A stretch of 64,000 bases of DNA from an uncultured Treponema sp. GTDB lineage: Bacteria; Spirochaetota; Spirochaetia; Treponematales; Treponemataceae. How positions within the stretch are numbered: position 1 is the first letter of the stretch; each line of letters begins with the position of its first letter. A model generated the notes under the pieces. That model saw only the letters and a program-made list of their open reading frames with translations. It was not told where the DNA came from and did no database searches. Both the position numbers and the translations under genes were made by a program. Of this stretch, positions 1 to 64,000 are shown one piece after another. The stretch is taken from contig CAMCRZ010000009.1 of the NCBI GenBank assembly GCA_945877425.1, positions 1-64,000 on the forward strand, read 5' to 3'.

Positions 1-236
1 GTGCAATTGCAGACATCGAAAAACGCCACGAAGAACGCTACCGTGCCCTTTTAAACGAAGAAGATGCCGCATCTGCTCAGCTTAAAGACAGTTCTGTAAA
101 AGTATGGGAATGTCTCAAATGCGGTCACATCGTAGTAGGTCCTTCTGCTCCTGAATACTGCCCAACTTGTGACGAATACAACGCATATACACAGGTTACA
201 GAAGAGAACTACGAATTAATCCGCACTTGGGGTTAA
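1..236 (+). CDS. rbr: Rubrerythrin, C-terminal part (cut by window edge)
   Basis: The reading frame is open from base 3 to TAA at 234-236, and the start lies before the window. The visible 77 residues end in a rubredoxin-like iron site, with WECLKCGH followed about 13 residues later by YCPTCDEY. The preceding segment (EKRHEERYRALL) looks like the end of the diiron four-helix domain. Rubrerythrins reduce peroxide in the cytoplasm of anaerobes using electrons from rubredoxin or NADH oxidoreductases. The peroxiredoxin bcp lies downstream, so this end of the window is oxidative-stress related. The assignment rests on the rubredoxin-like tail; the ferritin-like domain itself cannot be seen. Confidence 0.8.
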   Translation, partial: AIADIEKRHEERYRALLNEEDAASAQLKDSSVKVWECLKCGHIVVGPSAPEYCPTCDEYNAYTQVTEENYELIRTWG

Positions 237-239
237 TTA

Positions 240-579
240 ATTTTTTTTATTTCAGGCTGTCAGATAGTTTTTCTGCAAGGAATTCCAGCTGTCTGACATG
301 TTGCAAGAACAAGTTTGCTGTACCAGAATGCGTCTTTGCAACTGCTTACCCTGACTGCAGGCTTGTAGTTACAAAAGAAACGATGACCGTAGAGGGAATG
401 ATTAAAATCGTCTATGACCTCTTAAAAGACAAACTGAACATTGCAAAGCTTACTTTCACAAGCGGAGTAAACGCTGCATCTCAGGAATACGACGTAAGCG
501 GCACAAAAGACAGATGCCCATTATGCGGAATTGCCCTGAATGAAAACGCGTATGCCCTAAGTGCGGATATAAAAAATAG
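240..579 (+). pseudogene. Remnant of a zinc-ribbon protein, probably frameshifted
   Basis: This fills the 458-base gap between rubrerythrin and bcp. The track ORF 227-676 has no plausible start or ribosome binding site and runs out of the rubrerythrin stop. Within it, residues reading KDRCPLCGIALNENA are followed, after a shift of one base near 551, by CPKCGYKK and a stop at 577-579. Together they make the expected CPxCG...CPxCG zinc ribbon. An upstream stretch (ATAYPDC) also looks cysteine-containing. I infer a decayed gene with a one-base deletion. The family is not recognised; a chance open frame is the alternative. Confidence 0.3.
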
Positions 580-694
580 TTCCCCACATCCAGCCGTACT
601 CTTCTGCGGATTTTCTGAAGCCCCTTTAGGGCACAGCTATGCTTATGACGGATATAGGACGATTTTTCAAAAATAGAAAAAACTGGAGGACAAA

Positions 695-1147
695 ATGTTA
701 GAAACAGGAACAAAGGCACCAGATTTTGAGCTTTTGGACCAGAATGGAAATGTTCACAAACTGAGCGATTATGCCGGGAAAAAAGTCATTCTGTATTTTT
801 ATCCAAAAGATAATACTCCGGGATGTACAAAACAGGCATGCGGTTTTTCAGAAAGATATCCGCAGTTTACGCAAAAAGGTGCAGTAATTCTTGGGGTAAG
901 CAAAGATTCCGTAGCATCTCACAAAAAGTTTGAAGAAAAGTACGGTCTTGCTTTTACCCTGCTTTCTGACCCGGAGCGCAAAGTTATTGAAGCTTATGAT
1001 GTCTGGAAAGAGAAGAAAAATTACGGAAAAGTTTCAATGGGAGTTGTAAGGACAACTTATCTTATTGACGAAAAAGGAATCATTATCAAGGCGAATGATA
1101 AAGTGAAAGCCGCCGAAGATCCAGAAAATATGCTTCAGCAGGTGTGA
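695..1147 (+). CDS. bcp: Thioredoxin-dependent peroxiredoxin Bcp/PrxQ
   Basis: The 150-residue protein belongs to the AhpC/TSA thioredoxin-fold peroxidases and reduces hydroperoxides in the cytoplasm. The peroxidatic cysteine motif PKDNTPGCTKQACGF sits at about residues 37-51, with the second cysteine five positions on, the usual PrxQ spacing. The N-terminus (LETGTKAPDFELLDQNG) and the length match the family. The start is supported by GGAGG eight bases upstream. It stands alone, downstream of rubrerythrin. The C-terminus is slightly short, ending ENMLQQV, but no key residue is missing. Confidence 0.95.
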   Translation: MLETGTKAPDFELLDQNGNVHKLSDYAGKKVILYFYPKDNTPGCTKQACGFSERYPQFTQKGAVILGVSKDSVASHKKFEEKYGLAFTLLSDPERKVIEAYDVWKEKKNYGKVSMGVVRTTYLIDEKGIIIKANDKVKAAEDPENMLQQV

Positions 1148-1185
1148 TTTTTAGGGGGAAAATTGTCAAAAAATGCGATTATTTT

Positions 1186-1476
1186 TTATTTGCGTATGAG
1201 GGGATAATTCCGTTTTTTTATTTTATAAATTTTGCCTTTATTTTCGCCAAAGCCAATAATAAGACCGGATGCTTCAAGTTTTTTAAATATTTTACGAACG
1301 CCCGAAGCTGAAAGACTTGTAATTTTTCGAGCAATAGAACTGTTTATAGTTTCATGTTCTTTTAAATATTTTAAAATTATATCGCTACTTTTAGCATATA
1401 TCGCTACTTTATCGCCACTTTGTTGGGATTCTATCGCTGGTTTTTCATTATATCTAATATGCACATACCTGTTTTT
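1186..1476 (-). pseudogene. C-terminal winged-helix remnant of a RecG-like/AlbA_2-type regulator
   Basis: The track ORF continues to 1542, but its first ~22 residues are the translation of a structured repeat (1477-1618) and are unlikely to be original. The rest has NEKPAIESQQSGDK followed by a winged helix, with DIILKYLKEHETIN, a recognition-helix region SASGVRKIFKKLEASGLI and a wing ending KGKIYKI. In Treponema and other gut bacteria this arrangement forms the C-terminal tail of large ATP-binding/AlbA_2 domain regulators. The main part of such a gene is missing, so this is a 3' remnant, possibly cut by the repeat. A small free-standing DNA-binding protein is less likely because no start or ribosome binding site is visible. 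Confidence 0.45.
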
Positions 1477-1618
1477 AAGTTCCTTAAAATTACACGACGA
1501 AGAAAGTTTCAACTTTCGAGAAGTGTAATTCGTTCGCGCCAAGCGAACAGTTCAATAAGGGAGTTACGTTAGGAACTCTAAATTAAATCAAATGGCGCAA
1601 TTTTAGACATTTGATTTT
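1477..1618 (+). repeat. Structured dispersed repeat, family A, copy 1
   Basis: This 142-base element aligns with a second copy at 46353-46490. Shared blocks include AAGTTCCTTAAAATT, GAAAGTTTCAACTTT and TTCAATAAG. Each block is followed or enclosed by a stem-loop: AATTACAC/GTGTAATT with inner GAAAGTT/AACTTTC, then GTTCGC/GCGAAC, then GAGTT/AACTC, then AAATCAAATG/CATTTGATTT. In the other copy the stems have different bases but still pair. It lies between a gene remnant and the vapBC region and contains no gene of its own. Confidence 0.75.
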
Positions 1619-1744
1619 AACGTTGATCTATTTTGCACTTGATGCACACAAAGGTGGCGGAAAATAATTTTGTAGCAAAGTGATGTTATTTTTTGTCTTA
1701 AACTTTTTATTTGCTTGAAAGGCTTGTCACAAGGAAAAAACAGG

Positions 1745-1809
1745 CGGATTTGTTCGCATCTAACGATGCTCACGAAAAAAACGAAGAACGTTAGTTTTGA
1801 GCAAATCCG
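1745..1809. repeat. Long imperfect hairpin in gene-free stretch
   Basis: The stretch 1619-1870 has no supported gene. It contains a long hairpin with outer arms CGGATTTG (1745-1752) and CAAATCCG (1802-1809) and inner arms CTAACG (1760-1765) and CGTTAG (1789-1794). There is no clear T-run after it, so it is not an obvious terminator. A similar gene-free hairpin is at 53823-53877. Its function is unknown. Confidence 0.5.
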
Positions 1810-1825
1810 ATTGTTTATCTTTGCA

Positions 1826-1863
1826 TTAAACTTTCCATTCGGTCATTTGCGTTATGATTGTTT
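1826..1863 (+). repeat. 38-bp direct repeat flanking vapBC, left copy
   Basis: This is identical over 38 bases to 2534-2571. The right copy is the last 12 codons plus stop of the XRE regulator gene (protein tail TIITQMTEWKV). The left copy therefore is a displaced tail of such a gene, and the vapBC pair lies exactly between the two copies. Confidence 0.85.
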
Positions 1864-1870
1864 CTGGTTG

Positions 1871-2254
1871 TTACCTATTTTCAAGAGAAAGTCCTTTTAT
1901 AAAGGAAAAATGTTTATCAGCTGTAACTATTGTCAGATTGTATGCCATTGCACATGCAGCAAGCCATATATCATTTTCTGGAATTGGATGTCCGTCTTGT
2001 TTTAATTGGGCTTTTATTTTTGCATAAAAAGGAGTTACAAAGGAATCCGGCTTTATTTCTTCAAGTTCGCTGCAAAAACCCCTGTAAACATCAGCATTCT
2101 CTGATTTTCGGGAAGAACATTCTGCACCAAAAAGCAGTTCTCCAAGTGTTATAGAAGAAAAATACAGATTTTCCTCTTCGAAAATATCATCAAGAGCATC
2201 TTCATCTTTGATATAGCGGATAATTACATTTGTATCAACAAGTTTACCATTCAC
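1871..2254 (-). CDS. vapC: VapC-family PIN-domain ribonuclease toxin
   Basis: The 127-residue PIN-domain protein starts at GTG 2254, overlapping the upstream antitoxin gene by 11 bases, which is the usual coupling in vapBC operons. Acidic residues expected for the Mg-dependent nuclease site are present: KLVDTNVII near the N-terminus, a glutamate in ITLGELLFG, and the C-terminal ENDIWLAACA plus IVTADKHF. VapC toxins cut RNA, often initiator tRNA, and are neutralised by the partner. The gene is intact. Neighbouring direct repeats suggest it moves as a cassette. Confidence 0.85.
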   Translation of the reverse strand: MNGKLVDTNVIIRYIKDEDALDDIFEEENLYFSSITLGELLFGAECSSRKSENADVYRGFCSELEEIKPDSFVTPFYAKIKAQLKQDGHPIPENDIWLAACAMAYNLTIVTADKHFSFIKGLSLENR

Positions 2255-2462
2255 TTTTATCCACCTTGCGACCTTCTGTTACGGCTTTTTCTACCAGTTC
2301 GGAATCTGATTTACTGACCTTGCCTACAAATTTTTTTAAGTTCCGCTTGGGAGTATTGAATTCGTCAAGAAAAGTGATGATTACGCGCTGGTCTTTTTTT
2401 ACTGCAACATTGCCTTCTGTTATGTAATTTTGTCCGTCAAAATATCCTTTTACAGAAACCAT
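2244..2462 (-). CDS. Antitoxin partner of the PIN toxin
   Basis: This 72-residue protein lies just upstream of and overlaps vapC. It begins MVSVKGYFDGQNYITEG and ends with a charged tail (EGRKVDKSEW), a layout typical of small antitoxins with an N-terminal DNA-binding or dimer region and a C-terminal toxin-binding tail. A good ribosome binding site (AGGAGG) precedes ATG 2462. I recognise the arrangement rather than the exact antitoxin family. Autoregulation of the operon is expected from family knowledge; no operator was identified. Confidence 0.75.
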   Translation of the reverse strand: MVSVKGYFDGQNYITEGNVAVKKDQRVIITFLDEFNTPKRNLKKFVGKVSKSDSELVEKAVTEGRKVDKSEW

Positions 2463-2533
2463 AGAATCACCTCCTACTTTTTTGTTTAGTATAGCATACT
2501 TTTATAGAAAAATCAGTGTTTTTTGTTTGCGCC

Positions 2534-2571
2534 TTAAACTTTCCATTCGGTCATTTGCGTTATGATTGTTT
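2534..2571 (+). repeat. 38-bp direct repeat flanking vapBC, right copy (inside XRE gene 3' end)
   Basis: Identical to 1826-1863; see that entry. It includes the stop codon of the XRE regulator gene on the minus strand. Confidence 0.85.
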
Positions 2572-2872
2572 TTACGAGTTGTTTCTGATTTTCGCCCAGG
2601 GTGTCGAGTTTTGCAATCAGGTCTGAATATTCTTTGTATTTTTTGATGTCGATGCCTTCGTTTTTTAATGTCTGGCTTTGTCCTGTTACAAGGTATTCGA
2701 CGGAGACGTTAAGGACTTTTGCGATTCGCAGGGCTGTTTCGGCACTGGGGCAGTTATTATCTTTTTTACCTTTTGAAATATTTGACATACTGAATTTTGC
2801 TTCAGTTGCAAGAGTTTTTTTATTAATTCCTTTTTTGTCGAGTTCAAATTCGACTCTTTCCCAAAAATTCAT
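2534..2872 (-). CDS. XRE-family helix-turn-helix regulator
   Basis: The 112-residue protein has an N-terminal HTH (about residues 5-62): LDKKGINKKTLATEAKFSMSN, a GKKDNNCPSAETALRIAKVL turn, and VSVEYLVTG at the end of the Cro/CI fold. A helical C-terminal region (residues 70-112) probably mediates dimerisation. It is transcribed away from the type III mod gene, with a shared 138-bp divergent region. Control of the restriction-modification operon is a reasonable inference, similar to C-proteins, but is not shown. Its last codons are duplicated at 1826-1863. Confidence 0.85.
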   Translation of the reverse strand: MNFWERVEFELDKKGINKKTLATEAKFSMSNISKGKKDNNCPSAETALRIAKVLNVSVEYLVTGQSQTLKNEGIDIKKYKEYSDLIAKLDTLGENQKQLVKTIITQMTEWKV

Positions 2873-2912
2873 ATTCTCATAATTGCGAAATTTTCAATTA
2901 TATAGATAAGAA

Positions 2913-2982
2913 TTTGTAAAATTACAAAAAATAATGTATTATTTAGAAATATCCAAATTATTACCGTAAAGTTGGAAATATT
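2913..2982. promoter_or_regulatory. Inverted repeats between XRE regulator and mod
   Basis: The divergent region contains a perfect palindrome TTTGTAAAATTACAAA (2913-2928) and a second, imperfect dyad with arms AATATCCAA (2948-2956) and TTGGAAATATT (2972-2982). Both are plausible operators for the adjacent XRE protein, whose family binds such dyads. No clean -35/-10 pair was fixed. Confidence 0.35.
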
Positions 2983-3010
2983 AAAATCTTAATTCACTCC
3001 GAGAAAAAAT

Positions 3011-4558
3011 ATGAACGAAATCAAACAATCACTTATTGAAGAAATCAACAGGCGCGTGCAGGATAAGATTCTGGAACCGTCAAATGCAAATCTTCTTATA
3101 AAACTTATTCAAAATGCGGAATCGAAAGACGAGGCGATAAACATTGCAGCGTTGGGAACGACATACAAGCGTACGGGGCTTCACTTTGACAAACGGCTTG
3201 AAAAAATGTCCGACAGTATTCGGTATTTCCGCAAAAACGAAAAACTTTCTTTTTATACTGACGATGCAAAACCTGTAAACAAGCTGATTATCGGCGACAA
3301 CTACGAGGCGCTTCAAAACCTTTTGATTCAGTACAGGGGTGCAATCGATGTAATTTACATTGACCCGCCTTACGGAAAAGACAGCATGGGCGAATTTGCC
3401 AGGACGAACTATGAAAATGCCATTACGAGGGACAATCTTCTTTCCATGCTTTACCCGCGTCTGATTCTTGCAAAACAGCTTTTGTCTGACGAAGGCGTGA
3501 TTTTTTGCAGCATTGATGATAAAAATCACGCTTATGTAAAATGTTTGTTTGATGAGGTGTTTGGGGAGGAAAATTCGCTTTCAGTTATTGCATGGGAGAA
3601 AAGAACTAAATGTCAAAATACAGATACTGCAAAGTTCATGCTTCAGCCTAAAGTGGAATATATTTTATGTTATAAAAATTTTAATCACCGAGCAGAATTC
3701 CGATGTCATGTAGTTGGTGAAAAGTTATATCCTGAAAAGGATGCTTATGGAATCTTTCGTTATGAAGAAATTGGGCAAATGAGCAAGAATGGAGTTCGTG
3801 GTCGTGCTAGTATGATTTTTGATATCTTGGGCGTTTACCCGAATGAAGGAAACCAATGGAAATTAGGGAAAGATACAATACTTGAATATTCTACTCGTAA
3901 TGATGGAAAAGATTTACTCTTAATTAACGAAAGACCTTTTAGAAAAATTCGTCCTGAAGATGAGGTTGTTGAAAATTATAAACCATTTTGGGGAATGTAT
4001 GGTGCAGAGCAATACGGTACAGCTGAAACTGCAAAGTCTGAGTTAGATAAAATTTTAGGAACTAAAGAACATGATTTCAACACAGTAAAACCTGTTGAAC
4101 TAATTGAAGATTTAATTTTTCATGCATGTAAAGAGAATTCTATTGTATTGGATTTTTTTGCAGGTAGTGGAACAACTGGTCAATCAACAATGGAATATGT
4201 TAAAGATTATCACAATAATATAACTTACATTCTATGCACAAATAATGAAAAAACTGAAAAGTGCCCCAACGGCATTGCTTACGATGTTACGGCAAAGCGG
4301 CTCAAGCGAATCATGACTGGCGAATGTTATGACGGAACAAAAGACTTTCCGTGGATAAAAGACAACAAGCCTTATGGCGGAAATCTTGATGTTTACGAAA
4401 TCGGTTCGGTTGCAAATTTTGAAACGGCAGAAGGAAAAAGTGCTTTTGATGTAATCGACGAGACACTTTACGGAAAACAAAAGTTTATGACGGTAAAAGA
4501 AAAAATCGACTGGGTATGTCAGAATTTTGAAAAAACACAAAAAAAGGTGGAAGAATAA
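3011..4558 (+). CDS. mod: Type III restriction-modification DNA methyltransferase (Mod)
   Basis: The 515-residue protein is a beta-class N4/N6 adenine methyltransferase. The catalytic DPPY motif (DVIYIDPPYGKDS) is near residue 118 and precedes the SAM-binding motif LDFFAGSGTTG near residue 384, the order typical of type III Mod subunits. The region between them should hold the target recognition domain. That middle tract, about 3580-4260, is visibly richer in A/T and uses different codons from the flanks, suggesting replacement by recombination. The res gene follows after one base. Mod methylates one strand of an asymmetric site and is required for restriction. The open frame is complete. Confidence 0.92.
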   Translation: MNEIKQSLIEEINRRVQDKILEPSNANLLIKLIQNAESKDEAINIAALGTTYKRTGLHFDKRLEKMSDSIRYFRKNEKLSFYTDDAKPVNKLIIGDNYEALQNLLIQYRGAIDVIYIDPPYGKDSMGEFARTNYENAITRDNLLSMLYPRLILAKQLLSDEGVIFCSIDDKNHAYVKCLFDEVFGEENSLSVIAWEKRTKCQNTDTAKFMLQPKVEYILCYKNFNHRAEFRCHVVGEKLYPEKDAYGIFRYEEIGQMSKNGVRGRASMIFDILGVYPNEGNQWKLGKDTILEYSTRNDGKDLLLINERPFRKIRPEDEVVENYKPFWGMYGAEQYGTAETAKSELDKILGTKEHDFNTVKPVELIEDLIFHACKENSIVLDFFAGSGTTGQSTMEYVKDYHNNITYILCTNNEKTEKCPNGIAYDVTAKRLKRIMTGECYDGTKDFPWIKDNKPYGGNLDVYEIGSVANFETAEGKSAFDVIDETLYGKQKFMTVKEKIDWVCQNFEKTQKKVEE

Positions 4559-4559
4559 A

Positions 4560-6584
4560 ATGCTCCAGGAAGCAAAAGATTTACAGAAAAATGCCGTAAC
4601 AAAACTTACAAAAATCCTTATGAATGTGACAAGCAGCAAAAAAGAAATAACTTTTAAAGCTCCCACAGGTTCCGGCAAAACTTACATGATGGCAGATTTT
4701 ATGAACCGTGTAATTTGTGCAGACCGAAACGCTGTTTTTATAGTTTCGACACTTTCAAAAAGCAATCTTGCAGCCCAAAATTTTAATTCATTTAAGGAAC
4801 TTTCGGAAAACGGAACTTTTGCAGACATAAATCCGTTTTTAATCAATTCAGATTCAAGCGGAGAAGGAAGCCTTTTTATTCCTCTGGAATACAACGTTTA
4901 CGTTCTGCCCCGCGACTTGTACAAAGATTCAAGCAAGCTTAAAAAAGAAGGAACTTTTGTCAATTTTCTTTCTTCGCTTACAGGCGACACTTTTATGAAA
5001 AATCCGCAAAAAAAAATCTACCTTATAAAAGATGAATGTCATATTGCAACAAGCAACCTTGATGAGTTAAAAGAGTATTTTTGTGCCGTCATAAATTTTT
5101 CTGCCACGCCAAAACTTTCAAGAAAACAGGAACCAGATGTAGAAATTTCAAATGCAGAAGCCGAAAATGCAAAACTCATAAAAAAAGTTGAAGCAGGAAA
5201 TGAAAATGACAGTCTTGAGTGCGCTCTAATGAAATTTGAAAAAATCCGCAGCGACTATATAAATCAGCTTGATGTAAATCCTTGCTTTATAATTCAGATT
5301 TCAAACAAGGAAAAAGCTGAAGAGGAACTTAAAAATACGATAATGCCTGCCCTGCAAAATCATCAGGAACTGAAATGGGTTTATATAAACGACAAAGGCG
5401 GCGAAACAAACGATTCTGGCTTAAAAAAACTTCCGATTTTTAAATGGAAAGATTACATGAAAGGAAAAGCCTCTTCTGTTTCTGTCATCATTTTTAAAAT
5501 GGTCATTTCGGAAGGCTGGGACATTCCAAGGGCGTGCATGCTTTATCAGATTCGAGATTCAAAAAGCAAGCAACTGGACGAACAGGTTATGGGACGCGTA
5601 AGGAGAAATCCTCGGCTGCTTGATTTTGAAAGCTTGAGTGAAGAAGCAAAACAACTTGCCTGTACTGCATGGATTTGGGGAATTCTTCCAAAAGAGGAAA
5701 ATCTTCCGCGACAGGTAAGGCTTTGCACAGATTATAAAATTGAAGAAAATTTCCGTATAACGCCTGTAAAAATTCTCTCTCCCAAAAAAACAAAAAATCC
5801 TGATATGAAAAATTTTCTGGAGCGCTTAAAAGATGACAGTCTGACTCATCCTTCGATTTTTGAAAGTTACAGGAATTTGCAAAAACAGGGAAATGACATT
5901 CAATCTCTTTGCTACGAGTATTCGGACAGCTATAAAAAATGGACTGTTTTTGCTGAACATTTGGGCGAAATAAATTCTTCTTATGAAAAATATATTTGCG
6001 ATTACGAAAAAAGCATGGTCACTTGCGATGAAGTTTGTTTTCCGCTTGAAAGTTGCTTTGTGGAAAATCAAAACAGTCTGACGCTCGACGACTGGATTTG
6101 GTACAGAAAAGATTTTTGCACTGATTTTTCATTTGACAGCGAAGCCGAAAAAAAATGGGCGGAAGTGCTCAAGGACATTCGTTCATCTTCAATCGGAACT
6201 TGCACAAAAAAGCAGTCTGAACTTTTTGAAACGAGCCGCTTTTTGTGGGGCAAAAACTTTCCGCTGAATTCCCAGATAAAATTTGAATACTATCTTGACG
6301 GCATTCATTCTTCTTATCCAGATTTTGTGATGAAAGACAAAAACGGAAAAATCCACATTTTTGAAGTAAAGAGCGTTAATAAATCTTCTTCCCAAAATAT
6401 CGACGAAGAAGAATACGAAAAAAAAGTGAACGCAATCAAGGACTGCTACAAGGAAGCTTCAAAAAAAACAGGACACATTTTTTACCTTCCTGTGCTGGAC
6501 AAAGCACAATGGCAGATTACACGCTTTTCCGACGGCAAGGGCGAGAACATTACAAAAGATGAATTTGTGGAATCGCTAAAGTAA
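4560..6584 (+). CDS. res: Type III restriction enzyme subunit (Res), helicase-nuclease
   Basis: I place the start at ATG 4560 (MLQEAKDLQKNA), preceded by AGGTGG, one base after the mod stop; the track start at 4527 lies inside mod. The 674-residue protein has a superfamily 2 helicase core: Walker A KAPTGSGKT, a DECH box in LIKDECH, SATPKLS, EGWDIPRACML and QVMGRVRRNP. The C-terminus has a PD-(D/E)xK nuclease site, with YPDFVMKDKNG then IFEVKS. In type III systems Res travels along DNA and cuts after two enzymes meet. All key motifs are present, so the system appears functional. Downstream DNA is repeat family B. Confidence 0.92.
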   Translation: MLQEAKDLQKNAVTKLTKILMNVTSSKKEITFKAPTGSGKTYMMADFMNRVICADRNAVFIVSTLSKSNLAAQNFNSFKELSENGTFADINPFLINSDSSGEGSLFIPLEYNVYVLPRDLYKDSSKLKKEGTFVNFLSSLTGDTFMKNPQKKIYLIKDECHIATSNLDELKEYFCAVINFSATPKLSRKQEPDVEISNAEAENAKLIKKVEAGNENDSLECALMKFEKIRSDYINQLDVNPCFIIQISNKEKAEEELKNTIMPALQNHQELKWVYINDKGGETNDSGLKKLPIFKWKDYMKGKASSVSVIIFKMVISEGWDIPRACMLYQIRDSKSKQLDEQVMGRVRRNPRLLDFESLSEEAKQLACTAWIWGILPKEENLPRQVRLCTDYKIEENFRITPVKILSPKKTKNPDMKNFLERLKDDSLTHPSIFESYRNLQKQGNDIQSLCYEYSDSYKKWTVFAEHLGEINSSYEKYICDYEKSMVTCDEVCFPLESCFVENQNSLTLDDWIWYRKDFCTDFSFDSEAEKKWAEVLKDIRSSSIGTCTKKQSELFETSRFLWGKNFPLNSQIKFEYYLDGIHSSYPDFVMKDKNGKIHIFEVKSVNKSSSQNIDEEEYEKKVNAIKDCYKEASKKTGHIFYLPVLDKAQWQITRFSDGKGENITKDEFVESLK

Positions 6585-6588
6585 AAAA

Positions 6589-6717
6589 GTGGTGGCGTGA
6601 TTTGTTCTTCTGCGCATCTTACAGCGTGAGGGATTGTAAGGGCAGCCGAAGGCTGTTGCGAAGCAATGAAGCGATAGCGTAACCCTGAAAAGCCCGACCC
6701 GAAGGGGCACGCCCGAA
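6589..6717. repeat. Dispersed repeat, family B, copy 1
   Basis: This gene-free stretch after res shares with 7464-7611 the block TTACAGCGTGAGGGATTG and, in the same order, GCGAAGCA, GCGATAGCG and a terminal ACGCCC-type block. It contains a compact hairpin GCAGCC-GAA-GGCTGT. The bases between the shared blocks differ in length and sequence. The remaining gap to 6845 has TATAAT at 6733-6738 and no gene. Confidence 0.65.
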
Positions 6718-6845
6718 TGAAAAAAATATTGTATAATCTACAGGAACGCAAAAAAACAACCAAGTCAAGTGTGATTTTTTTTTCGTATGGAAAATTGTGA
6801 CTTTTTATGATAAAGTAGTAGGGAGATTTCAGTTTGGAGGTTGTT

Positions 6846-7055
6846 ATGTCTTATGATACAATGGTTGAAAAAATAAAAACCGTTCCTCAAGAATGTCTTG
6901 CTGATATTGAAAATTATATTCAGTTTGTTTTGTATCGATATAATCAGAATTCAAAAACAGAAAATAAAACAAATCTATCAAAATATTTTGGTTCCGTAAA
7001 TTTTCAAAAAGATGGCCTTTCAATTCAAAAGGAAATGAGAAATGAATGGAACTGA
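6846..7055 (+). CDS. Small antitoxin-like protein (partner of broken PIN toxin)
   Basis: The start is set at ATG 6846 (MSYDTMVEKIKTVPQ), with TTGGAGG upstream, rather than at the track start 6834. The 69-residue protein begins with a short helical region resembling DUF2281-type antitoxins (VPQECLADIENYIQFVLYRY) and ends in a polar tail (QKEMRNEWN). The following PIN gene overlaps by 14 bases in the usual toxin-antitoxin manner but is disrupted, so this antitoxin appears to have outlived its toxin. It may still act as a regulator or cross-neutralise other PIN toxins in the window; that is inference. Confidence 0.65.
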   Translation: MSYDTMVEKIKTVPQECLADIENYIQFVLYRYNQNSKTENKTNLSKYFGSVNFQKDGLSIQKEMRNEWN

Positions 7056-7414
7056 TTTTTTAGCGGACACAAATGCATTGATGTATCTACTTAATGTAAT
7101 CCATGTATGAGTCCATTTTTGCAGAATAAGTTGGCATTTTCTGTTATATCGGAACTGGAACTCTTGTCTTTCTCTGGAATAACATCAGAAGAAGAGAATA
7201 CATAAAATCATTTTTGCTTAATTGCAATGAAATTTCTCTTACAGATGAAATAAAAGAAAAAACGATAGAAATTCGAAAAAAATATAAAATAAAACTCCCA
7301 GATGCTATTGTTGCCGCTTCTGCAATTGTAAATAACCTGCCACTTATTACAGCTGGCAAAGGATTTAATCAAATAGAAGAATTAAATTTAAAATTAATTG
7401 TTCCAGTTATGTAA
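7042..7414 (+). pseudogene. vapC-like PIN toxin, inactivated by two frameshifts
   Basis: The frame opened by ATG 7042 reads FLADTNALMYLLN, the PIN N-terminus, and stops at 7108. The next segment continues in another frame as NKLAFSVISELELLSFSG until a stop near 7204. The third segment, in the third frame, reads YIKSFLLNCNEISLTD and then KLPDAIVAASAIVNNLPLIT to 7414. Joined, these give one complete PIN domain of about 125 residues with its acidic residues. Two indels, near 7100-7110 and near 7198-7204, break it. The upstream antitoxin gene is intact. Sequencing error at both places is possible but less likely. Confidence 0.85.
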
Positions 7415-7463
7415 ACAAAATGTACAAGGAACTGCATTCGGAAATCTTTTTTTCAGGTGTATT

Positions 7464-7611
7464 CCCGCCTGCGAGCTTACAGCGTGAGGGATTGGAGCAC
7501 CTGCGAAGCAGTCCCTAAAAACTGAAAAAATCTGAGATTGCCCAGTTGCGAGTTTTTGGAGCGATAGCGGAAAAAACTCGGTAAGCAACCGCAGGTTGCG
7601 ACGCACGCCCA
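7464..7611. repeat. Dispersed repeat, family B, copy 2
   Basis: Shares TTACAGCGTGAGGGATTG (7477-7494), GCGAAGCA, GCGATAGCG and the closing ACGCACGCCC block with copy 1 at 6589-6717. It carries the hairpin GCAACC-GCA-GGTTGC where copy 1 has GCAGCC-GAA-GGCTGT, and an extra internal insert. No gene is present between 7415 and 7645. Confidence 0.65.
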
Positions 7612-7645
7612 AAAAATTATAAATCTTAAGGCATGCTTTTTTTAA

Positions 7646-8190
7646 CTATTCCTGCACTACGGAGATTCGTTCTTTGTTATGGCTGCCGCTTGTGATTTCG
7701 TCTACCATGGCGATGCGTAGTCTGCATAACTTATGACGCTTTCGCCTTTTTTGTTGAGCGTGAGTTCTTCGCCTGCAAGTATGTATTTTCCGGTGCGTTC
7801 TGCTTCTGCCTGAAAGTCTGCTGCCGGGCTGATGTATGTCCAGTTTACGTCGTTCCTTTTTCGAAGTTCTGAAAGCGATTTTCCCTGTGATGAAGCAAGT
7901 GGCTTGTACATTTCTGGGAAATCCGGCGTATCCATAAGCTGAACTGTATGTTCTGGGTTTACGTAAAGGCTTCCTGCTCCGCCGACAATAAGAAGGCGAA
8001 CTTTTGTTCCTGACAGAATATCGCACAGATGTTCAAGCGATGCGGAATGCTGAGGAATTGTGTCGGCCGTCCACGCTCCGAACGCATCCACAACGGCGTC
8101 AAAACCTTCCAAGTCCTGAGTTGTCAGGTCGAAAAGATTTTTCACAACACATTTTGCAGCAGCGGATTTGTTTTCTCCGCGGACAAAAGC
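7646..8190 (-). pseudogene. NAD(P)H-binding (NmrA/SDR-like) reductase, 5'-truncated and frameshifted
   Basis: Recognisable family segments are FTAFVRGENKSAA, LEGFDAVVDAFGAW, RLLIVGGAGSLYV, TPDFPEMYKPLASSQG and VNWTYISPAADF. The N-terminal Rossmann glycine motif is missing, so the first ~25 codons are lost where the gene abuts the Rrf2 start. At the other end the frame stops early at SYADYASPW; a one-base shift near 7708 restores AMVDEITSGSHNKERISVV and a stop at 7646-7648. Two lesions make a pseudogene likely. The intact divergent Rrf2 gene is probably its former regulator. Confidence 0.85.
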
Positions 8191-8205
8191 AGTAAAATCA
8201 AAGGC

Positions 8206-8628
8206 ATGAAACTGAATACAAATTTTACGGTCGCTGTTCACACGATTTTGTGCATTGCGTATTTTCAAAAAGATAATAAAGTTACTTCTGATTTTATCGC
8301 AGGAAGTACGGGAATGAATCCTGTGATTATAAGAAAAATTTTGGGAAGGCTGCAGACAACTTCTATTGTGGAAACAAAGGCCGGCGTGGGTGGTTCAACG
8401 CTTTCAAAAAAGGCGGAAGACATTTCTCTTCTGGACATTTACAAGGCAGTCAGCTGCGAGGAAGAAGGTGAGCGTTCCGTGTTCAATTTTCACGCAAATC
8501 CGAATGCAAAGTGCCCGGTGGGGAGCAAGATTCATTCAGTGCTAGACGAGCCTTTGAGCCGTGTGCAAAACGCAATGGAAAAGGAGTTGGGAAAGATTTC
8601 TGTTGCGGAATTGATGAAGGGGATTTAG
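8206..8628 (+). CDS. Rrf2-family transcriptional regulator
   Basis: The start is set at ATG 8206 (MKLNTNFTVAVHTILCI), the normal Rrf2 beginning; the track ORF start at 8029 reads through the broken neighbour. The 140-residue protein has the winged HTH (KVTSDFIAGSTGMNPVIIRKIL) and the wing GGSTLSKKAEDISLLDIYKAV. Only one cysteine (KCPVG) lies in the C-terminal part, so an Fe-S cluster of the IscR/NsrR type is unlikely. The family often sits divergent to an NAD(P)H-binding reductase, which it controls; here that partner is broken. Confidence 0.85.
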   Translation: MKLNTNFTVAVHTILCIAYFQKDNKVTSDFIAGSTGMNPVIIRKILGRLQTTSIVETKAGVGGSTLSKKAEDISLLDIYKAVSCEEEGERSVFNFHANPNAKCPVGSKIHSVLDEPLSRVQNAMEKELGKISVAELMKGI

Positions 8629-8665
8629 TTTTACCAAAGTTCTATTCTTCATAATATCTTTCGGC

Positions 8666-8671
8666 TATACT
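8666..8671 (+). promoter_or_regulatory. -10 box TATACT, 6 bases before ATG
   Basis: TATACT is followed by only TTCACT before ATG 8678. No Shine-Dalgarno sequence can fit, so the transcript should start at or within a base or two of the start codon. The -35 box is weak. Confidence 0.5.
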
Positions 8672-8677
8672 TTCACT

Positions 8678-10066
8678 ATGAATATTACAAATCTAATTTC
8701 TGATGTTACTAGGGATGAACTTGTTGATTTTCTTTCCGATTTGGCTTCAAAGAATGATACGGTTGCTTCAATGCTCGTTGCGCGTTTTGCAAAAGCCGAT
8801 GGCAGCACTGAACTCTCTGCAATAAAAACCGAGGTAAGTCAGATTATCCGCGGAAACGGCGACCGCTACGGCTTTATCGACTACCACGCATCTTACCGTT
8901 TTGAAAAAGAAATGTATTCGTTTATGAATAATATTTTTCCGTCGCTTATTTCAGCAGGGAAAAACTGGATTGCTTTTGAAGGCTTGTGCTTCATTTTTTT
9001 AACACTTGCCGAGCCTATCGATATTGATGATTCTAACGGCACGATTGGTAACTTGTCTTATGAGATTATGGATTTTTGGGAACAGGCAATAAATTCTATG
9101 GCAGATGATGAGCGCAAAAAAGCCCGTTTGTGGTTCGAGGCAAATATGCATAACGAAAAAATAATCGACTATATGCAGGAATATCTTTTTCCCGCTTACA
9201 TGGATTTTTTCACTGACGAAGACTCTCTGCGCGCCCAAATAAAATTCATCGATTCTTTTTTGGAAGAAACTTCTCCTGAAGCAGCTCATAATATTTTCTC
9301 CGCACGATATGAAGTTGAAAATTATGTCGAAGCAAAAATTCATTGTATGGAAAAATTGAATTTCTCCGAAAATGAGATTATTTCTTTTATGGAAAAATAC
9401 CTTGAGTTCGATAATATCTGCTACATCGTAGTTGAAAAATGTCTGGCTTGCGGAGATTACAAAAGAGCGGAAGATTTACTTGTAAATCTGATTGCAGTAA
9501 ATCAAAATCTGCCGGGAATAGTTCACAAAGCAAACGAAAAGCTGCTTGAAATTTATAGAGAGACAAAGAACGAAGCAAAAATAACACAGACATTACGCTG
9601 GCTTTTTCTGAATTTGCGACGATTTGACCTCAATCTTTACAATGAGTATAAATCTCGGTTTTCTAAAAATGAATGGCCGGACGAGCTTGAAAAATTGATT
9701 TCTGAAAAAGCGGATTCAGATTTTGTTGAGTCAATTTTTGTTGAAGAAAAAAAGTACGACAGGCTTTTTACTTCCGTAAAAAAATCGCACACACGATGGA
9801 AGGACTTTTACAAGCTGGAAAAGTACAGCGAGATTCTGTCAGAAAATTATGCATCGGAAATTGTACAGATGTTCAAAGAAAGTCTTGAAGAAAGAGTAAA
9901 AGGAGTGAACTCCCGGCCTCAGTACGCAGAACTTGCAAACCACCTGGAAAATCTTTCTAAAATCCCGGGCGGAAAAGCAGCCGCTCTGACACTTCGTGAT
10001 GAATGGCTCGAAACATACCGAAAACGCCCTGCAATGGTTGATGAACTGAAAAAGGCAAGGTTGTAG
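8678..10066 (+). CDS. Uncharacterised helical-repeat protein (SWIM-finger-associated type)
   Basis: The 462-residue protein is almost entirely helical by composition and has TPR-like stretches (for example CGDYKRAEDLLVNLIAVNQ). The C-terminal sentence TYRKRPAMVDELKKARL is typical of the C-terminal part of SWIM zinc-finger domain proteins, but no CxCx(n)CxH finger is present here. No signal peptide or membrane segment is seen. It may be a stand-alone helical module or part of a once larger protein. It is monocistronic, with a leaderless-type promoter. Function unknown. Confidence 0.6.
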   Translation: MNITNLISDVTRDELVDFLSDLASKNDTVASMLVARFAKADGSTELSAIKTEVSQIIRGNGDRYGFIDYHASYRFEKEMYSFMNNIFPSLISAGKNWIAFEGLCFIFLTLAEPIDIDDSNGTIGNLSYEIMDFWEQAINSMADDERKKARLWFEANMHNEKIIDYMQEYLFPAYMDFFTDEDSLRAQIKFIDSFLEETSPEAAHNIFSARYEVENYVEAKIHCMEKLNFSENEIISFMEKYLEFDNICYIVVEKCLACGDYKRAEDLLVNLIAVNQNLPGIVHKANEKLLEIYRETKNEAKITQTLRWLFLNLRRFDLNLYNEYKSRFSKNEWPDELEKLISEKADSDFVESIFVEEKKYDRLFTSVKKSHTRWKDFYKLEKYSEILSENYASEIVQMFKESLEERVKGVNSRPQYAELANHLENLSKIPGGKAAALTLRDEWLETYRKRPAMVDELKKARL

Positions 10067-10162
10067 TCAAACTCAATACCCTGACCACCCTTTTCAAAAT
10101 TCTTCCCTCAAAAGCAAAAAATTGTGTTATACTATTCTTATCTCACAGACAGGAGGCGGACT

Positions 10163-10432
10163 ATGGCAGCAATGGCATTAAGACAGCAAGTTATAGATTA
10201 TGTTGATCAGCTTGATGATGAAAAAACAGAACTCGTACTTGTTTTTGCACAATCTTTGATAAATTCAAACTCATCTCTCCAAAATTCAAAAACACCAGCA
10301 GAACGCATATTAGCAGCCAAAGCTCTGGCCGAGCTTGAAACAATGAATTTTACCCCAAAAGCAGAAATCAGCATGGACGGACGGAAAGAACGAGCCGAAG
10401 CCTTGTGGAGAAAATATGAAAGTATTTCTTGA
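10163..10432 (+). CDS. Antitoxin of second intact PIN module
   Basis: The start is placed at ATG 10163 (MAAMALRQQVIDYVDQ) because AGGAGG lies at 10151-10156; the track start at 10124 overlaps the promoter. The 89-residue protein has an N-terminal helical segment (DDEKTELVLVFAQSL) and a C-terminal basic/acidic tail (RKERAEALWRKYESIS). The final codons overlap the PIN toxin gene by 17 bases. A -10 box (TATACT) is visible upstream near 10130. The exact antitoxin family is not recognised. Confidence 0.7.
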   Translation: MAAMALRQQVIDYVDQLDDEKTELVLVFAQSLINSNSSLQNSKTPAERILAAKALAELETMNFTPKAEISMDGRKERAEALWRKYESIS

Positions 10433-10841
10433 TACCAATATACTGCTCGACTATCTTCTTAAACGTCAGCCATTTTATGAATCTGTCAAAAAAGTATTTG
10501 AAATGTGCCTGTACACTATTGACGGTTGTGTTACGCCTCATTCTCTAATCGATGTTTTCTATATGCTTAGTGAAAGAACGGATGCAACAACTGAATTTTG
10601 CAGGGAAACAATTTTAAAACTCAGAGCAGTTTTGTTTGTGATTCCCGAAAACGATGACATCGTTCTTGCAGCTGCCCGCAACACAGATTTTTCCGATTTT
10701 GAAGATTCCATGCAGAATGAATCTGCTATGATTGCAGGAGTTGACTATATAATCACCCGCAATAAAAAAGATTTTGATAAATCTACTGTTTCCGCCATTA
10801 CTCCAGAGGAATTTTTGAAATTGGTACTCGGTGAAAAATAA
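10416..10841 (+). CDS. vapC: PIN-domain toxin (VapC-like)
   Basis: The 141-residue PIN-domain protein starts at ATG 10416 inside the antitoxin gene. Expected acidic positions are in MKVFLDTNILLDYLL, a central region HSLIDVFYMLSER, and the C-terminal NTDFSDFEDSMQ and DYIITRNKKDF. The C-terminal layout (DFEDxxQ...A...D.IITRNxxDF) is that of the PIN_3-like branch rather than classical VapC, so it may cut a different RNA. The frame is intact, and a terminator-like hairpin follows at 10983. Confidence 0.85.
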   Translation: MKVFLDTNILLDYLLKRQPFYESVKKVFEMCLYTIDGCVTPHSLIDVFYMLSERTDATTEFCRETILKLRAVLFVIPENDDIVLAAARNTDFSDFEDSMQNESAMIAGVDYIITRNKKDFDKSTVSAITPEEFLKLVLGEK

Positions 10842-10982
10842 CTGACGGGTTATTCACAATATTTTTCCAGTTCAATCAAAAATCCCTTTAGTTCTTTTCA
10901 TAATTGCTTCGACAGTTAGTTTCCAGTTATTAACAAACCAGCGGAGCGAAGAGACGCATACGCTGCACATCCAAATTTTTAA

Positions 10983-11010
10983 CGCCACTTCATTAAGATG
11001 TGGCTTTTTT
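10983..11010 (+). terminator. Terminator after PIN module
   Basis: The arms GCCAC and GTGGC enclose a short internal pairing, and T6 follows directly. It is about 140 bases after the toxin stop. The 150 bases between show no gene. Confidence 0.6.
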
Positions 11011-11060
11011 GTTTCCGCCCCCAAATTCAAAACTGTCACCCCCAAACTCGTTTCAGGGGT

Positions 11061-11468
11061 CTATTACTATATGGCACGGATTCTGAAAGCGATGCATTAG
11101 ACAGAATTTATAAATACGCAAAGGACTTTGAAATTGAAAATCCTGAAGTTATCGGCTGGGATTTTCCGTTTCTTTCGCAGGAACAGATAAATGTCTATCA
11201 CATGCACGGTTATACAGCAGCATTGATTCTGCCAGAAGGACTTGAAATCAAGAACAGCGACATGAAAGTTCATCAACAGGAAGAACATAACTACGCCGCA
11301 ATCCACATTGAACGACCGTTCGAAGATCCTTTTTCAACAATTCCGGGAGCATACCGAGCTTTGGATGATTTTATGAAAGTCAACGGCCGGGAACATGAAG
11401 ATAAAAACATCATTCCGTGTTTTGAAACAGTCGGCAAAACCATGGATGTTTATATTGCATGTAAATAA
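11061..11468 (+). pseudogene. Fragment with GyrI-like effector-binding domain
   Basis: The frame is open from 10998 but reads out of a terminator hairpin and has no credible start. Recognisable sequence begins near LLYGTDSESDALDRIYKYA. The C-terminal half (YTAALILPEGLEI, YAAIHIERPFEDPF, IPGAYRALDDFMK, PCFETVGKTMDVYIACK) fits the GyrI-like small-molecule-binding domain found at the C-terminus of AraC- and MerR-type regulators. The DNA-binding half is missing. I infer a 5'-deleted regulator gene; a free-standing effector-binding protein is the alternative. Confidence 0.6.
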
Positions 11469-11565
11469 AAGCTGCAAAATTGAATCAACAGCTTTGGCTT
11501 AAATGTCAGAGTTGTTGATTTTATAAAGTGCTGTCTATAACTTCATAGAAATCACACACGCCCCC

Positions 11566-11812
11566 AAGTTTAGATTGTGAAACAAGTTCAGAATGACATT
11601 GTCCTGCCCAAAGTGAACTTGGATTTTTTAGGAAAGCTTATAAGGTGCTTTAAGACTGCTGCTGTTGCAGCCAATAAGCTTTTCTAAAGACAGCAACAGA
11701 GAAATATTCATTCATGCAATTTTTTATATATTCAGAAATTGTGCGGGCAATCATAAAATTATTATTGGCAACTTTGGCGGATATTTCAAGTGCGACTTTA
11801 AATATCCGCCAA
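11566..11812. repeat. Hairpin-rich gene-free stretch
   Basis: Within the 522-base gap 11469-11990 I see no supported gene. There are several stem-loops: CCAAGTT...AACTTGG followed by ATTTTTT (to ~11630); GGAAAGCTTAT...ATAAGCTTTTC enclosing GCTGC-TGTT-GCAGC; and a perfect 13-bp stem TTGGCGGATATTT (11774-11786) with AAATATCCGCCAA (11800-11812). A short repeat (family D) and a terminator follow. The track ORF 11650-11910 is a read-through of these hairpins. Confidence 0.5.
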
Positions 11813-11837
11813 TTTTCGCTACAAATAAATGCCAAAA

Positions 11838-11877
11838 CCTGCCATGCTCGTAACGCACACAATCTTGCCGGTATGGG
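11838..11877 (+). repeat. Short dispersed repeat, family D, copy 1
   Basis: CCTGCCATGCTCGTAACGCA and the next two bases are identical to 14711-14732, and a second block TCTTGCCGGT with ATGG follows in both. Both copies lie in gene-free DNA flanking the small-protein cassette. Confidence 0.7.
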
Positions 11878-11918
11878 ATTTTGAAAGCCGAATTTTAATC
11901 TTAGGAACAATGCCCTCG

Positions 11919-11949
11919 CCTGCTTCCCGGAAAGCAGGATTTTTTTTTA
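11919..11949 (+). terminator. Rho-independent terminator, plus direction
   Basis: CCTGCTT and AAGCAGG form the stem, and nine T residues (11940-11948) follow on the plus strand. It ends plus-strand transcription entering from the hairpin-rich stretch and faces the 3' end of the minus-strand hydrolase gene. Confidence 0.75.
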
Positions 11950-11990
11950 TCTGAAAAATTTTGTATGTTTGTAATTAATCATGCAAGATG

Positions 11991-12722
11991 CTAGTTGAAC
12001 AATTTTATTTTCCTGCAATCTTCTATGTATTGTTCGGTTAGCGTGCATTTTTTGCCGAAAAGCAGTCTGTCAAAATAATGCGTAAGTGGAAAATCTGTAC
12101 CAAACAAAACTTTTTCTTTGACTCCACTTTTCATAAGTGTAATTATGTCTTTTTCGTCTGAATATGCAGTATCAGATTTTACGTTTTTGTATTTTTTCAG
12201 CATTTTTATTGTAATGTTAACAGGATTTGAATGTGCAAGAATTACGTTTGCATCCGGGAAAATTTTGAAAAAAGGCTCAAATCTGGAAGGTAATGTTTCG
12301 GGAGTTTTTCCGCAGTGAATTAAAACTGATTTATTTTCCGTGCAGCATCCAAAAATTTCTTCAAGTGCTTTTTTATGACATGGATTTTCGAAATCCCATT
12401 TTTGAGCAAAAGGATGAAGTTTTATGCCGCAGTAGTCAAAAGCCTTTAATGCGGATTTTACGCTGATGTTTTCTTCTGCATATTTTGGAATGTACCAGAG
12501 ATATGGCTTTACGACTATTTTTTTTGATTTGAAAGCCTGTGCGTAAGCAATTTCTTCTTCCACTTTTGAAAGTTCTGCATCGTCCCGGCAGGATGAAGTT
12601 GACGAATAGTGAACTTCTGTTATTCCTGTCTGAACACAAGTTTCTTCAATGCTCTGAAAAACAGAATATGCATCAAAATAAATTTCGTTGAACTGCCCTA
12701 TGTGAACGTGATAGTCGGTCAT
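11991..12722 (-). CDS. Amidohydrolase-family metal-dependent hydrolase (TIM barrel)
   Basis: I choose ATG 12722 (MTDYHVHIGQF) because the HxH metal motif normally lies within the first few residues; the track start adds seven unlikely residues. The 243-residue protein carries the family's metal and active-site segments in order: DYHVHIG, GIKLHPFAQ, LIHCGKTPE, VILAHSNP and LFGTDFPL. This fits amidohydrolase family 2 (COG2159) or TatD-like enzymes in the cytoplasm. The substrate cannot be read. It is last in a run of minus-strand small genes and begins 22 bases after the preceding stop, so it may be co-transcribed with them. Confidence 0.8.
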   Translation of the reverse strand: MTDYHVHIGQFNEIYFDAYSVFQSIEETCVQTGITEVHYSSTSSCRDDAELSKVEEEIAYAQAFKSKKIVVKPYLWYIPKYAEENISVKSALKAFDYCGIKLHPFAQKWDFENPCHKKALEEIFGCCTENKSVLIHCGKTPETLPSRFEPFFKIFPDANVILAHSNPVNITIKMLKKYKNVKSDTAYSDEKDIITLMKSGVKEKVLFGTDFPLTHYFDRLLFGKKCTLTEQYIEDCRKIKLFN

Positions 12723-12743
12723 GAAACGAACCTGAAAAGTCAA

Positions 12744-13052
12744 TCAGAATTGTGCTAAAAATTCTTTTAAATTAATCGGGGGTTTATTTCCGTAATCTTT
12801 TTCTAATAATTTTTCAATTTCATCAATTTGTTCTTCTAAAAATTCTATTCCGTTTGTTTTCAAATACCCCAGCATTTTTTTGTATTGTGCAAGTGAAAGT
12901 TCTTCTTCATCAGCATCAATTGTGATAGATTCATCATCCGGATTATAAGTTCCTTTTGGAATTTTTATAGTTTCGTCATTATCAACTTTTCCATAACCTG
13001 ATAAATTAAGTGTTTCATTTTTCTGTGGATTTTCTTTTTTACTGTTTTCCAT
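12744..13052 (-). CDS. Small acidic protein of unknown function
   Basis: The start at ATG 13052 (MENSKKENPQKNETLN) has AAGAGG upstream; the track start at 13091 adds a spurious leader. The 102-residue protein is acidic, with a disordered N-terminus, a central stretch IKIPKGTYNPDDESITI with DADEEELSLAQYKKM, and a C-terminal helical region (EEQIDEIEKLLEKDY) ending INLKEFLAQF. No metal site, signal peptide or membrane segment is seen. It sits between a 59-residue cysteine protein and the hydrolase. Not recognised; it could be an immunity- or chaperone-like partner, which is speculation. Confidence 0.6.
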   Translation of the reverse strand: MENSKKENPQKNETLNLSGYGKVDNDETIKIPKGTYNPDDESITIDADEEELSLAQYKKMLGYLKTNGIEFLEEQIDEIEKLLEKDYGNKPPINLKEFLAQF

Positions 13053-13126
13053 AATTTTCCTCTTAAAAAGTTTTATGTACAGGCTGCACAAAATTGTACA
13101 GCCTATTTTTTAAGCATTTTCAATAA

Positions 13127-13306
13127 TTACATTTGTTGAAAAATGTGATTACCACCTGTTACTTTGCAACCGGACAGCATTGGGGTTGTTGAGTAACTTG
13201 TGGCGATATAACCGCATTTAATACACTGCCAGTTTGCACCAGCAAAGAAACCTTTTCCCAGCTTTAATTCATAAGCTGGAGTCTTAATGTTTTTCATCTG
13301 TTTCAT
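13127..13306 (-). CDS. 59-residue WQC-type cysteine protein, absent from the ORF track
   Basis: Start ATG 13306 follows TGGAGG; the stop is TAA 13127-13129. The N-terminal 26 residues (KNIKTPAYELKLGKGFFAGA) look like a leader or flexible arm. The C-terminal part contains WQCIKCGY and, 15 residues on, SGCKVTGGNHIF, giving C-x2-C-x15-C-x6-H, the same pattern as the two repeats of the neighbouring 86-residue protein. A zinc-ribbon-like fold is the simplest reading; a modified peptide precursor is an alternative. A GC-rich hairpin (AGGCTG...CAGCCT) lies just downstream. Confidence 0.65.
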   Translation of the reverse strand: MKQMKNIKTPAYELKLGKGFFAGANWQCIKCGYIATSYSTTPMLSGCKVTGGNHIFQQM

Positions 13307-13330
13307 AATGAAACCTCCATAAAATTTATT

Positions 13331-13593
13331 TTAAGAATGTAAAACTACATTCCTATTTTCTTTTTTGCCTATAGTTTTTCCATTTAAAAAGTTTCCTATT
13401 TTAATCTCATACCAATCTGAGTTTTCCGAAATTGATTCCACATCTACTGAAGTTCCATCCGCAAGGGAAGCAAAAACAGTTCCATTTTCAGAAGGACGGT
13501 CTCTTACTTCAACATCACCGTTAAGCTTAACTTCTTTTGCAAAACAAAATGATGTTAAAACAGTAAAGATAAAGCAATAAATTTCTTCTTCAT
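13331..13593 (-). pseudogene. Secreted SH3-like domain protein with frameshift in signal peptide
   Basis: ATG 13593 has TGGAG upstream and opens MKKKFIALSLLF, a good signal peptide start, then meets TAA. In the next frame the sequence continues TSFCFAKEVKLNGDVEVRD, the rest of a signal peptide and a bacterial SH3 domain (RPSENGTVFASLADGTSVDV, WYEIKIG). A single missing base in the T-rich stretch near 13556 would join them. The track ORF uses the second frame and lacks a proper start. It is either a pseudogene or a sequencing or phase-variation event in a homopolymer. The protein would be periplasmic or surface-exposed. Confidence 0.65.
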
Positions 13594-13604
13594 AAATCAC
13601 TCCA

Positions 13605-13865
13605 TCAAATTTGAATCCATACGTGTTTAAAACCTGTTACAGGGCAGCCTTCACTAGGAGTTGGCCGTGGACCTGTAAAGCCTGTTGGATTTTTTCCGCA
13701 ATGAAAACATTGCCAGTCACGAGATCTTGTACTTCCTGCCGGGACTCTAAGCCATACGTGACTTGCACCTGCAGGACAGTCTCCGCCAGCACTTGGTAAA
13801 TCTCCTGTAAAACCAGAAGGATTGTTTCCACATTTTCTGCATTGCCATTCTTCTCTTGTTGCCAT
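13605..13865 (-). CDS. Two-repeat WQC zinc-ribbon-like protein
   Basis: Start ATG 13865 (MATREEWQCRKCG) has GAGGAATGT upstream, better than the track start at 13892. The 86 residues are two tandem units: WQCRKCGNNPSGFTG ... DCPAGASHVW and WQCFHCGKNPTGFTG ... GCPVTGFKHVW. Each carries C-x2-C ... C ... H, suitable for one zinc ion. No signal peptide or membrane segment is visible. The same unit occurs once in the 59-residue neighbour. I have a general memory of such HxW-ending mini-ribbons in gut bacteria but know no function. Confidence 0.75.
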   Translation of the reverse strand: MATREEWQCRKCGNNPSGFTGDLPSAGGDCPAGASHVWLRVPAGSTRSRDWQCFHCGKNPTGFTGPRPTPSEGCPVTGFKHVWIQI

Positions 13866-13937
13866 ACATTCCTCATTTTGCGATAGTTCCAATTTTATAA
13901 ACTGTCAGCAACAGCAATCTTTTATTGTTAAGAAAAA

Positions 13938-14192
13938 TCACCAGTGGAAGTGATAGAATTTTAAAAGACTTGCCCATTCCAGAGTGATAATTGCTTCAAA
14001 CATTCCAAAATGACTTAACGACCTTTCAATATCAGCAGGAGTTGATTTGTTTAACCACTCTGCAATTTTACGGCGCAATACAAGCAATAAATAAATCAGT
14101 TTTAAAGGACAGCCTAAAATGATGTACCAAACTGTACAAGGAACTCTTAAAATAGTTAAAAGTACTTTTCCAATAATTTTTAAAATTTCCAT
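13938..14192 (-). CDS. Small membrane-associated protein of unknown function
   Basis: The 84-residue protein starts at ATG 14192 with AGGAGA upstream. It has a hydrophobic stretch (VLLTILRVPCTVWYIILGC, continuing LIYLLLVL) consistent with one or two membrane segments at residues 10-42, then a basic, amphipathic region. The C-terminus (LEWASLLKFYHFHW) is aromatic-rich. It lies directly after a terminator-like hairpin and before the WQC-repeat gene, so it may be expressed only by read-through or from its own promoter. Not recognised. Confidence 0.6.
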   Translation of the reverse strand: MEILKIIGKVLLTILRVPCTVWYIILGCPLKLIYLLLVLRRKIAEWLNKSTPADIERSLSHFGMFEAIITLEWASLLKFYHFHW

Positions 14193-14206
14193 TGAATTAC
14201 ATTCTC

Positions 14207-14256
14207 CTAAAAAAAATCACAGAGTCGACCTCAAATATATGAAATCGACTCCGTAT
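14207..14256 (-). terminator. Terminator or attenuator after the 48-residue peptide gene
   Basis: On the minus strand the arms GGAGTCGA and TCGACTCTG are followed by GATTTTTTTT. It lies about 20 bases after the peptide stop and just before the next ribosome binding site. Such a hairpin would let the short peptide be made in excess over the downstream genes. Confidence 0.75.
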
Positions 14257-14274
14257 TAAACTCTTTAGAACAAC

Positions 14275-14421
14275 TTATGCAGTTCTTTCACACTTTTGAC
14301 AATTTAAATGCGATGGATTCTGTCCAGGTCCTCCGCTCTTGTCATTGTAAGTTGGACATCCAGCTGCGTAGCTTCCTGATGAAGCGTTCTGTGCGATTAC
14401 CTGTGGTTTTGTATAAGCCAT
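14275..14421 (-). CDS. 48-residue cysteine peptide, RiPP-precursor-like, absent from the ORF track
   Basis: Start ATG 14421 has AGGAGA at good distance; the stop is TAA 14275-14277. The sequence begins MAYTKPQVIAQNASSGSYAA and ends in a glycine/proline/cysteine core: GCP, then GGPGQNPSHLNCQKCERTA. Cysteines at 22, 41 and 44 plus His38 could bind metal, in a C...H...CxxC order opposite to the WQC proteins. The leader-core layout, tiny size, first position and following terminator fit a secreted or modified peptide, but no modification enzyme is adjacent. No signal peptide. Function not known. Confidence 0.65.
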   Translation of the reverse strand: MAYTKPQVIAQNASSGSYAAGCPTYNDKSGGPGQNPSHLNCQKCERTA

Positions 14422-14449
14422 AGTTTTCTCCTAAAAAAATTGAATATAT

Positions 14450-14579
14450 AATCCTTAACAAGGATTTCTTTTAAATTTTGCTTATGCAAAATACAAAAGA
14501 CAAACTAAAAAACTTTTCGAGCGAAGCGATGAAAAGTTTTTTAAAGCGGTTGTGTCAACCGCTTTAAAGGTATACCTTT
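14450..14579. repeat. Array of five consecutive perfect stem-loops
   Basis: In order: AATCCTT-aac-AAGGATT (14450-14466); ATTTTGC-ttat-GCAAAAT (14475-14492); AAAAAACTTTTC (14507-14518) with GAAAAGTTTTTT (14531-14542); AAAGCGGTTG-tgt-CAACCGCTTT (14543-14565); AAAGGTATACCTTT (14566-14579). The loop of the third holds GCGAAGCGAT, like blocks of repeat family B. It lies directly upstream of the 48-residue peptide gene, so it may form its leader, or be an unrelated repeat. It encodes no protein. Confidence 0.7.
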
Positions 14580-14710
14580 AAAGCGAATTTTTTTGAGAGG
14601 ATTTTAAGATGGATTAAAGGTATTTCATCGTCGCAAAACAATCTTTCCGTTCTGCATGATAAGTTTTGTTTAAAAAATTAATTTTTAGGAGGATTCTATT
14701 GGAAAATAAA

Positions 14711-14755
14711 CCTGCCATGCTCGTAACGCACAGAACAGATTCTTGCCGGTGATGG
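14711..14755 (+). repeat. Short dispersed repeat, family D, copy 2
   Basis: Shares 22 identical bases with 11838-11859 and a following TCTTGCCGGT block. The surrounding gap 14580-14891 has no supported gene, though two tiny frames with ribosome-binding-like sequences occur on the plus strand: a TTG start near 14700 after AGGAGG, 17 codons, and an ATG near 14778 after GGAGAAG, 38 codons. I do not call them genes. Confidence 0.65.
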
Positions 14756-14891
14756 CACGGATTTTTGGAGAAGAGTTTATGCACAAAAACAATGACAAAG
14801 ACAAAAATGCCACAATTGCCGAGCAATCAGATTTTCTACCATTGAATATAAAAAACAGGTTTCCTTATGATTGTCATATTTCATCGTCAGG

Positions 14892-14920
14892 CTGAAAATA
14901 AATAAGACTGCGGATATACT
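14892..14920 (+). promoter_or_regulatory. Promoter of marR-like gene, leaderless type
   Basis: CTGAAA, a 17-base spacer and TATACT are followed by seven bases before ATG 14928. No ribosome binding site is present in between. Confidence 0.55.
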
Positions 14921-14927
14921 TTATTTT

Positions 14928-15380
14928 ATGAACGAATCTATGGAACTGGACATTGGCTTTCTTATTAAAAACATCAACGACAGGCTTGAGCAGGCTGCAA
15001 ACAAGGAGTTCAAGGAACTGGACTTGACGAGCTCTCAAATGAGGGTCTTGTTTTTCCTTCATCAGCAAAAAAATTTTGAGTGCTCACCGAAAGAACTGGA
15101 AGACTATCTGAATGTTTCGCACCCGACTATAAACGGCATTTTAAAGCGCATGGAAGAAAAAGGCTTTCTCTCAACTGAAATCACAAAAAAAGACGGACAC
15201 CTTTCAAAAACCGTAAAATCAACAAAAAAAGGACAGGAAACTTTCAAGAAGACAGGCAAATCCAAAAACATCCACGAAAAAAAACTGTCAGAAAACCTTA
15301 CCGAAAAAGAACGCGCCACCCTCATAAAACTTTTATCCAAAGTTCAAAAAGCTGTTTCTGAAATAATCATGCAACAGTAA
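14928..15380 (+). CDS. MarR-family transcriptional regulator
   Basis: Start ATG 14928 (MNESMELDIGFLIKNIN) is favoured over the track start at 14871, because the promoter -10 lies at 14915-14920. The 150-residue protein has the MarR winged helix: TSSQMRVLFFLHQQKN, SPKELEDYLNVSHPTINGIL, and the wing MEEKGFLSTEITKKDGHLSK. The lysine-rich stretch after the wing is unusual but does not interrupt the fold. MarR proteins respond to small phenolic ligands, which would suit the neighbouring aryl polyene genes; that link is inference. It is convergent with the response regulator. Confidence 0.9.
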   Translation: MNESMELDIGFLIKNINDRLEQAANKEFKELDLTSSQMRVLFFLHQQKNFECSPKELEDYLNVSHPTINGILKRMEEKGFLSTEITKKDGHLSKTVKSTKKGQETFKKTGKSKNIHEKKLSENLTEKERATLIKLLSKVQKAVSEIIMQQ

Positions 15381-15404
15381 CACATTACAGTGCTTTATAA
15401 ACAG

Positions 15405-16079
15405 CTACAGGCACTTGTAACCTACACCTCTTACTGTTTCAATTAAATTTTCGTACCTGCCTATTTTCTGCCTTAAAGTGCGGATGTGAACATCAACAGT
15501 GCGGCTTTCTATATCAGCATCAATTTTCCAGATTACGTCAAGAAGTTTTTCTCTTGTCAAAACATTGCCTCTGTTTTTCATAAGAAGCACAAGCAAATCA
15601 AATTCCTTTACAGTAAGAAAAATTTGTTTTCCGTCAGCAAAAACTGTATGCTTATTTAAATCAACTTTCAAACCGTCTATTTCAAGAATTTTCTGTTCAC
15701 CGTTAAAATCAGATTTTTCATAGCGTCGTATAACTGCCTTAATTCTTGAAAGAAGAGTCATCATTCCGAAAGGCTTTGTAATGTAATCATCAGCACCAGA
15801 ATCAAGACCTGTTACTACATCGAATTCGCTGTCCTTTGCAGTAAGCATTATTACAGGAATAAGCGACGTTTCAGGACTGGCTCTAATCTTATGAAGAATT
15901 GAAATGCCGTCTTCTTCCGGAAGCATAATGTCTAAAAGAATAAGTTCTGGCTTTGCCTTAGAAAGTTCCTGATAAAATTCTGACGGAAGGGAAAAACTTA
16001 AACATTTAAAGCCCTGGCTGTTCAAAGTGTAATCAATTAATTTTCTAATGGAATCATCATCTTCTAACAAAAATATCAT
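15405..16079 (-). CDS. OmpR/PhoB-family response regulator (orphan in this window)
   Basis: The 224-residue protein has a receiver domain (residues 1-115): acidic pair in FLLEDDDS, phospho-acceptor Asp in LILLDIMLPEEDG, Thr in VIMLTAKD and Lys in YITKPFG. The C-terminal winged helix (130-224) ends with the usual TVDVHIRTLRQKIG and VRGVGYKCL. No histidine kinase is adjacent. It follows the last polyene-cluster gene in the same direction after 96 bases without an obvious terminator, so read-through or involvement in controlling the cluster is possible but unproven. Confidence 0.92.
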   Translation of the reverse strand: MIFLLEDDDSIRKLIDYTLNSQGFKCLSFSLPSEFYQELSKAKPELILLDIMLPEEDGISILHKIRASPETSLIPVIMLTAKDSEFDVVTGLDSGADDYITKPFGMMTLLSRIKAVIRRYEKSDFNGEQKILEIDGLKVDLNKHTVFADGKQIFLTVKEFDLLVLLMKNRGNVLTREKLLDVIWKIDADIESRTVDVHIRTLRQKIGRYENLIETVRGVGYKCL

Positions 16080-16175
16080 AGTAAAACTTTAAAATTATCT
16101 TTTGTAAAAATCAATTGCACCGACTGCGTTAAATGTTAAGTTTTTGTAAAAATTATTTTTCGCTTATAAATTCCT

Positions 16176-17456
16176 TTACTCTGATTCAGAAAACTTTTTG
16201 AAAACAAGTGACGTGTTTATTCCGCCGAAAGCAAAATTGTTGCTCATAACGTAACGTGCTTCGATTTTACGTCCTTCATTTTTAATGTAATCCAAAGGCG
16301 CACATTCAGAATCAACTTGAGTAAGATTTACTGTCGGGTGAAACCAGCCTTCGTTCATCATGTTGACTGTAATCCAGGCTTCAACGCAACCGCAGGCACC
16401 TAACGTGTGGCCAATGTAACTTTTTGTAGAACTTATTGGAACAGCCCTTTGAAAAACAGAATAAGTTGCCTGAGATTCAGCTATGTCGCCAGTATGAGTT
16501 GAAGTGCCGTGAGCGTTTACGTAATCAATCTGATCCGGAGAAATTCCTGCATCCTCTAAAGCAAGTTTTAAAGCCTGAGCCATTGTCTGTGCATTCGGAT
16601 TTGTAATGTGAGTTCCGTCGCAATTAGTTCCAAAGCCTGCAACTTCTGCAAAAATGTGAGCACCTCTTTTTACAGCGTGTTCCAGATCTTCAAGAATTAC
16701 AGTGCCAGCTCCTTCCCCAATTACAAGTCCGTCTCTTGCTGCATCAAAAGGTTTAGGTTCACTTTCCGGAGTTTCATTTTTAATTGCAGTTGCACCCATT
16801 GCATCAAAAGCAGCTGCATCTGGAGGAACAAGTTCTTCTGCACCGCCTGCAATCATTATATCCTGCATTCCGTTTTTTATTGCTTCGTAAGCATAACCGA
16901 TTGCCTGACTGCCAGAAGTGCATGCCGTATTTGTTGTAATAATTCTTCCGCGCAAAGAATAAAACACGCTTAAGTTAGCAGCACAAGTCTGAGGCATACA
17001 CTTTATGTAAGTCTGGGAATTTATTTTCGAAGTATCATTGTCCTGAATCATGCTGAACATATCGCAGATTGAATCCATACTTCCCATGCATGAACCGTAG
17101 GCAATTCCAGTGCGTCCGTTGTGAAGTTCTTCCACAATGTCTCCTGCATTTTCTCCTTCAGTGATTTTTAAACCTGCTGATTTTAAAGCCTGTTCAGTTG
17201 CAGCAAGTGAAAGCAATGCTACTCTTCCCATACCGCGAATTTTTTTTCTTGGAAAAACAGGAAGTTCTCCTTCATAAGGACAGGCAAGACGTGTGTTCAT
17301 TTTGTCGAAGCGTTCCCAATCCTTTATGTATTTAATGCAGTTTTTTCCGCTTTTAAGTTTAGCCAGAACGTCTGACCATTTTTCACCTAAAGCAGTCAGC
17401 ATTCCGCCGCCTGTAATTACAACTCTTCTTTTTCCTTTTGAATCCAAATAGTTCAT
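16176..17456 (-). CDS. Beta-ketoacyl-ACP synthase of aryl polyene cluster (KS 1)
   Basis: The 426-residue KAS-II-type enzyme has the full catalytic set: Cys in NTACTSGSQAIGYAY, His in YVNAHGTSTHTGD and His in SYIGHTLGACG. It should condense malonyl-ACP with the growing polyene chain. It starts with ATGA overlapping the ketoreductase stop, so the two are translationally coupled. In the characterised aryl polyene systems this position corresponds to a cluster-end ketosynthase (ApeR/ApeO-like); which one cannot be told by reading. No terminator is seen after it. Confidence 0.92.
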   Translation of the reverse strand: MNYLDSKGKRRVVITGGGMLTALGEKWSDVLAKLKSGKNCIKYIKDWERFDKMNTRLACPYEGELPVFPRKKIRGMGRVALLSLAATEQALKSAGLKITEGENAGDIVEELHNGRTGIAYGSCMGSMDSICDMFSMIQDNDTSKINSQTYIKCMPQTCAANLSVFYSLRGRIITTNTACTSGSQAIGYAYEAIKNGMQDIMIAGGAEELVPPDAAAFDAMGATAIKNETPESEPKPFDAARDGLVIGEGAGTVILEDLEHAVKRGAHIFAEVAGFGTNCDGTHITNPNAQTMAQALKLALEDAGISPDQIDYVNAHGTSTHTGDIAESQATYSVFQRAVPISSTKSYIGHTLGACGCVEAWITVNMMNEGWFHPTVNLTQVDSECAPLDYIKNEGRKIEARYVMSNNFAFGGINTSLVFKKFSESE

Positions 17457-18196
17457 GCTATACCACCGTTTACAGAAATAACTTGTCTAGTAATATATGA
17501 TGCTCCTTCGCTTAAAAGAAATACAACTGCTGCTGCAACTTCTTCCGGCCTACCAACTCTTTTCATTGGAATTGTAGGAAGAATAAATTCAAGAGGTGAA
17601 TCTTTTATCATTTCAGTTTCAATCATTCCGGGAGCTACAGCGTTTACAGTAATGTTCCTGCTGGCAAGTTCAACTGCAAGAGCTTTTGTTGCACCTATAA
17701 GACCTGCCTTACTTGCTGAATAATTTGTCTGACCTCTGTTTCCCATAATTCCGCTGACTGATGACATTGTAATAATCCGCCCCTTTTTTTTGCGGCACAT
17801 GGGCATAGTCAAAGGTTGAACTACATTAAAAAAACTGTCCAGGTTAGTATGAACAACGCTGTCCCAGTCAGTTCCGCTTAATCCTGCAAAAGTGTTGTCT
17901 TTCGTAATGCCTGCGTTACAGATTACGCCCCAGGGAGCGCCATGTTTTTCGCACAAAGCTTCAAGTTTATTTTTACAATCTTCTCTGTTTAAAACGTCAA
18001 ACTGAATTAGTTCGCCGCAGCCGTTATTTTCCTGAATGATGGAAAGAGTTTCTTCTGCTTTTGATTTTCCGTTGTTGTAATGACATATTACGTAATAGCC
18101 GTTTTTTGCACACTCAACTGCTACTGCCCTTCCAATGCCGCCGCTTGCACCTGTAACAATTATTTTTTTTCCTTCATTTAATTTTCTTTCATCCAT
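17453..18196 (-). CDS. 3-oxoacyl-ACP reductase (FabG-like ketoreductase) of aryl polyene cluster
   Basis: The 247-residue short-chain dehydrogenase has the nucleotide motif VTGASGGIGRAVAVE, the NAG motif in VICNAGITKDN, catalytic Ser in MSSVSGIMG and YSASKAG. It reduces the 3-keto group after each condensation with NADPH. It is coupled to KS 1 by a 4-base overlap. The start has AGAGGAAA upstream. It would fill the ApeQ role. A general fatty-acid FabG is unlikely here because every neighbour is a polyene-cluster gene. Confidence 0.93.
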   Translation of the reverse strand: MDERKLNEGKKIIVTGASGGIGRAVAVECAKNGYYVICHYNNGKSKAEETLSIIQENNGCGELIQFDVLNREDCKNKLEALCEKHGAPWGVICNAGITKDNTFAGLSGTDWDSVVHTNLDSFFNVVQPLTMPMCRKKKGRIITMSSVSGIMGNRGQTNYSASKAGLIGATKALAVELASRNITVNAVAPGMIETEMIKDSPLEFILPTIPMKRVGRPEEVAAAVVFLLSEGASYITRQVISVNGGIA

Positions 18197-18244
18197 AAAA
18201 TTTTTCCTCTTCTATAATCTTCTGCAATAACCTGATTTTATTTT

Positions 18245-18748
18245 CTAATTCTGATTAAAAAAACTTTTCATGTCATTCATTTCCATAACAGAAATCGTAG
18301 CACTTACGAGACATTCTTTTTCATTCTGATTTTCCTGCGCCATGTAAAGCGAACAGTTATATCTGGAAACTGCATCAACGCGACATTCTTCTTTTATGTT
18401 CATGGAAAGTGTTGTGTTAATTTTAAAAGACGGAACTGAAGCTTTATAATTTGCAACGCTTAACAGAACGCCTGGTTTTGGAGGTTCAGGATTGTTGCTT
18501 TCAATTCTTTCAATTGATGCCAGAACAGAAATTCCCTGCGCCATTATTTCAAAAACTGACCAAGAAGGTATGCCGGAAATTTTTTCGCTGTAAAAAATGC
18601 AGTCCTGCGTTACGTCAAATTCTGTTGAAATTGTATGCTCTCTTGAATTGTGATTTTTTACTCTTGTAACTAAAAGCATTTTTCCTTTGTGAGGAATTAG
18701 TTTTTCTATTTCAAGACGGCTTAAACTTTGCGGAACAATATTACTCAA
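18245..18748 (-). CDS. Hotdog-fold 3-hydroxyacyl-ACP dehydratase (ApeP-like)
   Basis: The 167-residue protein starts at TTG 18748 with GGGAGAGA upstream, overlapping the preceding ketosynthase gene by 8 bases. It begins SRLEIEKLIPHKGKMLLVTRV, the FabZ/ApeP-like N-terminal phrase with the PHxxxMLL signature, and has the hotdog segment WSVFEIMAQGISVLA. Dehydration of each 3-hydroxyacyl-ACP without later enoyl reduction leaves the conjugated double bonds of the polyene. No enoyl reductase is present in the cluster, as expected. Confidence 0.85.
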   Translation of the reverse strand: MSNIVPQSLSRLEIEKLIPHKGKMLLVTRVKNHNSREHTISTEFDVTQDCIFYSEKISGIPSWSVFEIMAQGISVLASIERIESNNPEPPKPGVLLSVANYKASVPSFKINTTLSMNIKEECRVDAVSRYNCSLYMAQENQNEKECLVSATISVMEMNDMKSFFNQN

Positions 18749-19934
18749 AACAATCTCTCCCTAAAACAAGACTTGCATTAGATCCACCGAATGCAAATGA
18801 ATTTGAAAGTGCATAATTTATTTTGTTTAAATTATTTTTGCTCAACTCATTGTCTATAAAATTTAACTCAGGAATTTCTTTGTCAAAAATTTTGTCCCAC
18901 ACTTGAACAGGAAGTTCCTGGGTTTTAAGAGCCATATAGCATACAGCAGCTTCTATTGCAGCAGCAGTTCCTAAAGTGTGGCCGGTTACAGCTTTAGTTG
19001 TACTGCATGGAACTTTGAAAGAAGAAAAAATTCTGCTTACGGCTTTAGCTTCCATTGAATCATTCAGTCTAGTTCCTGTTCCATGAAGATTTACATAACC
19101 AATTTCGCTGCAGCTTATTTCTGATTTTAACAATGCATTTTTCATGGCAGTTTCTGCGCCAGTTCCTTCAGGGTCTGGTGATGTCATGTGGTAAGCATCT
19201 GCACTTTCTCCGTATCCTGCAAGAAAAATTCCGTCTGAACAAATTCTGTCTTTTGAAAGAACAAAAAATGAAGCTCCTTCTCCTAAAGTAATGCCTTTAC
19301 GGTTTGCGCTGAAAGGATTCGTAATTTCATTTGACACAGCTTCCAGAGAATTAAAGCCAAGCAAAACAGTGTCAGAAGCAACATCTGCTCCGCCTGCAAT
19401 AACTGCATCACAAATATTGCTTTCAATAAGCTGGGCAGCTTTAATAATTGCAGCAGCACTTGAAGAACAGGCAGTTGAAAAAGCAAGTGCAGGACCTTCC
19501 AGCGAAAATTTTTCCTTTACAAATGTTGCAGGATAATCAGCACTTTGAATTTCAAGATTGTAATTCTGCGGAAAAGAATTTGTATTGAAAAAAACTTTAT
19601 GACTTTCTACAGAAAATTCACTTCCGTTGTCGCAGGAACCTACGCAAACACCAATGCGTTTTTTTCCGAACATTTCAACTGCTTTTTCTACAGCAGCACG
19701 TATTTGTTCCAGTGCAGCATTTTCAAGTTTAATAATGCGCATATCGTAGCGGCCTTTTGAAGAAGATAACTTTTCGTCATCAACTCTTGCGGCAAAAAAT
19801 TCTTCTCCCGTAGAAGTTAAAACTTTTTTTATTCCACTTTGATTTCCGGATAAAATATTTTTCCATGCATCTTGCAGAGAAGTTCCTGCCGAACAGATTA
19901 TTCCAGGTTCTGAAATATAAATTTTATTTTTCAT
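18741..19934 (-). CDS. Beta-ketoacyl-ACP synthase of aryl polyene cluster (KS 2)
   Basis: The 397-residue KAS-type enzyme also keeps the complete triad: Cys in FSTACSSSAAAIIKA, His in YVNLHGTGTRLND and His in AVTGHTLGTAAA. It is therefore not an inactive chain-length factor by sequence. Together with KS 1 it could form a heterodimer, as in known polyene systems, or act separately on early and late chains. Start ATG 19934 has GAGG upstream and overlaps the lipoprotein stop by 4 bases. Confidence 0.9.
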   Translation of the reverse strand: MKNKIYISEPGIICSAGTSLQDAWKNILSGNQSGIKKVLTSTGEEFFAARVDDEKLSSSKGRYDMRIIKLENAALEQIRAAVEKAVEMFGKKRIGVCVGSCDNGSEFSVESHKVFFNTNSFPQNYNLEIQSADYPATFVKEKFSLEGPALAFSTACSSSAAAIIKAAQLIESNICDAVIAGGADVASDTVLLGFNSLEAVSNEITNPFSANRKGITLGEGASFFVLSKDRICSDGIFLAGYGESADAYHMTSPDPEGTGAETAMKNALLKSEISCSEIGYVNLHGTGTRLNDSMEAKAVSRIFSSFKVPCSTTKAVTGHTLGTAAAIEAAVCYMALKTQELPVQVWDKIFDKEIPELNFIDNELSKNNLNKINYALSNSFAFGGSNASLVLGRDCFE

Positions 19935-20536
19935 TCTGCAGCCTCTTGGAGTTTATATTCGTAATCACGTAAAAAATTTTTTATAGTAATTATTTTTTCT
20001 TCATCAGATTTTTCTACAGAAATTTCTTCTATAATATTTTCCTTGTCGTAAATAAAATATTTAAAATTTTCTTCGCCGTATTCTTCCCATTGAAAATCTA
20101 AACCAGAAGCACTGTAATTTTCTTTAAGCTTTTCTTTTTTATAGTAAACATTCTGCAAATCGCAGACAATATATTCGCTTTTAAAATTTTTAGGAAAAAA
20201 CTCCGAACTTAAACTGCAAGAAAAACCGTCGTAATAAAGCACTCCAGTTTCAAATCCAAATTCATTCATAAGGCAAACCTTGATTTCCTTTTCATTGCAC
20301 TGAATGTAAACTGGAGAAGAAAAATTTCTGCCGCCGAATTTTCCGCTGAACATCTGAAAACTTTCCACTTGATTTTTTAAATCATAAACAGGAAGCAACA
20401 GAACACTTTTTTCGTCAGTAATGTACACAGGGTTAAGCTGAACTTTTGAAGAACAGCAGCAGGTAAAATACAGGCTTACAAAAAAATAAAATAATATTTC
20501 AGCAACAGATTTCTTATGATGATTTTTTTTATGCAT
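19931..20536 (-). CDS. DUF3261-like lipoprotein of polyene cluster
   Basis: The 201-residue protein has a charged N-terminus, a hydrophobic stretch and a cysteine-rich end (LYFTCCCSS) that works as a lipobox. The mature part is beta-rich and unrecognised beyond the DUF3261-type lipoprotein usually found beside the MMPL exporter in aryl polyene clusters. It is probably anchored to a membrane and helps insert the pigment into the outer membrane. The gene has its own strong promoter and no ribosome binding site, so it starts a second transcription unit. Confidence 0.75.
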   Translation of the reverse strand: MHKKNHHKKSVAEILFYFFVSLYFTCCCSSKVQLNPVYITDEKSVLLLPVYDLKNQVESFQMFSGKFGGRNFSSPVYIQCNEKEIKVCLMNEFGFETGVLYYDGFSCSLSSEFFPKNFKSEYIVCDLQNVYYKKEKLKENYSASGLDFQWEEYGEENFKYFIYDKENIIEEISVEKSDEEKIITIKNFLRDYEYKLQEAAE

Positions 20537-20545
20537 ATGAAGTTA

Positions 20546-20574
20546 ATTTTAAGTTTTATATGCACTTTTGTCAA
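20546..20574 (-). promoter_or_regulatory. Internal promoter in polyene cluster, leaderless type
   Basis: On the minus strand TTGACA (20574-20569), a 17-base spacer and TAAAAT (20551-20546) are followed by nine bases and ATG 20536. Only one base differs from the sigma-70 consensus over the two boxes. It would drive the lipoprotein-KS-DH-KR-KS genes separately from the ACP-led unit. Confidence 0.8.
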
Positions 20575-20601
20575 ATTAAAGACTTGGCAATTAAACTACC
20601 G

Positions 20602-22896
20602 CTAAAGCATTGTTGCAAAAAATGCTGCCGTTAAACCTGTAAAAATTGCTGCACCAATAATGTGAACAGGAACAAACGAACTTAACGCCAGAGAGCCAAA
20701 GGAAATTGCTGTTGTCAAAAACGAAAGCACTATTCCAAAAAGTTCAGTCCTGCTGCTTTTGTTAGAAATGCGGTAAATTATGTAGTCAAGTCCCAAACCA
20801 AAAACAAGCACCATTCCTATAATTGCAAAAAATTCCAGAGAGTTTCCTGTTGCTGCAAAAACCGAACAAATAGCACAAACGCTGAGGAAAGGTATGGAAG
20901 CAATTTTAAAAGTTTCACTCCATGTAAAGAAAAATTTTAAAAGCACAAAAATCACAATATAGGAAATTCCGAACATCACTAAAATCAGTTTAGTTAAGTT
21001 GTCCAACCCTGAACTTATGTCCTGAACTTTATTTTCAAAAAATACGCCTTCTTCCAATTTTGCAATTTGTCTGTATTCATCCTGATTTGAAATTTCAGAA
21101 GGCAGAATTATTGAATAAAAAGTTTCGTCTCTTTCTCCAATCCAAAGCATCTGTAAAAGCGTTTCTATAGACGAAGGAAATTTTTCGTTAACAGTAAGAA
21201 AAGAATTTTTACTTTCAGCAAAAACATCTTTGTAAAATTCCACATCGTTTTCTTCAAATCCTAAACTGTAAAAAACATCTTCTGCGTAAGGCAAAAATTT
21301 TTCATTTTCTGCAATTGATTTTTTCTGGAAAGAAACAGGCGGAATAAAATCAGAAGTGCAGATGCTTTTGTCAGGAATTTTTTCCTTAAGTTTCATTTCT
21401 TTTTCAAGAACTTCCTGTTCGCTTTTTCCTGTAACAATAAGCCAGCTACTCGGACTGTAATTTAAAACCTTATACGAAAGAATTGTGTCTTCTTTTAAGC
21501 GGCCTTCCATTTCGTAAAGATTTGAAATGTTGTTTTTAACTTTAAAATTTTTCCCGAAAAGCAAAACTGAAATAAAAGTAAAACACAAAACTGCAGCAGC
21601 AAAAATTTTTGAAGCAATCTTTCTGTTAAAGAAATTAAAATTTATTTTTCCAAGAATTAAAATTTTTCTTTCGGCAGGAATTTTTATAAGAGGGAATATT
21701 CCTGTAGTAATTAAAAATGAACTTAAGATTCCTGAGAAAGAAAAAACAGCCATCTGCTTTAAAAGTGCAAACGGAGCAAAAAATAAAAGAACGTAACACA
21801 GTTCAGTTGAAATTAAAGAAAGGCTTAAACCTTTTAAAAGATAAGAGCGCACTTCCCTTCCGCTTTTCAACTCGCAGGAATTTTTCCAGTTAATGAAAAA
21901 ATGAAGGCTGTAATCTATGGAAGAACCTATTAAAGAAGTTCCGAAAACAAGAGTCAAAAGATGAACATTTGAAAACAAACTGTAAACTGCACAAAATGCA
22001 ATTCCCGAAGAAATTAAAATTGAACACAGCGATGCCAGAATAGGAACAGGAGAACGAAATACAAAAAATAAAATAACTGCAACTGCTATAAGTGAAATTG
22101 TTGAAATTACAGAAATCTCTTTTGAAGCAGAAGATGAACTTGCGTAACTGTGAAAAGGCGTTCCTGAAAAAACAAAACGTGTTCCGTCAGTTTCAAATTT
22201 TTGTGCAGCAGAATAAATAAAAGGCACTGTATTTTCCCTGCTGGCTAAAGCTGAACCTTTTTCAGTAAGTTCGCCTTTTATCATTACGTACCACTTGCCT
22301 TCAAAGCTGCGCCTTAAAACTCCGTCGCCGGGAGACATGGCTGTTCCTGATTTTTCTACAGCAAGAAGATAATTTTCCAGTGCCATCTGATTTAAGAAAA
22401 ACGGATCTTCGTTTATAAAGTCCAGACTTACGGCAGGCTGATATGCTTTCTGAACTGCTTTTTCACAAAACTCCTGAGGAGAAGTTTCCATAACCTTTAT
22501 TTGATTTTCATTTAAAAGATTAAACTTCCATTTGTTTAAAAACTCCTGCATTTGTGAAAGGGCAAGAGAATCAGTGTACAGTTCAAGATTTTCAAACGCA
22601 GCAGATTTTTTCAGTTCATTGTAAAGATGTTCTGCACTGTTTTTTGCTTTTTTAAAATCTTCGTTTTCTGCAAGTATAAAAATATTTTTTGAACTTTGCT
22701 TGGAAATATTTTCGTCGGCAATGCTGTAAACTTTGCTTGAAGAATTTTCCGGCATCATGCTGAATAAATCTGAATCAAGTTTTACGCCTTTATTTTTTAC
22801 TACAGCAAATAAAAACAAACATAAAACTGCAGCATGAAAAACTACAAACGCTAGAAAGTAAAAATCAGTTTTTGCTGAACCATTCTTTTTCTTCAT
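20602..22896 (-). CDS. MMPL/RND-type exporter of polyene cluster
   Basis: The start is moved to ATG 22896 (MKKKNGSAKTDFYFLAF), which has AAGGAAC upstream; the track start at 22941 lies deeper inside lolA. The 764-residue protein has a first membrane segment, a large periplasmic loop, a block of about five membrane helices (ISLIAVAVILFFVF through the LISTELCYVLLFFAPFALL region), a second periplasmic loop and a second block of helices ending LTAAFFATML. This is the MMPL layout of lipid exporters. It should flip or pass the finished polyene lipid to LolA-like and lipoprotein partners. It overlaps lolA by 32 bases. Confidence 0.9.
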   Translation of the reverse strand: MKKKNGSAKTDFYFLAFVVFHAAVLCLFLFAVVKNKGVKLDSDLFSMMPENSSSKVYSIADENISKQSSKNIFILAENEDFKKAKNSAEHLYNELKKSAAFENLELYTDSLALSQMQEFLNKWKFNLLNENQIKVMETSPQEFCEKAVQKAYQPAVSLDFINEDPFFLNQMALENYLLAVEKSGTAMSPGDGVLRRSFEGKWYVMIKGELTEKGSALASRENTVPFIYSAAQKFETDGTRFVFSGTPFHSYASSSSASKEISVISTISLIAVAVILFFVFRSPVPILASLCSILISSGIAFCAVYSLFSNVHLLTLVFGTSLIGSSIDYSLHFFINWKNSCELKSGREVRSYLLKGLSLSLISTELCYVLLFFAPFALLKQMAVFSFSGILSSFLITTGIFPLIKIPAERKILILGKINFNFFNRKIASKIFAAAVLCFTFISVLLFGKNFKVKNNISNLYEMEGRLKEDTILSYKVLNYSPSSWLIVTGKSEQEVLEKEMKLKEKIPDKSICTSDFIPPVSFQKKSIAENEKFLPYAEDVFYSLGFEENDVEFYKDVFAESKNSFLTVNEKFPSSIETLLQMLWIGERDETFYSIILPSEISNQDEYRQIAKLEEGVFFENKVQDISSGLDNLTKLILVMFGISYIVIFVLLKFFFTWSETFKIASIPFLSVCAICSVFAATGNSLEFFAIIGMVLVFGLGLDYIIYRISNKSSRTELFGIVLSFLTTAISFGSLALSSFVPVHIIGAAIFTGLTAAFFATML

Positions 22897-23503
22897 CAGA
22901 AAGTTCCTTTTTATAAATTTGATTTGCAAATTCGTATTCAATTAAATCATCATTTTCCTGAACAACTTTCATTTTTTCAAGCTGAACAAATACGGCTTCA
23001 CCCTGATTTTCTGCTGTTCCTTCAAGAAAAATATTTTTTAAAATAAGCGAAATTGTCTTGTCTTTCGGCTCAAGAGCCATCGTCCAGATTTTGTCTTTAC
23101 AGGAAAAATCAACTGTAAAGTTCTGCTCTAATTTTTCACGGCTTCCCTTAAACAGCGAAGACAAAGTTTCTGCAATACAGCCAAAAACTTCATTGGAAGA
23201 TCCGTCAGTAATATTTTTGTTTCCGTAAGAATCTATCTGAACAATATAATTTTCCGTAACGCTGAGAATTGTATTAAAAGGCTTTTCTGTTTTCCAGCAG
23301 ACACCTTCTTTTGTAATTAAATATTTTCCGGAAGATTTCAACGGTCTTTTCAGTGATGCTGATTTTTTTTCCTGAGTAAAGCTGCCGCAAGTAATTTCAT
23401 TTTTTACAAGCCCTGAACAAATTTCGTCAAAAGAAAATTCTTCACAAAAGGCTGCGCTTAAAAATAAAAAATTAAAAACTAAAAATAAAAATTTTTTCTT
23501 CAT
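22865..23503 (-). CDS. LolA-like outer-membrane lipid carrier protein
   Basis: The 212-residue protein has a signal peptide (KKKFLFLVFNFLFLSAAFCEE) with cleavage after the AFC/AEF region and a LolA-type beta sheet: SFTQEKKSASLKRPLKSSG, then GVCWKTEKPFNT. LolA family members carry lipids through the periplasm, and a copy is standard in aryl polyene clusters next to the exporter. The start shares a base with the thioesterase stop (TAATG). No cysteine for lipidation. Confidence 0.88.
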   Translation of the reverse strand: MKKKFLFLVFNFLFLSAAFCEEFSFDEICSGLVKNEITCGSFTQEKKSASLKRPLKSSGKYLITKEGVCWKTEKPFNTILSVTENYIVQIDSYGNKNITDGSSNEVFGCIAETLSSLFKGSREKLEQNFTVDFSCKDKIWTMALEPKDKTISLILKNIFLEGTAENQGEAVFVQLEKMKVVQENDDLIEYEFANQIYKKELSDEEKEWFSKN

Positions 23504-23946
23504 TATGAAACCTGCTGTTCTTTAAGTTTTGCTTCTACTCTGTTTAAGAAAATTTCAGGACACACAAAACACGTTTCTCCTGTTTTTAGATTTACTGCCA
23601 TTTGTGTGCTTTCTGCTTTAGTTGTAAGTTCGCCGGTTGATTCTGAAAAAAATTCATATTTGATTTTAATACAGTTTTCATATTCAACAAGGCGGGCCTG
23701 TGCCTTTACTTTTTCTCCAAAACGAAGAGAGCGCACGTACCGGAGTTTTACATCAACAACAGGAAATTCAAAATTTGATTTTTCCATTTCAAGGTAACCG
23801 AATCCAACTGAATCAAGAAGAGCGCATCTTGCTTTTTCCATATACTTGACATAATTTCCATGCCACACAATCCGCATAGAATCCACGTCATAAAATTCTA
23901 CAGGAAAAATTATTTCTGTCTGAATAAAGTTTTTATTTTTTTCCAT
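23503..23946 (-). CDS. Acyl-CoA/ACP thioesterase (4HBT hotdog)
   Basis: The 147-residue 4HBT-type protein has the signature FYDVDSMRIVWHGNYVKYME, with the catalytic Asp near residue 18, and the rest of the YbgC-like fold (FPVVDVKLRYVRSLRFGEKV). In the polyene pathway it would release or edit chains (ApeK role). It is one gene in a tight minus-strand series and has TAATG coupling to lolA. The start ATG 23946 has a moderate upstream purine stretch. Confidence 0.88.
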   Translation of the reverse strand: MEKNKNFIQTEIIFPVEFYDVDSMRIVWHGNYVKYMEKARCALLDSVGFGYLEMEKSNFEFPVVDVKLRYVRSLRFGEKVKAQARLVEYENCIKIKYEFFSESTGELTTKAESTQMAVNLKTGETCFVCPEIFLNRVEAKLKEQQVS

Positions 23947-23965
23947 AACTATTAATCTACCTAAT

Positions 23966-24949
23966 TTATTTTGCCCAAAAGTTGTAAAAATTATACCATT
24001 GAAAAGTATAACTTAAACAGTAGTTTTCAAGAAGAACAGCATAACTGCGGCACAGCTGTGTACATCGATTTTTTTTCTCCGCACGTGAACAGTTAAAATC
24101 CACATCAATTTTTTTTACAATCATTTTATATTTTGATCTAAGGGAAAAACTTTTTGTTCGTAAAGCAAAAACAAAATACACCGGCGCATTTAAAAGTGAA
24201 GCTAAGAAAAAACTGCCGTAAGGAAAGGCTGCACTTTTTCCAAGAAAATCTGCGTCAATACTTCGCTGCGGATTTGAAGAAGAAGTTCTGTCTCCTGCAG
24301 TTACAACGAGTCCGCCATGGTTGATTCTGTCCTGAAGAATTTCAATTGTATCAATACCGATTTTGTCTGCAGGAATTACATCAAGGTAAGCTTTTGAATT
24401 TATTTTTTCCATTGACTTGTTGAAGTTGGCAGTTACGTTTACATCCATAATTGAAGTAACGGGAACATTTTTTTCCACGCCTGTTTTACCTTCCGAAGCA
24501 AGGCACCTGAGCAGCTCAATGTTTCCAAGATGAGAGCCAATAAGAAGTGCACCTTTTCCTTGCGAAAGCTGATTCTTTAATTCCAGAATTGAATCGTCTT
24601 GAAAAATCACTTGCTTTAGTTTCAGCTTGCCGCACCAGCCTTCAACTTTTTCCACAAGACATAATGCAAAAGATAAAATCTGCCTGAAAGAATTTACACG
24701 CTTAATTGTAGGAACATTTTTTTTCTTTCCAAAGTCAATTACGTTACGCTGATAAGTCTTACATTCTTTCCGTGCTGCTGAAGAAAAAACAAAATAAAAA
24801 AATCCCACAGGAACTGCAATAAGCGCAAGAAACCAGTGAGGAAAAATCTTAACGAGAAAAATCATAAAGGTTATTGGAGAAGAAGATTTTGCAACTTCTT
24901 TTTTTTCCGACCAATGGATTTCTTTTTCCGGTGATTTTTTTTCACACAT
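23966..24949 (-). CDS. LpxL/HtrB-like lysophospholipid acyltransferase of polyene cluster
   Basis: The 327-residue protein has an N-terminal membrane segment (FPHWFLALIAVPVGFFYFVF) and the LPLAT active-site motif in LLIGSHLGNIELL, with later VVTAGDRTS and DFLGKSAAFPYGS. It resembles the acyltransferases of aryl polyene clusters that attach the chain to a lipid headgroup. Treponema commonly lack classical LPS, so a role in lipid A is less likely than in the pigment. The gene is joined to the glycosyltransferase gene by TAATG; in other bacteria these two functions can be fused. Confidence 0.85.
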   Translation of the reverse strand: MCEKKSPEKEIHWSEKKEVAKSSSPITFMIFLVKIFPHWFLALIAVPVGFFYFVFSSAARKECKTYQRNVIDFGKKKNVPTIKRVNSFRQILSFALCLVEKVEGWCGKLKLKQVIFQDDSILELKNQLSQGKGALLIGSHLGNIELLRCLASEGKTGVEKNVPVTSIMDVNVTANFNKSMEKINSKAYLDVIPADKIGIDTIEILQDRINHGGLVVTAGDRTSSSNPQRSIDADFLGKSAAFPYGSFFLASLLNAPVYFVFALRTKSFSLRSKYKMIVKKIDVDFNCSRAEKKNRCTQLCRSYAVLLENYCLSYTFQWYNFYNFWAK

Positions 24950-25707
24950 TATTTTTTCCTCTTAACTGAAAGATACAAAAGATACGGCAGACGGAAAATC
25001 ATTCCTACGCAAAGACGGGCAAAAGTAAATGAAATGTGAACATTATCCCTTACCATTCTGAAATTTGAAATTCCATCTTTAGGATAAGTAACGTGAACTC
25101 CTGCATTTACAAGGGGAACATTTTTCCACAAAAGGTGAACAAGAATGTCTGTGTCGTAACCCATGCGGCTGTTTATCCAGCTGTGAGATTTTAAAACTCT
25201 GGCGTAACTTTCAACAGGATAAATTCTAAATCCGCACAAAACATCTTTTATATTTTTGTTAAGCGTAACGACTCTTGCCCAGCAGTTTGAAAACTCCCTG
25301 CCCTTTTTTCTTTTAAGAGGAACTGTATCATCGTAAATGGGAAAGCCGCAAATTACCGCCTTAGGATTTTCACAAGACAGCTTAATGAATTCTCCGCACT
25401 TTTCAATTTCATGCTGACCGTCTGCATCAAGCTGGAAAATATGAGTCAAACCTTTTTCTATTGCCTTTAAGACTCCGGCTGTCATTGCCTTTCCCTTACC
25501 GCTGTTTTTTTCAAGGCGTACAACTTCAACTTCTTTGTGACTGTCTGCAACTTGCTTTATAAGCATCTGATTTTTTTCATCATTGCCATCGTCTACAACA
25601 ATCACAGGCAGATTAAATTTTTCAAGAGAAGACACAACGCTTTCCAAAGTTGAACCGTGATTGTAAACAGGAATTACAAAGCCGATTTTATTCTGAACAC
25701 TTTCCAT
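24949..25707 (-). CDS. Family 2 glycosyltransferase of polyene cluster
   Basis: The start is ambiguous: GTG 25722 or ATG 25707 (MESVQNKIGFVIPVYNHG). I choose the latter because the family usually begins close to the IPVYN motif. The 252-residue GT-A enzyme has FVIPVYNHGSTLESV, PVIVVDDGNDE and the DxD-type FQLDADGQHEI. It would glycosylate a lipid or the polyene anchor at the cytoplasmic membrane. A basic, hydrophobic C-terminus (VGMIFRLPYLLYLSVKRKK) suggests membrane association. Confidence 0.88.
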   Translation of the reverse strand: MESVQNKIGFVIPVYNHGSTLESVVSSLEKFNLPVIVVDDGNDEKNQMLIKQVADSHKEVEVVRLEKNSGKGKAMTAGVLKAIEKGLTHIFQLDADGQHEIEKCGEFIKLSCENPKAVICGFPIYDDTVPLKRKKGREFSNCWARVVTLNKNIKDVLCGFRIYPVESYARVLKSHSWINSRMGYDTDILVHLLWKNVPLVNAGVHVTYPKDGISNFRMVRDNVHISFTFARLCVGMIFRLPYLLYLSVKRKK

Positions 25708-25724
25708 TTTTTTACCAAACACTT

Positions 25725-26072
25725 TTATGCAAAATCAAAACTGCCGCTGCAGCACATAGTTTCATCTTCTTTTTTTGACATTACAAACGAAACTGACTTT
25801 TCACCTTTTTTTAGTTTAAGCATAACAACAGTTTCCGGAATTATCGGCGAAATAAATTTCATTCTCTTTATGGAAGAAACAAATTCCGGAATAGAAAAAT
25901 ATTTTTCTGCAAACCTCGTTATAACTTCAAACTGACCTACTGCAGGAAAAATTTTGTATTCGGGAAAATGTCCGTCAAAAAAATCTGAAGAAGAAGGAAT
26001 TTTTACTTCCAGAACAATTTCATTTTCTGAAGCAGAAATAATTTTTTCGTCTGTAATTGAATGATTATTCAT
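25725..26072 (-). CDS. Second hotdog dehydratase (ApeI-like)
   Basis: The start is set at ATG 26072 (MNNHSITDEKIISAS) with GGAAAG upstream, overlapping the ligase stop by 8 bases; the track adds 26 residues read from inside the ligase gene. The 115-residue protein has the FabZ-like active-site phrase FFDGHFPEYKIFPAVGQFEV and the following hotdog helix. With the other dehydratase this gives two DH proteins, as in known aryl polyene systems where the pair can act together. Confidence 0.85.
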   Translation of the reverse strand: MNNHSITDEKIISASENEIVLEVKIPSSSDFFDGHFPEYKIFPAVGQFEVITRFAEKYFSIPEFVSSIKRMKFISPIIPETVVMLKLKKGEKSVSFVMSKKEDETMCCSGSFDFA

Positions 26073-28089
26073 TTGAACTTTCCGTTTTAAATAATTGTAT
26101 GATTTCTTCTTTATGCTTTTTTCCCTGAACGTCTGCAGGGATTTTTTCAAGGAAGCGCCACTTTTTTGGAATGACTACATTTTCAAAATACTGCATCAGG
26201 AAGTCGTGGAAAAATCTGTTGACAATAAGTTTTTTCTGACCTTCGAATTTCTTTTTTCCTTCAGCATTTAATTCAACTGCAGCAGCCAGATATTGCCTTT
26301 TGTCTTCAAGAGCAACCACTTTTACATCTGCAACAAGATTTGTTTCTAAAATTCTATTTTCAACTTCTGTAACAGAAATTCTTTTTTCTTCAATTTTTAC
26401 GATTGAATCAGAACGGCCTTTTAAAATAAATTTTCCATCATCCTTGATTTCAACTAAATCAGCTGTAGCAAAACCTTGAGGATCTTTTATGTAAGGAGAA
26501 ATTATACGCAGGCAGCCGTCGTCACCTTTCCAGATTTTTGCGTTATCAAAAGGCGTCCACTCAAGTCCGTTTTTACTCTGACGATATGCAATGCCGCTTG
26601 TTTCAGTAGAGCCGTAAACTTCTGTGGGCCAGTAACCGAAAATTCTATCTGTCTGTTCTGCAACTTCCGGAGTTAAAACGCCGCCGCTTGTAAAAATAAA
26701 GCAGTCGTTGAGAGGCAGCTTTTCTTCTACTTCATTTGTGCGTTTTAAAAATGCAGGTGTTGCAATAATCATATATTTTTCATCACTTAGAGTTTCAAAC
26801 TCCTGAGGAAATTCAATTCTTGTACGGCGGAAAGGAATTCCCAAAGCAAATGGAAGTGAAATGCCAAAGAGAAAACCGTAAATATGATGCTGGCTGACTG
26901 TAGTAACAAGCTTGCGTTTTAAAAATTCATCTGCCCACTTTGAAATTACAAAAGCATTGTCCAGTTCAAATTCACTCATACGCTGCAAAACTGCCTTAGG
27001 CTTTCCAGTGCTTCCGGAAGTGTACATAAAAATTTTTGTTTCATCAGAATTTATTGCAGGACAATTTAAACTACTGCTTTTTTCAGCAACTGTATTTTCA
27101 ATTATCTGCGGAATAAAATCAGCATTGAACTTTGGAAGGGTTTCCTGATCTGTAAGGAAATTCATTCCATCTTTTTTTATTTCGCCTAAAAAATTTTCCG
27201 TAATGTTTTGAGTAAGGTGAATTATTTTTCTGCACTGAAGAAGAGCCGTAAAAGTTACAAGAAAATACCAGTAATCTTCGCAATGAAGAATCCATTCACT
27301 GCAATCAGATTTTTCAAGAAAAGTCCGCATCTTTGAAGTGTCGTCTAAAAAGTTTTTCCAGGTTTTAAACTTTCCGTCTGACCATTTTCCTTCATAACAC
27401 AAAACGTAATTCTTATCTCTTGAAGAAGCGCAAAACTTTGTAATAGGAAATACTTTAGGCATTTTTTTGTCCACCATTTTTCTAATTATAAATTCAACAG
27501 TAAAAATCATTCCCATAAGAACGTAAGAAATTCCACCGTTGTAAATTGACCACAAACTGTCAGCAGCCTGTTCGCTTAAACTGAAAACCGAAGAAGCAAA
27601 AGCCGTTAAGACTGAAACCGTACCGTTGCAAATAAAAAACACGCACCATACAATGCAGACTTTTCTGCAGTAAGCTTCAACTTTTTTTTCAGCAGGAGAA
27701 TTTTTTATAGACTTGTCGCCTAAAAGTGCAAACCTGAAAATTATGTTCGGAGGAGAAAACAGAGTGCTTCCAAAAACAAGCAGAAGAGTTACGCTGATTG
27801 CAACAGAATAAAGTTTCAGAAAAATTTTTTCGTTTGTAAAAAAACAAAGAAGTCCGGCTGCCATAAAAAAAGTTGCAGACAAAACAGGCTTTATTTTTTC
27901 AAATAAATTTTTCTCTTTAGATTTATTTTTTGAATTTCCGGTTGCAGCAAGAAAAAAAGACAAGGCAAGGGCAATTACGCAAAGGGAAAGAATTCTTACA
28001 GGAAGTTTCAGTATTACAAGAAAAGTAAAAATTAAAACAGGATAAATTGCGGCAACAATGTAAAAAAGAATTTTAATAAATTTATTCAT
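26065..28089 (-). CDS. Fusion: COG4648-type membrane domain plus acyl-ACP/AMP ligase
   Basis: The 674-residue protein has about six hydrophobic segments in residues 1-210 (for example LIFTFLVILKLPVRILSLC, KVCIVWCVFFICNGTVS), resembling the separate COG4648 membrane protein of other aryl polyene clusters. From about 225 on it is an adenylating enzyme: MYTSGSTGKPKAVLQ, GYWPTEVYGSTETSG, DLVEIKDDGKFILKGRSDS and RISVTEVENRI. The ligase should load an aromatic acid starter onto an ACP (ApeH role). The fusion is continuous, with no start between the halves. Confidence 0.88.
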   Translation of the reverse strand: MNKFIKILFYIVAAIYPVLIFTFLVILKLPVRILSLCVIALALSFFLAATGNSKNKSKEKNLFEKIKPVLSATFFMAAGLLCFFTNEKIFLKLYSVAISVTLLLVFGSTLFSPPNIIFRFALLGDKSIKNSPAEKKVEAYCRKVCIVWCVFFICNGTVSVLTAFASSVFSLSEQAADSLWSIYNGGISYVLMGMIFTVEFIIRKMVDKKMPKVFPITKFCASSRDKNYVLCYEGKWSDGKFKTWKNFLDDTSKMRTFLEKSDCSEWILHCEDYWYFLVTFTALLQCRKIIHLTQNITENFLGEIKKDGMNFLTDQETLPKFNADFIPQIIENTVAEKSSSLNCPAINSDETKIFMYTSGSTGKPKAVLQRMSEFELDNAFVISKWADEFLKRKLVTTVSQHHIYGFLFGISLPFALGIPFRRTRIEFPQEFETLSDEKYMIIATPAFLKRTNEVEEKLPLNDCFIFTSGGVLTPEVAEQTDRIFGYWPTEVYGSTETSGIAYRQSKNGLEWTPFDNAKIWKGDDGCLRIISPYIKDPQGFATADLVEIKDDGKFILKGRSDSIVKIEEKRISVTEVENRILETNLVADVKVVALEDKRQYLAAAVELNAEGKKKFEGQKKLIVNRFFHDFLMQYFENVVIPKKWRFLEKIPADVQGKKHKEEIIQLFKTESSNE

Positions 28090-28119
28090 ACTTTAACTCT
28101 ACACTTTGCCGCAAAAAAA

Positions 28120-28365
28120 TTAAGATTTTGTATAAGGAAGAAGAGCGTCTACAGCGTCCTGAACTGTCTTTACGCTTTTAAAGATTTCAGGATCAATTTT
28201 AACAGGAATGAATTCCTTAGTTTTTACAACAAGATCAATAAAATCTATTGAATCAAGATCCAGGTCTGTTACGAGATTTGCTTCCGGTGTAATAGATGAA
28301 GCGTCAACTTCAAAATCTTCAGAAAGAATTTTTTTTAGTTTTTCAAAAAGTTCTTCGTTTGTCAT
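28120..28365 (-). CDS. Acyl carrier protein 2
   Basis: The 81-residue acidic protein has the phosphopantetheine site in LVTDLDLDSIDFIDLVV, with Ser near residue 39. It overlaps the first ACP by 4 bases and has AAGGAAC upstream. Two different ACPs are normal in aryl polyene clusters (ApeE/ApeF roles), one probably for starter loading and one for extension; which is which cannot be read. Confidence 0.92.
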   Translation of the reverse strand: MTNEELFEKLKKILSEDFEVDASSITPEANLVTDLDLDSIDFIDLVVKTKEFIPVKIDPEIFKSVKTVQDAVDALLPYTKS

Positions 28366-28634
28366 GAGTTTTGTTCCTTTGTTTTTTCAGATAAAATAAA
28401 TTCCGCAAGAGCATTTACAGATGCAAAGTGTGCCCTGTTATCAGCATTTTCAGAAGAAAATTTTACGCCGAATTTTTTCTTAAGTGCAACACCAAGTTCC
28501 AACGCATCGATTGAATCAAGTCCAAGTCCTGTTCCAAAAAGCGGTTCAGAATCAACTATATCTTCCGGAGTAATGTCTTCAAGCTCCAAAGCTGAAATAA
28601 TTGTTTCTTTAATCTGTTGATTTAAGTTTTCCAT
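28362..28634 (-). CDS. Acyl carrier protein 1, first gene of the minus arm
   Basis: The 90-residue ACP has the 4'-phosphopantetheine serine in LFGTGLGLDSIDALELGVAL. Start ATG 28634 has AAAGGA at proper distance. Its promoter (28660-28688) gives a short leader, in contrast to the leaderless methyltransferase on the other strand. It opens the minus-strand operon. Confidence 0.92.
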   Translation of the reverse strand: MENLNQQIKETIISALELEDITPEDIVDSEPLFGTGLGLDSIDALELGVALKKKFGVKFSSENADNRAHFASVNALAEFILSEKTKEQNS

Positions 28635-28659
28635 ATTTTTCCTTTAAAATATTTTTAGA

Positions 28660-28688
28660 ATTATATCTTAAAAATTTTTACTGTTCAA
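28660..28688 (-). promoter_or_regulatory. Promoter of ACP-led polyene operon
   Basis: On the minus strand TTGAAC (28688-28683), a 17-base spacer and TATAAT (28665-28660) precede a leader of about 20-25 bases with AAAGGA before ATG 28634. Confidence 0.75.
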
Positions 28689-28701
28689 TATAGAAAGAGT
28701 A

Positions 28702-28730
28702 TAGAAAGAAATATTGCTGTGTGATAAACT
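28702..28730 (+). promoter_or_regulatory. Divergent promoter of methyltransferase arm, leaderless type
   Basis: TAGAAA, 17 bases, TAAACT (28725-28730), then nine bases to ATG 28740. The two divergent promoters lie within 75 bases of each other, so one regulator could control both. Confidence 0.5.
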
Positions 28731-28739
28731 CATAAAGTT

Positions 28740-29873
28740 ATGGATAAAGCTATTTTTAACAATGAAATTTTCAAAACTGATAAAATCCGTGCTGTTGATG
28801 CAAAATTTGAAGCTCAAAAAATTGCATTTTCACCTTTAACTTTTCAGGCAGTCCGTGCACTTATTGAATTAAATATTCTGCAGGAAATTGAAAACGCAGG
28901 TGACGAAGGCATAAGCAGAAAAGCTCTTTCTGAAAAAACAGGAGTTTCTGTTTACGGCATAGGCGTTTTGTGCGAAATGGCTTTAGGAATGAATGTCCTT
29001 AAACTTACCCAGGATTCAGTAGACGAAGAAAGCGAAAAATTTATTCTTGGAAAAACAGGCTGGATGCTTTTAGAAGACGAACTTACAAAAGCAAATTTTT
29101 TCTTTACAAATGACATCTGCTACGAAGGCGCGTTCAATCTTCTGGAATCAGTAAAAAACAGCAAACCTGAAGGCCTTAAAGTTTTCGGAACTCAGTGGAC
29201 TACAATTTACGAAGCACTTTCAACTTTACCAGACAGAGCAAAAAAAAGCTGGTTCGACTTTGATCATTTTTACAGCGACATTGCATTTCCGGAAGCACTG
29301 CCCATTGTGTTTGCAGAAAAACCAAAAGTTATGATTGACATTGGAGGAAATACAGCAAAATGGTCTGTTGCCTGCTGCCGGTACAATCCTGACGTTACAA
29401 TGAAAATTGTAGATCTTCCAGGTCAGACTTCTGTTGCAGAAAAAAATGCCCTTGAAGCAGGATTTTCTGAACGGATTTTAACTTTTCCAGGAAACATTCT
29501 TGACGAAAAAACAACTCTACCAAACGATGCAGATGCTGTATGGATGAGCCAGTTTTTAGACTGCTTTTCCTTACATCAGATTACAAAAATTGCAAAAAAA
29601 ATTTACAGCAGCGTAAATGAAAACTGTAAGGTTTACGTTCTTGAACCTTTGTGGGACAAACAGCATTTTCTCGCAAGCACATATTCTTTACAGGCAACTT
29701 CACTTTACTTTACCTGCATGGCAAACGGAAACAGCAAAATGTACCGCTACGAAGAACTTGTAAATGCACTTAAAGAAGGCGGACTTGAATTAAAGACGGC
29801 ACATCACAACCTTGGGTCTAACTGTTATTCACTTTTAGTTTTACAGAAAAAGCGTACGGAAAAAAATGGCTGA
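28740..29873 (+). CDS. SAM-dependent O-methyltransferase of polyene cluster
   Basis: The 377-residue protein has an N-terminal helical/winged dimerisation region (LIELNILQEIENAGDEGISR, KALSEKTGVSVYGIGVLCE) and a C-terminal class I methyltransferase domain with the SAM motif KVMIDIGGNTAKWSVACC, acidic KIVDLPGQ and WMSQFLDCFS. Aryl polyene heads are often O- or C-methylated, so this is the likely tailoring enzyme. It begins the plus-strand arm and overlaps the next gene by 8 bases. Confidence 0.88.
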   Translation: MDKAIFNNEIFKTDKIRAVDAKFEAQKIAFSPLTFQAVRALIELNILQEIENAGDEGISRKALSEKTGVSVYGIGVLCEMALGMNVLKLTQDSVDEESEKFILGKTGWMLLEDELTKANFFFTNDICYEGAFNLLESVKNSKPEGLKVFGTQWTTIYEALSTLPDRAKKSWFDFDHFYSDIAFPEALPIVFAEKPKVMIDIGGNTAKWSVACCRYNPDVTMKIVDLPGQTSVAEKNALEAGFSERILTFPGNILDEKTTLPNDADAVWMSQFLDCFSLHQITKIAKKIYSSVNENCKVYVLEPLWDKQHFLASTYSLQATSLYFTCMANGNSKMYRYEELVNALKEGGLELKTAHHNLGSNCYSLLVLQKKRTEKNG

Positions 29874-30525
29874 ACTTTATTTTTCAAAGCCTGAATGCTG
29901 GGCGCCTGGACTTGAAGACAATGATTCTCTCTGGCAGCAATGGTCTGCAGGAAAAATACAAATTCAAAATTCCTGTGATGTACCTAAACTTGAATTTACA
30001 ACACCAGTTTTTAGAAGAAGGTTAAGCCAGATTTCTAAAATGACAATTCAAGTTGTACACGCCCTTACGGAAAAAATTGAATGTAAAAATTTAAAGCAAG
30101 TTTTTGTTTCAACAAGAGGAGAAATCAACAGGGAACTTCAAATCAACAGCCAGCTTATTAACGACAAAGAAATTCTTCCTGCAGCTTTTTCTCTTTCAGT
30201 TTTTAATGCACCTGTAGCACTTGCAACTTTAGCCTGCAAACTTACAGCCGGATATTCCGTAATGTTTCCTTCCAGAGAAAATTTTTACGATGCATTGTGC
30301 TGTGCCTGTTCCCCTGTTTTGTGCGGTGACGAAAAAGAAATAATTTTTATTTATGCAGATGAATGTGTTCCTCAAGAATATTCTTCTGTTTTAAAAAAAG
30401 AATTCCTGCCGTTTAGTTTTGCCTGTGTCATTAGCAGTGAAAAAAAAGACGGATGGAAAAAAGCTGAACTTCCTGATTTTTCAAATTCAACTTTCGAAGA
30501 ATTTTTAAAATATCTTCTTACTTAA
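29866..30525 (+). CDS. Ketosynthase-like N-terminal domain protein (no active-site cysteine)
   Basis: The 219-residue protein matches the Ketoacyl-synt_2-type domain found as a small partner protein in aryl polyene clusters: RRLSQISKMTIQVVHALTE, VFVSTRGEINRELQ, LPAAFSLSVFNAPVALA. It is about half the length of a ketosynthase and lacks the Cys/His triad, so it should be structural or determine chain length rather than condense. It is translationally coupled to the methyltransferase gene. Confidence 0.8.
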   Translation: MAELYFSKPECWAPGLEDNDSLWQQWSAGKIQIQNSCDVPKLEFTTPVFRRRLSQISKMTIQVVHALTEKIECKNLKQVFVSTRGEINRELQINSQLINDKEILPAAFSLSVFNAPVALATLACKLTAGYSVMFPSRENFYDALCCACSPVLCGDEKEIIFIYADECVPQEYSSVLKKEFLPFSFACVISSEKKDGWKKAELPDFSNSTFEEFLKYLLT

Positions 30526-30579
30526 AATCTTTATAAAATATTTTTCATAATCATTTTACGGTGATTATACGGTGATTAA

Positions 30580-31410
30580 ATGAAGACAAAAGATCCACTT
30601 TATATCCAGAAAGATTTGCCTCCTGTTGAAAATCATTTTTTTTATTATTATGCCTGCATTGCAAAAGTTTTTTCCTACATTTTTTTTATAACAGGAAGCG
30701 TACTGTTAGGCGTAATTGTCTTTCCATTTTTAAAACTTTTTTCAAAAGATAAACTTACATTCAGAAAGCGTGCAAGAAAATTTGTTTCGGGAACTTTTAA
30801 ATTTTACATTTCATTTCTCTCTGCACTTCACCTGGTAAAATTTTCTGTTGAAGGAAAAGAAAAACTTTTAAACTTAAAATCAAAAATCATAGTGGCAAAT
30901 CATCCTTCGCTTTTAGATATCGTTACAATAATTTCACTTATCCCAAACGCAGACTGCATTGTAAGAGGCGGCTTGGGAAAATCCATAATGAAAGGCGTTA
31001 TAAATCAGCTGTACATTGTAAACAATTTAGGCACAGAAGAAATGATTGAGCGTTCAAAACAATCACTGGAAGAAGGCAACTGTCTTGTTATTTTTCCAGA
31101 AGGCACACGCACTCCGCCCAACGGAATTGTTCCTTACAAAAGAGGAGCTGCCAGAATTGCCATTGAATCAAAAAGTACAATTGTTCCTGTTTTTATTGGT
31201 GGCGGAAAAAAATACGGTCTTGGAAAATATGAAAATTTCTTTTCTTACAATCACAAAGGAATTTACAATTACAGCCTTTACGTTTTAGATGAAATAGACA
31301 GCAGGGATTTTTCTGATCTTGAAAATCAGATTGCAGCAAGAAGGCTTACCGAAAAAATTCACGAAAGCATTTCCAAATCAGCATTTTTACATGAAGGAAT
31401 AGTTTTATGA
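30580..31410 (+). CDS. PlsC-type 1-acyl-glycerol-3-phosphate acyltransferase
   Basis: The 276-residue protein has a membrane segment (FSYIFFITGSVLLGVIVFPF) followed by the PlsC motifs: NHPSLLDIVT (HX4D), IVRGGLGKS and FPEGTRTPPNG. It transfers acyl chains to a glycerol-type lipid. In this cluster it probably supplies or modifies the lipid anchor. It overlaps the next gene by 4 bases (ATGA). Confidence 0.88.
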   Translation: MKTKDPLYIQKDLPPVENHFFYYYACIAKVFSYIFFITGSVLLGVIVFPFLKLFSKDKLTFRKRARKFVSGTFKFYISFLSALHLVKFSVEGKEKLLNLKSKIIVANHPSLLDIVTIISLIPNADCIVRGGLGKSIMKGVINQLYIVNNLGTEEMIERSKQSLEEGNCLVIFPEGTRTPPNGIVPYKRGAARIAIESKSTIVPVFIGGGKKYGLGKYENFFSYNHKGIYNYSLYVLDEIDSRDFSDLENQIAARRLTEKIHESISKSAFLHEGIVL

Positions 31411-32273
31411 AAAAGATTTTTTTTCTTTCGATAATTTCACTTTTTTCAGTTGCGGCTTACTGCCATAATTTCGTGCAGAATATCTGGGAAGATGTTCCGT
31501 CAATGAAGCATCACCGTGTAATAATGGAAGTTTCTGTTCCTGAAAATTGCAATGGAAGTGCAGTTATAATTTGTCCTGGAGGAAGTTACGATCATCTTGG
31601 AATTATTACGGAAGGACGTTCTACTGCAAAATGGTTTAACGAAAAAGGAACGGCAACTTTTATCTTATGGTACAGAGTTGCAAAAAATAATTTCCACTAC
31701 CCTGCAATGATGGAAGACATTCAGCGGACAATTCAACTGCTTAGGGAAAATTCTTTTCAATACGGCATACATAAAAATAAAATTGCAGCCATAGGATTTT
31801 CTGCCGGCGGACATTTAGTGTGCTGGAGCGGTGAATTTGGAAAAAGAAAAAATGAACTTGAAAAACTGGGCATTTCAACTGATGCAAACCTTCAGCCTGA
31901 TTTTGTAATTCCAGTTTATCCTGTTGTAACAATGAAAGATGATATCTGCCACAAATGGTCAAGAAAAAGTCTTATTGGAAAAAATCCTGATGAACGGACT
32001 GTAAACGATTTTTCTCTTGAACTGAATGTGCCTGAACAAATGTGCCCTGTTTACCTTGTTGCCTGCAAAGATGATCCTGTAGTTATTTACGAAAACAGTG
32101 TGCGTCTTGCCCAAGCGCTGGAAGAAAAAAATGCTGACTATGTTTTTAAAAGTTACGACTGGGGCGGACACGGCTTTGGAATGATGAACAATTCATTTAT
32201 GAAAACTTTCCATTGGAATGAAGATTTATATTTATGGCTTGAAGAAAGAGGATTTTTTAAAAATGATAACTGA
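31407..32273 (+). CDS. Secreted alpha/beta-hydrolase (BD-FAE-like esterase)
   Basis: The 288-residue protein has a signal peptide (KKIFFLSIISLFSVAAYC) and an alpha/beta-hydrolase fold: oxyanion region VIICPGGSYDHLG, nucleophile IGFSAGGHLVCWS, acid near KDDPVV and histidine in WGGHGFGMMN. The acetyl-/feruloyl-esterase-like class is typical of carbohydrate esterases, yet here it is coupled to lipid and polyene genes. It may trim the polyene ester in the periplasm, or be a passenger xylan esterase. Confidence 0.82.
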   Translation: MKKIFFLSIISLFSVAAYCHNFVQNIWEDVPSMKHHRVIMEVSVPENCNGSAVIICPGGSYDHLGIITEGRSTAKWFNEKGTATFILWYRVAKNNFHYPAMMEDIQRTIQLLRENSFQYGIHKNKIAAIGFSAGGHLVCWSGEFGKRKNELEKLGISTDANLQPDFVIPVYPVVTMKDDICHKWSRKSLIGKNPDERTVNDFSLELNVPEQMCPVYLVACKDDPVVIYENSVRLAQALEEKNADYVFKSYDWGGHGFGMMNNSFMKTFHWNEDLYLWLEERGFFKNDN

Positions 32274-33882
32274 ACTTTCCATTACAATTCCCGGCGAACA
32301 GGAAAAAAATTCCAGATATATTTTAAATGAAATTTCCAGAGAACTTTCAAAACAGAAAATTAAATTTTCTCAGGAAGAAATAAAAACCGTTCTCTTAAAA
32401 AAATCAATTGATGCACGGAGAAAACAGATAAAGATTGTACTTAAATACAGGGTTTTTATAGGACAGGAAATTTCTTACGAAGAGCAGCTTCCTGTGTGGA
32501 AAAAAGTTTCTGCAAGCAAAACAGTTGCAATTGTAGGCTCAGGGCCTGCAGGACTTTTCGGCGCACTTAAACTTCTTGAGTACGGAATAAAGCCTGTAGT
32601 AATTGAACGGGGAAGCTCCACTTCAAAACGCAAACGGGACATTGCACTTATAAGCACAAAAGGTACAGTTGACGGCAATTCAAATTACTGCTTTGGAGAA
32701 GGCGGCGCCGGAACTTTTTCAGACGGAAAACTTTACACAAGAAGCAATAAGCGGGGAAACATAAATTCCGTTTTGCAGATATTCGTTCACTTTGGTGCTG
32801 ACAAAAAAATCCTTACAGATGCACATCCTCACATTGGAACAGACAGGCTTCCTGAAATCATAAACAACATGAGGAATTTCATTATAAGTCAGGGCGGAGA
32901 ATTTCACTTTGATACAAAATGCACCGGCTTTTTAACGGAAAAAAAATCAGATGGAAAAATTGCAGTAAGAGGAATTTCAGCCCTTAACTTAAACACAAAT
33001 GAAACTAAAGAATTTATTTGCGATGCAGTTCTTCTTGCAACAGGTCACTCTGCCACAGACATTTACGAACTTATAGGAAAGATTTCACCCCAGGCTCTGG
33101 AAGCAAAAACTTTTGCCGTAGGAGTGAGAGTTGAACATCCAAGACAGCTCATTGATTCAATTCAGTTTCATAATTCCGGCAGCCATGATTTTGGAGCAGC
33201 AGAATACAGGCTTACTACTCAAGTTGATGAACGAGGCGTTTACAGTTTCTGTATGTGTCCCGGCGGATTTGTTGTACCAAGTTCAACAGGACCTGAAGAA
33301 ATAGTTGTAAACGGAATGAGTGCAGCAGGAAGAAACAGCCGCTGGAGCAATGCAGCAATTGTTGTAGAAACAAGACCACAAGACATTCCCCAGGAGTTTA
33401 AAAGCAAAGCTGAAAAATTAAATGTACCTGCACTGTCTTCACTTTTCTGGAGGCAGCACATTGAGCACCTTACTTTTTTAAATGGAGAAAATCAGAAAGC
33501 ACCAGCCCAGCTTATTACAGACTTCATGGAAGAAAAGCAAAGCACTTCTCTTACTGACACAAGTTATGCACCTGGAGTAATTTCTTCACCGTTACACAAA
33601 TGGCTTCCACCTGAAATTTCACGCAGATTAAAAAAAGGATTTTCTGATTTTAACAGAAAAATGAAAGGCTACATCTGCAGTCAGGGAATTTTAATTGCCA
33701 GCGAAACAAGAACAAGCACGCCTGTAAGAATTTGCCGCAGCAAGGAAAGCGGTGAATGTTCTGCAATAGAACGTCTTTTTCCGGCAGGAGAAGGTTCAGG
33801 TTACGCAGGAGGAATTGTAAGCTCTGCAATGGACGGTGAAAATCAGTGTGTAAAAATAGCGGAATTATTTTCTGCTAAATAA
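32263..33882 (+). CDS. FAD-dependent oxidoreductase (COG2509-type)
   Basis: The start is taken at ATG 32263 (MITELSITIPGEQEKN) with AGAGGA upstream, inside the esterase gene end; the track start at 32218 is deeper in the esterase. The 539-residue protein has the FAD motif VAIVGSGPAGLFGALKL, GEGGAGTFSDGKLYTR and the C-terminal FPAGEGSGYAGGIVSSAMDG. This family (uncharacterised NAD(FAD)-utilising dehydrogenases) is widespread and not specific to aryl polyenes, so a housekeeping role is quite possible. It converges with and overlaps the MATE gene by 8 bases. Confidence 0.88.
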   Translation: MITELSITIPGEQEKNSRYILNEISRELSKQKIKFSQEEIKTVLLKKSIDARRKQIKIVLKYRVFIGQEISYEEQLPVWKKVSASKTVAIVGSGPAGLFGALKLLEYGIKPVVIERGSSTSKRKRDIALISTKGTVDGNSNYCFGEGGAGTFSDGKLYTRSNKRGNINSVLQIFVHFGADKKILTDAHPHIGTDRLPEIINNMRNFIISQGGEFHFDTKCTGFLTEKKSDGKIAVRGISALNLNTNETKEFICDAVLLATGHSATDIYELIGKISPQALEAKTFAVGVRVEHPRQLIDSIQFHNSGSHDFGAAEYRLTTQVDERGVYSFCMCPGGFVVPSSTGPEEIVVNGMSAAGRNSRWSNAAIVVETRPQDIPQEFKSKAEKLNVPALSSLFWRQHIEHLTFLNGENQKAPAQLITDFMEEKQSTSLTDTSYAPGVISSPLHKWLPPEISRRLKKGFSDFNRKMKGYICSQGILIASETRTSTPVRICRSKESGECSAIERLFPAGEGSGYAGGIVSSAMDGENQCVKIAELFSAK

Positions 33883-35260
33883 GGCGGTTTAGTTTCCATT
33901 TTCCACGTGCAAATCTTGCTATAAAAAAAGCTGACCTTACAGCCCAATCTATAAACATGGCAAGCCACACGCTGATAACGCCGTAGCTTAAACTCCAGTG
34001 CATTGCTTCCATAAGCCCGAAAGTTCCTGTGTATTTAAACAAGTAAGCAAGACCAACTCTTACAGTCCACATTGAAATCATGGAAACAATCATTGTAAAA
34101 GTTGCATCACCTGCAGCACGCAATGCATTTGGAAGGGTAAATGAAAGCGGCCAGATAAACAGCGCAAAAAATCCGTGGCAGAAAGTTATGATGTATCCTA
34201 TTTCCGTAACTTCATGCTCCATATTGAAAAGTTCCATAGCTTTGTGAGCCATAAACAAAAACGGAATATTTAAAATCATCATTGAAGCAAAAGCTATTGC
34301 CATAAGTTTTTTCGTGTAATAACCGGCCTGCTCTATTTCGCCTGCACCCATGCACTGACCTACAACAGTCAACATTCCAAGTCCTACAGAAGCAGCCGGA
34401 AAAACTTCAAGACTGCACAAAGTGTTGGCAGCAGCATTTGCAGCAACAGCGTTGGTTCCGTAAGTTGCAACTAAAGACATGACAATTATTTTTCCAATCT
34501 GAAAAGTTGAATTTTCTATGCCGTTTGGAATTCCGATTTTTAAAATTTTTCCGGTAAGATGCCACTGAAAATCAATTTTAGAAATTCCCTTTATGGAAAT
34601 GCTTTTTTTGCCTTTAAAAGATTTTCCCTTGTAAAGAAAATAAAGCAGGACAATTGCAGCTGAAGTTCTTGAAATAAAAGTTGGAATTGCAACGCCTTCT
34701 ACGCCGCAATGCATTTTGTAAATTAAAATAAAATTTCCGCCTATGTTCAAAACGTTTACAAGAAGAGCCGTTATCATGCTTATTCTGGAATTTCCCTGAA
34801 CCCTGAAAAGAGAAGCAGCTGCACTGTAAAGGGCAATTCCCGGAAGAGCAAAAAGCGTAATGAAAAAATATCTTTCACTTGACTTCATAACGTCAGCTTC
34901 TACTCCGCCAAAAATCATTTCAAGAATCTGCCTGTAAAAAATCAATCCTGTAAAAAGAAAAAATAATGCAATGGAAAAAACTATGATTATGATATGCTTT
35001 GCCGACTCTTCTGCCATTTTTTCATTTCCAGCACCAATGTACTGAGCACAGACAACTGCACCGCCTGTACCAAGAGCAGCAAAAATCTGAGTTAAAAGAA
35101 TATTTATTTGATCTACTAAAGAAACACCTGAAACTGCTGCCTTGCCCACACTTGATACCATAAAAATATCAGCAATACCAAGTGTAATCTGCAAAAGCTG
35201 TTCAACAAGAAGAGGCCAGATAAGAAGCCATAAATCTTTATTAGAAAAAATCCGTTTCAT
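33875..35260 (-). CDS. MATE-family multidrug/sodium antiporter
   Basis: ATG 35260 (MKRIFSNKDLWLLIWPLLVEQL) is the likely start; the track uses TTG five codons earlier. The 461-residue protein has twelve hydrophobic segments in two halves, with family phrases LVDQINILLTQIFAALGTGG, GVEGVAIPTFISRT and GLGMLTVVGQCMGAGE. It sits in the inner membrane and exports cationic drugs with Na+ or H+. Substrate unknown; a role in pigment export is not implied because the cluster has its own exporter. Confidence 0.92.
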   Translation of the reverse strand: MKRIFSNKDLWLLIWPLLVEQLLQITLGIADIFMVSSVGKAAVSGVSLVDQINILLTQIFAALGTGGAVVCAQYIGAGNEKMAEESAKHIIIIVFSIALFFLFTGLIFYRQILEMIFGGVEADVMKSSERYFFITLFALPGIALYSAAASLFRVQGNSRISMITALLVNVLNIGGNFILIYKMHCGVEGVAIPTFISRTSAAIVLLYFLYKGKSFKGKKSISIKGISKIDFQWHLTGKILKIGIPNGIENSTFQIGKIIVMSLVATYGTNAVAANAAANTLCSLEVFPAASVGLGMLTVVGQCMGAGEIEQAGYYTKKLMAIAFASMMILNIPFLFMAHKAMELFNMEHEVTEIGYIITFCHGFFALFIWPLSFTLPNALRAAGDATFTMIVSMISMWTVRVGLAYLFKYTGTFGLMEAMHWSLSYGVISVWLAMFIDWAVRSAFFIARFARGKWKLNRLI

Positions 35261-35267
35261 AAAACAT

Positions 35268-35288
35268 ATCCGCAAAAGCGAACGATTC
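35268..35288 (+). repeat. Short dispersed repeat, family E, copy 1
   Basis: A 21-base sequence, ATCCGCAAAAGCGAACGATT plus C, containing the hairpin CGC-AAAA-GCG, is repeated exactly at 35995-36015. Both copies lie in intergenic DNA just upstream of minus-strand transporter genes. Confidence 0.75.
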
Positions 35289-35299
35289 AGCAGGACAAA

Positions 35300-35965
35300 C
35301 TATTCTTTATGAGCCATCTTTTTTTCTACGGCAGCAAAAATTTTCGTAAGCCCTAAAGTTAAGCATAAATAAATTGCAGCACAAGTTAAAAGCGGAATCC
35401 ATGCATTGTAAGTTGTATTTCTGATTTTGTCACAAGCCTTCTGCAAATCAACTACAGCAATAAAACTTGCAACAGAAGTTTCCTTTATGAGCGTAATGAA
35501 TTCGCTTGTGTAAGTAGGAAGAATTGTTTTAAAAGCCTGAGGCATAATGACTTTCCGCATAGACTTCCACCATGTAAGTCCAAGGGAACGGCTTGCTTCC
35601 ATTTGTCCAACAGACACGCCCTGAATGCCTGCCCTGAAAATTTCCGTACAGTAAGCTCCGGAATTAATTCCAAAAGCAATAATTGCAACAAGAATAGTGT
35701 TGTTAACTCCAAGAGGTGAAAAAACTACAAAGTAAAAAATCATCAGCTGAGTTGCCATGGGGATGCCACGGATAACTGTAGTGTAAACAGACGACACTCT
35801 TTGAAATATTTTATTTTTTGAAATTTTTAATAAAGCAAAAATGCAGCCGAGAATAGTTCCAATCAAAATAGCACAAATTGAAATTACAAGAGTCCAGCCT
35901 AAGCCTCTTAAAACTACAAGCCATCTGTAATCTGCTATCATGACATCAAAAAATTTTTGAAACAC
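35300..35965 (-). CDS. Polar amino-acid ABC transporter permease
   Basis: GTG 35965 (MFQKFFDVMIADYRWL) is the best start since GGAG lies five bases before it; the track uses TTG four codons upstream. The 221-residue HisMQ-type permease has the family beginning VVLRGLGWTLVISICAILIG and the EAA loop EASRSLGLTWWKSMRKVIMPQA. It should pair with the substrate-binding lipoprotein upstream. The ATPase of the system is not in this window. Confidence 0.92.
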   Translation of the reverse strand: MFQKFFDVMIADYRWLVVLRGLGWTLVISICAILIGTILGCIFALLKISKNKIFQRVSSVYTTVIRGIPMATQLMIFYFVVFSPLGVNNTILVAIIAFGINSGAYCTEIFRAGIQGVSVGQMEASRSLGLTWWKSMRKVIMPQAFKTILPTYTSEFITLIKETSVASFIAVVDLQKACDKIRNTTYNAWIPLLTCAAIYLCLTLGLTKIFAAVEKKMAHKE

Positions 35966-35994
35966 ACTGTTCTCCAAAAAAGTTCCTTAAATAC

Positions 35995-36015
35995 ATCCGC
36001 AAAAGCGAACGATTC
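35995..36015 (+). repeat. Short dispersed repeat, family E, copy 2
   Basis: Identical to 35268-35288. It runs into a larger hairpin (GATTCTG...CTGAAAG-caaaaa-CTTTTCAG...CAGAATC, about 36011-36052) between the binding-protein and permease genes, which could adjust their ratio. Confidence 0.7.
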
Positions 36016-36093
36016 TGACTCTGCCTGAAAGCAAAAACTTTTCAGACAGAATCATTGATAAAGATTTGCAACGCAAATTCTAAATCAGAAAAA

Positions 36094-36870
36094 TTACATA
36101 AGATCTTTTGCTCTTAAAACTTTGATATTTCCATCAGCCGGCATAAAAGCTTCAAGAAGTTTTTCGTAATTGCCGTTTTCCTTCATCTTTGCAATTGTTT
36201 TGTTAATTGAGTCAAGAAGTTCAGTGTTGCCTTTCTTTACGGCAATAGCGTATTCTTCTGTAGCAAAATCATCATCAACAATTTTAAGCTCTGGTGTATT
36301 TTTTACGATTGACTTTGCAGGAAGTTCATCAATGATGATTGCAGAAATTGATCCGTTTTTCAAAGCAAGTGAAGCGTCAATTGCAGTTTTAAAGCTTTCG
36401 CACTTTGCCTGTGGAAGATTTTCTTCAATGTACAGTTCACCTGTTGTTCCAGCCTGGCATCCAACTGATTTACCGCTGTCGTTAAGTACTTCAACACTTG
36501 ATACAGAATCATCATCTGCCTTTACAATGATAACCTGTTTTGAAGAATAATATGGTTCAGAAAAATCAACGTTCTGCCTGCGTTCTTCTGTTGCTGTCAT
36601 GCCTGCTGCAATAAAATCAATTGAACCTGACTGAAGTGCTGCAATAAGTGAGTCGAATTCCATGTCAACAATTTTAAGTTCCTTGCCGTAATCTTTTGCA
36701 ATAAGTTCGCCCATTGTTGCATCAAATCCGACAATTTCCTGTCCTTCCAGATACTCGAAAGGAACGAATGCAGCGTTTGTTCCCATTTTTACTGCATTTT
36801 CTTTTGCGCATCCTGAAAATGCAACTAAAGCAGAAGCGGCTGCAAGTAAACTAACCAATACCTTTTTCAT
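36094..36870 (-). CDS. Amino-acid ABC transporter substrate-binding lipoprotein
   Basis: The 258-residue protein has a lipoprotein signal (LLAAASALVAFSGCAKENAV, lipidated Cys near 20) and the SBP family 3 fold: MGTNAAFVPFEYLEGQEIVG, FDATMGELIAKDYG, IAAGMTATEERRQNVDFS. It binds a polar amino acid in the periplasm and delivers it to the permease. Start ATG 36870 has GAGG upstream. The short leader carries a terminator-like hairpin. Confidence 0.93.
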   Translation of the reverse strand: MKKVLVSLLAAASALVAFSGCAKENAVKMGTNAAFVPFEYLEGQEIVGFDATMGELIAKDYGKELKIVDMEFDSLIAALQSGSIDFIAAGMTATEERRQNVDFSEPYYSSKQVIIVKADDDSVSSVEVLNDSGKSVGCQAGTTGELYIEENLPQAKCESFKTAIDASLALKNGSISAIIIDELPAKSIVKNTPELKIVDDDFATEEYAIAVKKGNTELLDSINKTIAKMKENGNYEKLLEAFMPADGNIKVLRAKDLM

Positions 36871-36895
36871 AGAAACCTCGTAAAATAAATTTAAT

Positions 36896-36972
36896 AAAAA
36901 AAGACAAAGCGCTTGAAACCAGGCATCTTTGTCCTTTCAATGTATTATAGAAATATTTTAAATCTTTGTAAA
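36896..36972 (-). promoter_or_regulatory. Promoter plus terminator-like leader hairpin of the amino-acid transporter
   Basis: On the minus strand TTTACA (36972-36967), a 17-base spacer and TATAAT (36949-36944) predict a start near 36937. The transcript would then at once fold GACAAAG (36933-36927) with CTTTGTC (36909-36903), followed by T7 (36902-36896), before the ribosome binding site of the binding-protein gene. Because it lies downstream of the gene's own promoter, it can act as an attenuator. It could also serve as the terminator of the DMT gene. Confidence 0.7.
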
Positions 36973-37025
36973 TGACTGTGATGTGACTGTGATACAGTCG
37001 CCTGTACTTGCCGGGAAGCTGCAGC

Positions 37026-37928
37026 TTACTTTTTAAAGATGTTCGGTAAAACTTCTGCCATAATGATGGCGCCGAAAATCAAGGCACAGCCAATCCACAT
37101 TCTTAGCGTAAGTAATTCGCCAAAGAAAATAACGCTGAATATTACGCCGAACACGCTTTCCAGACCCATGAAAAGAGATGCAAGTGCGCTTGGAACGTAT
37201 TTTAAACCTACATTCTGAACAGTAAAGCCGTAAATTGAAGCAAATAAAGTAAGGTACAGAATTGAAACAACAACTTTTCTGTCAAGCAATACAGAAACAG
37301 TTAAAGGTTCATCAAAAAGCAAAGCCGAAATTAAAGAAAGCATTCCGCTTACAAGAAACTGAATTGCCGTAAGCAAAAACGGATCTTCGTTTTCAACATA
37401 TTTTGCCCCGAAAATAATGTGAAGCGCAAAGAACACTCCGCAGACTAAAGTAAGCACATCGCCTTTGTTCATGGAAAGAATTGAACCGTCACCGCTTTTT
37501 AAAGCAAGAAGCCCTATTCCCGTAATGCTCATACATGCTGCAGCAAAAATAAACCATCTTGGCTTAACTTTTAAAAGCGGCCAGCCCAGCAAAGGAACAA
37601 GCACAACGTAAAGTGTTGTAAGAAAAGCATTTTTTCCAGGAGTGGTAAATTTACAGCCTACAGTCTGAGTAGCATAGGCAAAGAAAAATAAAATGCCCAG
37701 AACTAAACCGTGAACAAAAATACTTTTATCAGCTTTTTTTAACCGTGGAATTGAAAAAAGAAAAACTAAAATTCCTGCAAGAAGAAATCTTATGGCTATA
37801 ATCCAGTAAGGTCCTATAACATTCAGAGTGTCTTTCATTACCACAAAAGAAAAACCCCAGATTGCTGCCGTTAAAATTAAGGCAACACTTGCAATAAATG
37901 CTGATTTTTTTGAAACTTGATTTTTCAT
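37026..37928 (-). CDS. DMT/EamA-family transporter
   Basis: The 300-residue protein has ten hydrophobic segments in two EamA halves: ALILTAAIWGFSFVVMKDTL at the first and VVSILYLTLFASIYGFTVQN in the second. Members export amino acids, nucleobases or other metabolites across the inner membrane; the substrate cannot be read. The start at ATG 37928 has no ribosome binding site and a TTGAAA-16-TATGAT promoter ending nine bases before it. Confidence 0.9.
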   Translation of the reverse strand: MKNQVSKKSAFIASVALILTAAIWGFSFVVMKDTLNVIGPYWIIAIRFLLAGILVFLFSIPRLKKADKSIFVHGLVLGILFFFAYATQTVGCKFTTPGKNAFLTTLYVVLVPLLGWPLLKVKPRWFIFAAACMSITGIGLLALKSGDGSILSMNKGDVLTLVCGVFFALHIIFGAKYVENEDPFLLTAIQFLVSGMLSLISALLFDEPLTVSVLLDRKVVVSILYLTLFASIYGFTVQNVGLKYVPSALASLFMGLESVFGVIFSVIFFGELLTLRMWIGCALIFGAIIMAEVLPNIFKK

Positions 37929-37972
37929 AATGCTACAATCATAAGCTTTAATGACTTTTTTTCAAGAGCAGA

Positions 37973-38018
37973 TAAAAAAATCCCGCCTGCATTTAAGACA
38001 TTGTCTTTTGCAAACGGG
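37973..38018 (-). terminator. Terminator after glgP
   Basis: On the minus strand CCCGTTTGCA pairs with TGCAGGCGGG around an inner AAGACA/TGTCTT stem, followed by ATTTTTTT. It begins 27 bases after the glgP stop. Confidence 0.88.
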
Positions 38019-38044
38019 AAGTTAAAGATTAAAATCAGTAAAAA

Positions 38045-40492
38045 TTATTTTACGTTAACTTTTTCCAGATGCCAGATGTCGCGAACGTATTCTTCAATAG
38101 TTCTGTCTGAAGAGAATTTACCTGAATTTGCAATGTTGATGAGAGCTTTTCTAGCCCAGCCTTTTTTGTCAGCATATGCAGCTGCAACTTTTTCCTGAGC
38201 CTGAACGTAAGCATCAAAATCTGCAAGAATGTAGTAAATATCCGGACGCTGACCTTCAATTCCGTGTACAAGAGAATCGTGGATTTCCTGGAAAATGTGT
38301 CCTGTAGAATCGTAAGTTCCGTCAACAAGCTGGCTTATAACTTTTGCAAGTGCAGGAGAACGTTCAATATACTTTTGCGGATTGTAAGAATGTTCTTCAT
38401 TTATTTTGATGATTTCGTCAGAAGTGAGACCAAAAATAAATGCGTTTTCTTTTCCAGCTTCCTGAACAATTTCAATATTTGCACCGTCAAGAGTTCCAAG
38501 TGTAAGGGCACCGTTCATCATAAACTTCATGTTTGAAGTTCCTGAAGCTTCGTATCCTGCTGTAGAAATCTGTTCGGAAACATCAGATGCAGGAATGATT
38601 TTTTCTGCAACGCTTACACGGTAATTTTCAATAAATACAACCCTAAGCTTACCGCGCACACGCCTGTCGTTGTTCACTCTGTCTGCAACTGTATTAATAA
38701 GCTTGATAATCTGTTTTGCACGGCGGTAACCTGAAGCAGCCTTTGCCCCGAAAATAAATGTCCTGCTTGGAGGATTGTAAGACGGATCTTCTACAATTCT
38801 GTTGTACAGATACATTATGTGAAGCACATTTAAAAGCTGGCGCTTGTATTCGTGAAGACGCTTAACCTGAGTATCAAAAATGCTTTCAGGATCAAGGAAT
38901 TCATTTTGTGTATGCTTTAAGTATTCTGCAAGACGCTCTTTGTTGTGGCGCTTAATTTCCATAAGTTCGTTAAGGGCAGCTTCGTCATCAACAAATTTTT
39001 CAAGTCCTTTAAGAAGTGAAAGATCTTTTTCCCAGCCTGTGCCTATTCTTTTTGTAATGAATTCAGCAAGTTCAGGGTTAGACGAAAGAAGCCAGCGTCT
39101 CTGAGTTACGCCGTTTGTCTTGTTGTTAAATTTTTCAGGATAAATCTGAGCCCAAGACTTAAGTTCCTGTTCCTTAAGAATTTTCGTGTGAAGTTCAGCA
39201 ACACCGTTTACGCTGAAGCAAGAGTGAATTGCAAGCCATGCCATGTAAACTTTTCCGTCATGAATGATTGCCATGTGATTTTGATTGTAATAATCTTCAG
39301 GGAATTTCTGGCGGAGTTCAATTACAAAGCGGCGGTTAATTTCTTCAACAATCTGATAAATTCTAGGAAGAAGGCGCTGGAAAATTTCAATAGGCCACTT
39401 TTCAAGAGCTTCTGCAAGGATTGTGTGATTTGTATAGGCAAAAGTTTTCTGAACAATGTCCCATGCGTTATCCCAGCCTACATTGTATTCGTCAAGGAGA
39501 ATGCGCATAAGTTCAGGAATGGCAACAACAGGATGAGTGTCGTTAAGCTGGATTACGTGATACTTAGGGAATTGGGAAAAATCAGTTCCGTGGTGAAGAA
39601 CATAAGAATGTACAAGATCCTGCAATGAAGCTGACGTAAAGAAATACTGCTGGCGGAGACGAAGCTCTTTTCCCATAGGTCCGTTGTCATTCGGATAAAG
39701 AACACGGCTTATGTTTTCTGCATTATTCTGACGCTCAACTGCACGAAGATACTGGCTGTCGTTAAAAAGCTGAAGGTCAAATCCGTTTGGAGAAGAAGCC
39801 TGCCATAAACGCAAAGTGTTTACTGTATTGCAGCCGTAACCTACAACAGGCATATCGTATGGAGTTGCAATAATTTCTTCGGCATTTTCAATGTAAAATC
39901 TGTCCTGACCGTCAGGAGTCTTGCCGTATTTGATTTCGCCGCCAAAACGAACTGTTACAGAAAGGTCTGAACGCTTAACTTCCCAAGGATCTCTGTGTTT
40001 AAGCCAGTTGTCCGGGAATTCAACCTGCTCGCCGTTAATGATGTGCTGCTCGAACATTCCGTATTCATAGCGGATTCCATAACCGTGTCCAGGATATTCA
40101 AGTGTTGCAAGGGAATCAAGGAAACATGCTGCAAGACGTCCAAGGCCACCGTTACCAAGACCGGCATCAGGTTCTTCATCTTCAATCATATCGATATTAA
40201 CGTTAAGATCTTTAAGCACTTCCTTAACGCCTTCCATAATTCCTGAGTTAATGAGGTTGTTTGAAAGAGCCCGTCCCATAAGGAATTCTGCACTTAAATA
40301 ATAAAGCTGTTTGGAATTCTTTGCTTCATATTCACGACGGGTTTCCATCCAGTTTGGCATAATGATTTCAAGGGCACTGGCACTTACTGCATCAAAAAGA
40401 TCATGCTTGGTTGCCTGCGAAAAATCCTTTCCATACTGTCTGCGAAGTCGGGCTACAAGGTTAGCCTTAAATTCTTCTGCATCAAATTTCAT
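38045..40492 (-). CDS. glgP: Glycogen/maltodextrin phosphorylase
   Basis: ATG 40492 (MKFDAEEFKANLVARL) has AGGAGG upstream; the track start adds 11 residues. The 815-residue protein is a full-length GT35 phosphorylase: YLSAEFLMGRALSNNL, GLGNGGLGRLAACFLDS, the phosphate/PLP region RVVFIENYRVSVAEKIIPA and the PLP-lysine phrase EASGTSNMKFMMNGALT. It releases glucose-1-phosphate from alpha-1,4-glucans in the cytoplasm. It follows glgX by 46 bases, forming a glycogen-degradation operon. Confidence 0.96.
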   Translation of the reverse strand: MKFDAEEFKANLVARLRRQYGKDFSQATKHDLFDAVSASALEIIMPNWMETRREYEAKNSKQLYYLSAEFLMGRALSNNLINSGIMEGVKEVLKDLNVNIDMIEDEEPDAGLGNGGLGRLAACFLDSLATLEYPGHGYGIRYEYGMFEQHIINGEQVEFPDNWLKHRDPWEVKRSDLSVTVRFGGEIKYGKTPDGQDRFYIENAEEIIATPYDMPVVGYGCNTVNTLRLWQASSPNGFDLQLFNDSQYLRAVERQNNAENISRVLYPNDNGPMGKELRLRQQYFFTSASLQDLVHSYVLHHGTDFSQFPKYHVIQLNDTHPVVAIPELMRILLDEYNVGWDNAWDIVQKTFAYTNHTILAEALEKWPIEIFQRLLPRIYQIVEEINRRFVIELRQKFPEDYYNQNHMAIIHDGKVYMAWLAIHSCFSVNGVAELHTKILKEQELKSWAQIYPEKFNNKTNGVTQRRWLLSSNPELAEFITKRIGTGWEKDLSLLKGLEKFVDDEAALNELMEIKRHNKERLAEYLKHTQNEFLDPESIFDTQVKRLHEYKRQLLNVLHIMYLYNRIVEDPSYNPPSRTFIFGAKAASGYRRAKQIIKLINTVADRVNNDRRVRGKLRVVFIENYRVSVAEKIIPASDVSEQISTAGYEASGTSNMKFMMNGALTLGTLDGANIEIVQEAGKENAFIFGLTSDEIIKINEEHSYNPQKYIERSPALAKVISQLVDGTYDSTGHIFQEIHDSLVHGIEGQRPDIYYILADFDAYVQAQEKVAAAYADKKGWARKALINIANSGKFSSDRTIEEYVRDIWHLEKVNVK

Positions 40493-40538
40493 AGTGTTCC
40501 TCCTAAGAAACAAATACTTACACAATATTTAGTTTTTT

Positions 40539-42671
40539 TTACTTTGCAATTAAAATTATAAGCGAACCGGCAGGTATGACGTAATGTTCCTGAGACCTTA
40601 AAAGTTCAGCTTTTCCTTCTTCCGTTATAGGCTGATTTTCATCTGAAGTATCAGCTACAAGATACCATTTTTTTGAAGCTGCAGGAGTAGGAAGATTTAC
40701 CATAACGTCGTGTCTGTCTGTATTTGCTGCAATGTAAAAATCATCATCACAACTGCCGTCTTCTTTTCTGCAACATTCACCACCAAGCCTGAATGCAAGG
40801 AAGTGAGATATTTTATTCCAGTCAGGATTGCTGCCGTCTTTTGCAAACCATTGAATGTCAGGCACTTCACCCTTTCCGCTGAAAAATTCTTTTCTAGTAA
40901 ACACAGGATGTGACAATCTTAATTGAATTGCCCGTTTTGTAAAAGCAACTAAATTTCTGTTTAAGTCTGCATTATTCCAGTCCACCCAGCTTATGTCGTT
41001 GTCCTGACAGTAAGCGTTGTTGTTTCCCTGCTGACCTCTGCGGAATTCGTCTCCGGCAAGAAGCATAGGCGTTCCCTGTGAAATCAGTACTGTTAAAATA
41101 AAATTGCGCATCTGGCGGTTACGGTGACGCTCTATTACAGGATTTGCAGTAGGACCTTCAAAGCCGCAGTTGTAGCTCCAGTTGTTGTCGCTGCCGTCTC
41201 TGTTGTCTTCACCGTTTTCTTCGTTGTGCTTGCAGTTGTAGCTTACAAGATCGTTCATTGTAAAACCGTCATGACAGGCAACGTAATTTATTGAATGATA
41301 CGGCTTTTTTCCTTCAGCAGCAAACAAATCACTTGAACCGGCAATTCTTGTAGCAGCACCAGTTGAAATAAAATCATCGCCACGCCAGAAACGACGGATA
41401 TCATCTCTAAAGCGGTCATTCCATTCAGCCCATCTGCTTCCGGGGAAATTTCCCAAAAGATAAGAGCCGCCTGCATCCCAAGGTTCTGCAATGATTTTTG
41501 TCTTGTGAAGGACTGGATCTTCTGAAATTGCAACTGTAAGCGAAGCGTTTCTTAAAATGCCGCCGTCTTCTCCTCTTGCCAGAATTGAAGCAAGATCAAA
41601 CCTGAATCCGTCAATGTGATATTCAAGAACCCAGTAACGCAGACAGTCGATTATAAAATTCCTTACTACAGTGTTGTTGCAGTTAAAAGTATTTCCGCAT
41701 CCTGAATAGTTCATGTAATATTCTTTGTGGGAATTTACGAGATTATAGTAAACTGTATTTTCCAAACCGCGGAAACTTATGGAAACACCGTGTTCATTTC
41801 CTTCGGCAGTGTGATTGAAAACTACGTCCAGAATTACTTCAATGCCGTTTTTGTGAAGTTCCTTTACAAGAGATTTAAACTCATTTACACAGGCGCCGGG
41901 CCTTCTGTCTGCAGCGTAAGTTGCTTTTGGTGCAAAAAAACCGATTGTGCTGTAGCCCCAGTAATTTTTAAGCCTTTCTCCTGTACGCATATTTACGTTG
42001 GAATTTTCAAATTCATCAAATTCAAAAAGAGGAAGAAATTCTACAGCGTTTACTCCAAGATATTTTAAGTAGGGAATTTTTTCTGCAAATCCTGAATAAG
42101 TGCCTGGATTTTTTACGCCTGCATTTTTTCCTGCAGTAAAGCCTTTAAGATGAGTTTCGTAAATAACGTTTTCGTAAAGCGGACGATTTATGGGCTTGTC
42201 ACCTTCCCAGTTAAAATCATCATTTATGACTACGCATTTCGGGAAACGGTAAACTTCATTTTCATCAATGTGTTCTATGTCTGATTTGTCTACCGGCGTT
42301 TTGTATGATCGCGGCAGATTTAAAAATACTGATGTTGCCGTCAAGGCTTTTGCGTAAGGGTCTAAGAGAGGAACTTTTCTGTTAAAGCGCATTCCTTCTT
42401 TTGGAGAAAAAGGTCCGTCTGCCTGAAAAGTATAAAGTGTTCCAGGCTTTAAATTATGAACAAAGACGTGCCATATATCTCCGGTTTTATTTTCCTTAGG
42501 ATCAAGTTCTATGTGTGCATAAGGAAAGTAATCATCTTCATTTGTATAAAGATTGAGAAAAACTTTAGTTGCATTTCTGCTGAAAACAGCAAAGTTTACG
42601 CCTTCAGGATTACTTTTACAGCATGCACCTAAAGGCAACGGTTTTCCACATTCTATAGCCGATTGTTCCAT
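40539..42671 (-). CDS. glgX: Glycogen debranching enzyme (isoamylase type)
   Basis: ATG 42671 (MEQSAIECGKPLPLGACC) is chosen over the track start 42710, since a TATAAT box lies between them. The 710-residue protein has an N-terminal CBM48 (NFAVFSRNATKVFLNLYTNE) and a GH13 isoamylase domain with DVVFNHTAEG, nucleophile in GFRFDLASIL, acid in IIAEPWDAGG and NYVACHDGFTMND. It hydrolyses alpha-1,6 branches of the limit dextrin left by phosphorylase. It appears leaderless. Confidence 0.94.
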   Translation of the reverse strand: MEQSAIECGKPLPLGACCKSNPEGVNFAVFSRNATKVFLNLYTNEDDYFPYAHIELDPKENKTGDIWHVFVHNLKPGTLYTFQADGPFSPKEGMRFNRKVPLLDPYAKALTATSVFLNLPRSYKTPVDKSDIEHIDENEVYRFPKCVVINDDFNWEGDKPINRPLYENVIYETHLKGFTAGKNAGVKNPGTYSGFAEKIPYLKYLGVNAVEFLPLFEFDEFENSNVNMRTGERLKNYWGYSTIGFFAPKATYAADRRPGACVNEFKSLVKELHKNGIEVILDVVFNHTAEGNEHGVSISFRGLENTVYYNLVNSHKEYYMNYSGCGNTFNCNNTVVRNFIIDCLRYWVLEYHIDGFRFDLASILARGEDGGILRNASLTVAISEDPVLHKTKIIAEPWDAGGSYLLGNFPGSRWAEWNDRFRDDIRRFWRGDDFISTGAATRIAGSSDLFAAEGKKPYHSINYVACHDGFTMNDLVSYNCKHNEENGEDNRDGSDNNWSYNCGFEGPTANPVIERHRNRQMRNFILTVLISQGTPMLLAGDEFRRGQQGNNNAYCQDNDISWVDWNNADLNRNLVAFTKRAIQLRLSHPVFTRKEFFSGKGEVPDIQWFAKDGSNPDWNKISHFLAFRLGGECCRKEDGSCDDDFYIAANTDRHDVMVNLPTPAASKKWYLVADTSDENQPITEEGKAELLRSQEHYVIPAGSLIILIAK

Positions 42672-42680
42672 GATTACGTA

Positions 42681-42686
42681 ATTATA
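42681..42686 (-). promoter_or_regulatory. -10 box TATAAT of glgX, 9 bases before ATG
   Basis: On the minus strand TATAAT is followed by TACGTAATC-type sequence of nine bases, then the start codon. No Shine-Dalgarno sequence is present. The -35 region is weak. Confidence 0.55.
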
Positions 42687-42867
42687 ACGAAGAAAAAATA
42701 AATTTACCACTTTTTATTTAATTTACTTCTGATTTTTCCGCTGATTTGATGATATTTTAAGGGTATTTTAAGGAAATTCCATAGTTTTGCACTTGTTTCC
42801 TGCAGTTTGTATGGCATAAGTTGCGGCTCTTTGGCAAGTACGCTAAGGCGGCGGTGCTGTGACGGTG

Positions 42868-42896
42868 TGTTGTAAAATATTCGATTTTAATATAAT
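42868..42896 (+). promoter_or_regulatory. Promoter of TPP riboswitch-thiBPQ operon
   Basis: TATAAT at 42891-42896 with a TGTTGT-like -35 at 42868, 17 bases apart. The predicted start near 42903 coincides with the 5' end of the riboswitch. The rest of 42687-42867 shows no gene. Confidence 0.6.
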
Positions 42897-42902
42897 CTTT
42901 GT

Positions 42903-43009
42903 GCAACCGGGGTGGTTTTTGCTTTTGAACTGGAACGTAAAAGCCTGAGATTATACCCGCAGGAATTTCGTATGAAGTTCCCAACCTGATCTGGATAATG
43001 CCAGCGGAG
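42903..43009 (+). promoter_or_regulatory. Thiamine pyrophosphate (TPP, THI-box) riboswitch
   Basis: The conserved blocks appear in order: ACCGGGGTG, CCTGAGAT...ACCC, then AACCTGATCTGGATAATGCC followed by AGCGGAGGAAGT. The last block overlaps the ribosome binding site (GGAGGA) of thiB, so ligand binding should hide the site and block translation. An optional extra stem (GGAA...TTCC) sits between the ACCC and AACCTGATCT blocks. It controls the thiamine importer downstream. Confidence 0.95.
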
Positions 43010-43014
43010 GAAGT

Positions 43015-44034
43015 ATGAAAAAGTATACTTTCAAATTTATTTCTATTCTTATTGGACTTGCATCGTTTACTTTTATGTTTTCGGGATGCAATAAAAAATC
43101 AGAAGTTATAGTTTATGCCAACGACAGTTTTGCTGCCGAATGGGGTCCTGCTCCTGAAATTGCAAAACGCTTTAAGGAAGAAACAGGCCTTACTGTTACT
43201 TTTGTCAGCTGCGGCAATGCAGGTGAAACTTTACGCCGTGCAATTCTTGAAAAAGATTCTCCACAAGCAGACATTCTTGTTGGTGTAGACGACACTCTTT
43301 ACGAACAGGCAAAGGAAGCTGACATCTTTAAGCCTTACAAACCGGCAAATGCAGAATCACTTATTGAACCGGAAGTTTTATCGGCATTTGGAAACGAATG
43401 GCTTGTTACTCCTTACGACTACGGATGTTTTGCCATGATTTACGATACACAAAGCACATTGCCTGCTCCGGAAAAACTTGAAGACTTAACAAAAGATATT
43501 TACAGACAGTCAGTTATCATCATGAGCCCTGAAACTTCTACAGCTGGACTTGGATTTTTAGCATGGACGGTTGCACAGTTTCCTGACTCTTACATTGATT
43601 TCTGGACAAAGTTTACTCCAAACATTTTCCGCATGACAAATGGCTGGAGCGAAGGCTGGGGATTTTTTACAAGCGGAGAAGCACCACTTGTTATAAGTTA
43701 CACTACAAGTCCTGCTTACAATGTTATTGTAGAAAAAGAAACACGTTTTAAAACAATCATTTTCCCTGAAGGTCATATTGAACAGATTGAAGGTTTCGGA
43801 CTTTTAAAAAATGCTCCTAACGAAAAGGAAGCAAAAATTTTCATGGACTTTATGTTAAGTGAAAAAGCACAGTCTGTTCTTCCGGAAACTCAGTGGATGT
43901 ATCCTTCTAACAAGAACATTGAGCTTTCACAGGAATTTGTTCAGTCATCTCCAAAACCGGCAGCTGTTCTTTCAGTTGATTCCAAAAAAGTTACTGAAGC
44001 CATTCCTGAAGTTTTAAAAATAGTTCAGCAGTAA
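43015..44034 (+). CDS. thiB: Thiamine ABC transporter substrate-binding lipoprotein
   Basis: The 339-residue protein has a lipoprotein signal (TFMFSGCNKKSE, Cys near 25) and a periplasmic-binding fold typical of ThiB: VIVYANDSFAAEWGPAPEIA, LVTPYDYGCFAMIYD, SPETSTAGLGFLAWTV and YTTSPAYNVIVE. The upstream TPP riboswitch and the downstream permease and ATPase identify the substrate as thiamine or its phosphates. The start is 3' of the riboswitch GGAGG. Confidence 0.94.
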   Translation: MKKYTFKFISILIGLASFTFMFSGCNKKSEVIVYANDSFAAEWGPAPEIAKRFKEETGLTVTFVSCGNAGETLRRAILEKDSPQADILVGVDDTLYEQAKEADIFKPYKPANAESLIEPEVLSAFGNEWLVTPYDYGCFAMIYDTQSTLPAPEKLEDLTKDIYRQSVIIMSPETSTAGLGFLAWTVAQFPDSYIDFWTKFTPNIFRMTNGWSEGWGFFTSGEAPLVISYTTSPAYNVIVEKETRFKTIIFPEGHIEQIEGFGLLKNAPNEKEAKIFMDFMLSEKAQSVLPETQWMYPSNKNIELSQEFVQSSPKPAAVLSVDSKKVTEAIPEVLKIVQQ

Positions 44035-44047
44035 GCTTAATAAAAAA

Positions 44048-45676
44048 ATGACAGGCAGAGAAAAAAATTTTCACTCCAGTTCAGTTTTAAAAAAAACATC
44101 AGTATTTCTCTGTCTTGTAATTCTTGCAATTTCAATCTGCGCTTTTGTTTTCCCTTTTTGTAAAGCAATATCTCCTTTATTTAAAAGCGGTTATGGCGCA
44201 GTTGATTTTAAATCACTTCTTCCAAAAATTTCATACACTTTCAGGCAGGCAATTCTTTCCCTTTTGCTTTCACTTTTAATCGGCGTGCCTTCAGGATTTT
44301 TTCTGGCAAGACGGAATTTTCCCTTTAGAAATTTTCTTTCTTCTTTTGCAGCAGTTCCGCTTGCAGTTCCGCCTTTAATAATGGCATTAGGTTATGTAAG
44401 CGTTTTTGGTTTTTCAGGTTTAATAAATTCTTTTTTAATGAATTTGTTTTCCCTTTCACAGCCGCCTTTTAAATTCATCTATTCACTTTGGGGAGTTGTA
44501 ATTGTTCAGGGCTTTTACAATTTTCCGCTTATAATGACAACAGTTGCAGACTCATGGAATTCAATTGACGCTTCACAAAAAGAAGCTGCCCGCTTACTTG
44601 GAGCAAGTGAAATAAAAATATTTTTTACCATTACACTTCATCAGCTTTTAAGTGCAATTTCAAGTGCGTGCATTCCTGTTTTCCTGTACTGTTTTTTTTC
44701 TTTTATGATTGTAATGATGTTCGGTCCTCTTGGAAAAACAACAATGGAAGTTGCCATTTACACCAGTGCAAGAAATGTGCTTGCTTTAAAACAGACAGCC
44801 GTTCTTGCCCTTATAGAAACTTTATGTGCTTACACAATTCTGATTTTTTACAATGCACTGGAAAATAAAACTTCGCCTGTAAAACATTCTGTTGCTTTAA
44901 AAGCCAGACGGAAAAATCTAACTGTTAAGGAATTTATTGCAGCACTGCCTTTGATTTTTTTAGTTCTGATTTTTTTTGTATTTCCACTCGCTTCTATTTT
45001 CATTCAGTCTTTTACAGATAAAGTTTCTGGAAAAATTATTTTTTCTTTTAAAACCTGGAAATATATTTTAACGGCAAAAACTTTTTTAAAATCTTTTCTA
45101 AATACAATTGCATCTGCTTCCTTAACGGGTCTGCTTTCTACGATATGCGGATTTACATTCAGCTGCATTCTCTGGAAAAATGCACGGAACAAAAAGCTTT
45201 TCTTTGCACTTAAAAACATTTCTCTTTTGCCAATGTCAATTTCTTCCGTAGTTACAGGCTTAAGTTTTATTTATCTTATAAAAAAAGGAAATTTCTTTAC
45301 TTTAGTTCTGGCACAAACGGCGCTTACATGGCCATTTGCATTCAGGCAGATTTTTTCTCAATTTAAAAAAATTCCGGCGGAAGTTTATGAAAGCGGAATT
45401 CTTCTTTCAAAAAACTACAGCGACTTTATTTTTAATATTTTAATACCTTACACAAAAAACGGAATTTTAAGTTCCATAGGATTTTGTTTTGCATTAAGTG
45501 CAGCAGACGCATCACTTCCGCTTGTTCTTTCCATGAGAAATTTTGAAACACTTTCGCTTTTCGTTTACAGGCTTGCAGGAAGCTTTCACTTCAGGGAATC
45601 AAGCGCAGCAGGAATTATTTTAACGGCACTTTGCATTTTTGTTTTCAGACTTTCAGTAAAACTTAAGGAAAAATAA
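44048..45676 (+). CDS. thiP: Thiamine ABC transporter permease
   Basis: The 542-residue inner-membrane protein has two fused permease domains, each with an EAA-type loop (first: SQKEAARLLGASEIKIFFTI; second: IPAEVYESGILLSKNYSDF). About twelve hydrophobic segments are visible. The double-domain layout is that of ThiP. The end shares one base with the next start, TAATG. Confidence 0.93.
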   Translation: MTGREKNFHSSSVLKKTSVFLCLVILAISICAFVFPFCKAISPLFKSGYGAVDFKSLLPKISYTFRQAILSLLLSLLIGVPSGFFLARRNFPFRNFLSSFAAVPLAVPPLIMALGYVSVFGFSGLINSFLMNLFSLSQPPFKFIYSLWGVVIVQGFYNFPLIMTTVADSWNSIDASQKEAARLLGASEIKIFFTITLHQLLSAISSACIPVFLYCFFSFMIVMMFGPLGKTTMEVAIYTSARNVLALKQTAVLALIETLCAYTILIFYNALENKTSPVKHSVALKARRKNLTVKEFIAALPLIFLVLIFFVFPLASIFIQSFTDKVSGKIIFSFKTWKYILTAKTFLKSFLNTIASASLTGLLSTICGFTFSCILWKNARNKKLFFALKNISLLPMSISSVVTGLSFIYLIKKGNFFTLVLAQTALTWPFAFRQIFSQFKKIPAEVYESGILLSKNYSDFIFNILIPYTKNGILSSIGFCFALSAADASLPLVLSMRNFETLSLFVYRLAGSFHFRESSAAGIILTALCIFVFRLSVKLKEK

Positions 45677-46353
45677 TGGAATACTTCAGTGCAGAAAATT
45701 TAACAAAGGAATTTGACTCGGCAAAAATCAGCGTAACTTTTTCTGTTAAGCAGAATACTTTTACTTCTATAGTTGGACCAAGCGGCAGCGGCAAGTCTAC
45801 AGTTTTAAGAATGATTGCAGGTCTTGAACAGTGCAACAATGGAAAAATTTTTCTTGACGGAAATGAAATTACAAATGTCAAACCTCAGGACAGACAGCTT
45901 GGAATGGTTTTTCAGAATGCATCACTTTTTATGAATATGAATGTTGAACAGAACATTGCTTACGGCTTAAAGTGCAAGGGCTTTAAAAAAAATGAAATCA
46001 GCGTTCTTGTAAAGGAATGGCTTTCTAAAGTTCAGATGGAAGGTTTTGAAAAACGCAGCTGTTCTTCATTAAGCGGCGGCGAATCCCAGCGGATTGCACT
46101 GGCACGGACTCTTATTATAAACCCAAAGCTTTTGCTTTTAGACGAACCGCTTAGCGCTTTGGATGCACCTTTACGAAAATCACTTGCGGCTCAAATAAGG
46201 AAGCTCCAGTTATCTCTCGGCATAACAGTTTTGATGGTCACTCACGATATAGAAGAAGCTAAATCAGTTTCGGACAAAATCATTCTGTTAAAGAAAGGTC
46301 AGATTTGCTGGACAGGAATTCCTTTAGATTTTAAGGACGACTTTTTAGTTTAA
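45676..46353 (+). CDS. thiQ: Thiamine ABC transporter ATPase
   Basis: The 225-residue ABC ATPase has Walker A VGPSGSGKSTVLRMI, Q-loop MVFQNASLFMN, signature SSLSGGESQRIALART, Walker B LLLLDEPLSALDAP and the switch histidine in VTHDIEEA. It energises thiBP. No terminator but repeat family A begins at its stop codon. Confidence 0.94.
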   Translation: MEYFSAENLTKEFDSAKISVTFSVKQNTFTSIVGPSGSGKSTVLRMIAGLEQCNNGKIFLDGNEITNVKPQDRQLGMVFQNASLFMNMNVEQNIAYGLKCKGFKKNEISVLVKEWLSKVQMEGFEKRSCSSLSGGESQRIALARTLIINPKLLLLDEPLSALDAPLRKSLAAQIRKLQLSLGITVLMVTHDIEEAKSVSDKIILLKKGQICWTGIPLDFKDDFLV

Positions 46354-46490
46354 AAGTTCCTTAAAATTGCAACCGGAGAAAGTTTCAACTTTAGAGGATT
46401 GCAATTACGTGCACGAAAGTGCACAATTCAATAAGACAGTTTTGCAAAAACTGTAAGTTAAAATAGACGCGCTATTTGTGCGGCTATTTT
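46353..46490 (+). repeat. Structured dispersed repeat, family A, copy 2
   Basis: Aligns with 1477-1618. Shared blocks are AAGTTCCTTAAAATT, AAAGTTTCAACTTT and TTCAATAAG. The stems are AATTGCAA/TTGCAATT, GTGCAC-GAAA-GTGCAC, ACAGTTTT-GCA-AAAACTGT and AAAATAG/CTATTTT. Compared with copy 1, paired bases change on both sides in the first three stems. It lies between convergent thiQ and the pseudouridine synthase gene and touches both stop codons. Confidence 0.78.
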
Positions 46491-47823
46491 AAAAATCAGC
46501 AGGACATTCAAAGTACATTCTCTTTCCGCTTACCGGATGAGTAAACTCCAGAGTCTGCGCATGAAGCATTAACCGCTCGCCCTTTTCGCATTTTCCGTAA
46601 AGCGTATCTCCCACAATAGGCACACCAAAGCCATGACTGTCGGCACAAGCAAGACGCAGCTGATGAGTTCTTCCTGTTAGCGGAATAAATTTTACTCTTG
46701 TAACATTACGGATTTTTCCTGAAGGTGATTTGTATTTTTCTACATTTAAAATCTTCCACTGAGTAACTGCTTTTTTTCCGTACACTTCATCCCAAATCTG
46801 ATGAGGTCTGTTTTCCACATCAAGTCTGAAATAAAGTTCGCTTTCTCCTTCTTGGGGAATTCCTTTTTTTACAAGAACGTCATCAACTAATGCAACGTAA
46901 GTTTTTTTTACAGTGCGCTCTTCAAACTGACGATTTAAATTTCTGTGGGCTTCTTTTGTAAATGCCAGAACTAAAAGCCCGGAAGTTTCCATGTCAAGGC
47001 GATGGACTGAAGGCTGTTCAATTGAAGAAGGGAAAAGGCGGCGCACTCTGTTTACAATGCAGTCTTGTTTTTCAATTCCTCTTCCAGGCACGCTGAGCAA
47101 ACCGCTTTGCTTGTTTACAACTATAATTGAACTGTCGGCGTAAAGAATTTTCAGTCCCAGAATTGAAGGCAGAAGAATTCCGCAACGTTCGTCACAAGGC
47201 GGATATTTTTGCCTGTTTATTTTTCCTTTTGCATTTCCGTAAAAAATTTCGCACATACTTTCGGGAACAAGATTATTTTTAAAAGCGTAACTTAAAAGTT
47301 TCGGGGCGCAGCATTCACCTGTTCCTGTAGGAGCAAGTGCACCTTTAATATTTTCAGCGCAAATTTCTTTTAAAGATTTTTCTGTTTTGTCGGCACAATG
47401 AAAACTGTAAAGTGAAAAAACTTTTTCCAAAGACTGATCTGTCAGCTTCCTGCGTTCTTCTTCCAAAGCGGCTGTGCTGTTTCCGGCGGATTTTTCTTTT
47501 TCAATTTCAAAAGTAAGTTCGTGTATTTTTTTGTCGTTAGGTGCAAGGGCTTTTTCAATTTTTTCCGGGCTTACAACTGGCTCTACGTAAGTACATTCAA
47601 AGGGAAAAGTGCCGCTTAATTTTTTTGCACTGCCGGAATTTGTTACGAGAATTTTTTCGCTGCCTTCAGAGTTTCTGCACACAAGAATTCCTATCATTAC
47701 ACCAAGGCTGTCACGGCTGGAAGATGGTGCATTTTGTTTTAGAAATAATTTTCTTTCATCAAGTGCATCTGCTATGATGCTGCAGAATTTCAAGGCGCAT
47801 TCTTCTGGAAACGGTGGAAACAT
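46489..47823 (-). CDS. RluA-family 23S rRNA/tRNA pseudouridine synthase
   Basis: ATG 47823 (MFPPFPEECALKFCSIIAD) is the likely start: a TTGATA-17-TATAAT promoter ends six bases before it, while the track's longer N-terminus is the translation of repeat C. The 444-residue protein has a ~190-residue N-terminal extension (with coiled-coil-like KIHELTFEIEKEKSAGNST) and a C-terminal synthase domain: ILYADSSIIVVNKQSGLLSV, catalytic HRLDMETSGLLVLAF and PLTGRTHQLRLACA. The extension is longer than in typical RluA. The RNA site is not known. Confidence 0.9.
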   Translation of the reverse strand: MFPPFPEECALKFCSIIADALDERKLFLKQNAPSSSRDSLGVMIGILVCRNSEGSEKILVTNSGSAKKLSGTFPFECTYVEPVVSPEKIEKALAPNDKKIHELTFEIEKEKSAGNSTAALEEERRKLTDQSLEKVFSLYSFHCADKTEKSLKEICAENIKGALAPTGTGECCAPKLLSYAFKNNLVPESMCEIFYGNAKGKINRQKYPPCDERCGILLPSILGLKILYADSSIIVVNKQSGLLSVPGRGIEKQDCIVNRVRRLFPSSIEQPSVHRLDMETSGLLVLAFTKEAHRNLNRQFEERTVKKTYVALVDDVLVKKGIPQEGESELYFRLDVENRPHQIWDEVYGKKAVTQWKILNVEKYKSPSGKIRNVTRVKFIPLTGRTHQLRLACADSHGFGVPIVGDTLYGKCEKGERLMLHAQTLEFTHPVSGKRMYFECPADF

Positions 47824-47829
47824 AGATGG

Positions 47830-47858
47830 ATTATAAACGAGACTTTTTTTTCTATCAA
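47830..47858 (-). promoter_or_regulatory. Promoter of pseudouridine synthase gene, leaderless type
   Basis: On the minus strand TTGATA (47858-47853), 17 bases, TATAAT (47835-47830), then six bases to ATG 47823. There is no ribosome binding site. Confidence 0.78.
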
Positions 47859-47942
47859 CACCAAGGTGCCTGGTGCGTAAGCCTAACTGCCTTTTACTCC
47901 AGAACGCTGCACAGAACAATACACTTTTCCTGCCAAGCGCCA

Positions 47943-48022
47943 GCCGCAAAAGTTAAAGCCTGCACTTTTTTGCAAAGCCCCTCTGGCAAAGCCAAAACTT
48001 CCTCGCAAGAACAGGCGCCGCC
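47943..48022 (+). repeat. Dispersed repeat, family C, copy 1
   Basis: Similar over ~80 bases to 53677-53757, with shared blocks GCAAAAGTTAAAG, GCAAAGCCCCTCT (GCAAGCCCCTCT in copy 2) and ACTTCCTCGCAAG followed by ACAGG and a GC-rich end. Both copies sit between divergently transcribed genes. The overlapping track ORFs on both strands are not genes. Confidence 0.7.
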
Positions 48023-48035
48023 ACCACATACCGTA

Positions 48036-48064
48036 ATGACTAAATCATTTACATACACTATAAT
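48036..48064 (+). promoter_or_regulatory. Promoter of small-exporter gene, leaderless type
   Basis: ATGACT, 17 bases, TATAAT (48059-48064), then AAAGCC and ATG 48071. No ribosome binding site fits. Confidence 0.65.
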
Positions 48065-48070
48065 AAAGCC

Positions 48071-48538
48071 ATGTTACTGAAATTTCTTTCAATTTTTTTT
48101 ATTTCTATGATACCGCTTATTGAACTTAGAGGAGCAATTCCTGTTTCTCAGGGATTAGGACTACCCATTGTGCCTTCTTACATTGTGTGCATAATCGGAA
48201 ACATGCTTCCGGTTCCGGTAATTTATCTTTTTGCAAGACGATTTCTTGAATGGGGTCAGGATAAAAAATTTATAGGCGGAATATGCAGATTTTTTCTCGT
48301 AAAGGGAAAGCACGGCGGCGAAAAACTTCAGGCTAAAGCAGGACACGGATTGTTTATTGCGCTTTTTCTTTTTGTAGGCATACCTTTGCCTGGAACAGGT
48401 GCGTGGACAGGAACTTTAGCAGCCAGCATTCTTGACATGAATTTTAAAGAAACAGTTCTTGCAGTAATGTCAGGAGTTGTGCTTGCCGGAATTATAATGA
48501 TGCTTATAAGCTTTGGCGTAATAAGTGCAATTTTTTAA
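48071..48538 (+). CDS. Small multidrug-export family membrane protein (COG2426)
   Basis: The 155-residue protein begins LLKFLSIFFISMIPLIELRG and has the family phrases ELRGAIPVSQGLGLP and GIPLPGTGAWTGTLAA. Four to five membrane helices are visible. The family is annotated as putative small multidrug export proteins; no substrate is established. It is upstream of the Mrp gene by 24 bases and probably co-transcribed. Confidence 0.88.
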   Translation: MLLKFLSIFFISMIPLIELRGAIPVSQGLGLPIVPSYIVCIIGNMLPVPVIYLFARRFLEWGQDKKFIGGICRFFLVKGKHGGEKLQAKAGHGLFIALFLFVGIPLPGTGAWTGTLAASILDMNFKETVLAVMSGVVLAGIIMMLISFGVISAIF

Positions 48539-48562
48539 TTAATTTATATACAGGGGTTTTAT

Positions 48563-49417
48563 ATGGGAAACGAAAACTGCAGCGGCGAATGTGGTAAATG
48601 TTCAAAAGAATGTGAAAAGCGTGATCTTCATGAAAAGCTTCACGAAGGTTCAAGCGTAAAAAAAGTAATTGGAATTGTCTCAGGAAAAGGCGGTGTTGGA
48701 AAATCACTTGTAACAAATCTTCTTGCCTGCAAAGTAATGCGTGACGGTTTTAAAAGTGCAATCCTTGACGCTGACATTACAGGTCCGTCCATTCCTACAG
48801 CATTCGGTCTTGGTCAGGAAAAAGCTCAGACTGCAACAATGCAGCTTAAAGACGGAAGTGCCGGCCAGTACATTAAAAGCGTAAAAAGTGAAAGCGGCAT
48901 TCAGCTGATGAGCATGAATTTTCTTCTTCCTGATGAAACTACACCTGTTATCTGGAGAGGACCGGTTATTTCCGGAGCAGTGCGTCAGTTTTGGACAGAT
49001 GTTGTCTGGGAAGATGTAGATTTTATGTTTGTAGACTGTCCGCCGGGAACAGGAGACGTACCGCTTACAGTTTTCCAGTCAATTCCGGTAGACGGACTGA
49101 TTGTAGTTGCATCACCTCAGCAGCTTGTTCGTGTAATTGTAGAAAAAGCAGTAAACATGGCAAACATGATGAACGTTCCGATTCTTGGTTTAGTTGAAAA
49201 CATGAGTTACGTAAAATGTCCAGACTGCAATAAAGAAATCCGCATTTTTGGAGAAAGCAACATTGAAGGCATTGCAAAAGATTTTGGACTTAAAGTTTTA
49301 GCACGCATTCCAATTGAACAGAATATGAGCGTTGCAGTTGACAATGGCGAAGTTGAATCACTTGATGACGGATACATTGATCAGGCAGCTTTAGCAGTAG
49401 AAGCTCTCCTTAAGTGA
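48563..49417 (+). CDS. mrp: Mrp/NBP35-type iron-sulfur carrier ATPase
   Basis: The 284-residue P-loop protein has the deviant Walker A SGKGGVGKSLVTNLLA, the PVIWRGPVISG signature, DCPPGTGDVPLTV and the C-terminal CPDC cluster site (YVKCPDCNKEI). An additional cysteine-rich N-terminus (NCSGECGKCSKECEK) resembles NBP35-type proteins and may hold a second cluster. It assembles or transfers [4Fe-4S] clusters in the cytoplasm. It is coupled by GTGA to the Dus gene. Confidence 0.93.
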   Translation: MGNENCSGECGKCSKECEKRDLHEKLHEGSSVKKVIGIVSGKGGVGKSLVTNLLACKVMRDGFKSAILDADITGPSIPTAFGLGQEKAQTATMQLKDGSAGQYIKSVKSESGIQLMSMNFLLPDETTPVIWRGPVISGAVRQFWTDVVWEDVDFMFVDCPPGTGDVPLTVFQSIPVDGLIVVASPQQLVRVIVEKAVNMANMMNVPILGLVENMSYVKCPDCNKEIRIFGESNIEGIAKDFGLKVLARIPIEQNMSVAVDNGEVESLDDGYIDQAALAVEALLK

Positions 49418-50418
49418 CAAAACTGATTTGTGCACCAATGGCAACTCTTTCTACAGAAGCATTCAGACGTTCTGTGGAAAGTTTTGGCGGCTGCGATGAA
49501 TATTTCACTGAAATGATAAACGCCTCTTCCCTTCTGAACATGGGACCTTGGGAAAAGTATTACCTTATGAACGAAGTGTGCCCTGAAAAAATTGTCTGGC
49601 AGCTTACAGGAAATAACGGTGACAAACTTGCTCAGGCAGTTCCGGTTGTCTGCGAAAAAGGCGGCATTGGAGTTGACTTAAACATGGGTTGCAGTGCGCC
49701 TCAGATTTACAAAACAGGTGCAGGAATAAGCTGGATGACAAAGCCTCTTAAAGAAACAGAAGATGCAGTAAAAAAAGTAAAGCGTGCGCTGGAAAAAGTT
49801 TCTTCTGAACAGAATAAAAATTTTCGTTTAAGCGTAAAGTGCCGTCTTGGAAACGAAGATTTTACAACAGAAAGTTTATTCGATTTCGTGCAGATGCTTA
49901 CAGACAACGGCGTTGAACTTGTAACTCTTCACCCACGGACTATAAAAGAAAAATACAGAGGCCTTCCTAAATACGAATACGCAGAAGAACTTGCACTTAA
50001 ATTTCCGCAGACAGTTTTTTATTTAAACGGCTGCATTAAAGACAACGCCTCACTTTCTTACGCAATGGAAAAATCTCCTTCTTCAAAAGGAATGATGATT
50101 GCACGTCAGGCGGCAGTTGCTCCATGGATTTTTGCTCAGTTAAAAAAACAGCTTCATTCACAAGGCAGCTCTTATGAAAAAATTACCGTAGACCGTAAAC
50201 AGACTGCACTGAATTTCATCAGCGACATAACTGAATGTCAGCCTCAGGAATTTTTTAAAACACGCATACAAAGATTTTTTAACTATTACTGCCAGCAATT
50301 CAGTTTCGGGCATTGGTTTCAAAGTCTTATGCTTAACTACAAAAGTGTTGAAGACTCAAAAGAAAAAGTGGAAGCTTATTTTGAAAAAGTTCCACAGGAC
50401 AGGTTTCTTGAAATTTGA
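49414..50418 (+). CDS. dus: tRNA-dihydrouridine synthase
   Basis: The 334-residue flavoprotein starts at GTG 49414 overlapping the mrp stop. Dus motifs are present: ICAPMATLSTEAFRRSV, catalytic cysteine in VDLNMGCSAPQIYKTGAG, SVKCRLGNEDF, VTLHPRTIKEKYRG and MIARQAAVAPWIF. It reduces specific uridines in the tRNA D-loop using FMN and NADPH. Which Dus subtype it is cannot be determined. Confidence 0.93.
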   Translation: MTKLICAPMATLSTEAFRRSVESFGGCDEYFTEMINASSLLNMGPWEKYYLMNEVCPEKIVWQLTGNNGDKLAQAVPVVCEKGGIGVDLNMGCSAPQIYKTGAGISWMTKPLKETEDAVKKVKRALEKVSSEQNKNFRLSVKCRLGNEDFTTESLFDFVQMLTDNGVELVTLHPRTIKEKYRGLPKYEYAEELALKFPQTVFYLNGCIKDNASLSYAMEKSPSSKGMMIARQAAVAPWIFAQLKKQLHSQGSSYEKITVDRKQTALNFISDITECQPQEFFKTRIQRFFNYYCQQFSFGHWFQSLMLNYKSVEDSKEKVEAYFEKVPQDRFLEI

Positions 50419-50441
50419 TTTTCCGTTTTAAAAATCAGCGT

Positions 50442-50472
50442 AAAAAAAATGCCGCAGAAAAATCCGCAGCAT
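50442..50472 (-). terminator. Terminator after argS
   Basis: On the minus strand a 9-bp stem, ATGCTGCGG with CTGCGGCAT (two G-U pairs), is followed by T8. It lies 12 bases after the argS stop. Confidence 0.88.
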
Positions 50473-50483
50473 AAAAATCAGTT

Positions 50484-52301
50484 TTACATTCTGTCAAGGA
50501 ACGGCACTAAGACAAGATCCATTGCACTCTTTAAAACAGTAAGCGTACACTTTGCAAGAGCAAGCCTTGACTTTGCAAGTTCGGCATCACTTTCTGCAAT
50601 CGACATAATCGGACAGTCTCTGTAAAAACCGCTGAATGCTTTGCTTACGTCATAAAGGTAAACTGCAACAATGCTTGGGTCAAACTTCTGTGCACTAAAT
50701 GAAATTATTTCAGGATAGCGCTGAAGTTCTTTGATAAGGTTCCACTCACTTTCAGTTGTAAGCTTTGAAAGGCTCTCTTCGTCTTCTGCAGGTGTAAGTC
50801 CGGCTTCCTGAGCTTTACGCAAAATAGAAGCAATGCGAGCGCCCATGTACTGCAGGTAAGGTCCTGTATTTCCGTTAAAACTTAAACTTTCTTCAGGATT
50901 AAAAAGCATATCCTTAACCGGATTAACCTGGAGAAGGTAATAATGCAATGCGCCAAGTGCAACTTTTTCTGCAACTTCATCAGCGTTACCAAGCTGTCCG
51001 TCACGACCACGTTCTTCAATTGCCTTCATTGCATCACTGTGAAGACTGTCAATCAAATCATCAGCATCAACGATTGTTCCTTCACGGCTTTTCATTCTTC
51101 CGCTCGGCAAATTAACAAGACCGTAACTTAAGTGATAAAGTTTTTCAGCCCAGTCAAAGCCCAGCTTCTTGAGGATAAAAAACAAAACCTTAAAGTGATA
51201 AATCTGTTCTGATGCAACAACGTAAACCATTTGATTGAAAGGCCAGTCTTTGTGGCGGCTTATGGCTGTTCCAATGTCCTGGGTGATGTAAACGGAAGTT
51301 CCGTCTTTTCTAAGAAGGACTTTTTCCTGATTATTTCCGTCTTTTCCTTTTCCAGTTACTTCAGTTACATCGATTCTTACAGAGCCGTCTTCTGCTTGAA
51401 ATAAAATTCCTTTTTCCAGACCTTTTAGAATTTCGCCTTTGCCTTTAAGATAAGTTTCGCTTTCAAAATAAAGTTTTTCAAAACCTACGCCTGTTCTTTC
51501 GTAAGTCTGCTGAACTCCAGACAAAGTCCATCCGTTCATTTTTTTCCACAACTGATGAAGTTCGTCGTCTTCAGTTCCGTTTTCCCACTGAACAAGCATT
51601 TCTTCTGCCTGTGCAACTGCTTCTGGGTGTTCCTTGGAATACTTGTCAAATTCAATATAGCACTGACCTACAAAATGGTCGCCCTTCATTCCCAAAGATT
51701 CCGGTGTGTCTCCTTTAGCTTCGTGGAAAAGTTTGTAAGCCAGCATAGATTTGCAAATGTGAACGCCACGGTTGTTGATGATGTTGACACGATAAACTTC
51801 AGCTCCTGCTTTTTTAAGGATACGGCTTACGCTTTCTCCAAGTGCATCGTTCCTTAAGTGACCAAGGTGCAGCGGTTTGTTTGTATTCGGAGAAGAATAT
51901 TCAACCATGATTTTCTGACCTTCAAGAAACATTTTTCCCTGTTCGTCAGTTGTTCCGTATTTTTCTCCCTGCTCGATAATCGATTTTAAAACTTTTGCGC
52001 CAACGCTTGCCTTGTTAAGCTTTACGTTTACGTAAGGTCCTGCTGCAGAAATGTTTCCAAGAGAAATATTTTTCTTATTTATTATATCTGCAACTTCCTG
52101 TGCAATCTGCTGCGGCGAACTGCGGAATATTTTTGCAAAAGTAAAAAGCGGTACTCCTAAATCTCCCATTTCAGGCTTAGGCGGTGTTTCTACGTGAAGC
52201 GAGTCTGCCGTTACATTTTCAGCTTCAATTCCTTTTGCCTTTATAAATTCATTTATGCCGTCTGCAATAATCTGCGCAAATTCAATTTTCTGATCTGCCA
52301 T
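50484..52301 (-). CDS. argS: Arginyl-tRNA synthetase
   Basis: The 605-residue class I synthetase has the N-terminal Add-1 region, HIGH-type motif NKPLHLGHLRNDALGE, the region QMVYVVASEQIYHFKVLF and a KMSKS-position loop GRMKSREG. The C-terminal DALR anticodon-binding domain ends SAMDLVLVPFLDRM, close to the classical ending. It charges tRNA-Arg. Start ATG 52301 has AAAGGA upstream. Confidence 0.97.
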   Translation of the reverse strand: MADQKIEFAQIIADGINEFIKAKGIEAENVTADSLHVETPPKPEMGDLGVPLFTFAKIFRSSPQQIAQEVADIINKKNISLGNISAAGPYVNVKLNKASVGAKVLKSIIEQGEKYGTTDEQGKMFLEGQKIMVEYSSPNTNKPLHLGHLRNDALGESVSRILKKAGAEVYRVNIINNRGVHICKSMLAYKLFHEAKGDTPESLGMKGDHFVGQCYIEFDKYSKEHPEAVAQAEEMLVQWENGTEDDELHQLWKKMNGWTLSGVQQTYERTGVGFEKLYFESETYLKGKGEILKGLEKGILFQAEDGSVRIDVTEVTGKGKDGNNQEKVLLRKDGTSVYITQDIGTAISRHKDWPFNQMVYVVASEQIYHFKVLFFILKKLGFDWAEKLYHLSYGLVNLPSGRMKSREGTIVDADDLIDSLHSDAMKAIEERGRDGQLGNADEVAEKVALGALHYYLLQVNPVKDMLFNPEESLSFNGNTGPYLQYMGARIASILRKAQEAGLTPAEDEESLSKLTTESEWNLIKELQRYPEIISFSAQKFDPSIVAVYLYDVSKAFSGFYRDCPIMSIAESDAELAKSRLALAKCTLTVLKSAMDLVLVPFLDRM

Positions 52302-52387
52302 TTAATTTTCCTTTCAATAAATTGTTTTGCAAAATTGCTTCGTGCATTCTATATAATTTTTCCGCTTATTTCAATGTATGCTGTGAT

Positions 52388-52445
52388 GTCCAGAAATATG
52401 CATTTTCAGCACTTTCAACCGTCCAAAAATATGCATTTTTTGCAC
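52388..52445. repeat. Tandem direct repeat, two units 33 bases apart
   Basis: GTCCAGAAATATGCATTTTC (then AGCAC) at 52388-52412 and GTCCAAAAATATGCATTTTT (then TGCAC) at 52421-52445. Minus-strand translation gives the repeated hexapeptide NAYFWT in a 60-codon open frame without ribosome binding site. It lies in the argS-BMP intergenic region, 52302-52465. Confidence 0.6.
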
Positions 52446-52465
52446 CATCACCCCCGCAAACACCG

Positions 52466-53548
52466 CTACTCCTTCGCAGGAAGTCTTCCGTTAATGCCAA
52501 GAATAAGCCAGTCCATGTTCCACACTTCACTGTCAGACATAACGTCACCTTCCTTTACAACAAGGTTGCGCTTCTGATCGTACAACGGACCTGAAAATAT
52601 TTTAAGTTCGCCGTTTATGATTTTCCTTTTGGCTTCTTCAACTTTTTCGAAAGTACCTTCAGCACAGAGAGTTGTAAGATAATCAATGTCAACAGTGCCT
52701 TCCTTCAGACCGCCCCAGTAAAAACGACCTTCCCACTTTCCAAGCTTATATTTTTCAATATCGCCGATAATGTAATTTTTCCATTTAAAAACAGGAGCCG
52801 TAAGATATGCACCGGGAGCAACATCTTCACCGGAAACAGCAAAACCTATGCAGTAAACGCCGGCCTTTTCAGCAGCAAGCATACAGCCGTGAGAATCCTG
52901 ATGCTGGGCAAGAACGTCACAGCCTTTTTCAATAAGAATGTTAGCAGCATCAACTTCTACAGTAAAATCATTCCATGTATGAGTCCACACAACTTCCAGA
53001 GACGCATTTTTGTTTACGGAACGCATTCCAAGATAAAACGCATTTATTCCCCTTATACATTCGCTTACAGGTTTAGCAGCAACAAATCCAACCTTATTGG
53101 TTTTAGTTTTCATTCCTGCAACAATACCGCACAAATATCTTGCTTCATACATTCTGCCAAAAAATGAACTTACGTTTTCGCCCTGAATTGTTCCAGAGCA
53201 GTGACAGAATTTCACATCTGGATATAAAGGAGCAATTCTTTCAACTGAAGACTGAAAGCCGAAACTTCCTGCGTAAATAATTTTGCATCCCTTGTTTATA
53301 AGCTTCAATAAAACTCTTTCGCATTCCGCAGATTCAGGAACATTTTCTTCGCAGTAAGTTTTTATTCCTCTTGCTTCAATAACTTTTCTGGCATTATCAA
53401 GAGCACGTGAAAACTGATTAGATTCAACAAACCCTGAATACACAAAGCCTACAGAAAATTTTTCATCTGATTTTTCACAGCCTGTAAAGATTAAAACTAA
53501 AATTGCAAGAAAAAGAAAAAGTCTGCCTTTAAAAAATAATTTCCTCAT
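52466..53548 (-). CDS. BMP/PnrA-family nucleoside-binding lipoprotein
   Basis: The 360-residue protein has a lipoprotein signal (FLFLAILVLIFTGCEKSDEK) and the BMP fold: VGFVYSGFVESNQFSRALD, IYAGSFGFQSSVERIA, FFGRMYEARYLCGIVAGMKT and DVLAQHQDSHGCMLAAEKAG. PnrA of Treponema pallidum binds purine nucleosides for an ABC importer. No permease or ATPase is next to it. Start ATG 53548 has AGGA upstream. Confidence 0.9.
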   Translation of the reverse strand: MRKLFFKGRLFLFLAILVLIFTGCEKSDEKFSVGFVYSGFVESNQFSRALDNARKVIEARGIKTYCEENVPESAECERVLLKLINKGCKIIYAGSFGFQSSVERIAPLYPDVKFCHCSGTIQGENVSSFFGRMYEARYLCGIVAGMKTKTNKVGFVAAKPVSECIRGINAFYLGMRSVNKNASLEVVWTHTWNDFTVEVDAANILIEKGCDVLAQHQDSHGCMLAAEKAGVYCIGFAVSGEDVAPGAYLTAPVFKWKNYIIGDIEKYKLGKWEGRFYWGGLKEGTVDIDYLTTLCAEGTFEKVEEAKRKIINGELKIFSGPLYDQKRNLVVKEGDVMSDSEVWNMDWLILGINGRLPAKE

Positions 53549-53676
53549 AAATAAATCCTAACTAATCAATTTCATTTTTGCAACTGTTTTTCATCAGCCC
53601 CGGCGTACTTGAGCACAAGCTGCAACTTATGCCAACCAAGCTGCACATAAGCCCACACTCTTCTTTTTTACAGCCT

Positions 53677-53757
53677 GCTGCAAAAGTTAAAGTTCCAGCT
53701 TCCCTGCAAGCCCCTCTCGTAAAGCAAACACTTCCTCGCAAGCACAGGTGCGGCGGC
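53677..53757 (+). repeat. Dispersed repeat, family C, copy 2
   Basis: See 47943-48022. The gap 53549-53994 contains this copy and the following hairpin; overlapping track ORFs on both strands have no start signals. Confidence 0.7.
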
Positions 53758-53822
53758 TCTAAAAAAGAAAGGCTGAACGTCGCAAAGCCGGGCGGCAAAA
53801 TCAGGCATTAATGCCTTACACA

Positions 53823-53877
53823 CTGTTTGTGGCATGGGAACTATTTTATTTGTCGCTTATGCGACAGCCACAAACAG
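53823..53877. repeat. Perfect long hairpin with nested stem
   Basis: CTGTTTGTGGC (53823-53833) pairs with GCCACAAACAG (53867-53877), and GTCGC-TTAT-GCGAC (53852-53865) forms an inner stem-loop. There is no T-run directly after. It is part of the 446-base gene-free stretch upstream of the DnaJ-domain gene. Unknown function. Confidence 0.65.
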
Positions 53878-53951
53878 AGCGTTTTTGCACCCGACTTCTG
53901 CTCCTAGCGCCTTTGTTTTAAGCCGCCGCAACATACGCAACATCGGTACAA

Positions 53952-53980
53952 TTGAATTTTTATACAAAAAAGGCTACACT
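53952..53980 (+). promoter_or_regulatory. Promoter of DnaJ-domain gene
   Basis: TTGAAT, 17 bases, TACACT (53975-53980), then 14 bases to ATG 53995. The predicted leader is about seven bases, too short for a normal ribosome binding site. Confidence 0.65.
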
Positions 53981-53994
53981 TCTTGCGACATAAA

Positions 53995-54750
53995 ATGAAA
54001 GACTGTTACAAGATACTGGGCGTTTCCCACAATGCAACTGCAGCGGAAATTAAAAAAGCCTTCAGACAAAAAGCCAAGCTTCTTCATCCAGACATCACGC
54101 AAGGAGATGATGTACAGTTCCGCGAACTTTTAACTGCCTATCAGACACTTTCAGATTTAAGGTCACGTTCACTTTTTGACGAATCATATTCCTACAAGCA
54201 GTACACTCAGGAACGCAAAAAAAGAAAATCAGAATTTGATTATAAAACATGGCTTCTTGAACGCAACGATGATGAAAGCCACGCAAAACTTATTTTCTAT
54301 TATCTCGTACACAATCAGGATGATGAAGCTGTTGCTGAATTTAAAAAGATGAACATGGAACGTCCAGGCTTCAGTCTGTCCCGCTGGTTTACAAGAGAAG
54401 ACTTTATGGACTACGGTTACATTCTTGCAGAAGAGCTTGTCCTAAGAAACGAATATTACGATGCAGTGCTTCTTCTTGAGCAAATCATAAAAATGGAATA
54501 TTCATTTAACTACTTTAAATTCTTCTTCCCTGAAGTAAAGGGACTTGCCCGGCACATTTTGCGAAACAAGATTGAAGGTTTTGTAAACGACGAGCTGGCA
54601 CTTGATGCATGGGAACGGGCGCTAGAACTTCAGTTTGGAAAAAGTGACGATTCATTTTTCTTAATGAAAATGGCAGGTGCTTACGAAAGAATGGGAGACT
54701 TTACTACAGCAAAACTCTGCCGCATTGAAAGTGAAAAAATTTCTGTTTAA
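53995..54750 (+). CDS. DnaJ-domain protein with helical C-terminus
   Basis: ATG 53995 (MKDCYKILGVSHNATAAE) is chosen over 53983 because J domains start right before the YKILGV motif. The 251-residue protein has a J domain (residues 1-65, HPD in LLHPDITQG), then a lysine-rich linker and a TPR-like helical region (LAEELVLRNEYYDAVLLLEQ, KMAGAYERMGDFTTAKL). It lacks the glycine-rich and zinc-finger domains of DnaJ, so it is a type III J protein that would recruit DnaK to an unknown client. Confidence 0.88.
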   Translation: MKDCYKILGVSHNATAAEIKKAFRQKAKLLHPDITQGDDVQFRELLTAYQTLSDLRSRSLFDESYSYKQYTQERKKRKSEFDYKTWLLERNDDESHAKLIFYYLVHNQDDEAVAEFKKMNMERPGFSLSRWFTREDFMDYGYILAEELVLRNEYYDAVLLLEQIIKMEYSFNYFKFFFPEVKGLARHILRNKIEGFVNDELALDAWERALELQFGKSDDSFFLMKMAGAYERMGDFTTAKLCRIESEKISV

Positions 54751-54787
54751 TCTTATGTAAAAAAATCAGCATTAGGAGCGTAAAAAT

Positions 54788-55567
54788 ATGATAAGACTTA
54801 AAAACGATGAACAGATTAATAAAATCAGAAAAAGCTGTCATTTGCTTGCTGACTTATTTAATGAAATCATTCCTAAAGTTAAACCTGGAATCAGCACAAA
54901 AGAAATTGACGACTGGTGCATAGACTTTACCCGTAAGTTTGGAGGAAAGCCTGCCTGGTATCAGGAAAATTTTCCCGGCTGTGCATGCATCAGCATTAAC
55001 AATCAGGTTATACACGGAGTTCCTTCAAAAAAACGTTTTATACAGGACGGAGACATTGTTTCACTTGACATAGGAATAAATCTCGACGGTTACATTTCAG
55101 ATTCAACACACACAGTTATGGTGGGCAACGTAAAAAGCGAAGTGCGGAAACTTGTGGAAGTTACAAGAGAAAGCCTTATGGCAGGAATTCAGGCTTGCAA
55201 AGTGGGCAACAGAATCAGTGACATTTCAAATGCAGTTTACGATTTATGCTGCAACAAAAACGGTTATGGCGTAGTTTACGACTATTGCGGACACGGAGTA
55301 GGACTTGACGTACACGAAGATCCTTCCATTCCAAATTGTCCAAGCAGAGGACCAAATCCAAGAATTCAGGCAGGAATGGTTTTAGCTATTGAACCGATGA
55401 TAAATCTTGGAACTGATGAAGTTGAAATTGAAGAAGGTTCAGACTGGACAGTTGTTACCTGCGACGGAAGCTGGAGCTGCCACGAAGAGCATACAGTTGC
55501 AGTGTTCCCTGATCATACTGAAATTTTAACTGATTTAAATTACAACGGAAACGGAGTTACTAACTAA
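54788..55567 (+). CDS. map: Methionine aminopeptidase, type I
   Basis: The 259-residue enzyme has the five metal ligands in their usual settings: DIGINLDGYISDSTHTVMVG (two Asp), GHGVGLDVHEDPSIPN (His), AIEPMINLG (Glu) and EEHTVAVF (Glu). The substrate His is in QVIHGVPS. It removes N-terminal Met from nascent proteins. The start has TAGGAGCG upstream. Icd follows after 20 bases. Confidence 0.97.
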   Translation: MIRLKNDEQINKIRKSCHLLADLFNEIIPKVKPGISTKEIDDWCIDFTRKFGGKPAWYQENFPGCACISINNQVIHGVPSKKRFIQDGDIVSLDIGINLDGYISDSTHTVMVGNVKSEVRKLVEVTRESLMAGIQACKVGNRISDISNAVYDLCCNKNGYGVVYDYCGHGVGLDVHEDPSIPNCPSRGPNPRIQAGMVLAIEPMINLGTDEVEIEEGSDWTVVTCDGSWSCHEEHTVAVFPDHTEILTDLNYNGNGVTN

Positions 55568-55587
55568 ATATTTTTAAGGAGAATCAG

Positions 55588-56784
55588 ATGGCTAAAATCC
55601 AGATGAAAAACGCAATTGCCGAACTTGACGGCGATGAAATGACACGTGTGCTTTGGGCTGTAATTAAGGAAAAGCTTCTTGAACCTTTCATTGAGCTTAA
55701 AACTGAATACTATGATCTTGGTCTTAAATCACGTGATGACTCAGACGACAAAATCACTTACGAAGCAGCTGCAGCAATCAAGCGTCTTGGTGTTGGCGTA
55801 AAATGTGCAACCATAACTTCCAACGCAGCCCGCATGGAAGAATACAAACTTAAACAGCTTACTCCTTCTCCAAACGGAATTCTTCGAGGCGAACTTGACG
55901 GAACAATTTTCCGTGCACCAATTTTTGTAAAGAACATTCAGTGCAACGTTACCTCATGGAAAAAGCCAATCGTTTTAGGAAGACACGGTTACGGCGATGT
56001 TTACAAGAATTGTGAAATTAAAACTCCTTGTGCAGGAACAGCAGAACTTGTGTTTACAGGAGAAGACGGAAAGGAAATCCGCAAAACAATTCAGGTAATG
56101 AAAGGTCCTGGAATTATTCAGGGAATTCACAACCTTGATGAATCAATTGAAAGCTTTGCACGATGCTGCTTTAACTATGCACTCGATCAGAAAATCAGCG
56201 TATGGCTTGGAACAAAAGATACAATCAGCAAAACTTACGACGGAAACTTTAAGGCAATTTTCCAGCGCATTTTTGACGAAGAGTTTAAGCCAAAATTTGA
56301 TGCAGCCGGCATTGAATATTTCTACACTCTGATTGATGATGCAGTTGCCCGTGTTATGAAAAGTGAAGGCGGATTTTTGTGGGCCTGTAAAAACTACGAC
56401 GGCGATGTTATGAGCGACATGATTGCCAGTGCCTGCGGAAGTCTTGCAATGATGACATCTGTACTTGTTTCTCCAAACGGTGAATTTGAATATGAAGCAA
56501 GCCATGGAACTGTTCAGAAACATTATTACCGCTACCTTAAGGGAGAAAAAACTTCTACAAATCCGGTTGCAACTATTTTCGCCTGGACAGGTGCACTTGC
56601 CAAACGTGCTGAACTTGACGACACACCGGAACTTGCAGCCTTTGCAAAAAAACTTGAAAAAGCAACTTTAGACGTAATTGAAGAAGGCCGCATGACAGGA
56701 GACCTTGCCCGTCTTGCAAATCCACCGGCAAAACAAATCCTCAACTCCTGGGAATTCATTGATGCCATTGCAGAAAAACTTTAA
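55588..56784 (+). CDS. icd: NADP-dependent isocitrate dehydrogenase
   Basis: The 398-residue protein is of the homodimeric, eukaryote-like NADP type: ELDGDEMTRVLWAVIKEKL, SPNGILRGELDGTIFRAPI, VLGRHGYGDVYKN, DDAVARVMKSEGGFLWACKN and SHGTVQKHYYRYLKGE. It converts isocitrate to 2-oxoglutarate with NADPH formation. Start ATG 55588 follows AAGGAGAA. No other TCA-cycle gene is in the window, so its use for glutamate synthesis is inferred. Confidence 0.96.
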   Translation: MAKIQMKNAIAELDGDEMTRVLWAVIKEKLLEPFIELKTEYYDLGLKSRDDSDDKITYEAAAAIKRLGVGVKCATITSNAARMEEYKLKQLTPSPNGILRGELDGTIFRAPIFVKNIQCNVTSWKKPIVLGRHGYGDVYKNCEIKTPCAGTAELVFTGEDGKEIRKTIQVMKGPGIIQGIHNLDESIESFARCCFNYALDQKISVWLGTKDTISKTYDGNFKAIFQRIFDEEFKPKFDAAGIEYFYTLIDDAVARVMKSEGGFLWACKNYDGDVMSDMIASACGSLAMMTSVLVSPNGEFEYEASHGTVQKHYYRYLKGEKTSTNPVATIFAWTGALAKRAELDDTPELAAFAKKLEKATLDVIEEGRMTGDLARLANPPAKQILNSWEFIDAIAEKL

Positions 56785-56806
56785 AAGTTAAATTTGCAGA
56801 ATCCAT

Positions 56807-56867
56807 AAAAAAACTGCCTGATAAGCAAGTGATTTTTTCCACAACTTTTCAGGCAGCTTTATTTTTA
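56807..56867. terminator. Bidirectional terminator between icd and murI
   Basis: CTGCCTGA (56814-56821) pairs with TCAGGCAG (56849-56856). A7 lies before the stem and a T-rich tail after, so it can stop transcription from both convergent genes. Confidence 0.85.
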
Positions 56868-56886
56868 AACTCATTGCAGAATTCAT

Positions 56887-57711
56887 TCAGGAAAATTCTA
56901 CAGTTCCGCCCCAGGGAATATCCATATTTTTACATAGAGTTACATATTCTTCAGTTTCACTTTCCGAAGCTTCAGTTACAAAAAAAGTGCAGTCCTTTAC
57001 GCACAAAGATTTTTCGCCTTCACAAGTTTCATTTTTTCCGTAAAGCTTAAACTGCTTCAACGCCTGATTTGCAACGCCTTCCCTGCTGTCAACTACATTA
57101 ACTTTTTCTCCAAAACTTTTTTTCATAACGTCAGCAATGTGAGTAAAATGAGTGCAGCCTAAAATCACTGTGTCACATTCATTTGCCTTAAAAAAATCAA
57201 CGGCATTTTTTACAGCTTCAATTTTCTGCTCTTCTGTGGAAGTAAAAAGATTTTTCTCTATAAACGAAATAAGTTCAGGATCACCTCTGTTAAAAACCTG
57301 GCAATCGCTGGCAAAGTCCTGAATTAATTTTCTGCAATAAGGATGATTTACAGTAGCGTTAGTTGCAAGAAGCCCGATTTTTCTGTTCACTGAAATTTTA
57401 CCGGCAAGCTTTATTGCAGGAACAGTTCCCACTATTGGTACTTGCGGAAAATTTTTTCTTAAAATATCAAGAGCAGTTACGCTGATTGTGTTGCAGGCTA
57501 CAACTATAGTTTTAGGATTCCATTTTTTTATAATCAAATCAACTGCAAGAGAAGCACATTCTGCAACTTGAGAAAAACTTTTTTCGCCATAAGGAAAATG
57601 AGCAGTATCACCAAGATAGACACACTTTGCAGAAGGCAGTTTATTTTTCAGAGCTTTCATGTAAGGCAAGCCGCCTGTTCCTGAATCCAGAAAAGCAAAA
57701 TCAACACGCAT
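56887..57711 (-). CDS. murI: Glutamate racemase
   Basis: The 274-residue protein has the two catalytic cysteine regions VVACNTISVTALD and VILGCTHFTHI and the N-terminal AFLDSGTGGLPYMKAL. It supplies D-glutamate for peptidoglycan. It has a leaderless-type promoter that overlaps the divergent promoter of the pentapeptide gene. Confidence 0.95.
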   Translation of the reverse strand: MRVDFAFLDSGTGGLPYMKALKNKLPSAKCVYLGDTAHFPYGEKSFSQVAECASLAVDLIIKKWNPKTIVVACNTISVTALDILRKNFPQVPIVGTVPAIKLAGKISVNRKIGLLATNATVNHPYCRKLIQDFASDCQVFNRGDPELISFIEKNLFTSTEEQKIEAVKNAVDFFKANECDTVILGCTHFTHIADVMKKSFGEKVNVVDSREGVANQALKQFKLYGKNETCEGEKSLCVKDCTFFVTEASESETEEYVTLCKNMDIPWGGTVEFS

Positions 57712-57719
57712 GATTTTAG

Positions 57720-57759
57720 ATTTTAAGCATTTGACTAAATACTTTCAATAGCATAAATT
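57720..57759. promoter_or_regulatory. Overlapping divergent promoters of murI and pentapeptide gene
   Basis: Minus: TTGAAA (57748-57743), 17 bases, TAAAAT (57725-57720), then eight bases to ATG 57711. Plus: TTGACT (57731-57736), 17 bases, TAAATT (57754-57759), then six bases to ATG 57766. Each -35 lies within the other promoter's spacer, so they compete for polymerase. Neither gene has a ribosome binding site. Confidence 0.82.
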
Positions 57760-57765
57760 ATTACA

Positions 57766-58452
57766 ATGTACACGTTGAATAAATGTCAGTGTCCGGAATG
57801 CAGTAAGCCGGCAATTTCTGTTATTGATGATAAGGGCAACATTACCATGAAGCCAGGCTGGTGCATAAACCATGATCCTGAACCTGAAAAAACTTCTGCA
57901 AAAATTTTAAAGTTCATAAACGAACACGAAAAAATTGTAGGACTTACAGCCTGTGAAATTGAAATAAAAAATGCAGACTTCAAAAACAAAAAATTTTACG
58001 GATGCAATATGCAGCACTGCTCTTTTTCAAACGTCCACTCAAACGGAATGAGAATACGCATGAGTATGTACGACAATTCATCTTTTATAGACTGCGACTT
58101 AATTAACAGCGACATTCAGTTTTCTTCTTTCGCAGGAGCAAAATTTGTTCACGCAATTTTAACAGGCAGCAATTTAATTCATTTAAACTTCAACGGTGCA
58201 AATGCATATCAGTCAAGCTTAGATGACTGCGACCTTTACAACAGCCGTTTTATAAAAGCAATTTTAATAAACACTTCAATGAAAAACTGCAACTTAAAAA
58301 AAACAGTTTTCTATGAATCATTCAGGGACAACGTTTCTTTTAAATATTCAAACACACGGGAAGCTCTTGTTGACAGAAATAGAGGCGGACTTATGGGCGA
58401 CAGTGATGCAGTACTTTCCGAATCAGACAATGAAAGTCAGGAGATATTATGA
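57766..58452 (+). CDS. Pentapeptide-repeat-like protein
   Basis: The 228-residue protein has an N-terminal cysteine/histidine region (CQCPECSKPAI, GWCINHDPEPE) that may bind metal, followed by repeating five-residue units (for example CNMQHCSFSNV, CDLINSDIQFSSFAGAKF and CDLYNSRFIKA) that build a right-handed beta helix. No signal peptide is seen. The C-terminus is acidic and disordered. It overlaps the hydrolase gene by 4 bases. Its divergent partner is murI; some pentapeptide proteins protect gyrase, but nothing here shows that. Confidence 0.85.
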   Translation: MYTLNKCQCPECSKPAISVIDDKGNITMKPGWCINHDPEPEKTSAKILKFINEHEKIVGLTACEIEIKNADFKNKKFYGCNMQHCSFSNVHSNGMRIRMSMYDNSSFIDCDLINSDIQFSSFAGAKFVHAILTGSNLIHLNFNGANAYQSSLDDCDLYNSRFIKAILINTSMKNCNLKKTVFYESFRDNVSFKYSNTREALVDRNRGGLMGDSDAVLSESDNESQEIL

Positions 58453-59012
58453 AAATTTACTTTCACCTTTCTCTGGAAGAATTCACGAATTGTTATGTTG
58501 TTGTAAATGATGAAAGCGAAAAAAAAGAAGCAATTATTGTTGATCCCGGAGTCATCACCAACGATATGATAAAGCAGATTGAAGCCGGACCTTACAGACT
58601 TTCAGCCGTTCTTATTACCCACAATCATTTTAATCACGTAAAGGGATTGCGCACTTTAAATAAAATTTACTCGCCTGTAATTTACGCTGCTGATTACGAA
58701 ATAACAGGAAGCAAAACTTACGTTTTAAAAGGCGACGGTAAAATAAACATTGCAGGACTTGACGTAGAATATTTTTCCATTCCAGGCCACACAGCAGACG
58801 GTATGGTTTACAAAATAGGTTCAGTGCTTTTTACAGGTGATACAATTACTTCAGGCATAACAGGCGAAACTGCAAGCCATTATTCCAAAAAACTTATGGA
58901 AGATAAAATCAAGGAAAAGATTTTTTCCCAGACTGATGAAACTGTAATCATGCCGGGACACGGACCGCCTACAACTGTTCAGTCTGAAAAAAGATTCAAC
59001 CTTGACATTTAG
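58449..59012 (+). CDS. Metallo-beta-lactamase-fold hydrolase
   Basis: The 187-residue protein has the MBL metal motif LITHNHFNHVKGL, where the usual HxHxDH has Asn in the Asp position, and further ligands in FSIPGHTADGM and VLFTGDTITSG with the terminal VIMPGHGPPT. It is closest to the glyoxalase II-like/YcbL group. The Asp-to-Asn change at one metal ligand is worth noting; activity cannot be judged. Confidence 0.88.
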   Translation: MKIYFHLSLEEFTNCYVVVNDESEKKEAIIVDPGVITNDMIKQIEAGPYRLSAVLITHNHFNHVKGLRTLNKIYSPVIYAADYEITGSKTYVLKGDGKINIAGLDVEYFSIPGHTADGMVYKIGSVLFTGDTITSGITGETASHYSKKLMEDKIKEKIFSQTDETVIMPGHGPPTTVQSEKRFNLDI

Positions 59013-60796
59013 TCTTTGGAAAAAATATTTACTCTTCCAGCTGCCAGTCCCCAGTTTTCAAAAGCGTAACTGTTTAAGGATTCGGCTGCCTGGACAAAAT
59101 AAAATCCGTTGTTGCTCCTTACGTATTCGGCAAGTTCACCTTCGTTTTGCCTTACAGTCCATCTGTTTGCAAGATCTTCTGCAAAATACGCTGAAGTGGA
59201 AGCCAGGTTCTGCTGCATTAAGTAAGCCATAAATTCATTTTTCATAAGGTATTCGTCATTTCTGTCGTAGCCTAAACCTCTTTGAGTTTCCCAGAAAATT
59301 TTAAGGAATTCCATTGAAGCATGGTCAAAGTTAACGTAGATATTTTCTACAAAGTTTCTGAATTTTTCATCACCGAAATAAATGCCGTGCCAGCTTTCGT
59401 GAGCAAGAAGCCGCCATCTTAAATAATCTGGACTTTCCCTGCTTATGGAAATGATGCTGCCCTTTCCTTCCTTGTAAGAGCCGTCTTCATTTTGCAAAAT
59501 TATTCCGTTGGCAAGAAGAATTTCTTTAAGCAGCTGTTCCCTTTCGTTTATGGCAAAATTTTCTTTCCGAACTTTATTAAAAAAAGCAGCCAGATCTTCT
59601 GCCTTATAATCGTGGGCATTGTAGCCGTGCTGATTTTCCACAAAGTCGTTGCTTACAAGCGTTCCCTTATAGCCTGTCTTTTCTACAAAAAATGCAAGCC
59701 TTGTAAAAAATTCATTCTGCACTTTGTAATCGGCAAAATCAAAAAGTAAAGTGTCAGGAAAATTTTCCCACTTGAAAAGTTCATAATCATTGCAGCGCCA
59801 GTTTTTTCTGTTCCAGTCCACAACCATTCCAATGTCAGAAACTAAAGGGAAGAGAACTTTTTTATTTTCATCAGGATTTAATTCAGGAGAATTTTTTCTA
59901 AGCAGAATTGAAGCAATTTTAGAACCGTTTTCCGTAGAAGCAAATTTTCCAAAAGGGCTGTCAAATGCACTAAGCTGAACAGTTACGGTATTTTTATTTT
60001 TCACACGCCTTATAGTACAGTTTTCGCCGCTGTAGTTAAATTTTACTTTAGTCTGATTATTGTAACTTCCGATATTTTCTTCCTGTTCAAGCTTGATTTC
60101 CAAAAACGGATAAACTGAATTTCCTTCACTGCCTGAACCGTAAACATTCCGTGCACTTGTAAAATCAAAAAATTTATTTTCAGAAAAAAATGTTCCGCTT
60201 ATTTCAGAATACTCTTTAGTAAAACCGTAATACGGAATTTCTCCTGAAAAATCAAAACCAACTGCAGGCTGTGCAAACTGAACTTTTTCTATTTTGGCAG
60301 GAACCATTGAGTAAACAAAAAAACCGGAAGGCACTTCATCGTTTTCCTTGATTGTAAAAGAAAGAACGGCTTTTCCGCCTGTACCGTAAAAATCAGAAAA
60401 CATTCCTGTAATGAGAGGACGCTTTTGAATTTTATCCTTTAATTTTTTTTCGCTTTCAAAATCTTCATCGTATAAAAAACCGTAGGCAAAAGGCTTGTCT
60501 CCTTTTTTATTTTTAAAGTCCAGCGTTACATTTACGGCTGCATTTGAATTTTTGTAAAACTGATTTTCCAGCATTGCCTTCTGGTTTACCGTAAATTTAA
60601 AATACAGATAAGAATGTTTTTCAGGATTTTTTATTTCAGCATTTACGCTTTGAAAATTCAGCGCAATAAGACTTTCACCTTTTATTCCCAAAACAGAAAC
60701 GTCGTTGGAAAAATATTTATAAACTTTAACGGCAAGAACTGCAAAAATTACGGCAAAAGAAAAAAGCATTACTTTAAAAATTGATTTTCTGTTCAT
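59009..60796 (-). CDS. Membrane-anchored protein with HExxH metallopeptidase-like site
   Basis: The 595-residue protein has an N-terminal anchor (FKVMLFSFAVIFAVLAVKVY), a beta-rich extracytoplasmic region of about 350 residues, and near residue 470 the phrase LLAHESWHGIYFGDE, a HExxH zinc-protease-type site. A further glutamate follows in ENIYVNFDHASMEFLK. I do not recognise the family; it is probably exported and membrane-tethered. Its stop overlaps the convergent MBL gene by 4 bases. Confidence 0.65.
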   Translation of the reverse strand: MNRKSIFKVMLFSFAVIFAVLAVKVYKYFSNDVSVLGIKGESLIALNFQSVNAEIKNPEKHSYLYFKFTVNQKAMLENQFYKNSNAAVNVTLDFKNKKGDKPFAYGFLYDEDFESEKKLKDKIQKRPLITGMFSDFYGTGGKAVLSFTIKENDEVPSGFFVYSMVPAKIEKVQFAQPAVGFDFSGEIPYYGFTKEYSEISGTFFSENKFFDFTSARNVYGSGSEGNSVYPFLEIKLEQEENIGSYNNQTKVKFNYSGENCTIRRVKNKNTVTVQLSAFDSPFGKFASTENGSKIASILLRKNSPELNPDENKKVLFPLVSDIGMVVDWNRKNWRCNDYELFKWENFPDTLLFDFADYKVQNEFFTRLAFFVEKTGYKGTLVSNDFVENQHGYNAHDYKAEDLAAFFNKVRKENFAINEREQLLKEILLANGIILQNEDGSYKEGKGSIISISRESPDYLRWRLLAHESWHGIYFGDEKFRNFVENIYVNFDHASMEFLKIFWETQRGLGYDRNDEYLMKNEFMAYLMQQNLASTSAYFAEDLANRWTVRQNEGELAEYVRSNNGFYFVQAAESLNSYAFENWGLAAGRVNIFSKD

Positions 60797-60803
60797 AAAA
60801 AAA

Positions 60804-60836
60804 ATAGTACACTTTTTTTATTTTTTACTCTACACT
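60804..60836. promoter_or_regulatory. Divergent -10 boxes, both leaderless type
   Basis: Minus: TACTAT (60809-60804), then T7 and ATG 60796. Plus: TACACT (60831-60836), then A6 and ATG 60843. No ribosome binding site precedes either start; -35 boxes are weak. Confidence 0.5.
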
Positions 60837-60842
60837 AAAAAA

Positions 60843-61295
60843 ATGAACGCTTTTATTCCAGGAAAAGACACAGAACTTTTTCTAAAAAACTTCCAGACTG
60901 ATTTTATAAAATTTTTTTCTGAGTCAAAAAAAATAATGATGTATCCGGAGTTTCCGCTTTTTGCACTTATGGAAGATGATTGTAAAATTGATTTTTCTTT
61001 GCTAGAAGAATGTTTTATACAAACACCAGAATTTGAAAAGGGCAATTTCTATTTCCCAGTTCAATTAAAAAGCAAAAATTTTTCTTTAACACTAAAAATT
61101 ATTTTTGCAACAACAAAAGACAAAGACTTTTTTTTAACTACTGATTTTTTACAAGATTTTTTTTCAGCCAGCAAATCCTACGAAAAAACTTTTCCTAAAA
61201 AAGAAAAATCTTTTCGTGCAGGACAAATAATTTTTTCACAAAACAGCTGGCAAATATTTGATGACAAATGGTATAAAATTCACTTTGCAGAATAA
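60843..61295 (+). CDS. Hypothetical 150-residue protein
   Basis: It begins MNAFIPGKDTELFLKNFQTD and is rich in Phe and Lys (IIFATTKDKDFFLTTDF, KSYEKTFPKKEKSFRAGQ). No signal peptide, membrane segment or known motif is visible. The start is supported by the -10 box six bases upstream. Not recognised. Confidence 0.6.
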   Translation: MNAFIPGKDTELFLKNFQTDFIKFFSESKKIMMYPEFPLFALMEDDCKIDFSLLEECFIQTPEFEKGNFYFPVQLKSKNFSLTLKIIFATTKDKDFFLTTDFLQDFFSASKSYEKTFPKKEKSFRAGQIIFSQNSWQIFDDKWYKIHFAE

Positions 61296-61333
61296 TCTTA
61301 AATTAAAACCATTTAAAACTATCTGAAAAAAAA

Positions 61334-61825
61334 TTATTTCATAATTTTTGAACCGCGATCCATTGCTACAAGTCCGGAATTTAAAAGTTCAAGAATTCCG
61401 TATGGTTCAAGAAGCCTTATCAAAGAGCTGAGTTTGTCTTCGCTTCCAGTTGCTTCAACAATAAGTGAATTTTCTGACACGTCAACAATGTGGGCACGGA
61501 AAATATTGCAGGTTTCAATAATAACTGCACGGGAAGATCCGTCTGCCTTTACTTTAATAAGAGCCATTGCCCTTTGAGTTGTTTCAGAAGAAAGACAGTG
61601 CTCAATGGAAATAACTTCAACAAGTTTAGAAAGCTGCTTTTCAATCTGTTCAAGAATATATTCATCGCCGCGAACAACGATTGTCATTCTTGATTTATTT
61701 TCATCAGCAGTTTCGCATACAGTAAGAGAGTCAATATTGTAGCCTCTGCGGCTGAACAAACCAGACACACGGCTTAAAACACCGGCGTGATTTTCAACTA
61801 AAACTGAAAGAACATATTTTTCCAT
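61334..61825 (-). CDS. ilvN: Acetolactate synthase small (regulatory) subunit
   Basis: ATG 61825 (MEKYVLSVLVENHAGVLSRV) is nine bases after AGGAG; two upstream ATGs are too close to it. The 163-residue protein has the ACT domain (NHAGVLSRVSGLFSRRGYNI) with KLVEVISIEHC and the C-terminal dimer region MALIKVKADGSSRAVI. It confers valine feedback on acetolactate synthase. No large-subunit gene is in the window. Confidence 0.95.
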   Translation of the reverse strand: MEKYVLSVLVENHAGVLSRVSGLFSRRGYNIDSLTVCETADENKSRMTIVVRGDEYILEQIEKQLSKLVEVISIEHCLSSETTQRAMALIKVKADGSSRAVIIETCNIFRAHIVDVSENSLIVEATGSEDKLSSLIRLLEPYGILELLNSGLVAMDRGSKIMK

Positions 61826-61889
61826 AATCATCATTCTCCTGTAAACATCAATTAAAATATAATCAATTTAACTTTTTTATTTTATCAGA

Positions 61890-63842
61890 TTATTTGCCTT
61901 CAGAATAGACGCCAAGGAGACGCACTTCTTCTGTTTTTTCTTTTAAACATTCAAGCAGCTGTTTTGCAGCATCTTCACTTTTGCCGTTTAAATTTTTCAA
62001 TTCCACATCAACGTAAAACCAGCTCTTCCACAACTGACCCTGAATAGGCCGAGATTCTAGTCTTGTTAAGTTAAGCTTTTTTTCTTCAAACAAACTCAGA
62101 ACTTTGCAAAGTGCACCGCTTTCGTTTTTAGTCGTAAAGATAAAGCTTGCCGTATCACATTCAATGTTTCTTGCACCAGGATGATTTTCTGCTTCCTGAT
62201 CTTTAGACTGAATTACAACAAACCGTGTGAAATTTCCTGAATCATCTTCAATATCCTGAGCAAGAACTTCAAGATTGTAAATCTGTGCATTTTTTAAACT
62301 TCCGATTGCAGCATTTTCCAGAGAGATGCTTTTTGCAACTGTTTCTGCAGCAGTGGAAGTTGAAACTGAATCAATGCAGTTCCAGTTTTTATGATTATCA
62401 AGGAATTTCCTGCACTGACCGAATCCCTGCGGATGAGAATAAACATTTTTGATTGTAGAAAAATCAGCACCTTTTGCAGCAAGAAGGCAGTGGCGTATGT
62501 TCAGCGTAACGGATCCGCAAATTACAACATCTTCAAACCTGCTGAAATTATCGTAATTCTGATAAACAGAACCGTTTAAAGAATTTTCTATAGGAATCAT
62601 TCCGTAATCTGCTTTTCTGTCAATAACGCTCTGGAACACTTCGCTAAAACTGTCAAGAGAGAGGCTCTGTGCTTCGCCGTCAAAATACCGTTCTATTGCC
62701 TGTTCTGCATAAGCTCCTCGTTTTCCGCTGTAAGCACAAATTGTCCTGCCTGTTTTTTCTACGCAGGAATCTGAGCCCCGTAAAGAAGATGCATTTTTTG
62801 AATCACACCTTATGTGAACAATGGATTTTCCCATAACAGGCGCAAAGGCTTCAATGTCATGCATCATTTTGTCAAACTGAGACGGCAGCAGGCTTCTGGA
62901 AGCACCGCTTAATGCATTTTCCGGATGATTGTGAACGTCTACAACTACTCCGTCTGCACCGCTTGCAACTGCAGCTAAACCCAATGGCGCAATTTTATCA
63001 CGTATGCCTACTGCATGACTTGGGTCAACCATTATAGGAAGATGAGTCAGACTTCTTAAAACAGGGATTGCACTTAAATCAAGAGTGTTCCGTGTTGCGT
63101 GTTCAAAAGTGCGTATTCCTCTTTCACAAAGAATGACGTTTTCAGTTCCCGAAGCAAGAAGATATTCTGCGCTCATAAGAAGTTCTTCCAGAGTTGCAGT
63201 GTAGCTTCTTTTTAAAATTACAGGCAAACCGGCAGCTCCTACTTTTTTAAGAAGTTCAAAGTTCTGCATATTTCTTGCGCCAATCTGAAAAACATCAACG
63301 TAATCTTTCATAACAGGAATTAAGTTTTCGCTTACAATTTCTGAAACTACAGGAAGTCCGAATTTTTCACCTGCTTCTTTTAAATATTTTAATCCTTCTT
63401 CACCTAAGCCCTGGAAACTGTAAGGAGAAGATCTTGGCTTAAAGCAGCTTGCCCTTAACAAAGCAGCACCGCTTTTTGCAACTTCTTCTGCAATTTCCAT
63501 AATCTGACTGCGGCTTTCTACAGCACTTGGTCCTGCAATAGTAACAATCCGCTGACCTCCAATGCGTACAGTCTGACCCTGACCGTTTGGAATTTCTACA
63601 ACAGTGTTTTCTGTCTTAAACTCACGGCTTGCCATTTTATAAGGCTTGCTTATCGGAATGATTTTCTGAACGCCCGGCAAAAGTTCCAGCTCTTCTATGT
63701 CCATGTGGACTTTTCCTACTGCAGCTATTACAGTATCTTCTTCACCCTGAATTTCGTTAAGGCGAAAGTTTTTTTGAGTAAGAAAATTACGTACATTATT
63801 TTTCTGTTCTTCCGTTGAATCTTTTTTTAAAACTATAACCAT
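61890..63842 (-). CDS. Fusion: DAHP synthase (AroF-type I-beta) plus prephenate dehydratase and ACT domain
   Basis: The 650-residue protein has a ferredoxin-like N-terminal regulatory region (1-75), a DAHP synthase domain (about 95-345: IAGPSAVESRSQIMEIA, FKPRSSPYSFQGLG, PVILKRSYTATLEELLMSAE, MVDPSHAVGIRD), a short linker and a prephenate dehydratase (about 368-545: SGKRGAYAEQAIERYF, MIPIENSLNGSVYQNYD), then an ACT domain (TRLESRPIQGQLWKSWFYVD). It would catalyse the first step of the shikimate path and the first step toward phenylalanine, giving Phe feedback over both. The GPC motif has Ser instead of Cys (GPSAVES). Confidence 0.92.
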   Translation of the reverse strand: MVIVLKKDSTEEQKNNVRNFLTQKNFRLNEIQGEEDTVIAAVGKVHMDIEELELLPGVQKIIPISKPYKMASREFKTENTVVEIPNGQGQTVRIGGQRIVTIAGPSAVESRSQIMEIAEEVAKSGAALLRASCFKPRSSPYSFQGLGEEGLKYLKEAGEKFGLPVVSEIVSENLIPVMKDYVDVFQIGARNMQNFELLKKVGAAGLPVILKRSYTATLEELLMSAEYLLASGTENVILCERGIRTFEHATRNTLDLSAIPVLRSLTHLPIMVDPSHAVGIRDKIAPLGLAAVASGADGVVVDVHNHPENALSGASRSLLPSQFDKMMHDIEAFAPVMGKSIVHIRCDSKNASSLRGSDSCVEKTGRTICAYSGKRGAYAEQAIERYFDGEAQSLSLDSFSEVFQSVIDRKADYGMIPIENSLNGSVYQNYDNFSRFEDVVICGSVTLNIRHCLLAAKGADFSTIKNVYSHPQGFGQCRKFLDNHKNWNCIDSVSTSTAAETVAKSISLENAAIGSLKNAQIYNLEVLAQDIEDDSGNFTRFVVIQSKDQEAENHPGARNIECDTASFIFTTKNESGALCKVLSLFEEKKLNLTRLESRPIQGQLWKSWFYVDVELKNLNGKSEDAAKQLLECLKEKTEEVRLLGVYSEGK

Positions 63843-63901
63843 ATTTCAACCTCAAAAAAATTGAATTTTTGCACAAAAGGCTGAATGTGCGGATTAAAAC
63901 A

Positions 63902-63960
63902 AAAGGCAGAAGTCCAGATGTTCCAGCACTTAAAATGCGTTATAACAGACTACTGCCTTT
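63902..63960 (-). promoter_or_regulatory. Terminator-like hairpin upstream of the aroF-pheA fusion
   Basis: On the minus strand AAAGGCAG-t-AGTC pairs with GACT-t-CTGCCTTT, then TTGTTTT follows. It lies about 60 bases before ATG 63842. It can be a terminator of the upstream gene (beyond the window) or a leader attenuator. A smaller hairpin GCACA/TGTGC lies between it and the start. Confidence 0.55.
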
Positions 63961-64000
63961 ACATTAAATTTCTGCTTTACACTAGAAACTGGAAACGTTC

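Follow-up and report, generated by a model that had tools for sequence, protein, structure and literature searches.

Insertion of a vapBC toxin-antitoxin (TA) cassette at the 3' end of an XRE gene, with duplication of the target and with the XRE gene kept intact, is well supported by sequence comparison for an uncultured gut Treponema sp. The window, by which we mean the whole stretch of 64,000 nucleotides that was analysed, comes from a draft assembly of 42 contigs that is 92% complete. The features that bear on the insertion are the following.

1735..1822, minus strand: E2, a palindromic dispersed repeat and the native 3' flank of the XRE gene, found directly behind the XRE tail in the empty-site relative G141 too
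1826..1863, minus strand: left (distal) copy of the XRE tail, outside any gene and running on into the resident 3' flank, 38/38 identical to 2534-2571
1864..2533, minus strand: inserted cassette with vapBC, its promoter region and ribosome binding site (RBS), missing from the G141 empty site
1871..2254, minus strand: vapC, a tRNA(fMet)-endonuclease-like PIN-domain toxin of 127 aa (Pfam PIN, 4e-16; NCBIfam VapC; PDB 3tnd, 5e-11)
2244..2462, minus strand: vapB, a putative antitoxin of 72 aa, assigned from its position and its conserved pairing with VapC; RBS GGAGGTG
2534..2571, minus strand: right (proximal) 38-bp copy, the final XRE codons and stop
2534..2872, minus strand: XRE/Cro-like regulator of 112 aa, the intact host gene (Pfam HTH_3; RstR-like)
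3011..6584, plus strand: Type III restriction-modification (R-M) system, divergent from XRE (Pfam N6_N4_Mtase and ResIII; PADLOC MTase_III and REase_III)
3011-4558, plus strand: mod, part of the Type III R-M system
4527-6584, plus strand: res, part of the same system

The repeat that frames the cassette, TTAAACTTTCCATTCGGTCATTTGCGTTATGATTGTTT, was originally predicted as 38 identical bases at 1826-1863 and 2534-2571, with the last residues and stop of the XRE gene encoded in the right copy and the toxin-antitoxin pair enclosed between the two. This description was borne out in each respect. The copies agree at 38/38 positions, the right one holds the last 12 codons and the stop of the intact 112-aa XRE protein, and vapB, vapC and their promoter region lie between them. 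In the genome's own 2.4 Mb, a search with a 33-base core (up to 3 mismatches) found no third copy. The fragmented state of a 42-contig draft might lead one to suspect an assembly artefact, or the similarity might be put down to chance, and both are exceedingly improbable: about 3e-13 pairs of this length are expected by chance in 64 kb, misassembly is unlikely with a repeat shorter than usual reads, and a similar architecture is present in independent genomes.

Within the cassette, the gene for a PIN-domain toxin overlaps a small upstream antitoxin gene by 11 nt, the arrangement by which VapBC type II toxin-antitoxin systems are recognised, and the two are assigned here as a putative pair. VapC matches tRNA(fMet)-specific VapC toxins of known structure. 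No Pfam match was obtained for VapB, which accompanies VapC in 9 relatives (67-79% identity), and positions 1869-2479 of the window are homologous to vapBC of other species. Behind the R-M system, at 6834-7414, a VapB-like open reading frame is followed by a PIN-like C-terminal one (7214-7414), possibly a second, decayed VapBC pair.

The direction of the change can be read from Treponema sp. RGIG338, from dairy cattle colon, in which a genus-wide search with the XRE protein reached an empty-site homologue (G141:C11). There, the homologous XRE tail leads through the spacer directly into E2 without a cassette; in the window, spacer and E2 come after the left copy. Once the cassette and one repeat are taken out of the window, the two sequences align without gaps at 246/282 identical positions (XRE, 134/155; repeat, 36/38; flank and E2, 76/89). 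With the cassette left in, the alignment ends just behind the tail. The left copy and 1737-1825 align gaplessly to the native XRE 3' region of G141, and from this gapless empty-site alignment it follows that the left copy belongs to the resident flank and that vapBC is the insertion. The G141 XRE gene is 5'-truncated and adjoins a different R-M system, one that combines a C5 methylase and a BpuJI-like nuclease; the site is homologous to that of the window in a different neighbourhood, not a syntenic orthologue, and it is the single empty-site homologue found for this locus. A relative carrying an empty site with one 38-mer had been named as the check on the original prediction, and G141 provides it, with a 36/38 repeat and incomplete synteny. 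The claim that the cassette entered at the 3' end of the XRE gene, duplicating the tail and sparing the host gene, is upheld by this empty site.

As the two 38-mers are identical, the insertion is probably younger than the split from G141. Had it been as old, the non-coding copy should have gathered ~2.7 changes, and the probability of zero changes since the split is about 0.07. Homology to the XRE 3' region reaches somewhat beyond the perfect 38 bp, to ~27 nt past the stop in the right copy. Here the first 18-27 nt of the cassette resemble the native XRE 3' flank of G141 (for 27 nt, 0/5000 shuffles; 16/42,650 window positions score equally high). Because the right copy is followed by what resembles a native XRE flank, the incoming DNA may have carried an XRE 3' end. 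At the other edge of the cassette, 7 bp separate the vapC stop from the left copy. These junctions also bear on the possibility that XRE was duplicated in tandem and most of the second copy then deleted, with vapBC caught between. Such a history would give the observed order of gene, cassette and gene tail on one strand, yet it is very improbable, as it requires more steps, the distal copy begins exactly at 38 bp and retains its native flank, and no further remnant of a second XRE gene was found between the repeats.

Further copies of E2 (fold z -2.9) are scattered through the genus; in G020 and G038, MmeI-type genes seem to contain it within their reading frame, as though by in-frame insertion (L025, L026). 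A structured repeat of ~145 bp, E1, lies at 1473-1634 of the window with another copy at 46348-46441; it is dispersed across Treponema, with tandem copies in some genomes (L036, L047). Positions 1186-1542 hold a fragment of a winged-helix gene with a relative in L055, the homology stopping at the start of E1 as if truncated.

Tail duplications around small gene units were also found elsewhere in the genus. Most of the 9 VapC relatives examined, at 72-82% identity, are without a flanking repeat. An MmeI-type IIG gene in G036 is followed by vapBC, which is framed by 194-bp copies (94% identical) of the gene tail and the region after it. A downstream tail copy is present in 6/21 MmeI-type loci. 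The tails in G058 and G169 enclose a DUF2281-like antitoxin with a PemK/MazF-like toxin, and G120 has the same antitoxin next to a toxin gene cut short by the tail. The enclosed unit of G110 includes a Fic-family gene, and no TA pair was recognised in that of G153. A surface-protein gene in G038 shows a similar tail duplication, as does a radA-like gene in G101 (L085), where a perfect 33-bp tail copy (492-524 and 1847-1879) lies directly behind the XRE gene of a cassette, the two 3' flanks being homologous but diverged. The repeat measures 38 bp here and 33-194 bp in the parallels.

How unusual this is can be judged from a control set of 295 genes in 464 kb, of which one has a tail copy within 2.5 kb, namely the window's own XRE. 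Against the 0/294 of the others, the 6/21 of the MmeI-type loci gives a Fisher p of about 4e-8; some of the 21 were chosen with the duplication already known, and without two of them the count is 4/19 and p about 1e-5. In toxin-antitoxin searches, flanking direct repeats occurred at 7/33 loci vs 1/54 other loci (p 0.004), a count that includes direct repeats other than gene tails. None of 14 other XRE genes had a duplicated tail. The idea that tail duplication is general to methyltransferase genes was rejected with 0/30 PF01555 loci, for which the downstream stretches were shorter. Two further repeats were noted in passing. In G152 (L112), a module of vapBC, DUF2442 and DUF4160 lies between 120-bp, 87% direct repeats (601-717 and 2148-2267) that are intergenic and include no gene tail, and in G132 (L138) a 50-bp, 92% direct repeat (1233-1281 and 1922-1970) flanks a TA locus and has the look of a duplicated promoter region.

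For three of the MmeI cases, an empty locus is available for comparison in G195 (L185). From the distal tail onwards it runs colinear with them, at 88-91% over ~2.8-3.4 kb. The distal tails are 89-92% identical to G195 vs 75-84% to their own proximal tails. Being closer to G195 than to the proximal tail, the distal tail is thus the resident's, and the proximal tail and the TA pair arrived together. The pattern is as expected from homologous recombination at a gene end that both DNAs share. The original prediction had named recombination between two XRE copies as an alternative, and this may apply to the window; the MmeI parallels fit best as a variant of it in which an imported gene and TA pair came to lie before the resident tail. 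The same could be imagined for the window: a block of R-M system, XRE and vapBC would have recombined before a resident XRE tail, and the resident gene would have been lost except for its last 38 bp. The import of an MmeI allele with its TA pair before a retained resident tail is a precedent, and XRE divergently adjoins R-M systems both here and in G141. However, two alleles would have to match over 38 bp, yet the genome of the window (G000) and G141 differ by ~13% over the region, and the XRE gene shows no clear co-inheritance with the Type III system: its protein is 56% identical to the XRE that lies beside a 90% identical Mod in G180. We regard such a turnover as rather unlikely.

The original prediction had likened the locus to integrating elements at gene ends. 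This comparison found no support, since no integrase is found nearby and the repeat is part of the target rather than of the cassette; nor does the same 38-mer stand beside other cassettes, which carry the tails of other genes and repeats of different length. That the 38-mer is the att core of a mobile element, small or decayed, whose integrase was lost or acts in trans, is accordingly judged quite unlikely. This would account for the perfect 38-bp identity at the 3' end of a restored gene, an identity that would also suit a site-specific core and so counts against the reading favoured below, and the perfect 33-bp duplicate of the radA tail in G101 speaks for it as well. Against it, the contig that bears the cassette has no integrase, and the genome's two tyrosine recombinases, the only ones found, both lie on contig C1. 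The cassette has no terminal repeats, and other cassettes are flanked by other repeats of 46-194 bp, several of them imperfect. The 38-mer core (23 bp, 3 mismatches; 200 genus genomes) occurred only at this locus, at the empty site and as one weak 3-mismatch match in G102, and pattern scans for the repeat, genome-wide and in viruses, returned G141 plus unrelated, chance-like matches. An integron cassette was also considered after E1 gave weak Rfam matches to TD-1/TD-2, below the gathering score. It was dropped, as the genome (assembly 92% complete) yielded no match to the integron integrase model TIGR02249 above the cut-off. With a repeat of variable length that changes with the host gene, and with integrases absent near the locus, the process appears to be neither transposition nor site-specific integration.

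Instead, we favour, with a probability of roughly 0.6, acquisition anchored by homology with one illegitimate junction. The ancestor would have had a single XRE gene, its 3' end running straight into the E2 palindrome. DNA in which a vapBC pair followed the 3' end of a related XRE gene would have entered the cell and, as we infer, found its anchor in homology with the resident XRE 3' region. Its other side, just past the vapC stop, would have been joined to the XRE gene at a point 38 bp short of the gene's end, the donor sequence being hypothetical. The outcome would be a doubled 38-bp tail, with XRE intact on the proximal side and the distal copy left as a scar on the resident flank. With such repeats the cassette should be able to drop out and leave the empty site behind, a loss that addiction to vapBC would select against. 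Tails may persist in part since only insertions that preserve them keep the host gene working. Homology-facilitated illegitimate recombination is known from transformation experiments, and with one homologous anchor and one illegitimate junction it can duplicate a target of any length. What is known experimentally there is here deduced from sequence alone.

Among known systems, insertion of R-M genes with long, variable target duplication has been described (Nobusato 2000, as cited in PMC3874152, PMC1643837, PMC3031569 and PMC4978471). The present locus shares with it direct target copies that flank the insert (38/38 bp here), a single target copy in an empty relative (G141, not fully syntenic), the lack of a transposase and the association with R-M genes. 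It differs in its cargo, a TA pair where the published inserts are an R-M unit, here a neighbour; in its repeat, 38 bp vs about 100 bp in the review; and in its target, a gene 3' end, so that the gene stays intact. As the insert is vapBC and not an R-M unit, we file the locus as a variant of such insertions rather than a plain member. Integrative elements at gene 3' ends likewise duplicate the gene tail and restore the gene; here, however, an integrase is absent, the repeat is not common to other insertions and the cassette is <0.7 kb. Integron gene cassettes occur in Treponema (PMC3607928) and are small and movable in the same genus, whereas the repeats here are gene tails and not attC sites and the integron integrase is without a match over the cut-off. 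A literature search returned no report of a TA insertion with 3'-end duplication.

The entry of small TA pairs into chromosomes without a transposase or integrase is poorly explained, and this locus offers both the filled and the empty state together with a duplicated gene tail. Similar duplications at MmeI-type, surface-protein and radA genes suggest that recombination is a general way in, with the host gene still working afterwards; the prediction is that cassettes should sit between copies of the tail of their upstream gene. More tentatively, and with considerable doubt, cassettes of TA and regulator genes in gut Treponema may move between loci without a recombinase of their own, copies of a host gene's 3' end serving as portable homology on both sides; each insertion would duplicate the tail and spare the gene, and TA addiction would guard the repeat-flanked cassette from loss. 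If this is true, conserved gene tails, especially those of MmeI-type R-M genes, would serve as exchange sites.
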